Shown: positions 1 through 64,000, numbered from the stretch's first letter. The stretch: DNA of 64,000 nt from Methanomicrobiales archaeon (GCA_025350045.1 JANXYM010000043.1:28894-92893), one strand, 5' to 3'. Translations and numbers: made by a program. The notes: generated from the letters alone by a model not told the origin.

Positions 1-805
1 TAACGGGATATCCCGACTGCCGGGACGCAATCTCGTTGGCATTGAGGATTTTCCCGGTTGTTTCATGAATGATTATCGCATCCGTTGCGCTGTCGAAGAG
101 CAGGTGATAGCGCAATTCGGACTCGATGAGGTTGTCCTTGATCTCTTTTTTATCAGTTATGTCAATTGCAGAACAGACAATACGCTCCGAACCTGCCATA
201 GATGCCGTCAGGACGGCCCAGCACGTACTTCCGTCTTTTTTCTTTAATGCAAGTTCTATGGTGTCGATCTTTTTTTCTGCAGATATTTTTTTTAAGATCT
301 CCTCGAGCTCTCGTTCATCCTGCCATAAGGAAGCAATGTCCCGCCCTTCCATCTCTTTGGGGGTGTATCCGAGCATCGCGGCGGTCTGGATGTTGGACTG
401 GACCAGCTGCTTTGTGTTCACGTCAAAAGTAAAGATACCGGCAAGGGAGTTGTCAAACATCTCCCGGAATTTCGTCTCCTCCTGGCTGGACTGGGCAAGG
501 GAAGATATGACAACCCCGATGGTGACAAAGACGTAAAACCAAGCGATACTGGATGCAAAGGACTTGATCTCAAAAGGCATGAAGAAGATAACAAGACCGA
601 GATAGATCCATCCGAGGATAATAGTGAAATAAATGGCATACCGCGGCTGGGTCCGGGCAAGCAGGATGATGGGAAGAATATACAGGTAGGGGAAGATATC
701 CAGGATACCGCTCTTTAAGGAGAAAACGATCGCTAGGATGATCTCTAAGGTAAACACTACAATAATATACAGCCAGAAGAGTTTCCACCAGGAGATATCT
801 TTCAT
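1..805 (-). CDS. Membrane-anchored PAS sensor protein, truncated by left window edge
   Basis: Reverse-strand reading from ATG at 803-805: MKDISWWKLFWLYIIVVFTLEIILAIVFSLKSGILDIFPYLYILPIILLARTQPRYAIYF... several TM helices, then PAS segments (FREMFDNSLAGIFTFDVNTKQLVQSN...; ...CSAIDITDKKEIKDNLIESELRYHLLFDSATDAIIIHETTGKILNANEIA) open to base 1. Not in ORF track because no stop is in the window. Confidence 0.85.
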   Translation of the reverse strand, partial: MKDISWWKLFWLYIIVVFTLEIILAIVFSLKSGILDIFPYLYILPIILLARTQPRYAIYFTIILGWIYLGLVIFFMPFEIKSFASSIAWFYVFVTIGVVISSLAQSSQEETKFREMFDNSLAGIFTFDVNTKQLVQSNIQTAAMLGYTPKEMEGRDIASLWQDERELEEILKKISAEKKIDTIELALKKKDGSTCWAVLTASMAGSERIVCSAIDITDKKEIKDNLIESELRYHLLFDSATDAIIIHETTGKILNANEIASRQSGYPV

Positions 806-1159
806 GACACCACATTTGCCTGAGGCTGACGGGGGTTCTTTGATTTTTTTAGGCTATGAAATCCAGAACAGCCCTGTGCTCTCATCTGATACTTACCGGT
901 GAGATTATATAAAAGATGCCCTATTTTGGGAGATGCAGGAGATTTTTTACGGGTACCTCCAGTGAAAGGGCATGCATAGCCAGTTACAAAGCTCGCCAGG
1001 GAGCATGCTCAGGTTCCGGCAGGTATTCATGGAAGAGCACGGTGTGGGACGTATCATTTGCACCGGGCTGCCGATAATAAAATGAGCATATTATTAATAT
1101 GCCGCGTATCATTACAAGAATTAAGATAATACCAGGAATAACGGTGCGGTGTTCTACAG

Positions 1160-1906
1160 ATGCAGGAAAAATCGATACTTATCGTTGAAGATGAAGGCGT
1201 TGTGGCCCTTTCCATCCAGGGGGCACTGACAAAAATGGGTTACAGGGTTGTCGGGATTGCAGTCACCGGCAATGAGGCTATCGCTCTTGCAATGGAGCAC
1301 AAGCCCGATGTCATCTTAATGGATATTCATATCAAGGGAGATATTGACGGTATCCAGACAACGGAAAGACTCAACCAGATCACCGATATCCCGGTAATTT
1401 TTCTGACAGCATACGCAGATGATGAAACCGTCAAACGAGCTATCAAGACCCACTCCAGCAGCTACCTGGTCAAACCCTACAATCCAAGGGAACTCTACTC
1501 CAACATCGAGTTTGCCATCTACAAGCGCCGCATGAAGAACCGTCACGGTTCGAACCGGGAGAACCTTGAACTGTTCCTGACAAAATCTGCAGATGCGGGA
1601 CTGATCATCGATATGCAGAACTGCATAGTGTTTGCCAATTCCGCTGCAGAAACACTGCTGGGATGGACGAAAGAAGAGATGCAGGGGAAGGGATTTTTTG
1701 CACTGGTAAACCCCACTGCATCAACCGCTGATGGCCCGGTGGAGGAGAGGATCAAGGATCTCCTGAGCCTCGATGCCATTCATTACTTTCCCCCGGTTGC
1801 ACGGGTGTCTACCAAGAGCGACCGGATAAAAACCGTGAGCGTGAAGACCGGGATTATCCGTGAGGACTCCGGGGATAACCGGCATATGCTGATCCTCTTC
1901 CAATAA
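1160..1906 (+). CDS. Response regulator receiver with PAS domain
   Basis: ORF 248 aa; ILIVEDEGVVALSIQGAL...DVILMDIHI...PVIFLTAYAD...YLVKPYNPREL then PAS (LFLTKSADAGLIIDMQNCIVFANSAAETLLGW). Confidence 0.9.
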   Translation: MQEKSILIVEDEGVVALSIQGALTKMGYRVVGIAVTGNEAIALAMEHKPDVILMDIHIKGDIDGIQTTERLNQITDIPVIFLTAYADDETVKRAIKTHSSSYLVKPYNPRELYSNIEFAIYKRRMKNRHGSNRENLELFLTKSADAGLIIDMQNCIVFANSAAETLLGWTKEEMQGKGFFALVNPTASTADGPVEERIKDLLSLDAIHYFPPVARVSTKSDRIKTVSVKTGIIREDSGDNRHMLILFQ

Positions 1907-1955
1907 CCCGTACTCGTCCGGCAGGGTATACCCTGCCTGCTTTTTTTTATCGTGC

Positions 1956-3149
1956 TCACTCAATCTCATACCCTACGAACTGGAACTCCCTGACTTCCCC
2001 GTTGTTGTCAAAAAACGCCCGGGTGTTCCAGTGCAGGTTTCGCACGGTTCCATCGTTAAGAATCACCCGGTAGGTGATCGGGGCTGCCGGGTCTTCCTGG
2101 GATAAGCCAGCGAGATGCCGGATAAGCCGTTTTGCATCATCGGGATGGACTGGCGGGGCGAAAAGGTACCCGATGGTATCTTTTTCTTTCCTGTTAAAGT
2201 AGCAGAGGAATGCGTTGTTTGCAAACACGCAGGTCCTGTCCGGGCTGCTGCGGTACACGAGTTCTGTTAAGTCCTCAACAATTGCCCGGAACCGCTGCTC
2301 ACTCTCCCGCAGGGCTTCCTCTGCATGGATGCGGTCGGTGATGTCAATCATCACACCGATGAACCCGGCAATACATCCTTCAGTGTCGTTGAACGTGGCT
2401 TTCTTGAATATGACATCCCGCGGGCTGTGATCGGCATGGGGAAATTTTGCCTGGTATACCTGGATACCCCGCCGGCTCATCAGCTGGGAATCTTTCTCAC
2501 CGGACAGGATCGCCATATCGGATGAGAAGAGGGATGCATCGGTCTTCCTGACCATTTCGCGTTTTGAGATGCCGGTATAAGCCTCAAAGGCATTGTTGCA
2601 GCCAAGGTATTCCCCCTTTAAATCCTTGTAATATACCGGTGCGGGGATGGTATCGATCATCTGCTGGAGGAATTCCAGCTGCTGCCGCAGGGAGGCGGTG
2701 CGGGCGGCGACCCGCTCTTCGAGCTCTTCATTCAGTTTCCGTAACCGGTCTTCACTGCTTTTCAGTTTCTTATCCATCGCGTATTTGTAACGGGCCATCT
2801 CGATGACGGACTGGAGTTCCCGTTCGTCATAGGGTTTGACAAGATACCCGTACGGTTCGGTAAGTTTTGCCCGGTCGAGCAGCGCCTTATCGGCGTAAGC
2901 CGTGAGATAGATGATGGGAATATCACTTGTCTTGTGAATTTCTTCTGCAGTCCTGACACCGTCCATCTTTCCGGCCAGGTGGATATCCATGAGCACGAGG
3001 TCAGGTTTGATCTCGGCAATGATCTGGATAGCGGTTTCCCCGTATTTTGCGGTTCCGGCAACGCCGTAGCCAAGACTTTTTAAGGTCTCGGCAATATCAC
3101 TTGAAACGATCACTTCATCTTCAACAATAAAAACCCGAAATTCTGTCAT
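1956..3149 (-). CDS. Response regulator receiver with two PAS domains
   Basis: ORF 397 aa; receiver FIVEDEVIVSSDIAETLKSLGYGV...LVLMDIHLAG...KPYDEREL, coiled linker, PAS (FLQQMIDTIPAPVYYKDLKG; RFRAIVEDLTELVYRSSPDR). Confidence 0.9.
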   Translation of the reverse strand: MTEFRVFIVEDEVIVSSDIAETLKSLGYGVAGTAKYGETAIQIIAEIKPDLVLMDIHLAGKMDGVRTAEEIHKTSDIPIIYLTAYADKALLDRAKLTEPYGYLVKPYDERELQSVIEMARYKYAMDKKLKSSEDRLRKLNEELEERVAARTASLRQQLEFLQQMIDTIPAPVYYKDLKGEYLGCNNAFEAYTGISKREMVRKTDASLFSSDMAILSGEKDSQLMSRRGIQVYQAKFPHADHSPRDVIFKKATFNDTEGCIAGFIGVMIDITDRIHAEEALRESEQRFRAIVEDLTELVYRSSPDRTCVFANNAFLCYFNRKEKDTIGYLFAPPVHPDDAKRLIRHLAGLSQEDPAAPITYRVILNDGTVRNLHWNTRAFFDNNGEVREFQFVGYEIE

Positions 3150-3352
3150 AATATACTCCCGCTCCCGACCGGGTAATGATGGGATATCTCTGGTTCAACA
3201 CACCAAAAGCCTCCACAGAACAGACAGGCCGATCGTCTCTTCCGAGAGCATGCACTGCGAAAAGCACAACCCCGTCTCTTGGGGTGTGCCAGTCCCCTTA
3301 TGACGCATCTCCCATCCATTCCTGTATTGCACAGCTCTCAAACGTACTCACC

Positions 3353-3904
3353 TCATCCGGTATCGATAACCGTATCCACAAACGTTGTCAGCTGGCTGAT
3401 AAGCATGGGGTCAAGCCCTTTTTCCACAGCCAGAAACACACCGGACAGGTCCATGAGCCGGAGTTTGTTGGTGACGAAATGGATGAACTTGGAGATATTC
3501 TGGGACGAGAGATAGATGAGCATGGTGCTGACAGAATCGTACAGTATGCAGACCTTCTTGCCGGAATTTTCTTTGAGCACTTCTGTGACTGCGATTCCCA
3601 GATCCGTCAAATTTGCCGGGTTATTGACAAAGCGCACAACGCCAGGGACATTCTCTGCACTGCCAATGGAGTTCCGTGTCACTGCATCGATAAACGAGAC
3701 GGTTTTTAAGTCAACCCCATTCTCTGCATAGAGTTTCGAGAGGATATTATACGGGAAATTTAATGTCACAATGATGGTATGATACCCGTTCTCTGAGATC
3801 TCCTTGATCAGTTCGATATTGCGCTGCCGGATATTTGCAGGACTTGCAAGGATCAGGAAGATCTGTTTTTTATCAAGGTCTTCCGGACGGACTATTGGAG
3901 GCAA
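3353..3904 (-). CDS. DUF835/degenerate KaiC-like (RecA-fold) protein lacking a Walker A motif
   Basis: ORF 183 aa; IIVTLNFPYNILSKLYAENGVDLKTVSFIDAVT...KKVCILYDSVSTMLIYLSSQNISKFIHFVTNKLRLMDLSGVFLAVEKG resembles the KaiC/DUF835 core; no GxxGxGKT. Confidence 0.6.
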   Translation of the reverse strand: MPPIVRPEDLDKKQIFLILASPANIRQRNIELIKEISENGYHTIIVTLNFPYNILSKLYAENGVDLKTVSFIDAVTRNSIGSAENVPGVVRFVNNPANLTDLGIAVTEVLKENSGKKVCILYDSVSTMLIYLSSQNISKFIHFVTNKLRLMDLSGVFLAVEKGLDPMLISQLTTFVDTVIDTG

Positions 3905-4918
3905 TCACTCACCTTCAAGGAATTTCCGGTAGGCTTGAGGAATTGCCTGGTTTCTCTCTAATATCGCTTTTTGGAATTCCTGCACATTTGCTGCAACCTG
4001 GGTAGCGTTACGGACCTGCCCGTCCAGCAGCATGGCGGTCTCTTCCGGAGTTATCTTTCCCGCCCGGGTGAGTTCTGCCACATCCAGGAGATTGTCACGG
4101 ATGATCTCGACTGGTTGTTTGATACGCATCGCCATCTCGGTCATGTACGCAACGAGCGCCTCTTCAGCCTTGCGCTGTTCGGTGATATCAATGCCAATGG
4201 AGATCACGTGCTCTCCGCCTCCGAACGCGATCTGGCGGGTGTTCCAGGAGATGATCTTCTTTTCGCCGCTTTTTGTTGTGACATGGGTCTCGAGATTCGC
4301 AAAGTGCCGCCGGGCTGTCATTACCTCTCTTATCTGCCGTGTTACCGTATTCCGGTAATCTTTTTCCGGGTAGAGCTGTTTCCAGATCTCACGCCTGCCG
4401 ATTGCTTCAGCACGGGCATAACCCGTAATCTCCTCTGCTGCAGCGTTCCACATCACTACCCTGCCATGCTGGTCAAGGACCGTGATCAGGACATTGGCAT
4501 TGTCAATAATACACTCCCGGAAGGAATCGAGTTCCCGGAGGGGGGTGATATCCTGACCAACGGTTATTACCCGCTTCATCCCGTCATGATCGATCTCTTT
4601 CGTATTCCACAGGATAGTACGGGTTGTGCCGGAACGGGTATGGATCAGGGTCTCGAAATTTTCAAAATAATCCCTTGCAGCAAGAATTTTTTCAATTCTT
4701 TTCGTGACGTTGTCACGGTAGGTTTTCTCCGGGTACAGGTGTCGCCAGATGGTGGCGGTACCGATCACTTCCTGTTTGGAATAGCCGGTAATCGTCTCAG
4801 CGGCACGGTTCCATGCAAGGATCTTTCCTCCCTTGTCAAGAACTGCGATGATGACAAGGGCATTTTCCAGTATTCCTGCTTCAATGCATCCAGGATGTTC
4901 AGGTTTCTTCTCAGTCAT
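3905..4918 (-). CDS. Tandem PAS protein with kinase-dimerisation-like tail but no ATPase domain
   Basis: ORF 337 aa; two clearly paralogous PAS units (VIIAVLDKGGKILAWNRAAETITGY...IWRHLYPEKTYR / VLITVLDQHGRVVMWNAAAEEITGY...IWKQLYPEKDYR); tail ...MTEMAMRIKQPVEIIRDNL... without H-box or HATPase. Confidence 0.85.
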   Translation of the reverse strand: MTEKKPEHPGCIEAGILENALVIIAVLDKGGKILAWNRAAETITGYSKQEVIGTATIWRHLYPEKTYRDNVTKRIEKILAARDYFENFETLIHTRSGTTRTILWNTKEIDHDGMKRVITVGQDITPLRELDSFRECIIDNANVLITVLDQHGRVVMWNAAAEEITGYARAEAIGRREIWKQLYPEKDYRNTVTRQIREVMTARRHFANLETHVTTKSGEKKIISWNTRQIAFGGGEHVISIGIDITEQRKAEEALVAYMTEMAMRIKQPVEIIRDNLLDVAELTRAGKITPEETAMLLDGQVRNATQVAANVQEFQKAILERNQAIPQAYRKFLEGE

Positions 4919-4939
4919 AATTCCTCGAAATAATGATGT

Positions 4940-6043
4940 TCAATCCACCCACCCGCTCAGCACAATCTTTCCTATCTGAGGATTATTCGTTAAGTTGCTC
5001 AGAATACCTTTGATTGCGCAGAAGGTGTTGTCCCTTTTCTTACACTTCAGCCGGACGGGTTTTGCCATGCCGGGATGCATGACAATTTCAGAGAGAACCT
5101 GTTTTGCGTTTTGCCAGTCACTCTGGCTGATATGGTCAAAGAGCGACTTTTTCAGCTCAGCAGGTTCCGGATAGCCAAGGACATTTCTCAGCGACGGACT
5201 CTGCTGGGCGAACGTGCCATCGGGGTTTAACATAACCACTACTTCAGAGGCTTCCTCGATGATCAGCCGGAAATGCTCGGCATTGTCCCGCATCTGTTTT
5301 TCTGCCTCCTTCCTGCGGGTGATGTTCCGTATGCTGACTGCAAATTTTTCTGCAGCACCATGTGCATCGTACACCGGGTAGATGGTCACATCATACCAGC
5401 TCCGGTTCACCTGTTCTTCAAGATGAATCCTCTTTTCTCCCTTCACCACCAGTTGCCAGCAGGCCATCTTTGGGGTCAGGATCTTCTTTGCCACCAGGTT
5501 ATATGCACTGGTCCCGGCCAGTGCTTCGGCAGACATTCCCGTTAATCCGGCAAGCATCTCGTTTGCTACTAGGATCTTCCCGTCCGCGCTGAGCAGGTAC
5601 AGGAGATCCCGTGTTGCGTTCACCATCACCCGGGTGGTGGCTTCACTCTCCTTAAGCCTGAGCTCCATGGTATGTTTGTAGACTGCCATCTCTATGGAGG
5701 AATGAAGCCCCCGCTCATCATAGGGTTTGATAATATACCCGTACGGCTCGGTGACTTTCGCCCGCTCGAGCAGGGCATTGTCTGCATAGGCAGTAAGGAA
5801 AATGACAGGGATGCCATACACGTTATGTATATGTCCGGCTGCCTCAATGCCATCCATTGGACCGGCAAGATGGATGTCCATGAGCACGAGATCGGGTTGG
5901 GTTTCTTTGATTTTTTCGAGAGCGATCTCCCCGGACCTGGCCGTTCCTGCAACGCCATATCCCAGACTGAGGAGGGTCTCTTTGATATCATTTGCAACAA
6001 TTGCTTCATCTTCGACAATGAAGATAACGGGCAAAGAGGTCAT
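4940..6043 (-). CDS. Response regulator receiver with PAS domains
   Basis: ORF 367 aa; FIVEDEAIVANDIKETLLSLGYGVAGTARSGE...LMDIHLAG...KPYDERGLHSSIEMAVYKH, two PAS. Confidence 0.9.
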   Translation of the reverse strand: MTSLPVIFIVEDEAIVANDIKETLLSLGYGVAGTARSGEIALEKIKETQPDLVLMDIHLAGPMDGIEAAGHIHNVYGIPVIFLTAYADNALLERAKVTEPYGYIIKPYDERGLHSSIEMAVYKHTMELRLKESEATTRVMVNATRDLLYLLSADGKILVANEMLAGLTGMSAEALAGTSAYNLVAKKILTPKMACWQLVVKGEKRIHLEEQVNRSWYDVTIYPVYDAHGAAEKFAVSIRNITRRKEAEKQMRDNAEHFRLIIEEASEVVVMLNPDGTFAQQSPSLRNVLGYPEPAELKKSLFDHISQSDWQNAKQVLSEIVMHPGMAKPVRLKCKKRDNTFCAIKGILSNLTNNPQIGKIVLSGWVD

Positions 6044-6175
6044 GGATTTTCACCCGGTCCTGTGGGTCGGTACGAGCCGGCCGGGTTTTAGAAATGCCCG
6101 GTCTCCCCGTGCGGGCAGGGAGATCGGAGACATGTCAGCTGCACCGGCGGTGCCGGAAGGCAGGATGCATGACAT

Positions 6176-7117
6176 TTACCGGTACCCCATTGCCGCTCCA
6201 AGAAGATTTGCGGTGATGCGAAGGGCCTCGATCTCATCCGATGACCGTGTCCGTTCGGCAAGATCGAAAAATCCAATGAAACCCCAGAGGTTGTCCCGGA
6301 TGAAGATGGGGAGGATGACTGCCGCCTTCACCCCGAGCAGGTCGTACAGTCGTTTTTCGTTGTCCGGGAGACCGGACAGGGTTGATGAGATGACGTCACC
6401 TTTCATTAAGAGATCATGCCAGCGGGTAAGGTTTAACGAGGAAAAGGTGAACTGTTTCAGCTCAGGTTTGTACAGAGAGGGAAGATAGGCGGGGCATCCC
6501 CATTCGTAGAGCAGGCTGACGGTTTCCTGGCCCGCAGGATCGGGATGTGCCTTGAAGATCCCGATTGCGCCTGCGTCCAGGGCAAGACCAATAGGTTCGA
6601 GAATATCCCGGATATCCGAGGAGTTGAAATCCCGGGGCTGGTGGCTGGCGGGCACATCCCCGCGGGAGATCCGGAGAAGCCATTCGACTGCGGAACTGAC
6701 GGCAAAAAGAACAGCGTCCCGTTTATTTATCTCGCGCTCGATCCGGTGCTTGTAGAGGGCCATTTCGATGACGGAATGGAGTTCGCGCTCATCGTAGGGT
6801 TTAATGACATACCCGTAGGGTTCGGTCACCTTGGCACGGTCGAGCAGGGCCTTGTCTGCATACGCGGTAAGATAGATCACCGGAATGCCATAGAGCACAT
6901 GAATCGTTCCTGCGGTCTCGACCCCGTCCAACCTGCCGGCCAGATGAATATCCATGAGCACGAGATCGGGCAGGAGTTCCTTTACCTTCTCAAGCGCGAC
7001 CTCCCCGGATTTCGCTATGCCCTGGACAGCATATCCCAGGCTTTTCAAGGTCTCCTTGATATCGTTTGCTACAATCGCCTCGTCTTCTACAATAAAGATT
7101 GCCGGTTTTTCCATCAT
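6176..7117 (-). CDS. Response regulator receiver with GAF-like domain
   Basis: ORF 313 aa; receiver FIVEDEAIVANDIKETLKSLGYAVQG...KPYDERELHSVIEMALYKH; C-terminal GAF-like (GVKAAVILPIFIRDNLWGFIGFFDLAERTRSSDEIEALRITANLLGAAMG). Confidence 0.88.
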   Translation of the reverse strand: MMEKPAIFIVEDEAIVANDIKETLKSLGYAVQGIAKSGEVALEKVKELLPDLVLMDIHLAGRLDGVETAGTIHVLYGIPVIYLTAYADKALLDRAKVTEPYGYVIKPYDERELHSVIEMALYKHRIEREINKRDAVLFAVSSAVEWLLRISRGDVPASHQPRDFNSSDIRDILEPIGLALDAGAIGIFKAHPDPAGQETVSLLYEWGCPAYLPSLYKPELKQFTFSSLNLTRWHDLLMKGDVISSTLSGLPDNEKRLYDLLGVKAAVILPIFIRDNLWGFIGFFDLAERTRSSDEIEALRITANLLGAAMGYR

Positions 7118-7151
7118 GCACCCCTTGTGTAATCGTTCTTCTGGTTATCCT

Positions 7152-8651
7152 TCATAACCGTTCCGGTTCACCTGCTGCATTCCTCATGGAAGAATCAGCA
7201 CCAGCATCAGACCCGGAATACTGGTCAGGGATGCCGAGCCGCGCTTGCAGCCACCTGAGCCGCTCCTCGCTTTTTATAAGTGCCTCCTGCACCTTTTTCC
7301 GTTCGCGGTTTGTTACTGCAAGGGCGATCTGGTCAGCCAGCTGGCAGGCAAAGGTGCATTCATCGGGATCCCAGGTATGCTGCTTTTCAACATGCTCAAA
7401 ACAGATAAGCCCGATCGTCTTTCCCGAACTCCGAATGACCGCGTCCAGCATCGAGGTTATCTTTAAGGGTTTGAGATACCCTTCGACATAGCCGGCGGTA
7501 CGCGGGTCGGTCAGCGGATCGTCGGCATTGATGAACTTGGCTGACCGGAGAGCTGCAAATTCATTCCGGAACTCGCTTTCCCGGAGAAGGGGGCCGGAGG
7601 TGTGCCTGCAGGGAGTGGATTCGAAGAGGTCAACGCAGGCGAGCAGGGTTTCTTCATCGTTAAAGAGCCAGACTCCTGCCCGTTCAACGCCCAGAAGGGG
7701 GGCCGAAAGATCGGTGATCATCCGGGCAAGCTCGTCGACTTCCCCCAGGGAGACGAAGGGAGAGGCCGAGATCTCGGCAATCACCTGCTGCTGACTCTGG
7801 CTGCGGGCCAGTGCACTGCTTAATGACTCTTCCAGCTGCCTGCGCTGAGATATGTCCCGCACAACGCTGACCAGGCGCCAGGGGTTGCCCCAGCGGTCCC
7901 GCATCAGGGACATATGGACTTCGAATGGAAAGACGCTGCCATCATTCCTTATGCCGTGATAATTCCCCAGTGCCACCTCCGTTTTTAAGATGGATACAAA
8001 AGCCTGGCGGGCCCGCTCCCTCTCTTCAGGCGCAATAAATTCCAGGATTTTTCTCCCGTTTGCTGCAGCCGGTTCCGGTAAGCCGAACATGGCTACACTT
8101 GCCGCAGAGCTCATGAGGATGGTTCCGTGCAGATCCGTAATGGTGATGTTATCTGGGGAGGTGTTGATGATCGCCCGGTAATATTCCTTACTCTCGTGGA
8201 GTGCTTTTTCTGTCCGCTTCTTCTCGGAGATATCCGTTGCAACTGCAATTACGACATCATTGCCGGCATAGATGCCTTTGCAGACATTGACGTCCTTTGG
8301 GAAGATCTCCTTGTTCCTGCGACAGGCCCAGAACTCAAAACACTGGGGCTCCCCGGCAAATGCCTGCCGGATCTTTTCTGATACATAGGTGAAATCATTG
8401 AGCCCCGGGGCTGCCAGGAATTCAGGTGTCCTGCCAATGAAATCCTCGCGGGTGTACCCGTACATGGCACACGCCCCGTCATTCACCTCGAGAAATCGTC
8501 CCTCGGGATCCTGGATATAGATCGCCTGCCGGATCGTGTTGAAGAGAACATGATAACTCTCCTCGCTCTTACGGAGTGCTTCTTCGAGTGCAGGTTCTGT
8601 AGCAGATGCACGTTTTTTTGCGGATTTTGCAGGGGGTTTGTCCTGTTTCAT
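7152..8651 (-). CDS. PAS-PAS-GAF signalling protein
   Basis: ORF 499 aa; PAS (YHVLFNTIRQAIYIQDPEG; YYRAIINTSPDNITITDLHG), GAF (LLGVERAGVWLFNDEETLLACVDLFEST...KTIGLICFEHVEKQHTWDPDECTFACQLADQIALAV). No HATPase domain. Confidence 0.88.
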   Translation of the reverse strand: MKQDKPPAKSAKKRASATEPALEEALRKSEESYHVLFNTIRQAIYIQDPEGRFLEVNDGACAMYGYTREDFIGRTPEFLAAPGLNDFTYVSEKIRQAFAGEPQCFEFWACRRNKEIFPKDVNVCKGIYAGNDVVIAVATDISEKKRTEKALHESKEYYRAIINTSPDNITITDLHGTILMSSAASVAMFGLPEPAAANGRKILEFIAPEERERARQAFVSILKTEVALGNYHGIRNDGSVFPFEVHMSLMRDRWGNPWRLVSVVRDISQRRQLEESLSSALARSQSQQQVIAEISASPFVSLGEVDELARMITDLSAPLLGVERAGVWLFNDEETLLACVDLFESTPCRHTSGPLLRESEFRNEFAALRSAKFINADDPLTDPRTAGYVEGYLKPLKITSMLDAVIRSSGKTIGLICFEHVEKQHTWDPDECTFACQLADQIALAVTNRERKKVQEALIKSEERLRWLQARLGIPDQYSGSDAGADSSMRNAAGEPERL

Positions 8652-8685
8652 CGCTCACGTCCCGCTAGTGAACCGGCAGTGCTAT

Positions 8686-11600
8686 TCATTCCACTCCCCC
8701 TGTTCCGGGATCCTTTTTCACAGTTACCGTGAACGCAGTACCGTTTGTCCTGTCAAGATCGATGGTGCCATCCACCTGGTCGATGAGGCTTGTTACCAGA
8801 CGCATGCCCAGCGAAGTGGTGTTCTTCCAGTCAAAGTCAGGGGGGATCCCCGTACCGTTATCCTGTACAACCAGCGTGATGAGATCGCCTTCGTACCCGC
8901 CGCTAATACGGATCGTTCCCTCTCTCCCGTTTAAGAATGCATGCTTGAGGGCATTGGAAACAAGCTCGTTCATGAGCAGGCCAAGAGGGACGGCGGTATT
9001 GATGTCCACCATGATCTTCCCCATGGCAAAATCCAGATGTACCCTGCGGGGATCCGTACCGTAAAACGAGAAGAGCTGGGTGGCAAGGAAACGGGTGTAA
9101 TCCGCAAAATCAATCCGGGAGAGGCTCTCGGAACGGTAGAGTTTTTCATGGACAAGCGACATGGCCCGGACACGGTTCTGCGTCTCGGACATGATCTGTT
9201 TTACCACGGGATCATCGGTCTGGCGCATCTGGAGGTTGACTAAGCTGATGATGATCTGGAGGTTGTTTTTCACCCGGTGGTGGACTTCCCGGAGAAGGAT
9301 GACCTTTTCCTCCAGGGATGCCCGTATGACTTCCTCATCGTGCTTCTGGCGGGTGATGTCGTGTGCAGACACGATGATCCGTATATCGGGGGCATCCCTG
9401 CCACCTATCAGCGTGGCATTCACGGAGAGCGGGGTTACGTGGCCATCGGTGTGGCGAATCTGGATGATATTCTCTAACCGGCCGCTCTCGAGGAGCCGGG
9501 AGAATGCATCGTGCAGTGTTCCGTCATCTACCAGATAGCCGAAATACCGTGTCCCGATCAGCTGCTCCCGGGTGAGACCAGTCAACACTTCTGCTGAAGC
9601 ATTGATATCCAGCACAGTGCCGTTCCGGTCAAGGACAACGATGAGGTCCGGGTTCGCCTCGATCACCGAGCGCGTGTAGCTGAGGGCGTCCTGCACATCC
9701 TTTTCGGCATGCATCCTCTGGGTGACCTCCTCTTCCAGAGCCCGGGTCCGGTTATGGACGATGGATTCAAGATTGGCGTTGAGCCGGGCCAGGCCTGCTT
9801 CTGCTTCCCGTAGGCTGGAAATGTCCCGGATGGACTCAATAGCACCGGTGATCGTACCCCGTGCATCCATCAGCGGGGATGCGACAAGCGAGAAAGATGT
9901 CCTGCGCCCGCTGCCCGGCAGGATAATATCGGTCTGGGCAGTAATCGTGTTTCCCTCCCAGCGGATAGCAGTGTAATCCAGTCGGGCTGCATCCAGGTCC
10001 GGGTGGAGGACGAGATCGATGATGATTGGACGCCGCCTCCCGTACAGCCACAGGCTGTACTCGTGGTCAGCTTTCCCTATGATATCGGTGGCAGGAACAC
10101 CACTGATCTGTTCAAGGGCATGGTTCCATGCTAGTACCTTTCCCTCGTTATCGATGACAAAGGTGGGATCGGGCAGGAAACTGATGATATCTGCAAAGAG
10201 CTGCCGGGACTCATTGATCTGGTTTTCCATCCGTTTTCGTTCAGAGAGATCGATAAAACTCTCGATAAGGAACGGGCGGCCACCGATTTTTATGGGGTTG
10301 ACTGATTTGAGGATCGGGATCCGTTCCCCGTTCGCCCGGATGAGGACACGCTCGGCGTTATCGACAATATGACCGAGATCCGTGACCGGGCATTTACCAA
10401 CCTCGGCAGGACAGATAAAGGTATGGCAGACTTTTCCCACAACCTCATCATGGGAAGCGCCTATCATCGAGAGGGCAGCATTATTGGCATCAGCGATGGT
10501 GTGGGTCGTTGCATCGACCATGATGAGCCCGGTCTGCTGGTTGTGGAAGATCGCCCGGAACTGCTCCTCACGGGACCTTATCGCTTCTTCCACCCGCTTG
10601 CGCCCGGTGATATCATGGAAATACCAGACCCGTCCGAAATACCGGTTATCCTCTCCCAGCATGGGGGCGGAATACCGGTCAAACACCTTTCCATCTCTAA
10701 ACAGGATCTCGTCCTGGCTCTTCTCCTGCTGGTGTTCATAGAGATACTTCACCCGGGAGAGGAATTCCTGCGGGTCTGAAAGCTTTTCCAGGACACAGGA
10801 GAGAGCCTGTTCGTCCGAGCGGGAGTCAATAACCTCCTGCGGGATTCCCCAGATTTCGGTGAACCGGTGGTTGAACGAGATGATTTTTCCGGATTTGTCA
10901 ACGATCAGGATCCCATCCGGAGAGGTCTCCTGCTGGGTTGTCAGGATCACATTGGAGAACCGGAGCTCATCTTCAGCCCGTTTGCGCTCGGTAATGTCTT
11001 CTGATATGCCCAACAGGAATTTCGTAGTCCCGTCGGCCCCCCGTATGCAGACCTTCCGGGTATGAAGCAGCCGCAGGCCTTTTCCGGCCGTCTGGATAGG
11101 TTCTTCAGGGATGTCCAGCATGCCGGCCTCCCCGTCAAGCACTTCCCGGTCCTTCTCCATGAACTGGGCTGCCTGTTCGGGGGGGAAGAGATCCAGGTTG
11201 TTCTTGCCGAGCAATGCCTGGCGGTCATAGCCGAGAAGTTCCTCTCCTGCCCGGTTGAACAGGACAAAACGCAGATCTGTTGCCTCTTTAAGGAAGATCA
11301 TGAGCGGGACATTTTCCACGACCGCATCGACAAGGATCTTTGATTCCCTCATCGCCTCTTCCGCCCGCTTACGCTCGGTGATATCCTGGTTTGCACCAAA
11401 GGTCCTGACTACGTTTCCCTGCTCATCCATGACGGGAGCGTGCCGGACGATGATGGTACGAACCTCCCCGTCGCTCCTTATAATCCGGTGTTCCATCTGG
11501 CCCTGGAAGAGGGGGTCTTTTGTCCGGAGTACCTTCTGGATTTCATCAGCAACGGCGGGAATGTCCTCCGGGTATACGAACTCGCGGGCATAGGTCTCGG

Positions 11601-14394
11601 CAGACATCCGGTATCCTCCTTCCCGTTCAGCGGTGGTACCGTAAAATTCGTAAAACCGGTCGTCGAAGGTGAACTCTGCCGTAGCGACGTCATATTCCCA
11701 GTTCACGATCCGGGCAATATCCATTGCCGTTGCGAGCTGCAGCTGGTTCTGCCGGAGCAGTTCTTCTGTACGTTTCCTTTCGGTGATATCCCGTATGGAT
11801 CCCTGGAAACCCAGGAAGTTCCCGGAAGAATCTTTCCGGGCAGCCGTGGTAATGAGGGTGTGGAGAATGGTTCCGTCTTTTCTCCTGAGATCGACCGGAT
11901 ATTCAAATGAATACCCCTCTTTTCGGATATGCCTGATGTGTGCATCCCGGTCAGTGGAGTTTGCATAAATCTGAGGGATTTTGATCTTCAGGAGGTCTTC
12001 CCGGCTGTCGTAGCCGAACAGCTTCACTGCGGCTTCGTTGAAATCAACCCAGCTGCCATCCAGGGACGTGATAAAAACACAGTCCTGTGATGTGGAGAAG
12101 AAAGCCCGGTACTTCTCCTCGCTCTCCTGCAGTTGTATTTCTGCCACTTTGCGCTCGGTGATATCAATGAGGAGGAGGAGCATTGCGGGATTGTTCCGGT
12201 ACTGGATCGGGGTTGCTTTCACAATGACCGATCGCCGGAGCCCGTCCCGGGTGACCATCTCGATCTCATAGGGTGCAGCGTCTCCTTCTTTCCGGCGGAC
12301 GGCCATGGTGGCCTTTACCGTATCGCGGTACTCTTCGGCAATGTAGGTGAGCACATGCGTGCCTACGAGAGTATCAGCATCGTACCCCAGTGCCCGTGCA
12401 GAGGAAGGATTCACGTAGAGGAGCTTCCCGTCCTGCCCGTACACGGCGATATAATCAGGCAGGTTCTCCACGAGACCCCGGTTGAAGGACTCGCTCTCAA
12501 GAAGCGCAGCTTCTGCCTGTTTGTGCCCGGTAATATCTTGTGATATTCCGAACAATTCCGAAATCCTGCCACCTGCATCCCGGCGGGGATGCCCCTGCGT
12601 CTGCACATAATGGAGGGAGCCATCAGCAAAGATCACCCGGATCACGATATCATACGGGGTACCGGATACAGCGCCCTGTACGGCCGCATCAAACATCTCC
12701 CAGTCATCAGGATGGATGAAATCCCGGTGCTGCTTGAAGTGAGGGACTCCCTTTTTTGGATCCAGTCCAAAGACAAGGAACATCACCAGGGACCAGAGGG
12801 GTTTTCCTGTGGCAATGTCAAAACTCCAGTACCCTATCCGTGCCATCTGCTGGGCGAGCGACATCTGGGCATTCTGCAGGGCCAGCTGGGACTCCATCTG
12901 CTTGCGTTCCGTGATGTCGAGGAAGGCGCCAATCAACCCCCCCACAGAGCCATCTCTATTGAGGAACGGGGCTTTGTAAAAGATGACATCGTGGCGGGAG
13001 CCGTCCGCATACTGCATCTGCGTCTCGTATTTCTGGGGAATGGGATTGTCCAGGATCTCCCGGTCTGCTGAAGTATAGCGATCCGCGAGATCCTTTGGCG
13101 CGATGTCGTAGGCGGTCTTTCCGATGAGATTGTCACACGTGATCCCGATATACTGTTCAAACGGGGGATTGCAGCCAAGATACCTCCCCTCCGCATCCTT
13201 GAAAAAGACCGGTATGGGAAGCGTCTCGATCATGGCAGCCAGGAAGCGCGAGCTCTCCCCGGCGCGTAACTCGGCTGATTTCTGTGCCGTTACATCGCGC
13301 CCGATCGCGATATAACTGGTGATGGTGCCTTTACTGTCCCGCAGTCCCCGGGTATTCCAGACAATCGTCTTTGCAGTCCCGTCAGCGCACCGGATCTCCG
13401 TCTCGAAGTTCTCTAAAAAGGTGTCCCGCCCGATGATCCGCTGGATCTCTCCTGTCACTTTTTTCCGGTATTCTCTGTCCGGGTAGAGCTGTTTCCAGAC
13501 CGTCTTTTTCCCCAGTACCCCGGTTTTTTTGTAGCCGCTGATGGCTTCTGCCGCATCGTTCCAGACAAGAAGAGTTCCGTCCGGTTCGAGCACCGAGATC
13601 CAGACATTGGCGTTCGTTATCACGCTCTCCTGGAACTGCTGCATCTCCCGGAGGGTGTCCTGCTGCCATTTCTCTTCAGTGATATCCTCACCGAATGATA
13701 GTATGCCGGTTATTGCCCCGTCCTCATCATGGAGCAGGGTATTCGACCACCGTATGCTCTTCTCCAGGCCACCCGAGGTCAGCACCGGGTTTTCGACCAC
13801 CCGGTTTGGCTCGACCTGCCCGTCCATCAGCTGGGAAATGACCTGCTTCACCCGTTCCCGCTCGTTCTCCGGCAGGAACTGATCAGTCCAGAGTTTCCCG
13901 GTAACCTCAACAGGATTGCATTCGAGGATTTCGCCGCCTTTTTTATTGAGGTAGGTGATCGCACCGTTCCGGTCAAGGGCAAGGACAATTGCCGGTGCCA
14001 GGGAGAGATACCGATCAGTGAGCTCTGCGGACTGCTGCAGGGTTCTCCTGGCGGTTGCAAGGCTGTCGGCAAGATACGCAATAACCACAGCAATACCCAC
14101 AAAGACAAAGAACCGGTACAATGCCCCAAGAATGACCTCGTTCTGTCCGTAATCAAAGGCAATAACAAGGCCGAGATAGGCAAGGGCAAGGAGGGTGGCA
14201 AGGCCACATCCTTTCCAGCGGTAACGGTACGCAAGGAGTACGATCGGGAAATAATAGAGGTGCATGAAGATGATGGTGATTCCGTGCATCAGGCACCAGA
14301 CGGAGAAGAGGAGGACTGCTAGGGAGAGCGTTACGATAATGGCCCTCCACCGGGTTTCTGACATACGATTGAGGGACCGGGCGGGCGGGTTCAT
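8686..14394 (-). CDS. Membrane multi-PAS (about 12) histidine kinase, HisKA_2-type H-box
   Basis: ORF 1902 aa; N-terminal TM block (IIVTLSLAVLLFSVWCLMHGITIIFMHLYYFPIVLLAYRYRW...); about 12 PAS starts by eye; C-term REVHHRVKNNLQIIISLVNLQ...HATPase ...LMNELVSNALKHAF...QDNGTGIP...SLGMRLVTSLIDQVDGTI. Confidence 0.93.
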   Translation of the reverse strand: MNPPARSLNRMSETRWRAIIVTLSLAVLLFSVWCLMHGITIIFMHLYYFPIVLLAYRYRWKGCGLATLLALAYLGLVIAFDYGQNEVILGALYRFFVFVGIAVVIAYLADSLATARRTLQQSAELTDRYLSLAPAIVLALDRNGAITYLNKKGGEILECNPVEVTGKLWTDQFLPENERERVKQVISQLMDGQVEPNRVVENPVLTSGGLEKSIRWSNTLLHDEDGAITGILSFGEDITEEKWQQDTLREMQQFQESVITNANVWISVLEPDGTLLVWNDAAEAISGYKKTGVLGKKTVWKQLYPDREYRKKVTGEIQRIIGRDTFLENFETEIRCADGTAKTIVWNTRGLRDSKGTITSYIAIGRDVTAQKSAELRAGESSRFLAAMIETLPIPVFFKDAEGRYLGCNPPFEQYIGITCDNLIGKTAYDIAPKDLADRYTSADREILDNPIPQKYETQMQYADGSRHDVIFYKAPFLNRDGSVGGLIGAFLDITERKQMESQLALQNAQMSLAQQMARIGYWSFDIATGKPLWSLVMFLVFGLDPKKGVPHFKQHRDFIHPDDWEMFDAAVQGAVSGTPYDIVIRVIFADGSLHYVQTQGHPRRDAGGRISELFGISQDITGHKQAEAALLESESFNRGLVENLPDYIAVYGQDGKLLYVNPSSARALGYDADTLVGTHVLTYIAEEYRDTVKATMAVRRKEGDAAPYEIEMVTRDGLRRSVIVKATPIQYRNNPAMLLLLIDITERKVAEIQLQESEEKYRAFFSTSQDCVFITSLDGSWVDFNEAAVKLFGYDSREDLLKIKIPQIYANSTDRDAHIRHIRKEGYSFEYPVDLRRKDGTILHTLITTAARKDSSGNFLGFQGSIRDITERKRTEELLRQNQLQLATAMDIARIVNWEYDVATAEFTFDDRFYEFYGTTAEREGGYRMSAETYAREFVYPEDIPAVADEIQKVLRTKDPLFQGQMEHRIIRSDGEVRTIIVRHAPVMDEQGNVVRTFGANQDITERKRAEEAMRESKILVDAVVENVPLMIFLKEATDLRFVLFNRAGEELLGYDRQALLGKNNLDLFPPEQAAQFMEKDREVLDGEAGMLDIPEEPIQTAGKGLRLLHTRKVCIRGADGTTKFLLGISEDITERKRAEDELRFSNVILTTQQETSPDGILIVDKSGKIISFNHRFTEIWGIPQEVIDSRSDEQALSCVLEKLSDPQEFLSRVKYLYEHQQEKSQDEILFRDGKVFDRYSAPMLGEDNRYFGRVWYFHDITGRKRVEEAIRSREEQFRAIFHNQQTGLIMVDATTHTIADANNAALSMIGASHDEVVGKVCHTFICPAEVGKCPVTDLGHIVDNAERVLIRANGERIPILKSVNPIKIGGRPFLIESFIDLSERKRMENQINESRQLFADIISFLPDPTFVIDNEGKVLAWNHALEQISGVPATDIIGKADHEYSLWLYGRRRPIIIDLVLHPDLDAARLDYTAIRWEGNTITAQTDIILPGSGRRTSFSLVASPLMDARGTITGAIESIRDISSLREAEAGLARLNANLESIVHNRTRALEEEVTQRMHAEKDVQDALSYTRSVIEANPDLIVVLDRNGTVLDINASAEVLTGLTREQLIGTRYFGYLVDDGTLHDAFSRLLESGRLENIIQIRHTDGHVTPLSVNATLIGGRDAPDIRIIVSAHDITRQKHDEEVIRASLEEKVILLREVHHRVKNNLQIIISLVNLQMRQTDDPVVKQIMSETQNRVRAMSLVHEKLYRSESLSRIDFADYTRFLATQLFSFYGTDPRRVHLDFAMGKIMVDINTAVPLGLLMNELVSNALKHAFLNGREGTIRISGGYEGDLITLVVQDNGTGIPPDFDWKNTTSLGMRLVTSLIDQVDGTIDLDRTNGTAFTVTVKKDPGTGGVE

Positions 14395-17300
14395 ATCTCC
14401 TCCCGGTGTTCCTTTTCATGCAGCACCATGGTAAAGAGGGTCCCGGCACTCCGGTCGAGTTCCACGGTCCCGTTCATCTGGTCCACGAGCGTATTGACCA
14501 GCCGCAGGCCGAGTGAGGGGGTGTCTCTCCAGTCGAGATCAGCCGGGATCCCGATACCGTTGTCCCGGTAGAGGACGGTTAAGGTATGCGCTTCTTTTTT
14601 CACGCTGATGGCGACTATCCCTTTTCTTCCTTCGGGAAACGCGTATTTGAGCGAGTTCGAGATCAGTTCGTTGAGGATGAGACCCAGCGGGATGGCTGAA
14701 TCGATATCAACATTGACATCGGCAATCTCCAGGGTGAACTGGATCCCCCGTATCTTGGCGTCGTAGAACTGGAAGAGACCGGTACCGAGGAACCGGATAT
14801 AGTCATAGAGACTGATATGCGAGATATCTTCGGACCGGTAGAGTTTTTCATGGACGAGCGCCATAGCCTTGACCCGGTTCTGGCTCTCCCGTATGGCAGC
14901 AAGCGTCTGGGGATCCGAGATATACCGGGACTGGAGGTTTAAGAGGCTGGCAATGATCTGGAGGTTGTTTTTTACCCGGTGATGGATCTCTTTTAAGAGC
15001 ATCACTTTCTCATTGAAGGATGCCTGGAGTTTTCCTTCCGCCTCGAGACGCTGGGCATTCTCCTTTTCGAGCTTCGCGTTGGTCTCAACAAGCGCTTCTG
15101 TGCGGTCTTTTACCCGCTGTTCCAGCACGGTATTGAGCGACCGTATCTCGGACTCCATGAGCTTGCTGTCGGTAATATCCTGGTTTGCACCATAGGTCCG
15201 GATAGCCGTTCCGTCAGGGCCCATGACCGGGGCAAACCGGGCAATAATGGTACGAACACTACCATCCCGGGGGGTGATGCGGTGTTCCATCTGGCCGGAA
15301 TAGCCGGGATCGGTTGTTGCAAGGAGTTTCTCTATCACTGATAGTACATTCTGGCGGTCTTCAGGATAGACAAATTCCCGCAGGTATGTCTCTGCCGACA
15401 TCTGGTTTCCTCCCTCCCGCTCGGCAGTCGTCTCATAGAGGGCATAGAAACGGTCATCGAACGTGAACATGCCGGACCGGACATCGTACTCCCAGTTCAC
15501 GAGACCGGCGATATCCATGGCAGTGGCGAGCCGGACCTGGTTGTCCCGCAGTGCCTCTTCTGCTTTTATTTTATCGGTGATCTCCTGGTTGACGACGATT
15601 GCACCGTCAATTTCACCCGCTGCATCATACAGCGGGGCCATATAGTTGACGATCACTTTTTTCTTCCCGTCGAAGGCATCGATCTCGAGGATCTCATCCT
15701 TGATCGTCACACCCTCGCGGATTGAATGGGCAAGGGCCCAGTCATCGCCGGCGATCTCTTTACCGGAGGGGTAGCGCCGCGCCCTGAAGATGCCGTACTC
15801 TTCAACGGGAACAAGCAGTTCCGCACCCCAGATCTTCACGCCGGCGGGGTTCCCGTAGACCAGTTTGCCGGTCTTGTCCGCCAGCCACAATCCTATAGGG
15901 AGAATATCGTACACATTGCGAAGCAGGGCTTCACTCCGTTCCAGCTGGGCGATGGTGATGGTTATGCGTTCTTCTGCAATCTTTCTCTGCTGGATCGGAC
16001 GCGTGGTAATGACGATCCCGTTCACCCCGGGGACATCCATGAGATTGGTGCCAATGGAATCGACCCACAGATACTCCCCATCGGCCTTGCGGATCCGGAA
16101 CTCTGTCGGGATACCGGGATTTTTCCGGTCAACGACTTCCCCAAAATCATTCTTCACCCGGCCAACGTCATCCGGATGGACGAACTCCATGGGATCCTTA
16201 CCGAGCAGGGAGCCGGACGGGTACCCCAGTATCCTTTCAGAAGATGGGGATTCATAGAGGATCCGGCCGTCACTGCCAAGAATCCGTATGATATCCGAGG
16301 AGTTCTGGATGAGGGAGCGGAACCGGGTCTCGCTCTCTTCGAGTGCCCGGGCTGCCTGTTTCCGGGGGCTGATATCACGGGTGAGGCCCAGCAGGGTGAT
16401 TTCCCCCAGTTCATTACGGATGTAGCGCGTTGCCACTTCCGTCCAGACCGTGGAACCGTCACGACAGGTCTGTTCGATCTCGTCGAGGTAACTGTTCGGA
16501 CCGGATTCATCCTGTAAGAACCGTTCCACCCGCTCCGGCATCACTTTTTGGGAATGCGCAAAGGAGGCGGGAGTCATCACGTCCTCAACGGATTGTACGA
16601 GCACCTCCTCCGCCGTATATCCCCTGAGCCACTCTACCGACGGGCTCATGTAGGTCCAGGTTCCGGTTTCGAGGTTCAAGACCCACAACACATCATTGAT
16701 GTTATCGGCAAGCAGGTGGTACCGCTCCTGGCTTTGCTGCAATGCCTCTTCTGCCCGCTTGCCAGAGGTAATGTCAATAACAATACCGGTGACCGTCGCC
16801 GGTGAACCATCGGGATGGCGGCTGGTTACTCCGCCAACGTCCCGGAACCACCGGTAATCCCCGCCCGATGTCCGGACACGATAATCTGCATGATACCGCG
16901 CTTCTTTACCTTCAAGATGGTTGTTCATCGCCAGCATTACCGGTGCATAATCATCCGGATGCAGGAGTGCGGTAAAATCAGTATAGTGCCGGAACTCTGC
17001 CGGCAGATACCCCAGCAGGGTTGCTTTTCGGGCATCGAAGCGGACTGACCCCTCAGGTAGGTCCATCTCCCACCATGCAAGGCTGCCGATTTCCATTGCA
17101 GACTCAAGGCGGGTTTCGTAGGCTTTCCTCATCTCATCTGCCCGCTTGCGGGAAGTGATATCCCGGGCAATACCAAATACTGCAGAGGGTTTGCCATCAT
17201 GGACGATCAGGGTTCCCTTGGTCTCGATCTCGGCAAAACTGCCATCCTTGCGCTTCAGCCGGTATTCGATGAGCCCGCTGTGCGAACCCTCCCGGGAAAT

Positions 17301-19487
17301 GGTCTCCACTGCGGCTTTGGCCTTTTCCAGGTCGTCCGGCCCCAGGAGATCCTGGAATGATACAGAAGGGATCTCGTCCCGGGAATAACCGAGTAACTCC
17401 AGCGCCGAAGCATTGGCATCGATGAAATTCCCTTTAAGGTCGTGGATATAGATACAGTCAAGCGACCGGTTGAAGAGCGAGAGATACCGTTCCTCACTCT
17501 CGCGCAGAGTCTCCTCCGCCTGTAACCGGGATGTGATGTCACGGATAGCGGCGATGTGGACCGGACGTTGGTTCCAGGTGAAAAACCGGCCGAGAATCTC
17601 CACAGGAAAGACCGTGCCATCGTTGCGGCGATGATACCGCAGGGGAACAAGTATGGTACCCTGCGCTGTTCCGGCAGTGACCTTCCGGGTCTCTTCCTGC
17701 TCAGCCGACAGGTCAATATTTTTCATAGTGAGGAGGAGATCCCGCGAGTACCCGTACATTTCGCAGGCCGCAGCATTTGCTTCCAGAATGGCCCCGGTCT
17801 CATTGTCAATAAGGAAGATTGCTTCGCTGCCCAGCTCGAACAACTCGGCATATTTTCTGCGGGTTTCTCGTTCTGCATCTTCAGCCTGTTTCTTTTCCGT
17901 TACGTCCTCATAGAGGGCAACCACTTCCCCGGAGGGGAGCCGGTAGACATAGTTTTCACGCCAGCCGGATATGCGGTCGTCGCGGTACAGCGAGACCGGG
18001 TGCGATTCAGGAATCCCGGTCTTTGCCACCCGCTGGAATACCATAAACAGCCCGAACTCTGCAACGCCGGGGAAGACTTCAAGCACACTCCGCCCGACAA
18101 TATCGTCTTTCCTGACATGTTCGATCGTTTCAACCGCACGGTTGATATCCCGGATGATGAAATCCTTCCCGTCGGGGGTTGCAGTATAGATCGCGACACC
18201 GGCTCCTATGTTATTGAAGAGATCCTTAAACCGGGTCTCGCTCTCCTGCAGAGCTTGTTCTGCCCGCTTCTGGTCCGTGGTGTCCCGGGCAAATATCGCT
18301 ACCCGGTCTACTGCCGTACGTTCCGTATTGAAAATGGGAAAGAACTCATTATGCAGGTACATGCCGGACCAGGCATCATCGGACCGTAAAATGTTCCCCG
18401 TTGCAAAAACCCGGTCCACATACTCCTTGCGGATCCTGGCAACATCCGGAGGAAACAGATCATAGGCACACCGCCCGGTTACCGTCATAACAGTACCCCC
18501 GAGTCGTTGTGCCCCCTCATCGTTGATGCCGAGAATTGTTCCCTGAAGGTCAAGGAGCGCGATGGTGTCCTTTGGGGCATTCAGGATCGTCTCTAAGGTT
18601 GCCTCACGCTGGCGCAGCAGTTCCTCGCTCTGCTTCCTCTCCGTGATATCCCGGATCACTTCTATGGCACCGGTACGGTTACCGGCATTATCGTAGAGGG
18701 GGGTTGCCGTCCCCCAGAGATACCCGCCTCTCCCGCCAAAGAGAGTCGGGATGAACGTTTCAGAAGTGATCCGGTCGCCATCCCGCTGGACATTGAAATA
18801 TTTTTTTTCTGTCCCGGGATCTTCCGTCTGGACGAGATCGATAAGGATGGGACGCCGTTCCCCGTAAAAGGGGAGGCTGTACTCGTGATCGCCTTTCCCG
18901 AGCATCTCTTCTGCTGCAACACCCGTCATCTGTTCGATCGCAATGTTCCATGCAATGATCCGGCCGTCGTTGTCGATGGCAAAGACCGCATCGGGGAGGA
19001 AACTGAGGATATCAGCAAGGCGCTTTTGGGTATCCTGCACCGCCTCTTCGGCCCGCTTCCTCTCACGGATATTCTCCCAGTCCCGGAGGGCTTTTCGGGT
19101 GATATGGGGGAGATCAGCAAACATCGATGCGGACTTGACCACGTAATCGATCGCCCCGGACTTCATGATCTCGACTGCCAGGTGTTCGTCGCCGAAACTG
19201 GTCATGATGACTACGGGAGTGGTTACGGATCCGTCTTTCCGTGACAGGATATCAAGACCTTTCCCGTCAGGAAGGATCCAGTCGGCGAGGATCAGGTCGG
19301 GGGAATCGCGCTCAATGATCTGCCGGGCTTTCAACAGGTTCTCTGCTACAGTGACCCGGAAAGGGTCAGGATCGTCGCGGAATGCCCGGAGAATGAGGTC
19401 CTGGTGAGCGCGATCATCTTCAAGAAGCAGAATATGGGGAGTTTTTATTGTTCCAAGATTCATTGCCCATCCCCGTCCCGGAGCCAA
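14391..19487 (-). CDS. Receiver + multi-PAS (about 10) histidine kinase, HisKA_2-type
   Basis: ORF 1698 aa; N-term receiver (ILLLEDDRAHQDLILRAF...LILADWILPDGKGLDIL); about 10 PAS; C-term KEIHHRVKNNLQIIASLLNLQ and HATPase (LNELISNSLKYAFPEG...YRDNGIGIP). Confidence 0.93.
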   Translation of the reverse strand: MAPGRGWAMNLGTIKTPHILLLEDDRAHQDLILRAFRDDPDPFRVTVAENLLKARQIIERDSPDLILADWILPDGKGLDILSRKDGSVTTPVVIMTSFGDEHLAVEIMKSGAIDYVVKSASMFADLPHITRKALRDWENIRERKRAEEAVQDTQKRLADILSFLPDAVFAIDNDGRIIAWNIAIEQMTGVAAEEMLGKGDHEYSLPFYGERRPILIDLVQTEDPGTEKKYFNVQRDGDRITSETFIPTLFGGRGGYLWGTATPLYDNAGNRTGAIEVIRDITERKQSEELLRQREATLETILNAPKDTIALLDLQGTILGINDEGAQRLGGTVMTVTGRCAYDLFPPDVARIRKEYVDRVFATGNILRSDDAWSGMYLHNEFFPIFNTERTAVDRVAIFARDTTDQKRAEQALQESETRFKDLFNNIGAGVAIYTATPDGKDFIIRDINRAVETIEHVRKDDIVGRSVLEVFPGVAEFGLFMVFQRVAKTGIPESHPVSLYRDDRISGWRENYVYRLPSGEVVALYEDVTEKKQAEDAERETRRKYAELFELGSEAIFLIDNETGAILEANAAACEMYGYSRDLLLTMKNIDLSAEQEETRKVTAGTAQGTILVPLRYHRRNDGTVFPVEILGRFFTWNQRPVHIAAIRDITSRLQAEETLRESEERYLSLFNRSLDCIYIHDLKGNFIDANASALELLGYSRDEIPSVSFQDLLGPDDLEKAKAAVETISREGSHSGLIEYRLKRKDGSFAEIETKGTLIVHDGKPSAVFGIARDITSRKRADEMRKAYETRLESAMEIGSLAWWEMDLPEGSVRFDARKATLLGYLPAEFRHYTDFTALLHPDDYAPVMLAMNNHLEGKEARYHADYRVRTSGGDYRWFRDVGGVTSRHPDGSPATVTGIVIDITSGKRAEEALQQSQERYHLLADNINDVLWVLNLETGTWTYMSPSVEWLRGYTAEEVLVQSVEDVMTPASFAHSQKVMPERVERFLQDESGPNSYLDEIEQTCRDGSTVWTEVATRYIRNELGEITLLGLTRDISPRKQAARALEESETRFRSLIQNSSDIIRILGSDGRILYESPSSERILGYPSGSLLGKDPMEFVHPDDVGRVKNDFGEVVDRKNPGIPTEFRIRKADGEYLWVDSIGTNLMDVPGVNGIVITTRPIQQRKIAEERITITIAQLERSEALLRNVYDILPIGLWLADKTGKLVYGNPAGVKIWGAELLVPVEEYGIFRARRYPSGKEIAGDDWALAHSIREGVTIKDEILEIDAFDGKKKVIVNYMAPLYDAAGEIDGAIVVNQEITDKIKAEEALRDNQVRLATAMDIAGLVNWEYDVRSGMFTFDDRFYALYETTAEREGGNQMSAETYLREFVYPEDRQNVLSVIEKLLATTDPGYSGQMEHRITPRDGSVRTIIARFAPVMGPDGTAIRTYGANQDITDSKLMESEIRSLNTVLEQRVKDRTEALVETNAKLEKENAQRLEAEGKLQASFNEKVMLLKEIHHRVKNNLQIIASLLNLQSRYISDPQTLAAIRESQNRVKAMALVHEKLYRSEDISHISLYDYIRFLGTGLFQFYDAKIRGIQFTLEIADVNVDIDSAIPLGLILNELISNSLKYAFPEGRKGIVAISVKKEAHTLTVLYRDNGIGIPADLDWRDTPSLGLRLVNTLVDQMNGTVELDRSAGTLFTMVLHEKEHREEI

Positions 19488-19493
19488 CGGGCT

Positions 19494-19949
19494 TTATTCC
19501 GCCAGCGGTTTTGCATTCCAGCCAAGCCAGTAGAACCCGAGCTCCTTCATCAGTTTTGTGAAGGTCTTGAAGTCAAGGGGTTTTACCACGTAGCTGTTCG
19601 CATGGTAATCATAGGATTTGGCGATATCGTTCTCCGCATCGGAGCTGGTAAGGATAACTACCGGGATGCGGAGGAGAGACGGAGTGGTCTTTATTGTCCT
19701 GAGCACCTCAAGCCCGTCTACCCGGGGCAGCCGGAGATCGAGCAGGACCAGGTTTGGCCGGGGATTTTGTACCGGATCCGTATATGCGCCCCGCATAAAG
19801 AGGTAATCAAGCGCCTGTTCGCCATCCGCCACGTGGTGGATCTTGTTTCCCACCTGCTGGTCACGCATTCCCCGTATCACCAGCTCGGCATGGGCTTCGT
19901 TATCCTCCACGAGCAGTATATGCAAAGGCTCCCCGTTAAGATCAACCAT
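19494..19949 (-). CDS. Stand-alone response regulator (Rcp1-like)
   Basis: ORF 151 aa; HILLVEDNEAHAELVIRGM...NLVLLDLRLPRVDGLEVLRTIKT...PVVILTSSDAENDIAKSYDYHANSYVVKPLDF. Confidence 0.93.
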   Translation of the reverse strand: MVDLNGEPLHILLVEDNEAHAELVIRGMRDQQVGNKIHHVADGEQALDYLFMRGAYTDPVQNPRPNLVLLDLRLPRVDGLEVLRTIKTTPSLLRIPVVILTSSDAENDIAKSYDYHANSYVVKPLDFKTFTKLMKELGFYWLGWNAKPLAE

Positions 19950-19962
19950 AAGGTTCTCTCTT

Positions 19963-22140
19963 TTATCTAGCGGGTATTATTGTTATCGGTGCGATCACCG
20001 GTACCCCCGGTAACGTGAACCGGAACGTACTCCCCTTCCCGGGCCCTTCAGACTCCACCCATATCTTCCCCCCGTGAGCCTCGACAATCCGCTTCACCGT
20101 GGCAAGCCCGATACCGGTACCGGGAACGTGAGGGCTGAAACGCTCATAGAGCCCGAAGACTTTTTGCAGGTTCTCCTTTGCAATACCCATGCCATTGTCC
20201 GTTACAAAGAAGACCGGCATACCGCAATCTTTCTCCACTCCGATCTCTATGCGGGGTGCATCCTGGTCGCCCATGTACTTTATCGCATTGTCGAGCAGGT
20301 TGGTCATCGTCTGCACAAGGCGGTGCCGGTCGCCGGCAATTACCGGCAGGGTATCAGGGATCACCAGCGTAACCCCCCGCCCCTTTAAGGGTGCATCCAG
20401 CAGCTGCACGGCATAGCTGACAACATCCGTAAACGGGATGCTGGCCGGTGCATCCACGGTCCTGCCACTCCGGGACAGTGCCAGGAGCGTGGTGATCAGG
20501 CCCTCTAATTTTTCCGCTGATTCATCCATGCGGGCGATATCCATCTTCACCCCGGGAGAATTACCGGATTTTACGTCTTCCTCCAGAAGGTTGAGGAATG
20601 CCCGGATGGTGACGAGCGGGCTCTTTAAGTCATGGGATACCGTGTGAGTGAAGCGGTCGAGCTCGCTATTCTTCAGCTCCAGTTCATGGATCAGGTGTTC
20701 CCGCTGCTCTTCTATCTGTTTGCGGTCGGTAACATCGTCAAAGATTGTGGCAAATCTCCCGTTTTGCGGGGAATATACTGATAGAGAGAAGTGTTTATTC
20801 AAGGGGGCAAAATATACCTCAAACTTTTCCGGAGTGCCGGTAGCGGCAACCGTGGCATAGGTATCGATATACGGGGGGGTATCGACACCATACACTTCTT
20901 TGCTGCGTTTTCCGATAATGTCCTCCCGTTTCAGCCCGGTAATACGCTCATATGCCGGGTTCACATCCAGGATAATGTAATCCGTGGGATTTCCAAAACC
21001 GTCATACACCATCTCATGGAGAGCGCTCCCATCGATCATCTGCGTAAAGAGGATCCGGAATTTCTCTTCGCTCACGCGAAGGGCCTTTTCGGCACTTATT
21101 TCACCGGTTACGTCCTGCAGCAGGACGAGTCTCCCCTCGGATTCTCCGGATGGAGTGCGGATCTGTTCAACGGAACCCGTGTAATACTGCATACCCCCAT
21201 CGTGACTTCGGGTTAGGTCCGCATGGCTTGTCCTATCTGACCGGCACAGCGAAAGGAAATCCTGCCAGTCGGGGGAAAACCCGTCCACCGCCCTTCCAAC
21301 AGCTTCTGCGGGCGTGGTGGAAAAGAGCGAACAGGCAGCAGGGTTCAGGTCGATGACACGCCCCCCCGGGTCCAGCACCAGCATAGGCGTGCTCATCGTC
21401 TCGATCAGCCGGCTCCGGGCAATGGGAATGATGTCGAGGAACCGGTACCGGAAGAGGGCTACCGTGTAGAGAATCGCGGCAATCCAGAGGAGGGGAGCAG
21501 TCAGGTTGACGCCCGGTAAGGGGGTCATCCCGAAAACATACAGGTAATTGACTACTGTAGGGAATGCAAGAGCGATCAGGAGCAGGATCGTCTGCTCCTC
21601 CCGCAGCGTGCCCCTTTTCCGGCTCTCGACAATGAGGATGAGGATGGCAAGGACCAAGAGGGCCAGGGAATACAAGATGTATACCGTGTAAAGTGGGCTG
21701 TCCGTGTACTGGAGCACCGGCACGGGCCCGGACGTGTTTATCGAGAAGTTATACCGGAACAGGCTATGGAGCGGGCTCGTTATTCCAAGAATGGCAGCAG
21801 CAACCGGGATGAGTAAGACTGCTGCTGCCCAATCCCTGCGCAGCCATTCAGTCTTTTTTACATAGGAAATTACCAGCCAGAGTTCAATGACTGCGATAAA
21901 CGGGAGGACAAGAAAGCGGAGAATATGGAAAAGAATTTTGAGCGGGAGCGACGCGGTCAGGAGATCGAGTGCATACAGGATCGCCCAGGCGGCGGCTGAT
22001 CCCATCAGCAGTGTGTAGGGGACAGCTGCAGGAATCCGTGCCGTGAAACGCCGGCCGTACACCCCGAGGCAGGCCATACTTATCCCAGATATAATAAGCA
22101 TGCCGACGATAAGATCGGTAATGAGCAGGGTATCGGTCAC
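19963..22140 (-). CDS. 7TM-PAS histidine kinase
   Basis: ORF 725 aa; about 7 hydrophobic segments, PAS (LVLDPGGRVIDLNPAACSLF), H-box RFTHTVSHDLKSPLVTIRAFLNLLE, HATPase TDNGMGIAKENLQKVFGLYERFSPHVPGTGIGLATVKRIVEAHGGKIWVES. Confidence 0.93.
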   Translation of the reverse strand: MTDTLLITDLIVGMLIISGISMACLGVYGRRFTARIPAAVPYTLLMGSAAAWAILYALDLLTASLPLKILFHILRFLVLPFIAVIELWLVISYVKKTEWLRRDWAAAVLLIPVAAAILGITSPLHSLFRYNFSINTSGPVPVLQYTDSPLYTVYILYSLALLVLAILILIVESRKRGTLREEQTILLLIALAFPTVVNYLYVFGMTPLPGVNLTAPLLWIAAILYTVALFRYRFLDIIPIARSRLIETMSTPMLVLDPGGRVIDLNPAACSLFSTTPAEAVGRAVDGFSPDWQDFLSLCRSDRTSHADLTRSHDGGMQYYTGSVEQIRTPSGESEGRLVLLQDVTGEISAEKALRVSEEKFRILFTQMIDGSALHEMVYDGFGNPTDYIILDVNPAYERITGLKREDIIGKRSKEVYGVDTPPYIDTYATVAATGTPEKFEVYFAPLNKHFSLSVYSPQNGRFATIFDDVTDRKQIEEQREHLIHELELKNSELDRFTHTVSHDLKSPLVTIRAFLNLLEEDVKSGNSPGVKMDIARMDESAEKLEGLITTLLALSRSGRTVDAPASIPFTDVVSYAVQLLDAPLKGRGVTLVIPDTLPVIAGDRHRLVQTMTNLLDNAIKYMGDQDAPRIEIGVEKDCGMPVFFVTDNGMGIAKENLQKVFGLYERFSPHVPGTGIGLATVKRIVEAHGGKIWVESEGPGKGSTFRFTLPGVPVIAPITIIPAR

Positions 22141-25100
22141 TTCAGAATCTCCTGAGGTCCCTCTTCAGCCGGTCCCGGCAGGGTGAACCGGAACGTTGTC
22201 CCCTTCCCCTCACCCTCCGACTCCGCCCAGATCCTGCCCCCGTGCACTTCGACGATCCTGCGGGCAATCGTCAGGCCGATACCCGTACCCGGCGCAGCAG
22301 CATCCAGCCGTTCGAACAGGTTGAAGATCCGTTCGAGATACCGGGGATTGATCCCCACACCATTGTCCTGCACGAAGAAGACCGGCGTCTCACCGGTACT
22401 ATCCGCACCGATCCGGATCTCCGGATCGGGCCGCTCGCCAAGGAACTTGACCGCATTCTCAAGGAGGTTGACCATGACCTCCCGGATACGGGTACTATCC
22501 ACGTTCACCACCGGCATATCGGGGGCGATGCTGACCATTACATTGCGCTCGGTAAGCGGCCCGGCGAGAAGATTCACCGCCTCACGGGCGATCGTGCCAA
22601 ACGGGATCTTTTGCGGGGGTTTTATGATCTTTCCCACCCGGGACAGCTCGATGAGATCGACCAGAAGATCCTGCATCGTGTCGGCAGCATCGATGATACG
22701 CTTGATGTCCTTTTTTAACTGGACAGGATCCCCTTTCAGGGAATCTGCCTCCAGCAGCCCGGCAAACCCCTTGATGGTGATGAGCGGGCTCTTGAGATCA
22801 TGCGAGACGGTGTAGGTGAAGCGTTCGAGCTCGGCATTCTTCTGCTCGAGATCCTTGATCAGCATCTCGCGCTGCACCTCCGACAATTTACGATCGGTGA
22901 TATCCAGACCCTGTGCTATGGTGGAGACAACTGCGCCATTGGGATCGACGATGTTTGCCGAGTTCCAGAGCACGATCCGGGTCTCTCCCGATACGTGGAG
23001 GATGGGTATCTCAACACTTTCCCATCGCTCGCCGGCAAGGGTCTTTTGGATCTGTTCAAGGGAGGTTTCCCGGCTCAGTACCGGGAAGAGAAGGGCGAAG
23101 TGCTGGCCGGCAACTTCCTTCTCGGTCCTGCCAGTCAGGTATTCAAAGGCATGGTTGAACCGGGTGATCCGGAACTTTGTGTCCCAGACAATGATCGGGG
23201 CATTGGCATAATCCAGCAGATTTCTGAAGTAATCGGTAGTCTCTCGGAGGGCATCTTCCGCACGCTTGCGATCCGTGATGTCTTCGAAAACCGCCATAAA
23301 ATGCTCTTCTGCCGGAGATGAGACAGAGATATGAAGCCATTTCCCGATTGCTTTGAAATCGAGATCGAATACTTCGGGATTGCCGGTTCGGGCAACCCTG
23401 CCGTAAATCTCAAATATTTCAGGAATCGTCTCACGGATCCCGGGGAATACTTCGGTTACCCGTTTACCGATGATAGTGGTAATACCGATAATACGGTTGA
23501 ATGAGGGATTCACACTGAGGTAAACAAAATCTTCCGGCAGGCCATTATTATCGTAAATCATCTGACAGTAGGCAAATCCCTCGATCATACTTTCGAAGAG
23601 GGAGCGGTAATTCTCCTCGCTCTTCCGCAGGGCTCCTTCTGCCAGATTGCGTTCTGTGATATCATTGAACGTGACAATGAGCAGGTCATCCAGAAACACC
23701 GCATACAGTTCGCAGGTGCGTACCGAACCATCCTGGCAGGTAACCCGGTATTCTCCCGCATTGACCACCTGGCCGGACAGTTGTGCCTTTTCCAGAGCGG
23801 GTTTCCACCGTTCCAGCACCTCGCGCCGGTAGCCGGGATCCGGGTACGCAATCTCATACCACTCCGCTGCGGTGGGAGCAGTATGGCCGAAAAGGGTGAG
23901 GGCGCTGCGGCTCCAGAAATGGATGTTGTTATCGAAAACATCGACCAGGGCGATGGGGAACGGCGTTGCATCGAGAACTGCAAGGAGGTGTGCCTCGCTC
24001 TCCCGCAGTGCTTTTTCTGCCCGTTTGCGATCCGAGATATCATTGACACTGGAGAGAATGCAGGGCTCATTATTGAGGGAAATGATCCGGGCCGAGAACA
24101 GGCCGGTTATGATCTCCCCGTTCTTCCTCCTGAACCCGAACTCCTCCCCGCTAACAGTCCTGCCATCAAGCAATGTGGAGATCACCCGTTTACGATCTTC
24201 AGCGTCGACCCACAGGCCAAACCCCCCCGATGAACCGGACAGCGCTTCTTCCCGGGTAAAGCCTGTGATAGGTGTGAAGGCATCGTTGACTTCGATGAAG
24301 CTTCCATCCTTAATACGGCTGATGGTGATCGCATACGGCGAGGTCTTGAACGCCGTGGAAAACTTCTCCTCGCTCGCTTTGAGTGCTTCTTCGGAGCGTT
24401 TCTGATCCGTGATATCGCGCAGGGTCCAGAAACCAAACACGCTCAGATCCGTATAGCGGAACTCAATCTCTTTGACGTTCCCGTCATTGCAGGTAACCAG
24501 AGAAATTCTCGGCTGGCTCGTATTATCCCTGCCGGCCTCGGTGTACATTTCCAAAGCTACGCGGGTCCTGTCAAGGCGGTAAACCGGATCCGGAAATGCC
24601 CGGAGAGCCCAGGCTTCAAATGTAGGGACCAGCTCGATCGTATAGCCGGTGATTTCAGAAAAACCCCGGTTGAAGTAAAGCACATTTTCACCGGTATCAT
24701 CTCTCCGGGACATAACAACACCCAGAGGCAACTGCTCGACCAGCGTACGGAACCGCTCCTCGCTCTGGTGAAGGGCAAGCTCGGCATCCTTTCGCCCGGA
24801 AATATCCTCAATGGTGTTGTCGAAATAAACCTGCCCATCTTCAGCAATCCTCTTTGCAGAGGTGATGCTCCCCCAGAAAGGTCTCCCTTTTAAGGTTTTG
24901 TACCTGACTTCCATACTATCAATGGCACCCTTTGCCACGATCTCCTCGCTGATCCTGCGGCGCTCATCATGATCAAGATAGAGATCGCTGGGCCGGACTG
25001 TCAGCAACTGCTCGCGGCTGTCGGCGTCAAAGATCCGCAGCGCTGCCGGGTTCGCTTCGATGATAGTTCCCTGCGGTCCCGGCGTGGAACGGAGAATCCC

Positions 25101-27215
25101 GATGCTGACATTCTCAAACAGATCGCGGTACTGCCGCTGTGCCGCCGCCAGTTCAGCATCTGCCTGCCTGCGCCCGGTGATATCACTCAGCGTTCCGACA
25201 AAACGGGAGGGTGTGCCACCGGCAGCGTCGTACAGGATCTTCCCCTTGGCATGACAGTACTTCAGCGTTTTATCTCCGGTAACCAACCGGAGATCGACAT
25301 CCAGCGGTTCACCAGTCTGGAAAGAATGTTCGAATGATCTCCTGTATTTTTCGAGATCATCGGGATGAATGAACCTGCTGTTTTCATCAAAACCGGGACC
25401 GAAATCCTGCGGGGTAACCCCGAAAATCCGGTAGGTCTCATCCGACCACCAGACACGATTGGTCACCAAATTCCATTCCCAGCTGCCGATCAGGGCGATA
25501 TGCTGGGCTTCGTTTAATTTTTCAACGATATCTGTCAGGGAGTGCTCGCTTGCTTTCAGCTGCTCTTCAGCCCGCTCCCTATCGGTAATGTCAATCCCGT
25601 GGGCAATGGTGGAGATCAGCTCCGCTTCCGCACTCAGGATATTTGCCGAGTTCCAGAGCAGGGTGTGCTGTGCTCCGTCAGCACCTGTGACCGGGATCTT
25701 GACGCTCTCCCAGCGTTCACCTTCGAGCGTCCTTTTGATGGAGACAAGAGCGTCTTTTCTGACCGCTTCCGGAAAGAGCGTCTCCAGCGGATGGCCAAGA
25801 ACTTCCTGCTCGGTTCTTCCGGTGATGCGCTCGAAAGCATGGTTGAACCGGGTGATAGTATAGTCCGGGTTCCAGATGACTATCGGGGCATTGGCAAAAT
25901 CGATGAGCTTGTGGAGATACTCGTTGGTTTCACGGATCTTCTCTTCGGCCTCTTTTTGCTCCGTGATATCGATGATCGTGCCTTCCGCAACATCCCGATC
26001 ATAGTTGTACCGGGCGGAGAACTGTCCCCAGAATTCGCGGCCCGTCTTCCGGTTCCGGAAGCGGATAACGTGATCCGTGATCTGTCCGGTCTCCCGGAGG
26101 ATCCGGGCAACCTCGTCGCGCTCTTTCGGATGAACATAGACCGAACGGACATCCTGCCCGAGGGCCGCCTCCACGGAACCGGCGCCATACAGCTCCGCAT
26201 ACCGCTGGTTGCAGGCGACCACGGTCGCGTCTTTCAGGCTCGTTTCAAAGAGCCCGACCTGTGCATACTGGTAGAGGTTACGGTATTTCTGCTCGCTCTC
26301 GGTAAGTGCCCGCTGGCTGTGGACCAGTTCATCAAAGTTCGCCTTGAGTTCCTCTTCGTTTGCCGCGATCTCCTCGTACGCTGCTTTGAGATCGGTATTT
26401 TTCACAGTGAGAGCATCTTCCGCCCGCCGGCGCTGATCAACCTCACGGTCCAGTTCGTCCCGTGAAGCCGTCACACTGCGAATCTGCTCTGCCATCGAGT
26501 TGAGCCGGCGGGCAATCCCGCCAATCTCGTCATCGGCCGTTACCGGTATCCGGTAATCAAAGTTACATGCGGCAAACGCCTCGCTGCCGGTATTGACCTC
26601 CCGGATCGAGCGCACGAGCCGGCGGCTGATGAGCAGGTAGTTGATACCGATGATAATGAGCATGAGCACCATGAGAACAACAACGAGGACATTGTTCCAG
26701 AACCGGGCTTCGCTCACATCATCGTTATACAGGTGACGCAGCCGCCATGCCTCGTAAATCATTCCCTGTGACTGGACATTGATCCGGCTCCATGTGACCT
26801 GCTGGTAGCTGGCAGGAAACAGGACAGCACCGGCATTCAGTGTTCCCGGTTCCGGGATCTCCCGGAACAGTGTTCCCGTTTTTTCATTGTATTCCCGGAT
26901 CGTTTCGAGGCTTTCTGCCTCCTCAACATTTCCCGGCTTGAGCTCGATGATGATCGGCTGAAGAGAAGAATACCGCTCCTCCCACTGGAGACGCGCCCGG
27001 GGTTCGGCATTGATGAGGTAATCATTGGAGAGGTAGGTGAGTTCGTAACCCCCCCTCACCACGTCCGCTGCAAGCGCCTCCTGGTCCCGCTGGTCCTGCA
27101 TGTTCTGGAAGGAAAGAATAATGGAAGCCGATATCACCACCACAAGGATCAGGGAGATGAGAACACTGAGCCGGATCTGGTTTTTAATGTTCATGGACAC
27201 CCCGCATGGGATCAC
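22137..27215 (-). CDS. HAMP + multi-PAS (about 9) histidine kinase
   Basis: ORF 1692 aa; TM-extracytoplasmic-TM, HAMP-like (INYLLISRRLVRSIREVNTGSEAFAACNFDYRIPVTADDEIGGIARRLNSMAEQI), about 9 PAS, H-box RFTYTVSHDLKSPLITIKGFAGLLE, HATPase VQDNGVGINPRYLERIFNLFERL...GTGIGLTIARRIVEVHGG. Confidence 0.93.
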   Translation of the reverse strand: MIPCGVSMNIKNQIRLSVLISLILVVVISASIILSFQNMQDQRDQEALAADVVRGGYELTYLSNDYLINAEPRARLQWEERYSSLQPIIIELKPGNVEEAESLETIREYNEKTGTLFREIPEPGTLNAGAVLFPASYQQVTWSRINVQSQGMIYEAWRLRHLYNDDVSEARFWNNVLVVVLMVLMLIIIGINYLLISRRLVRSIREVNTGSEAFAACNFDYRIPVTADDEIGGIARRLNSMAEQIRSVTASRDELDREVDQRRRAEDALTVKNTDLKAAYEEIAANEEELKANFDELVHSQRALTESEQKYRNLYQYAQVGLFETSLKDATVVACNQRYAELYGAGSVEAALGQDVRSVYVHPKERDEVARILRETGQITDHVIRFRNRKTGREFWGQFSARYNYDRDVAEGTIIDITEQKEAEEKIRETNEYLHKLIDFANAPIVIWNPDYTITRFNHAFERITGRTEQEVLGHPLETLFPEAVRKDALVSIKRTLEGERWESVKIPVTGADGAQHTLLWNSANILSAEAELISTIAHGIDITDRERAEEQLKASEHSLTDIVEKLNEAQHIALIGSWEWNLVTNRVWWSDETYRIFGVTPQDFGPGFDENSRFIHPDDLEKYRRSFEHSFQTGEPLDVDLRLVTGDKTLKYCHAKGKILYDAAGGTPSRFVGTLSDITGRRQADAELAAAQRQYRDLFENVSIGILRSTPGPQGTIIEANPAALRIFDADSREQLLTVRPSDLYLDHDERRRISEEIVAKGAIDSMEVRYKTLKGRPFWGSITSAKRIAEDGQVYFDNTIEDISGRKDAELALHQSEERFRTLVEQLPLGVVMSRRDDTGENVLYFNRGFSEITGYTIELVPTFEAWALRAFPDPVYRLDRTRVALEMYTEAGRDNTSQPRISLVTCNDGNVKEIEFRYTDLSVFGFWTLRDITDQKRSEEALKASEEKFSTAFKTSPYAITISRIKDGSFIEVNDAFTPITGFTREEALSGSSGGFGLWVDAEDRKRVISTLLDGRTVSGEEFGFRRKNGEIITGLFSARIISLNNEPCILSSVNDISDRKRAEKALRESEAHLLAVLDATPFPIALVDVFDNNIHFWSRSALTLFGHTAPTAAEWYEIAYPDPGYRREVLERWKPALEKAQLSGQVVNAGEYRVTCQDGSVRTCELYAVFLDDLLIVTFNDITERNLAEGALRKSEENYRSLFESMIEGFAYCQMIYDNNGLPEDFVYLSVNPSFNRIIGITTIIGKRVTEVFPGIRETIPEIFEIYGRVARTGNPEVFDLDFKAIGKWLHISVSSPAEEHFMAVFEDITDRKRAEDALRETTDYFRNLLDYANAPIIVWDTKFRITRFNHAFEYLTGRTEKEVAGQHFALLFPVLSRETSLEQIQKTLAGERWESVEIPILHVSGETRIVLWNSANIVDPNGAVVSTIAQGLDITDRKLSEVQREMLIKDLEQKNAELERFTYTVSHDLKSPLITIKGFAGLLEADSLKGDPVQLKKDIKRIIDAADTMQDLLVDLIELSRVGKIIKPPQKIPFGTIAREAVNLLAGPLTERNVMVSIAPDMPVVNVDSTRIREVMVNLLENAVKFLGERPDPEIRIGADSTGETPVFFVQDNGVGINPRYLERIFNLFERLDAAAPGTGIGLTIARRIVEVHGGRIWAESEGEGKGTTFRFTLPGPAEEGPQEILK

Positions 27216-28243
27216 CGTATGACGGTGACAGCCGAGGGTTTGACCTCACGCATCCCGTCCCGGTATATCATATCGAGATACGATGGCGGGATTTTTTCCC
27301 CCGTCATGTTCTGTCCGGCCATCCATCGCGCCTCATCTTCCATTTCAATGATTAATGCCTGATCAAGTGAGAGCATGAAACGGTAATCTTTCCAGGTGCG
27401 GTTAACAGAATCATCCGTCGCGTTCAGGCGCCGCTTGAGAATTTCCTTTGCCTCAGGCTGATGTGCTGAGAGATATGTCTCTGCCTCATCGAGCGCACGC
27501 AGGTACTTCACGATCAGTTCCGGCTTGTCGCGGATCACGTCAGACCGGGCATAGGTAACCCAGTAATAGAGTTGCCCGCTCTGCACCTGCCATCTCGTGC
27601 TGTTCGTGCCAAGCTGCTGTTCGATCTGGTATGCATACGGTTCCCAGATAACAGCGGCATCAGCGTCACCGGTAACCACACTCTTTATAACATCAGCAGG
27701 GGTCAGGTGAAGAACAGTGATATCAGAGTTGTCCATCCCATTGAGGGTAAGATACCTCCCAAGGAAAAACTCTGCCACACTGCCTTTCGGAACGGCAATT
27801 GTTTTTCCTTTCAGATCAGATGGCTTTGATATTCCCCTGTCGCTCCGGATAACAAAATAGAGATTATTCAGTTTTGCCGTAGTGGCGATGATCCGAAGGT
27901 CCGGTGACTGGAAACTGTTCGCCACCCCGACAAATTCAGCCGCACAGGCAAAGTCGGCATTTCCCGCGAGGAGTTCCTTTACCGCATATGTCCCGGCGGG
28001 ATATTCCCGGAGGGTCACATTCAGCCCCTGTCGGGAGAAATATCCCTTTTCGTCAGCTACCAAGGTTAATACAGAGGAATCCAGGGTGCCGCTTGCTATG
28101 GTAAGAGGCTCTCTGGAAACCGGTGCGGATGAAACGGGGAGGAGAAACAAAAACGCGAGGATGGCGAGAAGAATTAAAAAAAGAATGATCAGGCCCGCTT
28201 GTCCTGGCTTCAGTTTTTCTCCCGCAGGCGGCACAGTGTCCAC
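27212..28243 (-). CDS. ABC-type substrate-binding protein (SsuA/THI5/NMT1-like), membrane anchored
   Basis: ORF 343 aa; N-term TM (GLIILFLILLAILAFLFLLPVSSA); LTIASGTLDSSVLTLVADEKGYFSRQGLNVTLREYPAGTYAVKELLAGNADFACAAEFVG...KPSDLKGKTIAVPKGSVAEFFLGRYL. No permease or ATPase gene adjacent. Confidence 0.9.
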   Translation of the reverse strand: MDTVPPAGEKLKPGQAGLIILFLILLAILAFLFLLPVSSAPVSREPLTIASGTLDSSVLTLVADEKGYFSRQGLNVTLREYPAGTYAVKELLAGNADFACAAEFVGVANSFQSPDLRIIATTAKLNNLYFVIRSDRGISKPSDLKGKTIAVPKGSVAEFFLGRYLTLNGMDNSDITVLHLTPADVIKSVVTGDADAAVIWEPYAYQIEQQLGTNSTRWQVQSGQLYYWVTYARSDVIRDKPELIVKYLRALDEAETYLSAHQPEAKEILKRRLNATDDSVNRTWKDYRFMLSLDQALIIEMEDEARWMAGQNMTGEKIPPSYLDMIYRDGMREVKPSAVTVIR

Positions 28244-28668
28244 TTATATTGGACGCTTAATAAAACTTGCTATCTAAAAGGAGCAGGAGCAGACGAAGGG
28301 GCCCGATCCGTCCACATTCATAGGATGAGGGGCGCTCAGGGAACTGGTGTTCACCGCTACCCCGTCCACCCTTCCCCCGGCAGGATACTATATACCCGCC
28401 AGCAGATACACCACGTTTGCCGATGATCTGGTCGGGTCTCCTAAGGAAAAGGCGGGATAGTTCTTGGAGTCAATGGATAATGGGAAAAGATACCCATTTT
28501 TCTTCATAGCCGGATTCAATGTGCAAAATGCCCGCCTTATTCACCGGGCAACAAGACCGTTGAACACCCGTCCGTGAACGTGCACGAGAAGGGGTGTTTT
28601 ATATTATTTCGTGAGCGCCGGGAAATTTGCATAAATACTAGTAGTGCATCTTTATTTATTGTTCGATT

Positions 28669-30411
28669 ATGCCAGTCACATCGAGAGCAGCGGGAAATAC
28701 CGAAAAACCTTTTTTTATCCTCATTGTCGAAGACAGCCGGGTCCAGGCCGAGATTCTCAATCATGTTCTGGAGAGCAACGGTTATAGTACTGCAAAGGCA
28801 GAAAATGGCAAAATCGCCCTAGAACTCATTTCCCAGAAAAAACCGGATCTTATCATAAGCGACGTTATCATGCCGGTGATGAACGGGTATGAACTCTGTA
28901 AAGAGATCAAAAAGAATGAAAGTACCCGTAACATCCCGTTTATCCTCTTAACCGCACTCTCAGATTCCAAGGATGTGGCGCTTGCCCTGCAGTCAGGTGC
29001 TGACAATTTTATCACAAAACCGTACCAGACGGACTATATCCTCAAGCGGGTGAAAACGATCATCGAAACTCCCCTGGATCCCCCCAAAGCCACCACTGTG
29101 GAAAAACCCGTGAAATTCTCCCATGGCGGCCAGACTTACCAGATCGGCATGGACAGATCGAAGATCCTGGATTTCCTCCTCTCTGCCTACGAAGCTGCGA
29201 TGCTCCAGCACCTTGAGTTCCAGCGATCCCAGAAGGAACTTCGTACAACCAACGAGAAGATCAATCATCTCAACCAGATAATCAGCCTGAGCAATTCCTC
29301 GCTCAAACCGGATGTCCTGTTAGAGAGCATCCTGCAAAAAACCCTGTCCCTGCAGGGTTTTGAGAGGGGAGCCCTTTACCTCCTGAATGCAGACAAGACT
29401 GAAGCCCAGATGACCTGTTACCAGGAGACCGTTCCCGCATATTCGGATTTACAGGTATTGATCGGGACATTGAATCTCAATGATGCATCCCGCCAGGAAC
29501 TGTTCATCCAGGGAATCCCCCAGTTTATCACCCTGACTGATGACTCGCATCTGGACCGGGATAGTATCATTCTCAAAGAGCTTGGCGCAAAAAGTTATGC
29601 CCTGCTCCCGCTCATATCCGCATCAGTCGTGATTGGAGCCCTCGCGCTCATCAGTACAAGCAAACACGATTTTTCGAGCCAGGAGAAATCACTCATCACG
29701 TCCATCAGCACAGAGATAGGCAATGCCGTGCAGAAAACTCTGCTCTTAAAGCGCCTTGAACTTGCCAATGAGGAGAGCAATCTCTACCTTGACATCATGA
29801 CCCATGATATCAATAATGTCAACACCGGCGCTCTCGGGTACCTTGAACTCCTGGCGGAGAAACTCGAAGGGGAGAATAAAAAATTTGCTGATATTGTCAT
29901 CAAAAGCATCGACCAGTCCATCCAGATCATCGGGAATGTCTCGACCATAAGAAGGATGCACGAGCAGAAAGCGGCACTCAAACCGGTGAACCTCAATGAC
30001 GTGATAAAAAATGAAATCCTGCATTTCTCCACAACCACGATTCATTACGCGGGAACAGAAGCGGTTGTGCTTGGAGATGACCTGCTCGGCCAGATCTTTA
30101 CGAACCTTATCGGAAACAGTGTAAAATTCTTCGGAGAGGACGGAGAAATAACCATCTCCGTTGGAGAACTGGACAATAATATCCTCGTCACCATTGCAGA
30201 TAATGGTCCGGGAATTTCCGATGATATGAAGCCGCAGGTATTCGATCGTTTCCGAAAAGGGAAGAGCAAGAAGAGCGGAAAAGGCCTCGGACTCTTTATC
30301 ACCCGGCACCTGGTTGAAGGATATGGGGGTCGCATCTGGGCTGAGGACCGGGTACCCGGCCACCAGGACCAGGGTGCGGCAATTCATTTCACGATGAAAC
30401 TTGCCAATTAA
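28669..30411 (+). CDS. Receiver-GAF-histidine kinase hybrid
   Basis: ORF 580 aa; FILIVEDSRVQAEILNHVLESNGY...DLIISDVIMPVMNGYELC; GAF; YLDIMTHDINNVNTGALGYLELL; HATPase IADNGPGISDDMKPQVFDRFRKGKSKKSGKGLGLFITRHLVEGYGGRIW. Confidence 0.93.
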   Translation: MPVTSRAAGNTEKPFFILIVEDSRVQAEILNHVLESNGYSTAKAENGKIALELISQKKPDLIISDVIMPVMNGYELCKEIKKNESTRNIPFILLTALSDSKDVALALQSGADNFITKPYQTDYILKRVKTIIETPLDPPKATTVEKPVKFSHGGQTYQIGMDRSKILDFLLSAYEAAMLQHLEFQRSQKELRTTNEKINHLNQIISLSNSSLKPDVLLESILQKTLSLQGFERGALYLLNADKTEAQMTCYQETVPAYSDLQVLIGTLNLNDASRQELFIQGIPQFITLTDDSHLDRDSIILKELGAKSYALLPLISASVVIGALALISTSKHDFSSQEKSLITSISTEIGNAVQKTLLLKRLELANEESNLYLDIMTHDINNVNTGALGYLELLAEKLEGENKKFADIVIKSIDQSIQIIGNVSTIRRMHEQKAALKPVNLNDVIKNEILHFSTTTIHYAGTEAVVLGDDLLGQIFTNLIGNSVKFFGEDGEITISVGELDNNILVTIADNGPGISDDMKPQVFDRFRKGKSKKSGKGLGLFITRHLVEGYGGRIWAEDRVPGHQDQGAAIHFTMKLAN

Positions 30412-30488
30412 AACCCTGAGGTCGGATTTTATTGGGCAACCAGACTGGTTCAGGGACACGGTGTAAGGAAATTTTTAAGAGGTAACCC

Positions 30489-31286
30489 ATGGGTAAGGCA
30501 TTAAAGATCTCGATTGTTGAAGATGACAGGGTGATCCAGAGTCTCACGGCACAAAGAGTGATAAAACTGGGGCATACGGTTCACTCCCGGTTCGAATCCG
30601 GAGAGAGTGCACTGGCACAGTTGCCCAAATCCCTGCCGGATATTGTCATCATGGACATCGACCTTGGCGGAGATATTGACGGGGTTGATGTCGCACTCCG
30701 GATCCAGGAAGTACAGAATATTCCGTTTGTCTTTGTGTCCTCCCACCGGGATGAGGAGACAATCAACCGGGTGAAGAGGGTTGAGGGAGCGGAATATATC
30801 ATAAAACCGTTCACGGACGACGGGCTCAGGATCGCCATTGGTCTTGCACTGGACAAGTACCATGCACTATGCCAGAACGCCAGGCGCCAGGAACTCCAGG
30901 AAATATTGCTCAACCAGTTTTTTGGCGCTATCATTGCAACAGATTCCAAAGGCGTAATCACGTACATCAATGAAAGCGCCCGGTCAATGACCCGTTGGAA
31001 AGGCCCGATCGACGGAATGACACATTTCCGTGAGATCGTCACGATCATTGATGGTACAACCAGAACACCACTGGAGAATATCTATGAGAAAAACCTCAGG
31101 GAAAAGAAGATCTGCTGGCTGCCCCCGAATTCAACCCTTATCACGCTCGACAAGAATCCGGTGCCGGTGATGGGGAATGCAAGCCCGCTGATGGATGCCT
31201 CAGGTAATGTCAATGGTGTGATCGTCGTCCTGTTCCCGATGAGTAACCCGCTGTACATGGAATTCCGGGGAAGGCCATTGTACTGA
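30489..31286 (+). CDS. Response regulator receiver with PAS domain
   Basis: ORF 265 aa; ISIVEDDRVIQSLTAQRVIKLGHTV...IVIMDIDLGGDIDGVDVAL...IIKPFTDDGL; PAS ...QFFGAIIATDSKGVITYINESA. Confidence 0.9.
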   Translation: MGKALKISIVEDDRVIQSLTAQRVIKLGHTVHSRFESGESALAQLPKSLPDIVIMDIDLGGDIDGVDVALRIQEVQNIPFVFVSSHRDEETINRVKRVEGAEYIIKPFTDDGLRIAIGLALDKYHALCQNARRQELQEILLNQFFGAIIATDSKGVITYINESARSMTRWKGPIDGMTHFREIVTIIDGTTRTPLENIYEKNLREKKICWLPPNSTLITLDKNPVPVMGNASPLMDASGNVNGVIVVLFPMSNPLYMEFRGRPLY

Positions 31287-31867
31287 GCGGGGCCGAGGGA
31301 TCCGGAAAAATCCCCCGTTTTCCCTGTACCTCGGATTATTCTTCCTCCTTCTCTGCGTAAACGCACTCCTCGCCAAGTTTGCCGTATTTTCCTTTAGCGA
31401 GGCGCCGGGCATCTCATCGTTCTATATCGTGGTCGCCCTGATGATCGTCTTTGCCCTCTGGTTTGGCATGTGGGGAGCGCGATGGCCGCGTACGCCGGGT
31501 GTTTCATAGGAGCAGGACTGTTAAGCGGGATTTCCGCGGATGTCAGCCTCTTCTGGTCGCTTGCTGATTTCTGGCAGGTGCTCATTCCCCTGGTTGCATT
31601 CCGGTATTTCGGTGCGGACCCTGCACTTACGAGCAGGCGGGATCTCGTTATCGCGCTGTTTTTTGGAGTTCTTCTCAATAATCTCTGCGGGGCAGTCTGG
31701 GGCTTGCTCTCGGGGGTATAATCCCCTGGAGCAGTCTCGGATCCGCATTCTATGGATGGTGGCTGGGAAACAGCATTGTCTGTCTCGTCCTTCTCTCCCT
31801 GATCCTGTATGTCTTCACCCCAATCGTGAAAACGCATGAGCTCTTTGTCAAAGCCTGGTGGAACTGA
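31284..31867 (+). pseudogene. Frameshifted polytopic membrane protein (MASE1-like sensor remnant?)
   Basis: Coding potential jumps frame at two G-runs: ...PPFSLYLGLFFLLLCVNALLAKFAVFSFSEAPGISSFYIVVALMIVFALWFGMW / GSAMAAYAGCFIGAGLLSGISADVSLFWSLADFWQVLIPLVAFRYFGADPALTSRRDLVIALFFGVLLNNLCGAVWGLLSG / GIIPWSSLGSAFYGWWLGNSIVCLVLLSLILYVFTPIVKTHELFVKAWWN*. Adding one G at about 31472-31475 and one at 31712-31716 restores a single frame. No clear ATG start seen; 5' end approximate. Confidence 0.7.
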
Positions 31868-34496
31868 ACCTGTATCCGCCTTTCGGCACGGTGATCTCGA
31901 AACGTGCCCCTCTGCCGGGCTCCCCGTTCTCGGTGATCGTCATGCCGGTGATCGAGAGGATCTCGCGGGAGAGGAAGAGGCCAAAACCGGTATGGTGCCC
32001 GAATCCCCGCCCGAACAGCCGCACTTTGTCCTCTGCCGATATCCCGACACCGTCATCTTCAACCGAGATCACCAGCCCCGTTGCCGATTCCCGGTCAGAA
32101 ATAAGTATCCGGGTCATCTTCTCCCCCCCGTACCGCAGGGCATTATCGATCAGGTTGTAGAACACCTTTTCAAGCAGCGGATCGGCAAAAACCTCGAGGC
32201 CCGGACAACCCGTCTCGACCCGGATTTCCCGCAACGGTAGCTCGTTTGTCTTTTTCCGGACAAGGGACTCCACATCCTGCCATACGGGGGATTTGACACC
32301 CATATCCTCGTAATCGCTGGTAAAAGCGATCTGGCGCTCGATGGTGTCGGAGATCAGCTCCTGCTTTTTTAGGAATTCCACCAGCTGGCCGGGATCATTC
32401 ACGGAATCCTCACTCAGCTGGATGAACGCCTTGAGGGCCATGAGCTGGTTGCGTATGTCATGCCGGGTGATGCTCGAGAGGAGATTGAGTTTCTTATTGA
32501 CCATCCGCAGGGCATCCTCGGCCTGACGGAGACCGGTGATATCATGGACAAGACCCTCAACTCCCAGGATCGTTCCGTCAGCATCATGATAATAGTGGCT
32601 GTTTGTGGTGGCAATACGCAGCGATCCGTCCCGGACCTTCAGGATCAGGGGATAATCGGTCACGGCCCCTTTCTCTTCGAGAGCCGAGAGGAGCTGGGTG
32701 CGCTTTTCGGGTTCCGCGTACATTTCGGAGACATTCATGCCAATCATATCATCAGGAGAATCGCAACCGGCAAAACGGGCACCCGCCGGGCTCATCATCG
32801 TGATCGTTCCATCCAGGTCTGTCCGGTAGAACAGGTCCTGCATATTCTCGATGATAGCGCGGTACTTCTCCTCGCTCACTTTTAAGGCAGTTTCCGCCTC
32901 CTTGCGTTCGCTGATATCTTCAAAAACCGCAACAAAATACTCTTTTTTCGGGCTGAATACCGATACCCGCAGCCATATATCCAAGGGTTTGAAATCAATC
33001 TCGAACGTCTCAGGGGTACCCGTTTGTGAGACCCGCCCGTACGTATCGAAGAGCTCGGGGGACAATGCACGGATACCGGGTATTGCTTCGAGAAACCGCT
33101 TGCCCACGATATTCTTAAGACCGGTCAGCCGCTCAAACGCCCGGTTCACATCGAGGTAGATCCAGTCAACAGGAGTGCCGTTTGCATCGGAGATCATCCG
33201 GCAGTAAGCAAACCCTTCCAGCATATTCTCAAAGAGGGTGCGGTACTTCTCCTCGCTCTCTTTCAATGCTTCTTCTGCCTGTTTGCGTTCGGTAATATCA
33301 TGGAGGATATGCACGCTTCCCAGGATCTCATGAGAAGGGCCAAGAATGGGTGAAACCGAGAGGGTGAAATCCCCTTTCAGGTTCTCCTCATGGATGTCCA
33401 CGGTGTGAGATTTTCCATCGGCAAGAAGGAGCCGATGCGGACAGGTATCGGGAGGACAGGGGGTATGGTGGACAGCTGCATAGCAGCAGAGCCCGACAGC
33501 ACCCTCCTGGGAAACGCCAAGACGGTCCGCCATGGCCTTGTTCACCCGGACGACCTTGAAATTCCGGTCAATGATGGCGATTAGGTCCGTGACCGCGTTG
33601 AACGTGCGTTCCCATTCATCCCGTGCCTTTACGATCTCATCCCGGACCCGTTTTTGTTCGCTGATGTCCCGCATGACAGAAAAGACATAGTTATGGCCAT
33701 CCAGTTCGAGAAGACCGGCATGAAAATCAAGGGGAAACACGGACTTATCTTTCCTGACGTGGTTGACCTCACCTCCGATCCATTCCCCGCGGAGGATCTC
33801 CTCAAACCGGGTCGGTGCAGCAGGAAGGTTTTCTGCAACATCGAGATCCGTGATCTTCAGCGTGAGTAATTCTTCCGGAAGGTAGCCATGCATTGCTGCG
33901 CCGGCAGCGTTCACCTCGACGATTTTTCCGCGATCCTTCCCACCGGCTTCGAAGATGAAAATTCCCTCTCCCGATTTTTCAAAGAGGAGCCGGTAGCGGG
34001 TCTCGCTTTTTTCCAAAGCGGCATTGATCCGGGCGAGCTCGCCTGTCCTCTCGTGGATCCGCTGCTCAAGAGCTGCGTACTCCCGTTCGAGATTCCGGTC
34101 CAGTTCCGCTTTATGCAGCGCAATCTCGATTTCGGTCCGGATCCCCCGCTCATCATAGGGCTTGATGATATACCCGTACGGCCGGGTCCATTTTGCCCGA
34201 TCTATCAGTTCGGGATCCGCGTACGCAGTTACATAGATGATGGGGATGGTATGGTGGAGGATGATCTGCTCTGCTGCATCTATCCCGGAGAGTGAGCCTG
34301 CCAGGTTGATATCCATCAGGATAAGATCGGGAGGATCCTCATCCACCATCTCGATCGCCCGGTCACCGGTTGATGCGATGCCGGTGACCCGGTACCCGAG
34401 CGAGGTGAGGGTATCTTTGAGGTCTAGTGCTGATATCTGCTCATCCTCAACGATCAGGATAGATTTTTTTCCATGCTCCCTCTCTTCAGCAAACAT
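31848..34496 (-). CDS. Receiver + multi-PAS histidine kinase
   Basis: ORF 882 aa; receiver LIVEDEQISALDLKDTLTSLGYRV...KPYDERGI; about 4 PAS; KLNLLSSITRHDIRNQLMALKAFIQL; HATPase VEDDGVGISAEDKVRLFGRGFGHHTGFGLFLSREIL. Confidence 0.92.
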   Translation of the reverse strand: MFAEEREHGKKSILIVEDEQISALDLKDTLTSLGYRVTGIASTGDRAIEMVDEDPPDLILMDINLAGSLSGIDAAEQIILHHTIPIIYVTAYADPELIDRAKWTRPYGYIIKPYDERGIRTEIEIALHKAELDRNLEREYAALEQRIHERTGELARINAALEKSETRYRLLFEKSGEGIFIFEAGGKDRGKIVEVNAAGAAMHGYLPEELLTLKITDLDVAENLPAAPTRFEEILRGEWIGGEVNHVRKDKSVFPLDFHAGLLELDGHNYVFSVMRDISEQKRVRDEIVKARDEWERTFNAVTDLIAIIDRNFKVVRVNKAMADRLGVSQEGAVGLCCYAAVHHTPCPPDTCPHRLLLADGKSHTVDIHEENLKGDFTLSVSPILGPSHEILGSVHILHDITERKQAEEALKESEEKYRTLFENMLEGFAYCRMISDANGTPVDWIYLDVNRAFERLTGLKNIVGKRFLEAIPGIRALSPELFDTYGRVSQTGTPETFEIDFKPLDIWLRVSVFSPKKEYFVAVFEDISERKEAETALKVSEEKYRAIIENMQDLFYRTDLDGTITMMSPAGARFAGCDSPDDMIGMNVSEMYAEPEKRTQLLSALEEKGAVTDYPLILKVRDGSLRIATTNSHYYHDADGTILGVEGLVHDITGLRQAEDALRMVNKKLNLLSSITRHDIRNQLMALKAFIQLSEDSVNDPGQLVEFLKKQELISDTIERQIAFTSDYEDMGVKSPVWQDVESLVRKKTNELPLREIRVETGCPGLEVFADPLLEKVFYNLIDNALRYGGEKMTRILISDRESATGLVISVEDDGVGISAEDKVRLFGRGFGHHTGFGLFLSREILSITGMTITENGEPGRGARFEITVPKGGYRFSSTRL

Positions 34497-34629
34497 AGGG
34501 ACAGATGATTAATATAGTTTAGTTATTCCCTGTTCCTGCCCTGGATATTCCTTTGCGCATCACATCACCGGAATTTCCCGTACCCTAACCGGGGAAATTC
34601 CCGGAAAAAGCCGGGATCCAAACCGATTA

Positions 34630-35370
34630 ATGCCGGGAGAGGAAATACCCGGTGTACGGTCGTGCAAACTTTTGACAGAAAAACACCCGCCAGCCAACCC
34701 GCCTTCCGATAGAATGAAGATCGTTGTCAGCAGGAACGGCCCGTATCTTGTCTCCGGGAGCATCCCCTTGATTGGGAAGGAGATCTGCAATGACGACGAA
34801 GGGTACTGCCGAACCTGGAAGGAAGTCACCCGGTACCCGGTAAATGAGAACTATGCCCTCTGCCGGTGTGGTCATTCAAAGAACAAGCCGTTCTGTGATG
34901 GTACGCACGCATCGGTTCACTTTGTCGGGACCGAGCATGCCGGAAACGAAACCTATCTCCTCCACCCAAAGACCATTCACGGCACGACCCTTGAACTTGA
35001 GGACGTGGAGGAACTCTGCACCCATGCCCGGTTCTGCATGCGGTCCGGGGGGATCTGGAACTTAACCCGTCAGTCGGACATTCCGGAAGCCCGGGATATC
35101 GCAATTGAAGAGGCGTGCAACTGCCCCTCCGGCAGGCTTGTCATACGGGACTGTAAAACGGGGGAAGCGATCGAGCCGGAACTGGAGAGATCTGTTGTTG
35201 TCGTGGAATATCCGCACCGTAACGAACACGGACCACTCTGGGTCCGGGGGGGAATCCCAATAGAATCTGCGAACGGAAAGCAGTACACGGTCAGGAACCG
35301 GGTCACGCTCTGCCGGTGCGGGAAGTCCGGAAACAAGCCGTTCTGCGACGGCAGCCATGTGGATCAGTAG
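34630..35370 (+). CDS. CDGSH-type iron-sulfur protein with two CDGSH-like motifs (start may be ATG at about 34714)
   Basis: ORF 246 aa; YALCRCGHSKNKPFCDGTHASVHF and VTLCRCGKSGNKPFCDGSHVDQ; central RLVIRDCKTGEAIEPELERSVVVVEYPHRNEHGPLWVRGGIPIESANGKQYTVRN. Confidence 0.92.
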   Translation: MPGEEIPGVRSCKLLTEKHPPANPPSDRMKIVVSRNGPYLVSGSIPLIGKEICNDDEGYCRTWKEVTRYPVNENYALCRCGHSKNKPFCDGTHASVHFVGTEHAGNETYLLHPKTIHGTTLELEDVEELCTHARFCMRSGGIWNLTRQSDIPEARDIAIEEACNCPSGRLVIRDCKTGEAIEPELERSVVVVEYPHRNEHGPLWVRGGIPIESANGKQYTVRNRVTLCRCGKSGNKPFCDGSHVDQ

Positions 35371-35569
35371 GCATACCGGTACACCGGCTCTCTCCGGGAA
35401 AAGAAATCCCGTCAAAAAATTTGTTCTCCTTTTTAGATCCTGGCCGCGGGGATCTGCAGGGTTCAGGTAACAGGACCGGTCAGGAAAAAAGACGACTGCA
35501 CCGTGGCCGGGTCATGGTGAAGGCAACACTCATACCAGAGAAATACCTTATACCTGGTACAGAAATACC

Positions 35570-36259
35570 ATGGAGATTGTAACGGGTATCCATCAGGTGG
35601 AAGGGGTTAATGGCAACAGTTACATCCTCGTTCGCGATGGCCTCACGGTGATCGATACCGGTCTGCCGGCCGGCAGCGGGAAGAAGATACTCTCCTATAT
35701 CCGGGATACGATGTACCGGGAAACAACCGAGATCAAAACCATCATCCTCACCCATTTCCATATGGATCACATCGGGGGCGTTGCAATCCTGAAAGATGCC
35801 GCTCCCGGTGCAAAGATTGCGATAGGGACAATGGATGCAGGGTATGTATCCGGACAATGCCCCCTTCCGGGGTATCCGGGATTCCGGGGCTTCCTGCTGA
35901 GGATCGCCGGTGCGATCATGAATCCCGGCGCCTTTTCCCCGGATATCCGGTTACATGACGGGGACCGGATTGATAGTCTTGTCTGCGTCCACATTCCCGG
36001 CCATACTCCCGGGAGCATCGGGCTGTACGATGACCGTACAAAGACGTTCTTTGCCGGTGATATTCTCCGGTATGACGGGACATCCATTAAAGAGGGCCCG
36101 GCCCTGTTTACTATGGATCTCAACGGTTCGCGCCAGTCGATCCGGAAGATCGCGGCTCTCGATTTTGAGGTCCTGCTCCCCGGTCACGGTATCCCGCTCA
36201 GGAACAGGGCATCAGAAAAGGTGCGGGAGTTTGCTGCGACCCTTCCCGCAGAAACGTGA
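35570..36259 (+). CDS. Metallo-beta-lactamase fold hydrolase
   Basis: ORF 229 aa; TIILTHFHMDHIGG (HxHxDH), HIPGHTPGSIGLY, FFAGDIL, LLPGHGIPL. Confidence 0.93.
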   Translation: MEIVTGIHQVEGVNGNSYILVRDGLTVIDTGLPAGSGKKILSYIRDTMYRETTEIKTIILTHFHMDHIGGVAILKDAAPGAKIAIGTMDAGYVSGQCPLPGYPGFRGFLLRIAGAIMNPGAFSPDIRLHDGDRIDSLVCVHIPGHTPGSIGLYDDRTKTFFAGDILRYDGTSIKEGPALFTMDLNGSRQSIRKIAALDFEVLLPGHGIPLRNRASEKVREFAATLPAET

Positions 36260-36326
36260 GGTAATGTACGGATTTCCCCGTTCTTTTTTCCGGATCATCT
36301 CGTATGAGTATGTATAAACCCGAAAA

Positions 36327-37568
36327 GTGCCCACCTACTACTTACGAGATCTATCCATGCAGCTCCACTCCTGCAAAAAGGCCTACAACAATGAAACGCA
36401 GCGGGCCAGTCCGCTCGATGAAACTCTTCGCCGCATCGAACCCAAAGTCCCCGCTGCCGGGATCACCCGGGTCGCGGACATAACAAGCCTTGACCGGATA
36501 GGGATTCCGGTCTTCTCCTGCATCCGCCCGACAGCGGAAGACGGTGCCATCACCGTGTACAACGGCAAGGGAGCAACCATTGAGGAGTCGCGGATATCAG
36601 CGATCATGGAAGGCATAGAGCGGTATTCGGCCGAGGCCCACGACCGGGTGATCAGGACCGCCCTGTACCAGGAACTCGAAGGCCGCGAACCCGTCATCAA
36701 TCCCCATGACCTGATCCTGCCCGAAGGTGCAGCAACGGATCGGTTCATGTCCTGGTACCAGGGTTACGATATTGTCAATAACAAGAGTTTGTGGATGCCG
36801 GCCTTTGCGATATTCCACCCGGTTCCCCCCCGTCACCGGGGAGTCTTCCGCACGAACACCAACGGCCTTGCCTCAGGAAACACCATCGAAGAAGCAGTCT
36901 TCCACGCACTCTCCGAAGTCATCGAGCGGGACGCATGGTCACTTGTTGAAACGACCCGGCAGACCGGCCCCGCTGTGGTGGGCATCGATGACCCGGTTAT
37001 AAACGACATGCAGAGGAAATTTGCCGATGCACAGGTAGAGGTCACGATACGCGACATCACCAGCGACATTGGTATTCCAACGATAGCCGCAGTGGCAGAT
37101 GACGTGCTCTTGAAAGACCCCAGCCTGCTTACCATCGGTATCGGCACCCATACCAGCGCACGCATCGCGGTCATGCGGGCTCTCACTGAAGTGGCCCAGA
37201 GCCGGCTTACCCAGATCCACGGGGCCCGGGAAGATACCACGATCGCCGATCTCCGCAAGAAGATGGGCTACGAGCGGGCGAAACGGATCAACGGGTACTG
37301 GTACAAGGATAACGGAACCGTGGATTACGCAACCATCGCCTCGTCAGACACCGATGATTTCTTAAAAGATATCCAGAACATCATCACTGCCCTCGCAAAG
37401 AAGGGGCTTGACCGGGTCATCGTCATAGACCTGACCAGGGAAGAGATTGGTATCCCGGTGGTCAGGGTCATTGTCCCCGGGCTTGAAGTCTTTGCAATGG
37501 ATCCGGAACGCCGGGGCGAACGGGTGAAGCATGCCAAAGATCATCGTTTTTCTCGGACCAAGCCTTGA
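36327..37568 (+). CDS. ycaO: YcaO-related McrA-glycine thioamidation protein (start may be ATG at 36357)
   Basis: ORF 413 aa; YcaO core TVYNGKGATIEESRISAIMEGIERYSAEAHDR, NGLASGNTIEEAVFHALSEVIERDAW, LTEVAQSRLTQIHGARED; followed by overlapping tfuA. Confidence 0.93.
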   Translation: MPTYYLRDLSMQLHSCKKAYNNETQRASPLDETLRRIEPKVPAAGITRVADITSLDRIGIPVFSCIRPTAEDGAITVYNGKGATIEESRISAIMEGIERYSAEAHDRVIRTALYQELEGREPVINPHDLILPEGAATDRFMSWYQGYDIVNNKSLWMPAFAIFHPVPPRHRGVFRTNTNGLASGNTIEEAVFHALSEVIERDAWSLVETTRQTGPAVVGIDDPVINDMQRKFADAQVEVTIRDITSDIGIPTIAAVADDVLLKDPSLLTIGIGTHTSARIAVMRALTEVAQSRLTQIHGAREDTTIADLRKKMGYERAKRINGYWYKDNGTVDYATIASSDTDDFLKDIQNIITALAKKGLDRVIVIDLTREEIGIPVVRVIVPGLEVFAMDPERRGERVKHAKDHRFSRTKP

Positions 37569-38190
37569 CGTATCATCGGCCGAAAAGATCCTCTCTGCCG
37601 AGTACCGGCCTCCGGCAAAACGTGGCGATCTCATCGCTGCTGCACGCGAGGGTGCAGACATTATCGGCCTGATCGACGGCGTTTTTCACCAGGAATCGGC
37701 AGTCGCCCACCGCGAGATCCTTGCAGCATTGAAAGGTGGCATCCGGGTGATCGGTTCTTCGAGCATGGGCGCACTCCGGGCAGCGGAGATGGACACGCTG
37801 GGTATGGAGGGAATCGGCGAAATCTACCGGATGTACAAGAGCGGGGAACTGATTGCCGATGACGAGGTTGCGCTCGTGTTCGACCCGGTCTCGGGCATCT
37901 CACTCTCTGAACCATTGATCAATATCCGGTTTACCTTACAGCAGGCAAAAGTGACCGGCATTATTGATACTGCGGTGCATGACGCACTGCTCGCTTCGGC
38001 CCGGTCCATCTTTTATCCCAGGCGTACCTACCGGGCGATCGTATCAGGGTCCGGTGATCTTGTTGATAGGGCAACCCGTGAGCGGTTCCTCGCATGGGCA
38101 GATACCCATGCCTGCGACCAGAAACGCAACGATGCGGTCGCGGCACTTGACTATATCCGAGTATCCAGCAACGGGGCAGCTAAACACTGA
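37531..38190 (+). CDS. tfuA: TfuA-related McrA-glycine thioamidation protein
   Basis: ORF 219 aa; KIIVFLGPSLDVSSAEKIL...YRPPAKRGDLIAAAREGADIIGLIDGVFHQESAVAHREILAALKGGIRVIGSSSMGALRAAEM; overlaps ycaO 3' end. Confidence 0.93.
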   Translation: MPKIIVFLGPSLDVSSAEKILSAEYRPPAKRGDLIAAAREGADIIGLIDGVFHQESAVAHREILAALKGGIRVIGSSSMGALRAAEMDTLGMEGIGEIYRMYKSGELIADDEVALVFDPVSGISLSEPLINIRFTLQQAKVTGIIDTAVHDALLASARSIFYPRRTYRAIVSGSGDLVDRATRERFLAWADTHACDQKRNDAVAALDYIRVSSNGAAKH

Positions 38191-38312
38191 CCGGATTTCC
38201 GGAAATCACATTGAAACCCGCCCTTTCCCGGAAAAACCCGGGGGTTCCGGTATACCGGCACGGGAAAAAGGGGAGCGCTTTTCAAATTAAAAAAATATCA
38301 TATAAAAAAAAG

Positions 38313-39038
38313 TTACCGTAAATCTTTCAGCATGACCGCGTTATTCCCATCCCAGACCAGCACCACGTTCGAACTTCCCAGCATCCGGCCGGATGCGGAA
38401 TCTGTTGCCGTGACGGTAATTATCACCGGCTCAAGGGTGGATGCAGGTTTCTCGGTAAACGTCCAGTAGAGTTTCTCGCCATGATTGGTATACGGGTTTC
38501 CCACTTCAGTTACGGTGTAGTTTACCGGGCCCCAGGAGTAAAAATTACCGTATGTTGCATTCCATGCGAACTGGGACCTGGCAGCAACAAAACCATTCGC
38601 ATCCACCGTAATCCCGACTCCGGGTGTTGATGACATTATCGGAGAGTACCGCTGGGGGCTTGCAGTCAGGGTCACCGAAGTTTTGGATACAATAGAGGGA
38701 GTTGTGGGCTGTACCTGCACTACCGAGCATCGTCCGTTTGTGCATCCGCAACTGCCGGCCCCGCAGTCAAGCGGACCTTCGCAGCTCATGGTGCACAGTG
38801 CATCATCACAGGCAGGTTTAGCCGCCAGATTGACGCAGCTGGCCGAGTGACAGCACTGTGCCGGGACGCAGTCCGCCGCGATTGTACAGGTCTGGGCATC
38901 AACAGGAACTGTCGTGACGGTAACGGGAGGCAATGTAGTTGTCACGGGCACTACAGAAGGAGGGGTTTGTGACGTGCAGCCTGCGAGAAAGACCGCGGCA
39001 ATGCAGATAACCAGGAGCAGTATAACTTTTTTGTCCAT
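38313..39038 (-). CDS. Cysteine-rich secreted lipoprotein
   Basis: ORF 241 aa; lipobox signal VILLLVICIAAVFLAGCTSQ; Cys-rich segment TCTIAADCVPAQCCHSASCVNLAAKPACDDALCTMSCEGPLDCGAGSCGCTNGRCSV; beta-rich C-term. Confidence 0.85.
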   Translation of the reverse strand: MDKKVILLLVICIAAVFLAGCTSQTPPSVVPVTTTLPPVTVTTVPVDAQTCTIAADCVPAQCCHSASCVNLAAKPACDDALCTMSCEGPLDCGAGSCGCTNGRCSVVQVQPTTPSIVSKTSVTLTASPQRYSPIMSSTPGVGITVDANGFVAARSQFAWNATYGNFYSWGPVNYTVTEVGNPYTNHGEKLYWTFTEKPASTLEPVIITVTATDSASGRMLGSSNVVLVWDGNNAVMLKDLR

Positions 39039-39390
39039 ACTAAAAATCGGTTGTAATTATATTAAACCAGATGGAGACTTTTAAAAAATTTAGGGTTATA
39101 CATGGATTAAGAAAAAAAATCCTTTGCTGTTTGATGGGGGAAAGGGTTATGCTGAAATACTTTTTCCCGTTGTTCGATTATTCCCTGCAGAAGCCGGGAT
39201 GATGAAACCCTCTCTACCTGAAGAGACGGAGGCAAACCGGGGAGAGCGCCCCCCTGACCCCTTTTTTGGGAGTTTCAACAGAACCTGGGGGAAAGACCGG
39301 TTATTAAAAATTCTGGGGGGGCTTCCCCGTATCCGGGCCTCTCGTAGACACGGGGGTAAAGAGGTTGTCCTATTTTGTCCCCAAAACTGT

Positions 39391-39460
39391 TGCGGGGACG
39401 TCCCTTCGGGGGCAGCAGCGTTCATCATATCCGGGGTATGGGGGCATCAGCCTCCATTTT
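39391..39460 (+). repeat. Dispersed intergenic GC-rich hairpin repeat, family A copy 1
   Basis: TGCGGGGACGTCCCTTCGGGGGCAGCAGCGTTCATCATATCCGGGGTATGGGGGCATCAGCCTCCA; matches copies at 51587-51655 (reverse) and 53626-53692. Confidence 0.7.
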
Positions 39461-39518
39461 TATAATCCACTCAATACACGAATTACAAAAAAAATGGGGA
39501 GCAATTCAAAAAAAATTC

Positions 39519-40115
39519 TCACTCCACTTTCGCCCACACATAGGCAAACCGCTGGAACGCGGTGATATGACCGAAGATACCAAAGAGCAGCAGTAACCAG
39601 CCAAACCAGCCGAGCCAGTAGAACGTCATGGGGGCGATGAGATCAATGATACCAACAACCATGATCAGGACCAGCCGGTCAGCTCTGCCCAAAAGCCCCC
39701 CGTAATAGCGCCCGACACCCACGGCCTGAGCCTGCGTACCAAGATAGGACGCCATCAGCACCCCGGTGAGGGCCAGAACCCCAATTTGCCAGGGGACCAT
39801 CCCGCTGGCAAATATGCCGGTGATGATGAAGATATCCGCGTAACGGTCCACCGCATGGTCAAGAAAGTCCCCGCGCTTGCTCTGGCACTTCATCTCGCGG
39901 GCGACTGCACCGTCCATAGAGTCGCAGAATGCATTGAGGGCAACTGCCACAATCGCCCAGAGTTCGAGCCGCAGGTAAAACAGGATACCAGCTGCTGCTG
40001 ATGCAATGAGGGCCGCGATCGTAAAGAAGTTCGGCGTCAGCCGGCACCGGATCGCAATGGCAACGAGCGGGTCGAAATACACTTTCACATGCGAGCGGTA
40101 CTGGTCGAGCGTCAT
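39519..40115 (-). CDS. CDP-alcohol phosphatidyltransferase (archaetidylinositol-phosphate-synthase-like)
   Basis: ORF 198 aa; CDP-alcohol motif DSMDGAVAREMKCQSKRGDFLDHAVDRYAD with TM segments. Confidence 0.92.
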   Translation of the reverse strand: MTLDQYRSHVKVYFDPLVAIAIRCRLTPNFFTIAALIASAAAGILFYLRLELWAIVAVALNAFCDSMDGAVAREMKCQSKRGDFLDHAVDRYADIFIITGIFASGMVPWQIGVLALTGVLMASYLGTQAQAVGVGRYYGGLLGRADRLVLIMVVGIIDLIAPMTFYWLGWFGWLLLLFGIFGHITAFQRFAYVWAKVE

Positions 40116-40121
40116 GTTTTT

Positions 40122-40628
40122 TCAGATCTCCAGGAATTCCGACCAGTCAAGGTGGCCAAAGTCTGCCGGGCACTCTCCCCGGTAAAATCCTTCGATCCGA
40201 TCGGCACAGTACGCGGCATCGTGGCCGGTTGTATCCAGTTCGAAGATCTGTGAGGATTCAAACTCATCTATTGTCTCAATAAGGCAGACATCGAGCGCTT
40301 CGGCTTGAGCGTTCTCCCGGATCTTGGTCTCCCGGTACTTCCGCTGAGCGAGACGTGTTTTCAGTTCATCAGGCCGGCAGCGGAGCACAATTACCTTGTC
40401 ACAGGGAAGCAGGTGGGCGAGATGCCCCTCGACAAAACCATTGACCGGGACAAAACCGGCAGCCCAGCGGTCCACATCGATGATCTGGGCATCGCGCTCC
40501 TCATCATTGCCGGTGACATAAGGCCCGACCGTTGCAGTCAGGCGGACAACCGTATGCCCCCTCCGGGCAAGCTCATCGCCTATCTGCGATTTTCCGGTGC
40601 CCGGGGTGCCGGTGATGCCACACATCAT
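40122..40628 (-). CDS. Adenylate kinase family protein (AK6/Fap7-like)
   Basis: ORF 168 aa; GITGTPGTGKSQIGDELARRGHTVV; VIVLRCRPDELKTRLAQRKYRETKIRENAQAEALDVCLIE. Confidence 0.92.
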   Translation of the reverse strand: MMCGITGTPGTGKSQIGDELARRGHTVVRLTATVGPYVTGNDEERDAQIIDVDRWAAGFVPVNGFVEGHLAHLLPCDKVIVLRCRPDELKTRLAQRKYRETKIRENAQAEALDVCLIETIDEFESSQIFELDTTGHDAAYCADRIEGFYRGECPADFGHLDWSEFLEI

Positions 40629-41683
40629 AATTTGTTAATCTCCCCGATGAACAACTCGTTCTCCCAGTCCTCACCAACGCTGACACGAACATAATGGTCG
40701 GGAAGCCCGGCAAAACTCCTGCACGAGCGGACGACAATGCCTTTGCGGGCAAGGCTCTCGACCATGGCATCACCTTTGTGCGGGGCTACATCGATCATGA
40801 CAAAGTTCGCATCTGAGGGGAGGGCCGGATACTTCACCTCATCGGCAAACCGGGTGCGCCACCGCTTCACTTGGGCGATATACCGTTCTGCACGTTCCTT
40901 GTCAGGTAATGCCGCTGCTGCTGCTGCTGCTGAAACTGAATTGACCGTAAATGGCGTACCTGCCCGCTGATACCACGGGGGGAGCCAGCGGGGAGTGAAG
41001 GCATACCCGATGCGGAGACCGGCAAGGGAGTATACCTTGGAAAATGTTCTTCCCAGGACAAGGTTCTCGTACTTTTTCATAAGGGGAAGATAGTCGATAC
41101 CGGAGAACTCGACATACGCATTGTCCAGGAAGAGGAGTCCTTCAATCCCTTCAAGGATCTCGGCTACCGCGTCAACCGGGGTTGCATTGCCGGAAGGGTT
41201 GTTGGGGGAACAGAGAACAGTGATCTTTGCCTCTTTTGCAGCCTCGATCAGTTTTCCGCAATCGACCGAGAAGTCTGCCTCCCGCGGTACGGTTATTACC
41301 TCTGCACCCTGGCCCATTGCCGCCAGGGCATAGAACGAGAACGTGGGTGTGGAGATTGCGACAGTCTCGCCGGGCTCGACAAGGGTGCGGATGATCGTCT
41401 CAATAACGCCATCCATCCCAACACCGGTGACAAAGTGATAATCGCCATAATATGCCCGCAGGGCATTCATCAGGACATTGACCCGCTCATCCGGATACCG
41501 GTTCACGGTTTTGAGTACCTCTTCGGCTGCAGCTAACGCAGCGGGAGAAAGAGGTTCGGGATTCTCATTGCTCGCAAGCCGGGCGATCTTACTGATGCCG
41601 TACTCCCGGGCGATATCCTCCGCTTTTTTGGCAAAGACATAGCCGCTCTTTTTTTTATAGCAGGATCTAACCAAGTGCTCCAT
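40625..41683 (-). CDS. hisC: Histidinol-phosphate aminotransferase
   Basis: ORF 352 aa; ARLASNENPEPLSPAA, VLCSPNNPSGNATP, FLDNAYVEF, RTFSKVYSLAGLRIGYAF. Confidence 0.93.
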   Translation of the reverse strand: MEHLVRSCYKKKSGYVFAKKAEDIAREYGISKIARLASNENPEPLSPAALAAAEEVLKTVNRYPDERVNVLMNALRAYYGDYHFVTGVGMDGVIETIIRTLVEPGETVAISTPTFSFYALAAMGQGAEVITVPREADFSVDCGKLIEAAKEAKITVLCSPNNPSGNATPVDAVAEILEGIEGLLFLDNAYVEFSGIDYLPLMKKYENLVLGRTFSKVYSLAGLRIGYAFTPRWLPPWYQRAGTPFTVNSVSAAAAAAALPDKERAERYIAQVKRWRTRFADEVKYPALPSDANFVMIDVAPHKGDAMVESLARKGIVVRSCRSFAGLPDHYVRVSVGEDWENELFIGEINKL

Positions 41684-42806
41684 TGATCACTCCGACCACG
41701 TAGTCGATCTCGGCATCCGTTATAACAAGCGGCGGAACCAGACGCAGGTTGCCGTCCGCTGCGCAGTTGACCAGCACACCATTGGCAGCGCATTTCTTCT
41801 GGACTTCGGGACATTTGTCGCCGATCGTCATCCCGATCATCAGCCCGCGGACACGGGGGTTCAACGGTGCAAGACCCTTGCCGAACCGGTCGCCTTTACG
41901 GGCTACATCCGGGAGGATCTTTTCAATTACGCCGATCGTTGCAAGGGCGGCTGCACAGGCAAGGGGGCCGCCGGCAAAGGTACTCCCGTGCTCGCTCTTT
42001 TTGAACTCAAGATCTTCCCGGGCAACCAGTGCGCCCATGGGAAACCCGCTGGCAATCCCTTTGGCGAGCGTGACGATATCAGCCTGCACCTTCGTGTGCT
42101 GCATGGCGAGCCATGTGCCGGTACGTCCCATGCCTGTCTGGACTTCATCGGCAATCATGAGAGCCCCGGTATCATCGCATATCTCCCGGATGCCTTTTAT
42201 GAAACTGTCGGGGGGGATGATGACACCCGCTTCTCCCTGGATAGGTTCGAAGATGACCCCTGCGGTATCGTTGTCCACGGCTTTTTTCAGCCCGTCAAGA
42301 TCGCCATATTCGACAAAGGTTTTGACCATGCCAAGCGGCTCAAACGGCTCGCGGATAGCCGGTTTATGGGTGACCGCAAGTGAACCTACAGTACGGCCAT
42401 GGAACCCGTGGGTGAAGGCAACGAATTTTTTCTTACCGGTTCGCACCCGGGCCAGTTTGAGTGCCCCATCGGTGGCTTCCGCTCCCGAGTTCGAGAAGAA
42501 AGCCTTGTGCATGCCGGTAATCTCCACGAGTTTTTTGGCCAGGTCCCCCTGGTGCGGCACGTAATAGAGATTCGAGCAGTGGATCAGCTGGTGTGCCTGG
42601 TCACAGATCGCTTTTACGACCTCCGTATGGCAGTGCCCGGTGCTGCAGACAGCGATACCCGCGACACAGTCGAGATACTGTTTCCCGTCCGCATCCCAGA
42701 CCGTTGATCCCTCGCCCTTTACAATTGCCATATCCCGCGAGAACGCAGGCATCACATAGCGTTCATCAAGGGCTTTGAACTGGCTTGTTGTTTCCATTTC
42801 CATCAC
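41667..42806 (-). CDS. argD: Acetylornithine aminotransferase family protein
   Basis: ORF 379 aa; YLDCVAGIAVCSTGHCHTEVVKAI, FFSNSGAEATDGALKLAR, LMIADEVQTGMGRTG, TLAKGIASGFPMGA. Confidence 0.92.
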   Translation of the reverse strand: MMEMETTSQFKALDERYVMPAFSRDMAIVKGEGSTVWDADGKQYLDCVAGIAVCSTGHCHTEVVKAICDQAHQLIHCSNLYYVPHQGDLAKKLVEITGMHKAFFSNSGAEATDGALKLARVRTGKKKFVAFTHGFHGRTVGSLAVTHKPAIREPFEPLGMVKTFVEYGDLDGLKKAVDNDTAGVIFEPIQGEAGVIIPPDSFIKGIREICDDTGALMIADEVQTGMGRTGTWLAMQHTKVQADIVTLAKGIASGFPMGALVAREDLEFKKSEHGSTFAGGPLACAAALATIGVIEKILPDVARKGDRFGKGLAPLNPRVRGLMIGMTIGDKCPEVQKKCAANGVLVNCAADGNLRLVPPLVITDAEIDYVVGVINGALG

Positions 42807-42847
42807 AGATCTTTTTGATTGTTATGTTCGTTTATTATATTCAGACG

Positions 42848-43765
42848 TTATTCATATTCAATGGTTGCCGGTGGTTTTGCCGTGATATCGTAGACCACCC
42901 GGGCAACACGGGGAATATCGGCAGTGATTCTTGAGCCGATCCGCACCAGGTGCTCAAACGGTATATCGAGCGGGTCTGCCGTCATCCCGTCCCGGGAGTT
43001 CACTGCCCGTATCGCAACGATCCACCCGTGGATCCGGTTGTCGCCTTTGACACCGGTACCCAGACCAATCAGGGCGGCAAAGCACTGCCAGGGCCGGTAC
43101 TTCTCGACCAGTTCGTCTTCCACTATCCAGTTCGCTTCGCGGATAATGTCCACTTTTTCTTTCGTGATTTCACCAATGATACGAACCGCAAGACCGGGAC
43201 CCGGGAAAGGCATCCGGTGCTGGATCTCTTTTGGCAGGCCAAGGGCGCCGGCCACTTCGCGCACCTCATCCTTGTACAGATCGCGGATTGGCTCGATCAC
43301 TTTCGTAAACTCCATATGCAGCGGCATACCCCCAACGTTGTGGTGGCTCTTGATCCCGCCCTCGCTTTCGATCCGGTCCGGGTAGATGGTGCCCTGCAAC
43401 AGGCATTTTGCCCCTACTTTCTTTGCCTCACGCTCGAAGACCCGGATGAACCGCTCGCCAATCGCCATACGCTTGGCTTCGGGATCGTCGATCCCCTTGA
43501 GCGATACGAGGAACTCATCACCGGCGTCGACAATCTGGAGGTGGATATTGCCAAAGAGCGTCCGGATCCGTTCGGTCTCGCCTTTCCGCATCAGGCCGGT
43601 ATCGATGTAAATCGGAAAGAGATTATCACCGATCGCACGAGCCGCAAGTGCAGCACAGACCGAGCTGTCGACCCCGCCCGAGAGGGCCATGACCACCTTG
43701 TCGTCACCTGCTGCGGCTTTGATCTCTGCAATGGATTTTTGGATAAATTTCTCGGTATTGACCAT
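42848..43765 (-). CDS. guaAB: GMP synthase subunit B (ATP pyrophosphatase/dimerisation)
   Basis: ORF 305 aa; [23 protein letters not shown] (PP-loop), [30 protein letters not shown]-term KPPATIEYE. Confidence 0.95.
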
Positions 43766-43774
43766 GGTTAGCTC

Positions 43775-45355
43775 CTAGGTTGTCCTCTTGTTTGCCCTGC
43801 ACGCTTCAACAAACCCGAGGTACGGTGGAGACGGGTGGGTTGGCCGGGATCGGAACTCCGGGTGGAACTGCGTGGCAAAGAAGAACGGATGTCCTGGAAG
43901 TTCGAGGCACTCCATCCGGTTCTTGTTGGTGGCAGAAAAGACAAGTCCCGCCTTCTCCAGCTCTCCGATATACTGCGGGTTCACCTCATACCGGTGCCGG
44001 TGGCGTTCGGTGATCTGCTTTTCCTTGTAGAGTTTCATCGCCAGCGTACCATCCCGGATATCTGCGGTATAGTTCCCCAACCGCATGGTTCCGCCGAGTT
44101 CATTGAGACCTGCCTGTTCCGGGAGGAGACCGATCACATGGGTGCCCTCTCCGAATTCCTCGCTCGTGGCATCCGCTAATCCTGCCTTGTGGCGGGCAAA
44201 CTCCACGGTTGCCAGCTGGAAACCGAGGCAGAGCCCCAGGAAGGGCACATTGTTCTCGCGGGCAAATTTGATAGCTTCGATCTTGCCTTCAATACCCCGT
44301 TTGCCGAATCCGCCGGGAATCAGGATACCGTCATAATCCTTGAGTGAACACCGCTCGTAGCGTTCCGCATCCAGCCAGGCAATCTTCACTTCTGTGGAGA
44401 GTGCACGCCCCGCATGCTTGAGCGATTCCTTGATACTGATGTAGACATCCTCAATGCCATACTTGCTGATGATAGCAACCGTCACCCGGTTGGTGTATTC
44501 CTTATTTACCACCCGGTACCACGCAGTATCGGGCTCTTTCTTATCCAGCCCGAGATGGGCAGAGAGCACATCGGCAATACCCTCCTTTTCCATCTCCATC
44601 GGAACCGCGTAGGTGTCAGGGGCGGTGGCAGCAGAAATGACGGCATTCTGGGGGAGATCGCAGAATGCAGAGATCTTGCGTTTGGTGCCGGCACTGATCG
44701 GGTTCTCACTCCTGCCGACAATGATGTCTGCATGGAGCCCGAGTTCCCGCAGGGCTTTTACCGAGTGCTGGGTGGGCTTGGTCTTCATGTCCCCCATCGT
44801 ATCTTCGGGGATCAGGGTGACATGGATGAGCACGATATCGTGCTCGGAAAGTTCGCCATGCATCTGGCGCACGGCTTCCAAAAACGGCATACTCTCGATA
44901 TCGCCGACCGTGCCGCCGACTTCCACAAGGCAGATGTCAGCCTTTGTCCCGTCGGGAAATTCCTCTTCTGCTGCCTGGCGGATACAGGTCTTGATCTGGT
45001 CGGTGATGTGGGGGATAATCTGCACGGTCTCTCCGAGGAAATCGCCGCGACGCTCCTTATCGATGACCGTACGGTACACCTTGCCGGTGGTGATATTGTG
45101 GGCAGCGGTCAGTTCGATGCCTAAGAACCGCTCGTAGTTGCCGAGGTCGAGATCGACTTCACTGCCATCCTTGAGCACGAACACTTCACCGTGCTGGGCC
45201 GGGTTCATCGTCCCTGCATCGATATTTAAGTACGGATCTATCTTGACTGCCGTGACCCGGTAGCCACGGTTCTGTAAGATCCGTCCCACTGATGCAGCGG
45301 TTATACCCTTGCCCAGACCGCTCATCACACCGCCGGTAATAATGATGTACTTCAC
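43775..45355 (-). CDS. pyrG: CTP synthase
   Basis: ORF 526 aa; [69 protein letters not shown] (GATase Cys). Confidence 0.97.
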
Positions 45356-45548
45356 GCTTAAGATCTCCCCGATTGCATTATATTTGGCTCACAATCCCTA
45401 ATAGTGTTATCTTCCTTTTAAGTATCGGGATAAAAACGTGCCATTTCCCAAAAAGGCACTGCTGCACCGGAATCCATGAAGCGGACGGGCCGGCACCAAG
45501 GGAGGTAGCATACCCAAGCAAGGTTAAATTATGAAAAAACTCAACTGA

Positions 45549-46259
45549 GTGGGTATGAATTTCAGGCAGTTTATTCACATTCTGGCAATTTTCGCATGCA
45601 TTGCCTGCTTTGCTCAGCCCGTGCTTGCTGAAGTACAAACCGATGAAGCCACTACCTATTACAATCTGGGTGAAGTGCTCCTCACCCAAAATGACTATCA
45701 GAGGGCAATAGAATCCTTTGACAAGGCTCTTGCCGCCAACACGACCGCGATCACCCAGTCCGATGCCCTGCTGTATGCGTACCGGGATAAGGGCTATGCA
45801 CAGATCCAGCTCAAAAAATATGACGAAGCCATCCAGACCTTTGAACAGGGACTGGCACTCTATCCCAGGGACAACATGCTCTGGAACAACAAGGGCTATG
45901 CAAACTATAACCTTGGAAAATACCCCGAAGCACTCGCTGCGTATAACAACGCCATCCAGTTTGACAAAAATTATACGATAGCCCTGATCAACAAAGGCGA
46001 CACACTCTCTAAAATGGGTCAGTTCCGGAATGCCGCAGATGCATATACCCGGGCCCTAGAAACCGATCCCGGCAACCGTGACGCAACAACCGGACTTGCT
46101 GCTGCACAGAATGGTGCTGCATCAGAGATCCCGACAACCATGATTGCGATCGTTATTCTGGTGATCGTCATCGCTGCAGGGGTGGTCTGGTACATCAAAT
46201 TCAAAAAACCTGAGGAACCAAAGCAGGCAGAAAAGAAATCCAGAACAAAGAAGAAATAA
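45549..46259 (+). CDS. Secreted/membrane-anchored TPR protein
   Basis: ORF 236 aa; signal peptide, TPR units (YNLGEVLLTQNDYQRAIESFDKAL; YRDKGYAQIQLKKYDEAIQTFEQGL; WNNKGYANYNLGKYPEALAAYNNAI), C-term TM TMIAIVILVIVIAAGVVWYI + Lys-rich tail. Confidence 0.92.
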   Translation: MGMNFRQFIHILAIFACIACFAQPVLAEVQTDEATTYYNLGEVLLTQNDYQRAIESFDKALAANTTAITQSDALLYAYRDKGYAQIQLKKYDEAIQTFEQGLALYPRDNMLWNNKGYANYNLGKYPEALAAYNNAIQFDKNYTIALINKGDTLSKMGQFRNAADAYTRALETDPGNRDATTGLAAAQNGAASEIPTTMIAIVILVIVIAAGVVWYIKFKKPEEPKQAEKKSRTKKK

Positions 46260-46264
46260 CTTTT

Positions 46265-46681
46265 TTATTCGGTTACCGTCACCGCAAATGCTGCTGAAGT
46301 GCGGGAAAACATCGTCTTTTCATCAGAATCCAGAAATACTTCAGCCTCGGCAAAAGCAACCCTCCTTCCCTTTTTGATAACCTTTGCTTTGGCAACAATC
46401 ACACCCTCCCGGACCCCTTTGACAAAACTGGTGGATTCAGAGATGGTCGCAATCCCCTCATCTTCTTTCAGCACCGTGTAGAGAGCGAGCGCAATCGCCT
46501 CATCAGCAAGCGCCACAAGCATCCCACCCTGCAGCCAGCCGACACCGTTATGCATGTCAGGCCGGACCTGCATCGTTAAGACCGCACTTCCCGCATCGTA
46601 ACTGACGATATCGATACCCATCTGGCAGAAGAACGGATTGGCATTCCTGCCCAGTTTCCGGATATTTTCTAAATAGGACAT
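46265..46681 (-). CDS. PaaI-family (hot-dog) thioesterase
   Basis: ORF 138 aa; DMHNGVGWLQGGMLVALADEAIALAL...STSFVKGVREGVIVAKAKVIKKGRRVAFAEAEVF. Confidence 0.9.
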   Translation of the reverse strand: MSYLENIRKLGRNANPFFCQMGIDIVSYDAGSAVLTMQVRPDMHNGVGWLQGGMLVALADEAIALALYTVLKEDEGIATISESTSFVKGVREGVIVAKAKVIKKGRRVAFAEAEVFLDSDEKTMFSRTSAAFAVTVTE

Positions 46682-46780
46682 GGTCTTCCTGTTGAGTTTT
46701 TATCCGGACACAGATTTAGAATATGCTAAAGACCCCCCATGCCGGTTGATTAATAATGATGATCGGACGAACTATTCTCC

Positions 46781-47011
46781 ATGCAGGACCCTGAAACAAA
46801 AGAGATGCTCGCTGATCTCATCTGGCTTAATGCCGTCATTGCAACGGAACTTATCCAGATCACCGAAAATACATCGGCGATCCTCCGCAAATCCCCTCCA
46901 CCGGAAAGTTGCCTTGCCGAACACCTCGAACTGAAGAAAACCGCGCTCCATATGGCAGAGAAGTACCGTCCCGCAACGGTGCTCGGCCAGCACCTGCTCA
47001 AACACCAGTAA
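46781..47011 (+). CDS. Small hypothetical protein
   Basis: ORF 76 aa in an intergenic space; MQDPETKEMLADLIWLNAVIATELIQITENTSAILRKSPPPESCLAEHLELKKTALHMAEKYRPATVLGQHLLKHQ; plausible helical protein. Confidence 0.55.
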   Translation: MQDPETKEMLADLIWLNAVIATELIQITENTSAILRKSPPPESCLAEHLELKKTALHMAEKYRPATVLGQHLLKHQ

Positions 47012-47140
47012 CGTTATTGGGACACCCTGCCCACGGATATAGGAGAATATTCCGATCACCGTACTCAGGGAGTCCGCTAAAAGCGTCCTGCACACAGCGT
47101 GACACTCTTTGTCAATACATCTCAAACGGAGCAAAACCCC

Positions 47141-47845
47141 ATGACCACACCCGGCATATCGTCCAGTCTCGTCATCCCCGCATATAACGAGGAGAACCGG
47201 ATCCAGTCACTCTTCGACGAGATAACAGCGTTCGATGGGGAGCTTATCGTAGTCTGTGATGGTAACGATCGGACTGCCAATTGTGTCAGCAGGATCGCGG
47301 GCAGAAGAACGGATCTTACTATCCGCTGTCTGGTGTTCGATCACCGGCTCGGGAAGGGAGGGGGCGTGATAGAAGGGCTCCGGGCAGCCCGGGCACCTCT
47401 CGTGGGGTACTGCGATGCTGACGGTTCCACAAGCATCGGAGAGATGCAGCGGCTCTTTTCCTACCTTTCTCATGCCGATGGGGCGATCGGATCGCGCTGG
47501 GTGCCGGGCTCGACCCTTCGTGTGCGACAGGGAATACTGCGCAGGATGGAAAGCCGGGCATTCAATCTCCTGATCCGGCTGCTCTTCGGTCTTACCTACA
47601 GCGACACACAGTGCGGGGCAAAGGTGTTTAAAAAAACCGCAATCGATGCCGTTCTGCCGCAGATGACATCGCGGGGGTTCGAGTTCGATGTCGAACTGCT
47701 CTGGCGACTCAGGCAGGCCGGGTTATCCGTAACGGAAGTTCCCATTGTCTGGCAGAACAAAGGGGATTCCCGGGTACAGAAGCGGGACATGATCCGGATG
47801 CTCACGGGCCTGCTTGCGATCCGGTTCAACTCAGGAAATGTATGA
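47141..47845 (+). CDS. Family 2 glycosyltransferase (dolichyl-phosphate-sugar synthase-like); ORF track start 47099, likely start ATG at 47141
   Basis: SSLVIPAYNEENRIQSLFDEI, LGKGGGVIEGLRAARAPLVGYCDADGSTSIGEM, IGSRWVPGS, YSDTQCGAKVFKK, FEFDVELLWRLRQAGLSVTEVPIVWQNKGDSRV. Confidence 0.92.
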   Translation: MTTPGISSSLVIPAYNEENRIQSLFDEITAFDGELIVVCDGNDRTANCVSRIAGRRTDLTIRCLVFDHRLGKGGGVIEGLRAARAPLVGYCDADGSTSIGEMQRLFSYLSHADGAIGSRWVPGSTLRVRQGILRRMESRAFNLLIRLLFGLTYSDTQCGAKVFKKTAIDAVLPQMTSRGFEFDVELLWRLRQAGLSVTEVPIVWQNKGDSRVQKRDMIRMLTGLLAIRFNSGNV

Positions 47846-49668
47846 TACCATCGTCAAGAGAAGAGCAGAAGACCGAGGCATTCAGGCTTTTTGAAGACGG
47901 GCGGTATATCGAGTCCGGCCGGCTCTGCACCATCCTTTTGGAATCAGGCAGGGATTCTGCTATCGATGTGCTCGCCGCAACGAACCTCTACTATATGGGA
48001 AAGCTCGATGAGGCGGAAGTCTTTTTTAAGGATCTTGCGCAGAAGATGCCTGACTCTTCCTATGTGCACAGTTACCTGGCAAAAGTGTTTGAAGCACGAG
48101 GGGACGAAGCTGCAATCGCCGAGTACGCAACTGCCGTTCATCTCGATCCTTCCAACCAGGATGCCCTGCGGGGTTATGCAGAGTATCTCCTCACCCACAG
48201 GGATTACCAGGCCGCACTGCCGGTCTTTAAGCGGCTCGTGCAGATCAGTAAAAAACAGGGTGATGTCCATCATCTGATGCAGGCGCACCTTGGGATTGGC
48301 GAAGCACACGAGGCACTCTCAACCCATGACCTGCTGGGGGGCGGGACTGCACCGGGCCACGAATATGTCGATGCGCTGGTGAAGACCGGCAACTTCCCTG
48401 CAGCCACGGAACTGGCGAACCGGATCTATAAAGAGACCCGGGATCCTGCAGTGCTCAGGAAATATCTGTCTGCTCTCTCCGTTTATGATGTGCCGTCTTC
48501 GCTCGAGGCTTACACCGATCATACCCGGTCCGGCACCGATTGCGGGATCCTCTTTGACTACGTACTGCTCCTGCAGGCCCACGGGAGGACCAAAGAAGCG
48601 CTGGCTACCGCACAGGAACTCGCCGGACGCTCATGCCAGCCGGTATATCATCTTCTGGTCTGCGATCTGCTCGCGGCCCATGCACACGCCGGGAAGGAGA
48701 GGAAGGAAGCTCTTGCTGCATACGAACAGTTGATCCGGGACGAGCTGGCTGCCAAAAATGATCTTGACCTGCTCCGGACGATCATCAGCAGGTACCGCCA
48801 GCACCTCACCGCGTGGATTCCGGCAGAAGAGGCAAAACGCAGGTTCCTTGACATTGTCTCAAAGGATGTGAATGTGGCAAGCCTGCTCGAGACCGCTCTG
48901 TTATACGAAGAGGCCGGGGATGCCGCAGAAGCCCGGTCCTGGTATTACCGGGCGTACAGGGCAGATTTTCTGACAGGAGGGCTTGCCTATGCACAATACC
49001 TCGATATTCACGGCGAATTGCGCGAGTGCGAGAAAGTGATGCTTTACATCCTCTCGAACGTGAAAAAGAGCACAGACACCAGCAGGGTGGCAGCCGTGAT
49101 CGTGCAGAGGCACGGAACCATGCACCGGTTAAAGCGGTTGATGGAGCAGCTGCTTGCAACACTCGAATCCCGCCGGGAGACACTGAATTCAGAAGGTCTC
49201 GAACTGCTCGCAATGGCGTTTTTCATTGCCGGAACCAATGCACACGAAGAGCAGGACTACGCAGGCTGCAAGTATTACTGTCTGAACGGCATGGACGTGA
49301 TGCCGGCTCACTCCCGGGCCATTGCGCTTGAGGATTTTCTCACCCTGATCCGGGCCTGCAAGGAGAAGTCGGTGGCCGATCGCCCTGTCATGAACGTGCC
49401 CGAGGTAAAAAAACGGGCAGCAGCCGGTCCTCCGGCACAGGTGATCACCGATCAGCTCGGTCTCACCGAGCAGGAGGCAAAGATCCTCGAGTTCGTCCGG
49501 CTGCACAGGACGGCAAACGAGATGGAACTGCGAAAAGTGCTGGGCACACGCAGGGTGGTCGGGATTGTCAACCGCCTGATCCAGAAAGCAGAAGCACAGG
49601 GATTGTTACTGATCGCAAAGAAAGGAGTTGGGGAGGATGGGGAAACCTATGAATATACCGGAACCTGA
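47842..49668 (+). CDS. TPR-repeat protein with C-terminal winged-helix-like domain
   Basis: ORF 608 aa; TPR-type repeats (SYVHSYLAKVFEARGDEAAIAEYATAVHLDPSNQDALRGYAEYLL); C-term LTEQEAKILEFVRLHRTANEMELRKVLGTRRVVGIVNRLIQKAEAQGLLLIAKKGVGEDGETYEYT is wHTH-like. Confidence 0.85.
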   Translation: MIPSSREEQKTEAFRLFEDGRYIESGRLCTILLESGRDSAIDVLAATNLYYMGKLDEAEVFFKDLAQKMPDSSYVHSYLAKVFEARGDEAAIAEYATAVHLDPSNQDALRGYAEYLLTHRDYQAALPVFKRLVQISKKQGDVHHLMQAHLGIGEAHEALSTHDLLGGGTAPGHEYVDALVKTGNFPAATELANRIYKETRDPAVLRKYLSALSVYDVPSSLEAYTDHTRSGTDCGILFDYVLLLQAHGRTKEALATAQELAGRSCQPVYHLLVCDLLAAHAHAGKERKEALAAYEQLIRDELAAKNDLDLLRTIISRYRQHLTAWIPAEEAKRRFLDIVSKDVNVASLLETALLYEEAGDAAEARSWYYRAYRADFLTGGLAYAQYLDIHGELRECEKVMLYILSNVKKSTDTSRVAAVIVQRHGTMHRLKRLMEQLLATLESRRETLNSEGLELLAMAFFIAGTNAHEEQDYAGCKYYCLNGMDVMPAHSRAIALEDFLTLIRACKEKSVADRPVMNVPEVKKRAAAGPPAQVITDQLGLTEQEAKILEFVRLHRTANEMELRKVLGTRRVVGIVNRLIQKAEAQGLLLIAKKGVGEDGETYEYTGT

Positions 49669-50950
49669 ACGGATGGACCAGCGCAGGCTCGAGAGCATCA
49701 ACATTATTAATGCTTTACGCCGGGGCACGGTCCCTGCAGGCGGGCTGGAGCGGATAGCCGTAGGGCTCGACGTTGAAGAGGGTGTGATCAGCCGGCAGTT
49801 GGATTATGTAGCCCAGAGCGGCGGGGATCTCAAGTTTATCCGGGGTGAGTACGGGAGCGGCAAGACGTTCCTGGTTGCCCGGGCACTCGAGATCGCCCGC
49901 ACAAAGGGATTTGTCACCTCGCACGTTATCATCTCATCCTCCACCCCGCTCTACAAGATCAAGGGGATCTACCAGCAGGTCTGTGCAAACCTCCGTACTG
50001 GAGGGGAAGAGCATGCGATCAAGACGGTACTCGACAACTGGCTCTTTGCCATCGAAGAGCGGCTGCTCTCGGTGAGCAAGACAGATCTTGAAGACGCTGC
50101 ACTCGAAGAGGCCACGGAGCGGGAGATCGAGACGGCACTCAGCGGCATCAGCGAAGTGAACACTGCTCTGGCTGCGGCACTGCGCACGTACTACCGTGCG
50201 AATAATACCGGCGACTTCCAGCTGGCCCAGGCAGCACTGGGCTGGATCGCCGGTGAACCCAATATCGGCCGGGACTTCAAGCAGAAGGCAGGGATCAAAG
50301 GCGAGATCGATGACACCATCGCGTTTGTCTTCCTGCGGGGCCTCGTGTCGATTATTCACGGGGCGGGCTACAGCGGGATTGCGATCGCGGTAGACGAGAT
50401 GGAGACCACGCAGGGACTCCAGCGCAACCAGCGGGAGAAAGGGTACCACACGCTCGTCCGGATCATCGATGCACTCGACCGGGGCGATATGCCCCGCTGT
50501 TTCTTCCTCTTTACCGGCACTCCTGCCATGTATGACGGTTCACGCGGCATCCGCTCCGTTCCCCCGCTCTACGATCGCATCAGCGTGGTGCAGAACGACG
50601 CCTATCGCAATCCCCGCCAGCCACAGATTATGCTGGAGAAGTTCGATACGTCAAAGCTTGAACTGGTGGCGATCAAGATCGTTGATGTCTACGCCCAGGC
50701 GTACTCGGAACCGGACCGCGAGCGGATCTCGCACCGCTTCATACGGGCCATGATCAAAAAGATTACCACCCGGTTCGGGGGCAGGGTGGACGTTATTCCC
50801 CGCATATTCTTAAAAGAGTTTGTCGATGTGCTGGACAAGTGCGAGCTCTACGAGGATTATACTCCCGGTGATGCCTACGACTTTGATGCCGAGCACCTCA
50901 AGGGGGATCTCAGGAAAGAGGAGGAGGCGGTGATGGTGGTCAGGTTCTGA
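49628..50950 (+). CDS. BREX-type ATP-binding protein, BrxC/BrxD-like (DUF2791 family); start may be ATG at 49649
   Basis: ORF 440 aa; KFIRGEYGSGKTFLVARALEIARTKGFVTSHVIISSSTPLYKIKGIYQQVCANLRT; GIAIAVDEMETTQGLQRNQREKGYHTLVRIIDALDRGDMPRCFFLFTGTPAMYDGSRGIRSVPPLYDRI. Confidence 0.8.
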   Translation: MGRMGKPMNIPEPERMDQRRLESINIINALRRGTVPAGGLERIAVGLDVEEGVISRQLDYVAQSGGDLKFIRGEYGSGKTFLVARALEIARTKGFVTSHVIISSSTPLYKIKGIYQQVCANLRTGGEEHAIKTVLDNWLFAIEERLLSVSKTDLEDAALEEATEREIETALSGISEVNTALAAALRTYYRANNTGDFQLAQAALGWIAGEPNIGRDFKQKAGIKGEIDDTIAFVFLRGLVSIIHGAGYSGIAIAVDEMETTQGLQRNQREKGYHTLVRIIDALDRGDMPRCFFLFTGTPAMYDGSRGIRSVPPLYDRISVVQNDAYRNPRQPQIMLEKFDTSKLELVAIKIVDVYAQAYSEPDRERISHRFIRAMIKKITTRFGGRVDVIPRIFLKEFVDVLDKCELYEDYTPGDAYDFDAEHLKGDLRKEEEAVMVVRF

Positions 50951-50967
50951 TCCCTCCGGTTAAGACA

Positions 50968-51534
50968 ATGTTTTACGCTTTAACAGCTCACCCTTTCAGC
51001 ATGCGCCGGTCGTATCTCCTGTTCATCCTTGCAGCAGCCGTACTGTGCGCACTGGTTCCCGTAACAGGAGCCGTCTCGCTCACCCTAAATGCTTCAGAGA
51101 ATGAGGCGCACATCGGGGATACCATCACGCTCAGCGGTACAGTGACCGGGATCAAAACGATTGCAGTGTACCTCTTTGTTATCGGACCTGACCTCGACAA
51201 CCGTGGCGTAACACTCGACAACCTCAACATCCCCGCAGGGCGCGGGTTGTTCACCACAGCACCGGTGCATCTCGAGAACGGCACCTGGTCCTATACCTGG
51301 GATACCGCAGTGATCCTTGGCAATCTCAAACCCGGTACTTACACAATCTATGTAGTCAGTTCACCGGTCGACCGGCTCCGCTTTGTCACAGGCGAGTACG
51401 CCACCACAGAGATTGTTTTTCTTCCCACAGAAGAACCCCCCAGTGAAGTGCCAATCGGACCCTGTATTCCGATTGTTGCACTGGTGATTGCCGGGATGGT
51501 TTTGCTGGGATGGCGTGGAATGCGGCGGGAATAG
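50968..51534 (+). CDS. Secreted membrane-anchored beta-sandwich-like protein (start may be ATG at 51001)
   Basis: ORF 188 aa; signal peptide SYLLFILAAAVLCALVPVTGAVSL, Ig-like sequence (NEAHIGDTITLSGTVTGIKTIAVYLFVIGPD), C-term TM CIPIVALVIAGMVLLGWRGMRRE. Confidence 0.75.
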   Translation: MFYALTAHPFSMRRSYLLFILAAAVLCALVPVTGAVSLTLNASENEAHIGDTITLSGTVTGIKTIAVYLFVIGPDLDNRGVTLDNLNIPAGRGLFTTAPVHLENGTWSYTWDTAVILGNLKPGTYTIYVVSSPVDRLRFVTGEYATTEIVFLPTEEPPSEVPIGPCIPIVALVIAGMVLLGWRGMRRE

Positions 51535-51586
51535 AGTTTTTTTTAAACGGGAATTTTCGTTTATTTTATTTTTATCTTTGTTTATT

Positions 51587-51655
51587 TATGGGGGCTGATG
51601 CCCCCATACCCCCAATAACGATGCTCCCGCAGCTCCCGAAGGGCCCCCGGGGCGG
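51587..51655 (-). repeat. Dispersed intergenic GC-rich hairpin repeat, family A copy 2
   Basis: Reverse complement reads CCGCCCCGGGGGCCCTTCGGGAGCTGCGGGAGCATCGTTATTGGGGGTATGGGGGCATCAGCCCCCATA; contains perfect stem TATGGGGGC-TGAT-GCCCCCATA at 51587-51608. Confidence 0.7.
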
Positions 51656-51711
51656 TTTGAATACTTTTTGTGCTCTGGAGAAATCCTCTGTTTTTTTCCG
51701 AAACTCTTTTT

Positions 51712-51729
51712 GGGCATGCCCGCATGCCC
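51712..51729. repeat. Perfect inverted repeat GGGCATGC-CC-GCATGCCC
   Basis: Direct reading; 8-bp arms with 2-bp centre in the intergenic region between convergent genes. Confidence 0.85.
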
Positions 51730-52054
51730 CGCTACTATGGCATCCCCACGTAGCGATAGTGGACGCAATCGAGTTAGTGAAAAATACATAGGTGAAAGGG
51801 ATCACACTCAAAGTCTCCAGAATGTTTGACCGTAACCGGGGATGGATAATCGGATTCCTGATAGTATTTTTGTAAAAAATTCCGATAAATGAAAAATATA
51901 TTTTCCAGAAGAGTTACAAAAAATCTCCTTGCCAGGAGAGGCCCCGATGAGGCGGCCGAGCGACCCCATAAGGGGTGGAAAACATCGCAATAAAATAAAC
52001 GTTACAACAAAGAAACATAAAAAAAAGTGAAAAATCGGGGTGTCTTCCCGACAA

Positions 52055-53308
52055 TTACTTCCTGCCGGATTCCCTGCGCACCCGCACGGATTCTGCATGG
52101 GCGTGAAGGCCTTCTGCATCCGCAATGGTCTCGACGATATCGCCAATCGCATCAAGACCATCGCGATCGATGATCTCGACCGATGCAGTCTTGCAGAAAT
52201 GATTCACATCGAGACCGGAGTAGGTCTTTGCATATCCTGCTGTCGGCAGGCAGTGGTTGGTCCCTACGGCATAGTCACCGCAGGCAACTGCCGAATAACG
52301 TCCGACAAAGATTGCCCCTGCATTCTTCACTCTCGTGACAACGGACAGGGGGTCGGCAACCTGTATTGAGAGGTGTTCCGGGGCAACAGCATCCGAAGCA
52401 AGAATCGCTTCTTCCATAGTGCTGACAACAACATACCCGGAGTTCTTAAGCGCCTGTTCGATGATCTCCTTTCGCGGGGCAACTTTTGTCATCGCTTCGA
52501 CCTCGCGGCCTACTTTTGCCGGGAGGGACTTGTCGGTGGTGATCAGGATACAGGCAGCATTGGGATCGTGCTCGGACTGGGCAAGAATATCGGCAGCGAC
52601 AATACGGGGGTCGGCAGTCTCATCGGCAATAATCCCGATCTCGCTGGGGCCTGCCGGGAAATCGATCTCAACCTTTTCGCGGAGCATCATCTTGGCAAGG
52701 GTCACGTACACGTTGCCGGGCCCGACAATCTTCTGCACGGGCCGGATAGATTCAGTACCCAGCGCCATTGCGGCAACTGCCTGTGCACCACCGGCATTGT
52801 AGATCTCGGTGACACCGGCAATGTCCAGCGCAACGAGGGTTAAGGGTTTTATCGGAGGGGGGGAGCAGGCGCAGATCTCCTTTACTCCCGCAACACGGGC
52901 TGGCACTGCACACATGAGAGCAGACGACGGGTAGGCAGCACGGCCCCCGGGGATATAGAGACCGACACGGTTTAAGGGCGTGGTCTTGACCCCAAGTACG
53001 ATGCCGGGTTCCATCTCCTGCAGCCAGAGATCCCGGGGCTTCTGGAGTTCATGAAATCGCTCGATACGGGCATGAGCCTCGATCAGGCTCTCAATGATCT
53101 TCGCATCGACCAGCTCATAGGCATCCTCGCGCTCATCATCTGATACCGCGATGTCAGTCAGTACACAGTGCTTCTTTGCCAGATCAATAAGTGCAGCGTC
53201 TCCCTCGTTCTGCACACGGCTGATGATCTCTGTTACGGTGGCCCGGACATCTTCGAGGCTCGACTGCCTCCCCGCGATCCACTCATCGATCTCCACTGCC
53301 TTCCACAT
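52055..53308 (-). CDS. hisD: Histidinol dehydrogenase
   Basis: ORF 417 aa; LYIPGGRAAYPSSALMCAVPARVAGV, VQKIVGPGNVYVTLAKMML, IDFPAGPSEIGIIADETADPRIVAADILAQSEHDPNAA. Confidence 0.96.
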   Translation of the reverse strand: MWKAVEIDEWIAGRQSSLEDVRATVTEIISRVQNEGDAALIDLAKKHCVLTDIAVSDDEREDAYELVDAKIIESLIEAHARIERFHELQKPRDLWLQEMEPGIVLGVKTTPLNRVGLYIPGGRAAYPSSALMCAVPARVAGVKEICACSPPPIKPLTLVALDIAGVTEIYNAGGAQAVAAMALGTESIRPVQKIVGPGNVYVTLAKMMLREKVEIDFPAGPSEIGIIADETADPRIVAADILAQSEHDPNAACILITTDKSLPAKVGREVEAMTKVAPRKEIIEQALKNSGYVVVSTMEEAILASDAVAPEHLSIQVADPLSVVTRVKNAGAIFVGRYSAVACGDYAVGTNHCLPTAGYAKTYSGLDVNHFCKTASVEIIDRDGLDAIGDIVETIADAEGLHAHAESVRVRRESGRK

Positions 53309-53625
53309 AGTGCCAATATTTTCGGCAGGAAAGGTTGTTAAGGTTTCGTCAGGTTTAAAAAATGGGATACTTGAATTTGAAATACTCGTGCAGAATATTT
53401 TGGATTTGTCCGGCTCTGTCGCAGATTATGAAAATACTGGCACGGGAATGAGGGTGTATGAAAAAAATCTCAATTAAAAAAAATGCTCTGGAGAACCGTA
53501 TATGAACCGATAAAATTCGCACCAAATGTAGGGAAACTGCCGATAATGCGAGGGTTCCCCACTACAGGGCCTATATGAGGCACGGCGGGGCAAGGAGTTT
53601 TCAGCATTTTTTACGTTATTGATCC

Positions 53626-53692
53626 TCCGTGGGGGCGCCCCGTCGGGGGCGGCGGCGCCCATCGCAACCGGGGGTATGAGGTAACCCCCATC
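53626..53692 (+). repeat. Dispersed intergenic GC-rich hairpin repeat, family A copy 3 (diverged)
   Basis: TCCGTGGGGGCGCCCCGTCGGGGGCGGCGGCGCCCATCGCAACCGGGGGTATGAGGTAACCCCCATC; same order of blocks as copies 1 and 2. Confidence 0.6.
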
Positions 53693-53831
53693 ACTCTGTC
53701 TGAAAGAGTTCGTTTTTCATGGGAAGTCATCCGTTTTTTCCTGATGCTGTTGGGCGCAGGCTCGCATGCCCCTCCCGTCAGGCTTCACTGAATAGCGAGG
53801 GAGAAGCATGGGGTTAGAGAAAAAAATCCTT

Positions 53832-53946
53832 TGACGAAAATGGGATCATGGGGGTGCTCCGTTTGGACCGCCTCTCCCTCTGGGGGAGAAACGGTCATAC
53901 TCAAAATATCCAGAAAGCGGGAGCGCAATCTGTGATAATAATAATA
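53832..53946 (+). repeat. Dispersed intergenic repeat, family B copy 1
   Basis: GACGAAAATGGGATCATGGGGGTGCTCCGTTTGGACCGCCTCTCCCTCTGGGGGAGAAACGGTCATACTCAAAATATCCAGAAAG...AATCTGTGATAATA aligns to 57206-57316. Confidence 0.6.
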
Positions 53947-53980
53947 GGATTTCTCCGGGACGAAAAAAAGAAAACGGTTA

Positions 53981-55597
53981 TTAATAGCCACCCATACCGG
54001 GCGGCATTCCGCCCGGAGCTGCGGACCTTGAGGATGCAATGACATCATCGATGCGGAGTATCATGACTGCTGCCTCAGAAGCGCTTGAAATTGCCTGTGT
54101 CTTTACCCGCAGCGGTTCGACAACGCCCGCTTTGAGCATGTCCGCGGGTTTACCGGCAATGATATCAAGCCCATAGGTCTTCTTCCCCGATTCGTGGGCT
54201 GCCCTGAGGTCGACTAACATATTGATGGGGTCAAGCCCGGCATTCTCGGCAAGCACGCGGGGGATGATCTCCATTGCGCTTGCAAACGATTCAATGGCAA
54301 GCTGGTTGCGGCCACCAACTGTTGCGGCATACTCGCGAAGCCGTAATGAAAGTTCTGTCTCTGGTGCACCGCCGCCGGGAACAATCTTTTTCCCCGCAAC
54401 AACAACGCTGACAACCATGAGGGCGTCGTGAATGGCCCGGTCAAGTTCGTCCACCACGTGCTCGGTCCCGCCACGGATGATGATGGAGACCGCTTTTGGA
54501 TTTTTGCACTTCGAGACATAGATCATCTCGTCACCGGATAACGATTTCTCCTCGACAAGACCGGCTGCGCCAAGATCCTTTGCTGTGATCGCATCCACGC
54601 TGTTGACGAGCTGTGCACCCGTTGCCCGGGCAAGATTATCCATATCGCTCTTCTTAACCCTGCGTACAGCAAGGATACCGGCTTTTGCAAGGTAGTGCTG
54701 CGCAACATCGTCGATACCTTTCTGGCAGAAGAGGACATTGGCCTTGCTCCTGATAACCTTGTCCACCATCGAATGGACCATGTCCGCTTCTCCATCGAGG
54801 AATGCCTGTGCCTGGCCGGGACTCGAGATGTTGATCTTTGCATTCACTTCGGTCTTTTTGTACTCGAGTGCTGCATTGAGGAGGATAATCTTTGCATCCT
54901 TGACGATCTTGGGCATGCTCGGGTGTGCACGATCCTTGCTGATAACCATACCCTCGATGAGAGCCGAGTCGTCGATCGAGCCGCCAACCTTCTTCTCCAC
55001 GTTGATGTGGGCGAGATCTGCGGTACCGTCAGCATCGGCGACGAACGTGATTGCCCTGACAATGATGTCGCAGAGATGACCTTTTGCTACATCCGAATTC
55101 TTGCCGGTAAGGGCAGTCTCTGCAATCTTCTTGAGCATCGCGGTATCGGTTGGTTTGACCGTTATGGCGTATTTATCGAGCAGCAGGAGGGACTTTTCCG
55201 CTGCCATACGGTAACCCTCGGCGATGCTGGTCGGGTGGACTTTCTGTTTGAGGAGGACTTCTGCGTTCTTTAAAAGTTCGCCCGCCAGGATGACGGCAGT
55301 TGTCGTACCATCGCCGACTTCAGCATCCTGGGTCTTTGCGATCTCGACCATCATCTTTGCAGCAGGGTGCTCGATATCCATCTCCTTTAAGATAGTGACA
55401 CCATCGTTGGTGATGGTGATATCGCCAATGCCATCGACAAGCATCTTGTCCATACCCCTGGGACCAAGGGTTGACTGGACCGCTGTCGCAACGGCCCGTG
55501 CAGCGGTGAAATTACTGTTCTGGGCATCCTGACCATGGGTTGTCGTTGATCCTTCCCGCATAATGATTATGGGTTGTCCCCCGAGTTGTTGTGACAT
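53981..55597 (-). CDS. Thermosome subunit (group II chaperonin)
   Basis: ORF 538 aa; [72 protein letters not shown]-term [10 protein letters not shown]. Confidence 0.97.
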
Positions 55598-56163
55598 ACT
55601 TATACCTCGCTAAATTGTTCAATCCATTGTGATTGTACCGGTGCCTGTTTTTCCTGCTTGCCGGCCGTTTGGCCTTTTGAGGGGAGTTCCGGGGCAACCG
55701 CAGACCGTTCTGGCACATCTTTGATGGGATCAAAAACGGCTGGGGCGAAAACCGGTACCAGTAAAACAGAAGTCGTCATCCCTGTTCGGGCGATTATTGG
55801 TGGACTTCATCACCAGATGATAAAACAGATTGTCCTGCATCGGTTTTATGTGTATCCATCTCTGGTGTGATTCGCAGTACGATACCCCCCTGTTAAACCG
55901 GTGTTGTACTATCGGGCACAGTCTGGCTTATTTCATGAGAGAGATCTGTCTTTCTCCCGTGTGCCTCCCTCCGTCATCGAATAATGCATTCTGCGAATGT
56001 CCGGGGGTGTATGCAGCCTGCGTTTATCCCGTGTCAGTACCTGTTCACTGGATGATGGTTCTGCTTGTGCCCGGTAGCGGGCTTATACAAGAATGGGGTA
56101 AAAAATGAGTGTTTCGTGTCAACACCTCATCATTAATAACAGGTTTTTACCTATTACTGATCA

Positions 56164-57057
56164 ATGCGCACGGATTTTGGTATTCATATGAAAGGGGGCG
56201 TCATCACCGAACGGGATGCAGACTTCTGTACCATTCGCATCAGGGCCCCTGCAGGTATTTTTTCTATTGAACAGTTGCGGGGTATTGCAACAATCGCGAA
56301 GAGATATGGAAAGGGTACGGTTCACTGCACCACCCGCCAGACGTTAGAAATTCCCCATGTCAATCCGAAACTGTTGAAAAAAGTTGAAAAGGCTCTTGCA
56401 AAGAACGAAACTCCTGTTGGCTCGGAAAAAGATGAGATTGTCAACATCATCGCATGTCCCGGGACCGAACGCTGCAAATTTGCCAATATCGATACCATCA
56501 GTCTCGCCAAAAAAATCGATGAAAAATTGTTCGGAAAGGAGATGCCGGTAAAGATGCGCATCGCACTGTCGGGTTGCCCGAATGCCTGCACAAGTCCCAT
56601 GCTCAACGAAATTGGGGTTATCGGGAGAGTGCTCCCCCTCCGGACTCCCGGTCTTTGTACAGGGTGCGGATCCTGTGTCCAGTACTGCAAAGAAAAAGCC
56701 ATTAAAATCCGGAATGGCATATCGGAACTCCAGGAGGATAAATGCGTCCAGTGCGGGGTATGCATCCAGTCCTGCCATTTTGATCTCTTAAAAGCAGAAC
56801 ACCGGCATTTTCTTATCACGGTTGGGGGAAGGAGAGGGAGACATCCCAAAATCGGCAGACAGCTGCTGACTGTTGAGACCGAAGAACAGGTACTTATAGC
56901 CATACAAAAAATTGTCGACTGGGTGTACCGCCGTGCCTGGAGCGGGAGACTCCTATCTGAGCAACTGGATGAACTCCATTTCGAAAAATTCCGGCAGGAT
57001 ATTGAAAAGCTGATGTCAGATACCAGCGAGAGCCCGGCAAAAAAACCATTACCCTGA
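56164..57057 (+). CDS. Sulfite/nitrite-reductase-like hemoprotein with two 4Fe-4S ferredoxin motifs (Dsr-like protein)
   Basis: ORF 297 aa; TVHCTTRQTLEIPHVNPKLL; IIACPGTERCKFANIDT...RIALSGCPNACTSPMLNEIGVIG; ferredoxin CTGCGSCVQYCKEKAI and CVQCGVCIQSCHFDLL. Confidence 0.9.
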   Translation: MRTDFGIHMKGGVITERDADFCTIRIRAPAGIFSIEQLRGIATIAKRYGKGTVHCTTRQTLEIPHVNPKLLKKVEKALAKNETPVGSEKDEIVNIIACPGTERCKFANIDTISLAKKIDEKLFGKEMPVKMRIALSGCPNACTSPMLNEIGVIGRVLPLRTPGLCTGCGSCVQYCKEKAIKIRNGISELQEDKCVQCGVCIQSCHFDLLKAEHRHFLITVGGRRGRHPKIGRQLLTVETEEQVLIAIQKIVDWVYRRAWSGRLLSEQLDELHFEKFRQDIEKLMSDTSESPAKKPLP

Positions 57058-57205
57058 ATTTTTTACCAACTCTTTTTTTATTGATACCGTAAGAGTAATT
57101 GAAAATTTTTTGCATTTATCACGTATCCGATTATCTTAAAAAACGCGGGAGAACACATTTGCGGATAGTGAGATAAAACGCATTTTTATCAGGATTTGTT
57201 CTAAA

Positions 57206-57316
57206 GACGAAAAGGGGGTCAAGGGGGTGCACTCCTTGGGTTGCCTCCCCCTTTTCAGGGAGAGAGGGGATCGCTGTCACAATCTCCAAAGAGCCTGACT
57301 GTAATATCTGATAATA
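57206..57316 (+). repeat. Dispersed intergenic repeat, family B copy 2
   Basis: GACGAAAAGGGGGTCAAGGGGGTGCACTCCTTGGGTTGCCTCCCCCTTTTCAGGGAGAGAGGGGATCGCTGTCACAATCTCCAAAGAGCCTGACTGTAATATCTGATAATA; a partial third copy (ATCACACTCAAAGTCTCCAGAATGTTTGACCGTAA) is at about 51801-51836. Confidence 0.6.
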
Positions 57317-57479
57317 GAAAGATGTCTTCTGAAAATATTATAGCCCTGAAGTGCCTGGATGAGACCAATAGGGAAGGGAAAAACACAAAACCGGGTTTCA
57401 TGGTTCAGGAGTGGACTAAAAGGGTTCATGCCAGTTTCTCCAGAGCAAAATTTAAAAAATGAAAAATAGTTCGCAGGGA

Positions 57480-58202
57480 TCAGGAGCGTCCCTTACGGAC
57501 AGATAGTATTCCTGCAATACCCAGCCCTAAAAAGATGAGAGGGAGCGGCAGGGGGGATTTTGTAGGTACCGGTGTCGGCACTGCAGTTGGGATGGCAGTG
57601 GGCGCCGGGTTGAGGGTAGCATAGAGCGGGACACTCTGTCCCGGGGCAGGGACACTGGTTACGGCTGCAGTATACGGCAGGTAGCCATTCATCGATACGG
57701 TGTACGTCTGGTAGGGAGTACCGGTTGTATAGACCGGGACGGTCAATGTCCCCTGGGTGATCGTACCAACAACCTGGTTGTCGAATGAGACCGTTGCTCC
57801 GTTCACATTACAGTTGACCACGTACCATCCCTGGCCACCACCGATAACTGCGGGGGTCGGGGGAGCGGTGGGAGTGGCCAGATTTAACGTAGCATACACA
57901 TCAAAGGTCTCTCCCTTCCCCGGCATTGCCGGGATGGGGCCGGTATAAGGGGTATACCCGGTTTTACTGACCGTGAATGATTTTATCGGAGTACCGGTGC
58001 TGTAGACCGGGACGGTAAGAACGCCCCCGGATATCTCCCCTTCATACGTACCATCGAAATAGACCTGTGCGCCATTCACATTACAATGTACAGCAATCCA
58101 GCCCTGGTTTCCGCCAATCGGCTCAGCCGCAGATACCACGGAAAAGCAGGCAAGGGTAAGCACAACGGCAATGAATGCCAGATAAATACGGTTGATCTCC
58201 AT
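57480..58202 (-). CDS. Secreted tandem PEGA-like protein with C-terminal membrane anchor
   Basis: ORF 240 aa; signal peptide, two paralogous units (GGNQGWIAVHCNVNGAQVYFDGTYEGEISGGVLTVPVYSTGTP...; GGGQGWYVVNCNVNGATVSFDNQVVGTITQGTLTVPVYTTGTP...), PT-rich linker, PLPLPLIFLGLGIAGILSVRKGRS. Confidence 0.85.
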   Translation of the reverse strand: MEINRIYLAFIAVVLTLACFSVVSAAEPIGGNQGWIAVHCNVNGAQVYFDGTYEGEISGGVLTVPVYSTGTPIKSFTVSKTGYTPYTGPIPAMPGKGETFDVYATLNLATPTAPPTPAVIGGGQGWYVVNCNVNGATVSFDNQVVGTITQGTLTVPVYTTGTPYQTYTVSMNGYLPYTAAVTSVPAPGQSVPLYATLNPAPTAIPTAVPTPVPTKSPLPLPLIFLGLGIAGILSVRKGRS

Positions 58203-58446
58203 CAGAATTCCTCGTATACAGGATAATGGGAAAGAGGGTATAAAAAAGAATCTTTTTTACGTTAAAATCTGAGCCAGGTGTCGCCCGTATCCAGAAAGGA
58301 TAAAGAGGCAGAAGCATCCTTCAACTGTTAAAGGAAAACCTGATGATAACCAGATAGTTAACTATAATGATTGTTATCAAAACCGCACCGCCAGACCCAT
58401 GAATCCTGAAGATGGAGTTCCCTCTCCTTTATGAATCTGCCCTCTT

Positions 58447-59574
58447 ATGACCGAATCCCACGCTACCCTGTCACCCCTGCGATTCAATCTTGCCGAGCTG
58501 GCGGGTTCTCTTGGGGATTTTGGGACCATCATCCCTCTCATCCTTGCCGTGGCCCTGGTCTCGGATGTCAATGCCCGGTACATTCTCCTCTTCTTTGGGA
58601 TCTGGTTCATACTCACCGGCCTCTATTACCGGTTGCCAATCCCGCTCGAACCGATGAAGGCGGTCGCGGTGATGGTCATTGCGGGGTCCATTGGCAGCGG
58701 GGAGATCGCAGCTGCGGGTCTCATCCTCGGGATCATATTTCTCGTGCTTGGTTATGGCCGGTTCTTTGCGATCATTGAACAATGGGTACCGCAGAGCGTG
58801 GTGCGGGGAATCCAGCTCGGTCTTGCCCTGCTCCTGTTCCGGTCATCGCTGGGATTTGTGGTAAAGGATCCCACGTTCTTTCTCCTGGGCATCGCCATCA
58901 TCGCGGTTTTTTACCTCCTCGCAAGGTTCCGCTCCATTCCTGACCTGTCCACGATCGTGGTCATCGGCGTAGGCCTTCTCGCGGGAATTGCCCTGTATGG
59001 CCTTCCCCCCTTAAGCCAGATCCCGGCGCCGCAGCTGGTCATCCCCGTTCCCCGGGATTTCATCTCCGCCTTTTCAACGCTCGTGCTCCCCCAAGTGGTC
59101 CTCACCATCACCAATGCGATCCTTGCCACAACACTCCTGACAAAAGATCTCTTTGCCCATGAAGTGCCGCCAAAGAAGTTCTCAACCAGCATTGGTCTCA
59201 TGAACCTCTTCTCCGTCCCGTTTGGAGGTTTCCCCATGTGCCATGGTGCCGGGGGGTTGGCCGGGCAGTACCGCTATGGCGCACGGACCGGCGGGGCAAA
59301 TATCTATGCGGGCCTGATCTTTCTCATCCTCGCCCTCTTCTTCTCCTCCCCGCAGGTACTCTCCATCATCGCTGTTGGCGTGCTGGGGGCGCTCCTCGTC
59401 TTTGTCGGAATCGAAATGAGCCGGCACAGTCTCAAGACCGACTCTCTCCCGGTCACTGTGATCATCGGGATCCTCGCGCTGGCCAGTTCGATGACGATCG
59501 CGTTTATTATCGGGATGGTGATTGCGTACCTGGTCCCGGTGCTCGGGAAAAAGATGAGACCAGCTTGCGAATAA
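58447..59574 (+). CDS. Putative sulfate/molybdate transporter (MOT1 family)
   Basis: ORF 375 aa; NLAELAGSLGDFGTIIPLILAVALV, polytopic, LFSVPFGGFPMCHGAGGLAGQYRYGARTGGANIYAG. Confidence 0.9.
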   Translation: MTESHATLSPLRFNLAELAGSLGDFGTIIPLILAVALVSDVNARYILLFFGIWFILTGLYYRLPIPLEPMKAVAVMVIAGSIGSGEIAAAGLILGIIFLVLGYGRFFAIIEQWVPQSVVRGIQLGLALLLFRSSLGFVVKDPTFFLLGIAIIAVFYLLARFRSIPDLSTIVVIGVGLLAGIALYGLPPLSQIPAPQLVIPVPRDFISAFSTLVLPQVVLTITNAILATTLLTKDLFAHEVPPKKFSTSIGLMNLFSVPFGGFPMCHGAGGLAGQYRYGARTGGANIYAGLIFLILALFFSSPQVLSIIAVGVLGALLVFVGIEMSRHSLKTDSLPVTVIIGILALASSMTIAFIIGMVIAYLVPVLGKKMRPACE

Positions 59575-59869
59575 TCGAAGATATGCGGGTGAAAACCTTT
59601 TTCAAACAACCGTCAAACAGCAAGTACCCGGAGGTCTGAGCCAGCCTCACACACGGAAACTGCACTTTACGATTGCACACGATATTTTTAAGAGTTATTG
59701 CGGTTTTACCCGGGCCACGTCTGCATGACTTCAGGCATTCTTGGTACATCACACATAAGGATTGGAAGATTTTTTTGGAGATTTCTCCAGAACCAAAAGA
59801 ACAGATTCTTCTGACTTCTCATGATTATCGTTGAACAGACACAATTTTTTAATTAATCCAGACCTTGTA

Positions 59870-61621
59870 ATGGATGTGAGAAAAAAGAATAAAGTAAAAA
59901 CAGCCGGTCCACCCACTGAAAAGAACGGGGCCGATAATCCCCCGTGGGATAGTTTTCCAGGGAAAAGCACGGATGTGCCATGGGTTTTTTCAAATATCGT
60001 GGAATTCTGCATTGTTTTTTTCTGTGTCGCGTATTCACTGTTCTGCCTGGACGCATATTTTTTAAACGCCGTTCACCTGAAACTCTCCGTTCTGAACCTG
60101 TCATTCCTGCTTGTGCCGGAATTACTGCTACTGGGGGAAGTCACCTATAAAAAAATACAGGTATTCACGGACATCAAAACCGCGCTTTATAGTATTCTGG
60201 TCTTTCTCATCTCGTTCTTTATTTCCCTGAAAATCTCACCATCATTCCTGTCGAACAGCTGGAGTGCTGATTATCCCCACCATTATATTCTGATCGATTT
60301 TCTGTCGGTCCACGAACATTTGCCCCAGCTCACCTCCGGCCTTGGAGAGATGGTACAGTATCCTTTCGGACCTTCCCTCTTCACTTCAGTCGTCGCCAGG
60401 ATCCTGCCCATTTCACTTTTGAACGCTACCGGTGCTATCGCTGCCGTAATGTCAGCGCTGATTGCGGTGACCGTTTACCTGCTGGCACGGGAGTTTTTGA
60501 AAAGATTATCTCCCGAAAAGCACCTGGCAGACGCCGGGGGTCTGATCAGCGCGTTCATGGTTTTTTCAGTCCCTGCGTATTTTCTGGATCAATATTGCGG
60601 CAATTTTTATTATTCTATGATCTTTGGAGAACTGCTGGTTCTCGTTTCCCTGCTGGCACTCATGAAAATTGAAACGGGAGATACACCATGGATATTCATC
60701 TTCATCCTGGCAACCCTGGGGATCATCTTTACCTATACGCTGTATATCCTTATCCCGTTCTCTGCATTGCTTTTCTTTGCTCTTCTCAATCCGGAAAAAA
60801 TCCGCATTCTTGTGGACAGGGTTACCATCAGTTCAGGTTTGCTGGTAGTATTCCTCTTTTTGCTCTTCTCGTATGAGCGGATGGGAATAGGAACCCATAT
60901 CCTCCAGTATGAGGGGATCACCGTTGAACTGAATATAGTAAATTTTAATATCCTCTTTCTCGTTCTGGTTATTGCCGGTAGTATTATTGGCATGAAAATA
61001 ATTCCTTCTTATCTGAGAAGTTCCCTGTTTGTGTATTCTTTTTTCATAATAGCCGAGTTCTTTGCTTTTATTTTTTTAAACCAGTTCGGGCTGATTGCGG
61101 TATATTATGCAAATAAAAGTTTGTACCTGCTCATTCTGGTGCTATCTGTATCCGCCAGCATCCCGGTTATTTTTGCCGTCAGGTATATCCGGGAGGATCA
61201 GGTCCGTACTATTGCCACCTTCAGCATTATCGGCCTGATCGGTCTTTATTCAGTATTCTGTGCTCTGACCTTTCCGTTAAATACCGTCCCGGTGGTGACC
61301 AATGAGGATGTGATTTTTTCCCATAAGGCTGAAATCTATCTTCAGGAAAATGCAATCCCTGCTGATAATCTTTCAATTACTATGGGAGCACTCAAAAGCT
61401 ACTGGCTTGGATTACTGCTCCACATGGATAAAACTTATGCACAAAACAGATTTCTCGCCAAATCTACGGCTTTTAAGGATTGGCTGAAGAACCCGGATGC
61501 CCGCTATGTCGCGGGCGAGATGGTGAATAATTCCTATCCTGAATATTTTGATATGGACGGAGTCAGGCTGCAGATTGTTGTACGCGAGGGTCAGAAGGTC
61601 CTCATTAAAAAAGTGGCGTAA
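59870..61621 (+). CDS. Large polytopic membrane protein of unknown function (ORF track start at TTG 59831; ATG at 59870)
   Basis: ORF about 583 aa from ATG; about 10+ hydrophobic segments; ends ...MVNNSYPEYFDMDGVRLQIVVREGQKVLIKKVA. Layout resembles GT-C-like glycosyltransferases but no motif identified. Confidence 0.75.
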   Translation: MDVRKKNKVKTAGPPTEKNGADNPPWDSFPGKSTDVPWVFSNIVEFCIVFFCVAYSLFCLDAYFLNAVHLKLSVLNLSFLLVPELLLLGEVTYKKIQVFTDIKTALYSILVFLISFFISLKISPSFLSNSWSADYPHHYILIDFLSVHEHLPQLTSGLGEMVQYPFGPSLFTSVVARILPISLLNATGAIAAVMSALIAVTVYLLAREFLKRLSPEKHLADAGGLISAFMVFSVPAYFLDQYCGNFYYSMIFGELLVLVSLLALMKIETGDTPWIFIFILATLGIIFTYTLYILIPFSALLFFALLNPEKIRILVDRVTISSGLLVVFLFLLFSYERMGIGTHILQYEGITVELNIVNFNILFLVLVIAGSIIGMKIIPSYLRSSLFVYSFFIIAEFFAFIFLNQFGLIAVYYANKSLYLLILVLSVSASIPVIFAVRYIREDQVRTIATFSIIGLIGLYSVFCALTFPLNTVPVVTNEDVIFSHKAEIYLQENAIPADNLSITMGALKSYWLGLLLHMDKTYAQNRFLAKSTAFKDWLKNPDARYVAGEMVNNSYPEYFDMDGVRLQIVVREGQKVLIKKVA

Positions 61622-61696
61622 AAACGTATTAGTCACAGTTTTTTAGCAGAATCCCTGCTGGCAATGGGCGTATCCGCGGTATACTTGTATGGACCA

Positions 61697-61757
61697 GGTC
61701 GATGACGATTGCGTTTATTGTCGGGATGTGAGTGCGTACCTGGTTCTGGGGATCCGG
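61697..61757 (+). pseudogene. Decayed fragment of the 3' end of the MOT1 transporter gene (copy of about 59486-59550)
   Basis: TCGATGACGATtGCGTTTATTgTCGGGATG-TGAgTGCGTACCTGGT versus TCGATGACGATcGCGTTTATTaTCGGGATGgTGAtTGCGTACCTGGT; one-base deletion makes a stop. Confidence 0.8.
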
Positions 61758-61883
61758 ACACAGCTGGAAACGACAGGTGTATAAAACAAGAGGTTCGTTA
61801 TAATCTTGTTTCTCAACAAAAGTCCGTTTATGCCAGCTGTGATGCGAGATTGACTATCTGGAAAAAAAAGAGATTGGATTTGT

Positions 61884-62165
61884 TTAATGTTTACCAAAGG
61901 GGTTGAACACGTTCGGGGAATTATATCGCTACCGGTGTTAAGGTGCAGGGCATGCTTGGTCTTCTCTTCTGCAAAGGCAAGCTGCGGAAGTTCCCTATAG
62001 GTACCCGGGACATGACCGGACATACTCTCGAGTTCAACCTGTTGGGTGTGTATACAGTGCATTTGGGATCTTTGCAGGACAGAGTTCCAGGTACTGGCCG
62101 CAGCTCACACGGGTGTCTGCAATATGGGCGAATCGGATGAGGTTGAACATGAAGTCCGGGGGAAT
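61884..62165 (-). pseudogene. Decayed fragment of the 3' end of fdhB (copy of about 62777-63060)
   Basis: Strong nucleotide similarity over about 280 bp. Reverse translation HIADTRVSCGQYLELCPAKIPNAL.. / (frameshift) QQVELESMSGHVPGTYRELPQLAFAEEKTKHALHLNTGSDII.. versus intact HIADSCVNCGQCQELCPAEIPNALFMHAQQVELEKMFGHVPGVDMELPLLAFAEEKTERARLHNTGSDLI; two Cys lost. Confidence 0.9.
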
Positions 62166-62225
62166 AATGGCGATACGCGTGAAATTAAAAATCTGTATTA
62201 ATGAAAAGACGAAAAGTAAATGATC

Positions 62226-62396
62226 ATGGAAAAAAGAACAAAGTGTGAATACTGTGAGAAGGATGCGATCGGGTTACAGTCACTGGAGGGCGCTTTTGCC
62301 TATGTCTGCCAGGACCATGCTGACGGCCTCCTTCTCGCACTCAAGCCCGGTGAGAAAAAAGTGTACGGCGTTTGTGTTCTCGAACGGTACACCTGA
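62226..62396 (+). CDS. Small zinc-ribbon-like protein (56 aa), below ORF-track cutoff
   Basis: ATG 62226: MEKRTKCEYCEKDAIGLQSLEGAFAYVCQDHADGLLLALKPGEKKVYGVCVLERYT*; CxxC plus CxxH spacing. Confidence 0.6.
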   Translation: MEKRTKCEYCEKDAIGLQSLEGAFAYVCQDHADGLLLALKPGEKKVYGVCVLERYT

Positions 62397-62397
62397 T

Positions 62398-62517
62398 ACC
62401 TGTGTCGCCTTCGTCTGCCGGGACCATGCCGACAATCTCCTTCTCGCACTCAAACCCGGAGAAAAGCAGTCGTACGAGGAATGTTACTTCGAACGATTCG
62501 ATATAACCGATCACTAA
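62398..62517 (+). pseudogene. Partial tandem duplicate of the small zinc-ribbon-like gene, without its N-terminal CxxC
   Basis: DTCVAFVCRDHADNLLLALKPGEKQSYEECYFERFDITDH* parallels AFAYVCQDHADGLLLALKPGEKKVYGVCVLERYT of the preceding gene; different frame, no own start seen. Confidence 0.6.
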
Positions 62518-62773
62518 TTTTTTTTAACAATGATGGATGCAGCTTTCCCTGCCTTGAGATATGCTCATGTACTGACCCCGCTGTTTACTTTTTTCCTGAT
62601 GATCCGTGATACCAGCCCTCTTCAGGATACGTGATCATAACCCAAAGAAGCAGTACTGCAATAGAAAAAAAATTCCTGCACCCGTTCCCTTCATAAACAT
62701 CAGCCACAACGGATAACCTATCCGCTCACGACAGGGAGTAATTGTTGGTTAAGCGGTAAAAAAAAGTGTGGAA

Positions 62774-64000
62774 TTAATGTTTGCCTAAGGGGTTGAACAC
62801 GTTGAGGTAGATCAAGTCGCTGCCGGTGTTGTGGAGCCGGGCACGCTCGGTCTTCTCCTCGGCAAAGGCAAGGAGCGGGAGTTCCATGTCAACACCCGGC
62901 ACGTGGCCGAACATCTTCTCGAGTTCAACCTGCTGTGCATGCATGAAGAGCGCGTTTGGGATCTCTGCAGGACAGAGTTCCTGGCACTGGCCGCAGTTCA
63001 CACAGGAGTCTGCAATATGGGCGAACCGTATGAGGTGGAACATGAAGTTCGGGGGAAGTTCACCGGGCTTTACATAGGCCGGGTTCTTCGTTGTGCAATC
63101 CACACAATAGCAGATCGGGCAGGCTTCAATACACGAGTAACACTTGATGCAGCGGGAGGTCTCGCTCATGATCTTTTTGAGCCGGTCTTTGCCTTCGCCA
63201 AGTGCTTCAAAGTCGTGCTTGCGCCACTTGTCGCCAAGTTTGAGCATTGCGCCTTCTACTTTCCCGCGGATCTCAAGACCCTTGGGGTTTGCTGCTTCGG
63301 ATGCGAGGATGCCGTTCTTTACTGCGCCATTGATCAGATTTGCACCCTTCTCGGAGCAGACCTCAACAAAGGTTGCCTTTCCTGCCTTGTCGCCGATGAC
63401 ACCCCAGTTGCCGCAGGCAAGGTCTGCCTGGCGGGGGATCTTCATCTTGCAGCGGCGGCAGTTGCTGCGCCGGCCGTAACCTGCCTCTTCGAGTTCGTCA
63501 ACGGAGATACCCTTGTGTCCGCCTTCGTACTCGATGATGAACTGACCCTTGTCGATCTCTTCCTTGTGGACGATGTTCGGGTCTACGCCATACTTGTCGG
63601 CAATCATCTTTCGGGCGAGCACGGGGCTGACTGAGCCACCGCAGTTGACACCGATCATGACTACGTTGTCGAGGTTGATCTGCTTGCGCTTTGCAAGTTC
63701 ATAGAATGCCATTGCATCGCAGCCCTTGACAGTCACACCGAGCTTCATGGTCTCTGCACCCTCGAGATATTTCTTCACGAGTTTGGGCAGGAGGAGTGTA
63801 CCGCAGTGGAGTGAACCGGCTGTCTTGACTAATTCCTTGGGGTCCTTGATAAGGACCGGCACTGCATCGTAGAGGTCAGTTCCCTTGGTGATAACCAGGA
63901 CTGCATCAACGGCTTTTGACTCAAGTGCGAATTTCCAGAGTGCGGTGACTGCGCCACCGAGTTCTGCTTTCTCCTTGATAGCTGCGTCATTGGTCCATGC
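62774..64000 (-). CDS. fdhB: F420-dependent formate dehydrogenase/hydrogenase beta subunit, N-terminus beyond right window edge
   Basis: ORF track starts at an internal GTG (63862) but the frame is open to 64000 (AWTNDAAIKEKAELGGAVTALWKFALESKAVDAVLVITKGTDLYDAVPVLIKDPKE...). FrhB/FdhB-type domain; CIKCYSCIEACPICYC and CVNCGQCQELCP clusters. Confidence 0.93.
   Translation of the reverse strand, partial: AWTNDAAIKEKAELGGAVTALWKFALESKAVDAVLVITKGTDLYDAVPVLIKDPKELVKTAGSLHCGTLLLPKLVKKYLEGAETMKLGVTVKGCDAMAFYELAKRKQINLDNVVMIGVNCGGSVSPVLARKMIADKYGVDPNIVHKEEIDKGQFIIEYEGGHKGISVDELEEAGYGRRSNCRRCKMKIPRQADLACGNWGVIGDKAGKATFVEVCSEKGANLINGAVKNGILASEAANPKGLEIRGKVEGAMLKLGDKWRKHDFEALGEGKDRLKKIMSETSRCIKCYSCIEACPICYCVDCTTKNPAYVKPGELPPNFMFHLIRFAHIADSCVNCGQCQELCPAEIPNALFMHAQQVELEKMFGHVPGVDMELPLLAFAEEKTERARLHNTGSDLIYLNVFNPLGKH

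What the first reader, a model, noticed from the sequence alone, without database searches (positions are those of the whole stretch)
47141..50950. Translationally coupled GT2 / TPR-winged-helix / BrxD-like ATPase cassette without other BREX genes
Three same-strand genes overlap end to start (GT stop overlaps the TPR start by 4 bp at 47842-47845; TPR stop at 49668 lies inside the ATPase ORF beginning 49628 or 49649). The ATPase has RGEYGSGKTF and VDEMETTQGLQ...LFTGTPAMYDGSRGIRSVPPLYDRI, typical of the BREX BrxC/BrxD DUF2791 family. No BrxA, BrxB, PglX, PglZ, BrxL or helicase gene is nearby, and the partner is a long TPR protein with a C-terminal winged helix. This may be an uncharacterised ATPase/TPR-wHTH module (stand-alone defence, or control of a surface-glycan process given the GT2). 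Function is inference.
Basis: partly seen in the sequence, partly recalled or inferred. Interest (0 to 1): 0.72.

Follow-up and report, generated by a model that had tools for sequence, protein, structure and literature searches.

The report
Split BREX-like motor fixed in methanogens
Two overlapping genes in this methanogen, a BREX-type ATPase and a helical-repeat (TPR) partner, belong with a helicase encoded far away on the chromosome; the three are inherited and lost together as a fixed part of one methanogen order, which suggests an unstudied DNA-surveillance machine built from parts known from antiviral systems.

Summary
In detail: the GT2, TPR/winged-helix and ATPase genes overlap as described, and the ATPase is a true BrxD-family protein (Pfam BrxC_BrxD 432 bits; NCBIfam BrxD 401 bits against a cut-off of 350). 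The interpretation needs correcting. The ATPase is not stand-alone. A BrxHI-family helicase, on another contig in this genome, follows the TPR-ATPase pair: among 132 near-complete Methanomicrobiales genomes, 83 have all three genes, 49 have none, and none is discordant. In one clade (a closed genome and two MAGs) both loci are gone. In the closed genome and one MAG every flanking gene examined is still in place at both sites, and the GT2 gene is kept, so GT2 is not part of the unit. BREX and Shango, the known users of the BrxD/BrxHI dyad, are patchy here (PglZ in 26 of 199 genomes, none in this one). The trio is vertically inherited and sits among housekeeping genes. Best reading: a dispersed three-protein DNA-remodelling complex, with an ORC/Cdc6-type AAA+ loader, an Lhr/BrxHI helicase and a TPR-winged-helix adaptor. 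Whether it serves genome maintenance or fixed antiviral surveillance is open. New variant of a known kind.

The parts
47842..49668 (+). TPR superhelix protein (608 aa) with a C-terminal winged helix (about residues 532-605); proposed adaptor/scaffold
   Evidence: Pfam TPR hits; AlphaFold2 pLDDT 90, about 28 helices then an H-E-H-H-E-E winged-helix topology; wHTH columns E560, R564, R570, R571, K582, G595, G600, E601 and Y603 invariant; adjacent to the ATPase in 46/46 genomes
49628..50950 (+). BrxD-family AAA+ ATPase (conserved start probably ATG 49649); Walker A RGEYGSGKT, Walker B VDE, sensor-like GTP, putative Arg finger R317
   Evidence: PF10923 432 bits, NF033438 401 bits; active-site residues invariant in the trio and in BREX BrxD; tree branch with BREX BrxD, not Shango SngB
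47141..47845 (+). GT2 glycosyltransferase, translationally coupled neighbour; judged NOT part of the functional unit
   Evidence: 4-bp overlap; missing beside the pair in family f4 and genus g27; retained in G156, G178 and G197 where the pair is deleted

Best explanation
The TPR-winged-helix gene and the BrxD-like ATPase gene encode two subunits of a three-protein DNA-remodelling system whose third subunit is a BrxHI-family (Lhr/Ski2-like SF2) helicase encoded elsewhere on the chromosome (this genome: contig C78:73757-75904, minus strand). SHOWN: the three genes are co-inherited and co-lost although unlinked, their catalytic motifs are intact, and the unit is vertically inherited and fixed in three families of Methanomicrobiales. 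INFERRED: the ATPase forms an ORC/Cdc6-type oligomer; the TPR superhelix holds ATPase and helicase together; the winged helix binds DNA; and ATP turnover loads or licenses the helicase on abnormal DNA structures such as forks. The most likely biological role is genome surveillance or replication-coupled repair by a chromosomally fixed relative of the BREX-2 and Shango motors. An antiviral role for the same machine is the main rival.
For: Family assignment of the ATPase and of the helicase (PADLOC BrxHI 515-524 bits against SngC 378-397, whereas a true SngC from the same order scores 788 to SngC). Co-occurrence 83 both / 49 neither / 0 discordant in genomes at least 90% complete. Joint precise deletion of both loci with flanks collinear in closed genome G156 and MAG G178; the pair's site is also empty in G197. 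pyrG tree puts G156 and G197 inside carriers. Adjacent, overlapping pair in 46/46 genomes. All three proteins diverge 1.3-1.5-fold faster in genus g12 while housekeeping genes are at 1.0-1.25; residual rates correlate, r 0.77-0.90. Trio ATPase and helicase are each monophyletic, 100/100. Housekeeping surroundings: pyrG, guaA-like, hisD; thioredoxin, lysS, infB. BrxD is classed as ORC/Cdc6 AAA+ and a suggested BrxHI loader (PMC12839542); archaeal Lhr acts on replication forks (PMC7437997).
Against: No physical interaction, expression or phenotype data; no complex was modelled. The ATPase model is only moderate (pLDDT 78) and its fold matches, ORC/Cdc6 and BrxC among them, are weak (E above 0.002). 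The winged helix matches no known family by sequence and rests on predicted topology. The deletion clade is one event, and the family-level pattern may be only one more. The rate correlation is not specific (argD also correlates) and TPR-ATPase falls to r=0.15 without g12. The TPR and helicase evolve fast for housekeeping proteins (mean distance 1.45 and 1.13 against 0.34 for pyrG), which would also suit an immune role. Loss is tolerated, so it is not essential.
Confidence: 0.6

Rival explanations
1. Fixed antiviral immunity: the trio is a third BrxD/BrxHI-based defence system (TPR-wHTH in place of Shango's TerB protein or BREX-2's PglW/PglX/PglZ), kept permanently in these families rather than carried in islands.
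For: Both enzymes come from families known only from defence systems; Shango has the same ATPase plus helicase plus one partner and blocks phages (PMC10250203). The TPR and helicase subunits evolve quickly. The clade that lost the trio (G156, G178, G197) carries a strong PglZ, and G156 a PglZ-BrxL locus, as if replaced.
Against: Present in all near-complete carriers and vertically inherited, unlike Shango paralogs and PglZ (26/199) in the same order; split over two housekeeping loci; G047 has both PglZ and the trio.
Confidence: 0.3
2. Relic of a degraded BREX locus, kept by chance and without present function.
For: ATPase scores above the NCBIfam BrxD equivalog cut-off; other BREX genes missing.
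Against: Walker A, Walker B and helicase motifs invariant across three families; frames open in nearly all genomes; a partner absent from BREX is always adjacent.
Confidence: 0.03
3. Regulatory module for the adjacent GT2 gene (surface glycan control).
For: Translational coupling of GT2 and TPR in this genome and GT2 next to the pair in most f1 loci.
Against: GT2 absent beside the pair in f4 and genus g27, retained where the pair is deleted; the co-inherited partner is a helicase instead.
Confidence: 0.02
4. The co-occurrence of pair and helicase is only shared ancestry: independent core genes gained once and lost by coincidence.
For: Few independent events: the pyrG tree needs about three changes.
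Against: Clean deletion of both unlinked loci in the same lineage with flanks intact, a probable second joint absence in G179 (85% complete), shared acceleration before loss, and the known BrxD-BrxHI dyad in BREX-2 and Shango.
Confidence: 0.07

Closest known systems
BREX type 2 (Pgl) BrxD-BrxHI dyad
   Same: Same ATPase family (33-40% identity, shared active site) and same helicase family (PADLOC BrxHI above 500 bits); BrxD plus BrxHI as functional pair.
   Different: No PglX, PglZ, PglW or BrxC; helicase unlinked; a TPR-wHTH partner with no counterpart found; fixed and vertical. PMC12839542 reports no archaeal type-2 BREX.
Shango (SngA TerB-like, SngB ATPase, SngC helicase)
   Same: One partner protein plus BrxD-like ATPase plus BrxHI-like helicase; true Shango occurs in the same order and is distinguishable.
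   Different: Partner is TPR-wHTH, not TerB (one search finds no similarity); ATPase and helicase on separate branches; not an operon; not patchy.
ORC/Cdc6-type AAA+ initiators and loaders
   Same: BrxD is classed as ORC-Cdc6 AAA+ in PMC12839542; weak fold matches to A. pernix ORC2 and eukaryotic ORC.
   Different: No significant sequence match to solved structures; no ORC winged-helix domain in the chain, though the partner carries one.
Lhr-Core / aLhr helicases
   Same: The helicase has DEAD, Helicase_C and WH_Lhr domains and best solved match is mycobacterial Lhr.
   Different: About 710 aa, scores as BrxHI, and is additional to the ~900-aa Lhr found in nearly all of these genomes.
Ski2-Ski3 (helicase plus TPR scaffold)
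   Same: Ski2-like helicase served by a long TPR scaffold; Ski3 appears among fold matches of the TPR protein.
   Different: Generic TPR similarity with low TM (about 0.3); analogy only.

Membership tests
BrxD (NCBIfam NF033438 equivalog) | Whole-protein score above the curated cut-off of 350 bits | tested here: met
   401 bits
BrxD | Walker A/B, sensor-like and Arg-finger positions shared with BREX BrxD | tested here: met
   G73, G76, G78, K79, T80, D256, E257, T298, R317 invariant in the trio and in five BREX BrxDs; finger assignment inferred
BREX type 2 | PglX, PglZ, PglW and BrxC/PglY encoded with BrxD and BrxHI | tested here: not met
   No PglZ in this genome or in any same-genus genome shown; no second PF10923 protein; none of these genes beside the pair
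BREX type 2 | BrxD adjacent to a BrxHI helicase | tested here: not met
   Helicase on another contig here and tens of kb to over 1 Mb away in closed genomes
Shango | TerB-domain SngA | tested here: not met
   Partner is TPR plus winged helix; hhalign against SngA not significant
Shango | Three-gene operon SngA-SngB-SngC | tested here: not met
   Helicase in trans; PADLOC prefers BrxD (405) over SngB (160)
BrxHI helicase (the trans subunit) | Best match to BrxHI profile over SngC and other helicases | tested here: met
   PDLC02503 515 bits, SngC 378
ORC/Cdc6 AAA+ | Fold similarity to ORC/Cdc6 | tested here: inconclusive
   ORC chains among top Foldseek hits, but E above 0.001 and TM 0.4 or less
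Anti-virus defence system | Protects against virus infection | not testable with these tools
   Needs an infection assay

The most novel reading that the evidence does not exclude
A third class of BrxD/BrxHI machine, split over two chromosomal loci with a TPR-winged-helix adaptor, that works in core genome maintenance of Methanomicrobiales. It would be either the non-immune stock from which BREX-2 and Shango motors were drawn, or an immune motor that became a housekeeping complex.
Probability: 0.4. Interest if true: 0.75.

Novelty: new variant of a known kind. Interest (0 to 1): 0.62.

Why it matters
BrxD and BrxHI are described only as parts of mobile antiviral systems, and what the dyad does is unknown. 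Here the same dyad is a fixed, vertically inherited part of an archaeal lineage, freed from the methyltransferase/phosphatase machinery and joined to one simple adaptor. It also warns that genome annotators and defence finders will label a core archaeal gene as BREX.

Tried and rejected
GT2 as a functional partner: rejected. Thioredoxin beside the helicase as a fourth subunit: common neighbour (c1 in 15 of 20 loci) but retained when the helicase is lost. Large PAS-kinase gene upstream of the pair in family f4: lineage-specific. Homology of the TPR partner to SngA, to the 258-aa protein of the f12 operon or to Deinococcus partners: none by hhalign, although each was compared as a single sequence, which is weak. 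Fold search with the TPR model: generic TPR hits only. Sequence search with the winged helix alone: nothing convincing. Rate covariation as independent proof: supportive but not specific. Literature: no paper found on BrxD/BrxHI in Methanomicrobiales.

Full report
OBSERVATION. GT2 ends at 47845 and shares ATGA with the TPR start at 47842. The TPR stop at 49668 lies inside the ATPase frame, which opens at TTG 49628 with in-frame ATGs at 49637 and 49649; alignment of relatives favours 49649. Profiles identify the ATPase as BrxD family: PF10923 432 bits, NF033438 401 bits (cut-off 350), PADLOC BrxD 405 bits, SngB 160 bits. It is the only PF10923 protein in the genome.

THE PAIR IS REAL. In a phylum-wide sample of 345 genomes, full-length matches to the ATPase profile and to the TPR-wHTH profile occur in exactly the same 46 genomes, always adjacent, same strand, same order, overlapping or nearly so. 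All lie in one order, families f1, f4 and f6. Named relatives are Methanoregula, Methanolinea and other Methanomicrobiales. In order-wide sampling every genome with the ATPase ortholog has the TPR gene (111 of 111; two more, incomplete, have the TPR only). AlphaFold2 gives a confident TPR superhelix with a terminal H-E-H-H-E-E winged helix (pLDDT 90). That domain is not recognised by sequence, so DNA binding is inferred.

THE MISSING HELICASE IS IN TRANS. In BREX-2 and Shango this ATPase is followed by a BrxHI/SngC helicase, and none is near the pair here. Searching the order with a Shango helicase from L143 showed an extra ~710-750-aa helicase in the carrier families only, alongside the ~900-aa Lhr found almost everywhere. 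It scores 515-524 bits to PADLOC BrxHI and 378-397 to SngC, whereas a true SngC scores 788 to SngC. It has DEAD, Helicase_C and WH_Lhr domains. A profile of 20 such helicases, all with invariant helicase motifs, was run over 199 genomes. Among the 132 genomes at least 90% complete, 83 have pair and helicase, 49 have neither, none is discordant. The eight discordant genomes are all 74-86% complete.

JOINT DELETION. Genus g12 contains carriers (G149, G164, G168, G172, G182) and non-carriers (G156, G178, G197); the pyrG tree places G156 and G197 within the carriers. In closed genome G156 the order is pyrG, 4HBT, GT2, hisD, with the pair absent between GT2 (ends L227:11752) and hisD (starts L227:11777); G178 and G197 show the same. 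At the second locus, G156 and G178 keep lysS, two flanking reading frames, thioredoxin, a 760-aa gene, a metallo-beta-lactamase-like gene and infB in the order of carrier G182, but the helicase is gone; no remnant was found in G156. In G182 the two loci are about 46 kb apart, so this is two deletions. G156 has 3,544,738 bp, the size I recall for Methanospirillum hungatei JF-1 (own knowledge, not tested). G179 (85% complete) also lacks all three and carries a three-gene locus of Shango layout.

RATES AND HISTORY. Relative to other carriers, g12 sequences are 1.43-, 1.32- and 1.47-fold more distant for TPR, ATPase and helicase, against 1.01-1.25 for five housekeeping proteins. Partial correlations of distances given pyrG are 0.77-0.90, but argD also correlates with the trio and, without g12, only the two pairs involving the helicase remain (0.50, 0.53); I treat this as support, not proof. 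In trees with BREX and Shango relatives, trio ATPases and trio helicases each form one clade (100/100), the ATPases branching with BREX BrxD rather than SngB. Positions for Walker A, Walker B, the GTP sensor-like motif and R317 are invariant across trio and BREX BrxD.

NOT BREX, NOT SHANGO. No PglZ is found in this genome; PglZ occurs in 26 of 199 genomes of the order. Type-2 BREX, the home of BrxD, is reported without archaeal members (PMC12839542). Shango requires a TerB protein and an operon (PMC10250203); neither is met.

MECHANISM. PMC12839542 suggests BrxD loads or activates BrxHI. Archaeal Lhr, the nearest studied kin of the helicase, remodels replication forks (PMC7437997). A survey of Lhr proteins lists only scattered archaeal Lhr-like members (PMC8301817) and does not describe this lineage-wide one in the passages read. 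I therefore propose an AAA+ loader, a Ski2/Lhr-type helicase and a TPR-winged-helix adaptor acting on abnormal DNA. Fixation, vertical descent and housekeeping surroundings favour a maintenance role. Rapid evolution of two subunits, family kinship with defence genes, and a PglZ-BrxL locus in the closed genome that lost the trio keep an immune role open. No interaction or function was measured.

Noticed in passing
L248:9302-13996 (G156); The genomes that lost the trio (G156, G178, G197) all carry a strong PglZ; in G156 it is followed by a gene read by eye as BrxL-like. Of seven strong PglZ carriers in the order only G047 also has the trio, so replacement is possible, but the numbers are small and the clade counts once.
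   Followed up: partly
L136:349-4517 and L135, L137 (family f12): Another archaeal family has a three-gene operon: a 258-aa protein of unknown family, a BrxD-like ATPase (222 bits) and a BrxHI helicase (527 bits), without the TPR protein.
   Followed up: partly
L178:2987-15188 (Deinococcus psychrotolerans plasmid): Two tandem BrxD-like/helicase units, the first beside a leucine-rich-variant repeat protein and a weakly TPR-like protein, with no other BREX genes annotated in the stretch.
   Followed up: partly
L036:1719-7289, L037:2157-7343, L040:12729-17519 (family f4): In family f4 a 1600-1860-aa multi-PAS histidine kinase gene with a receiver domain lies directly upstream of the TPR gene where GT2 sits in f1.
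   Followed up: no
window 1160-34496: A dense run of very large multi-PAS sensor kinases (1902, 1698, 1692 and 882 aa) and receiver-PAS proteins fills much of the first half of the window.
   Followed up: no
L154:10318-10719 and related loci: A thioredoxin gene lies close upstream of the BrxHI helicase on the same strand in many of the 20 carrier loci but is retained when the helicase is deleted.
   Followed up: partly
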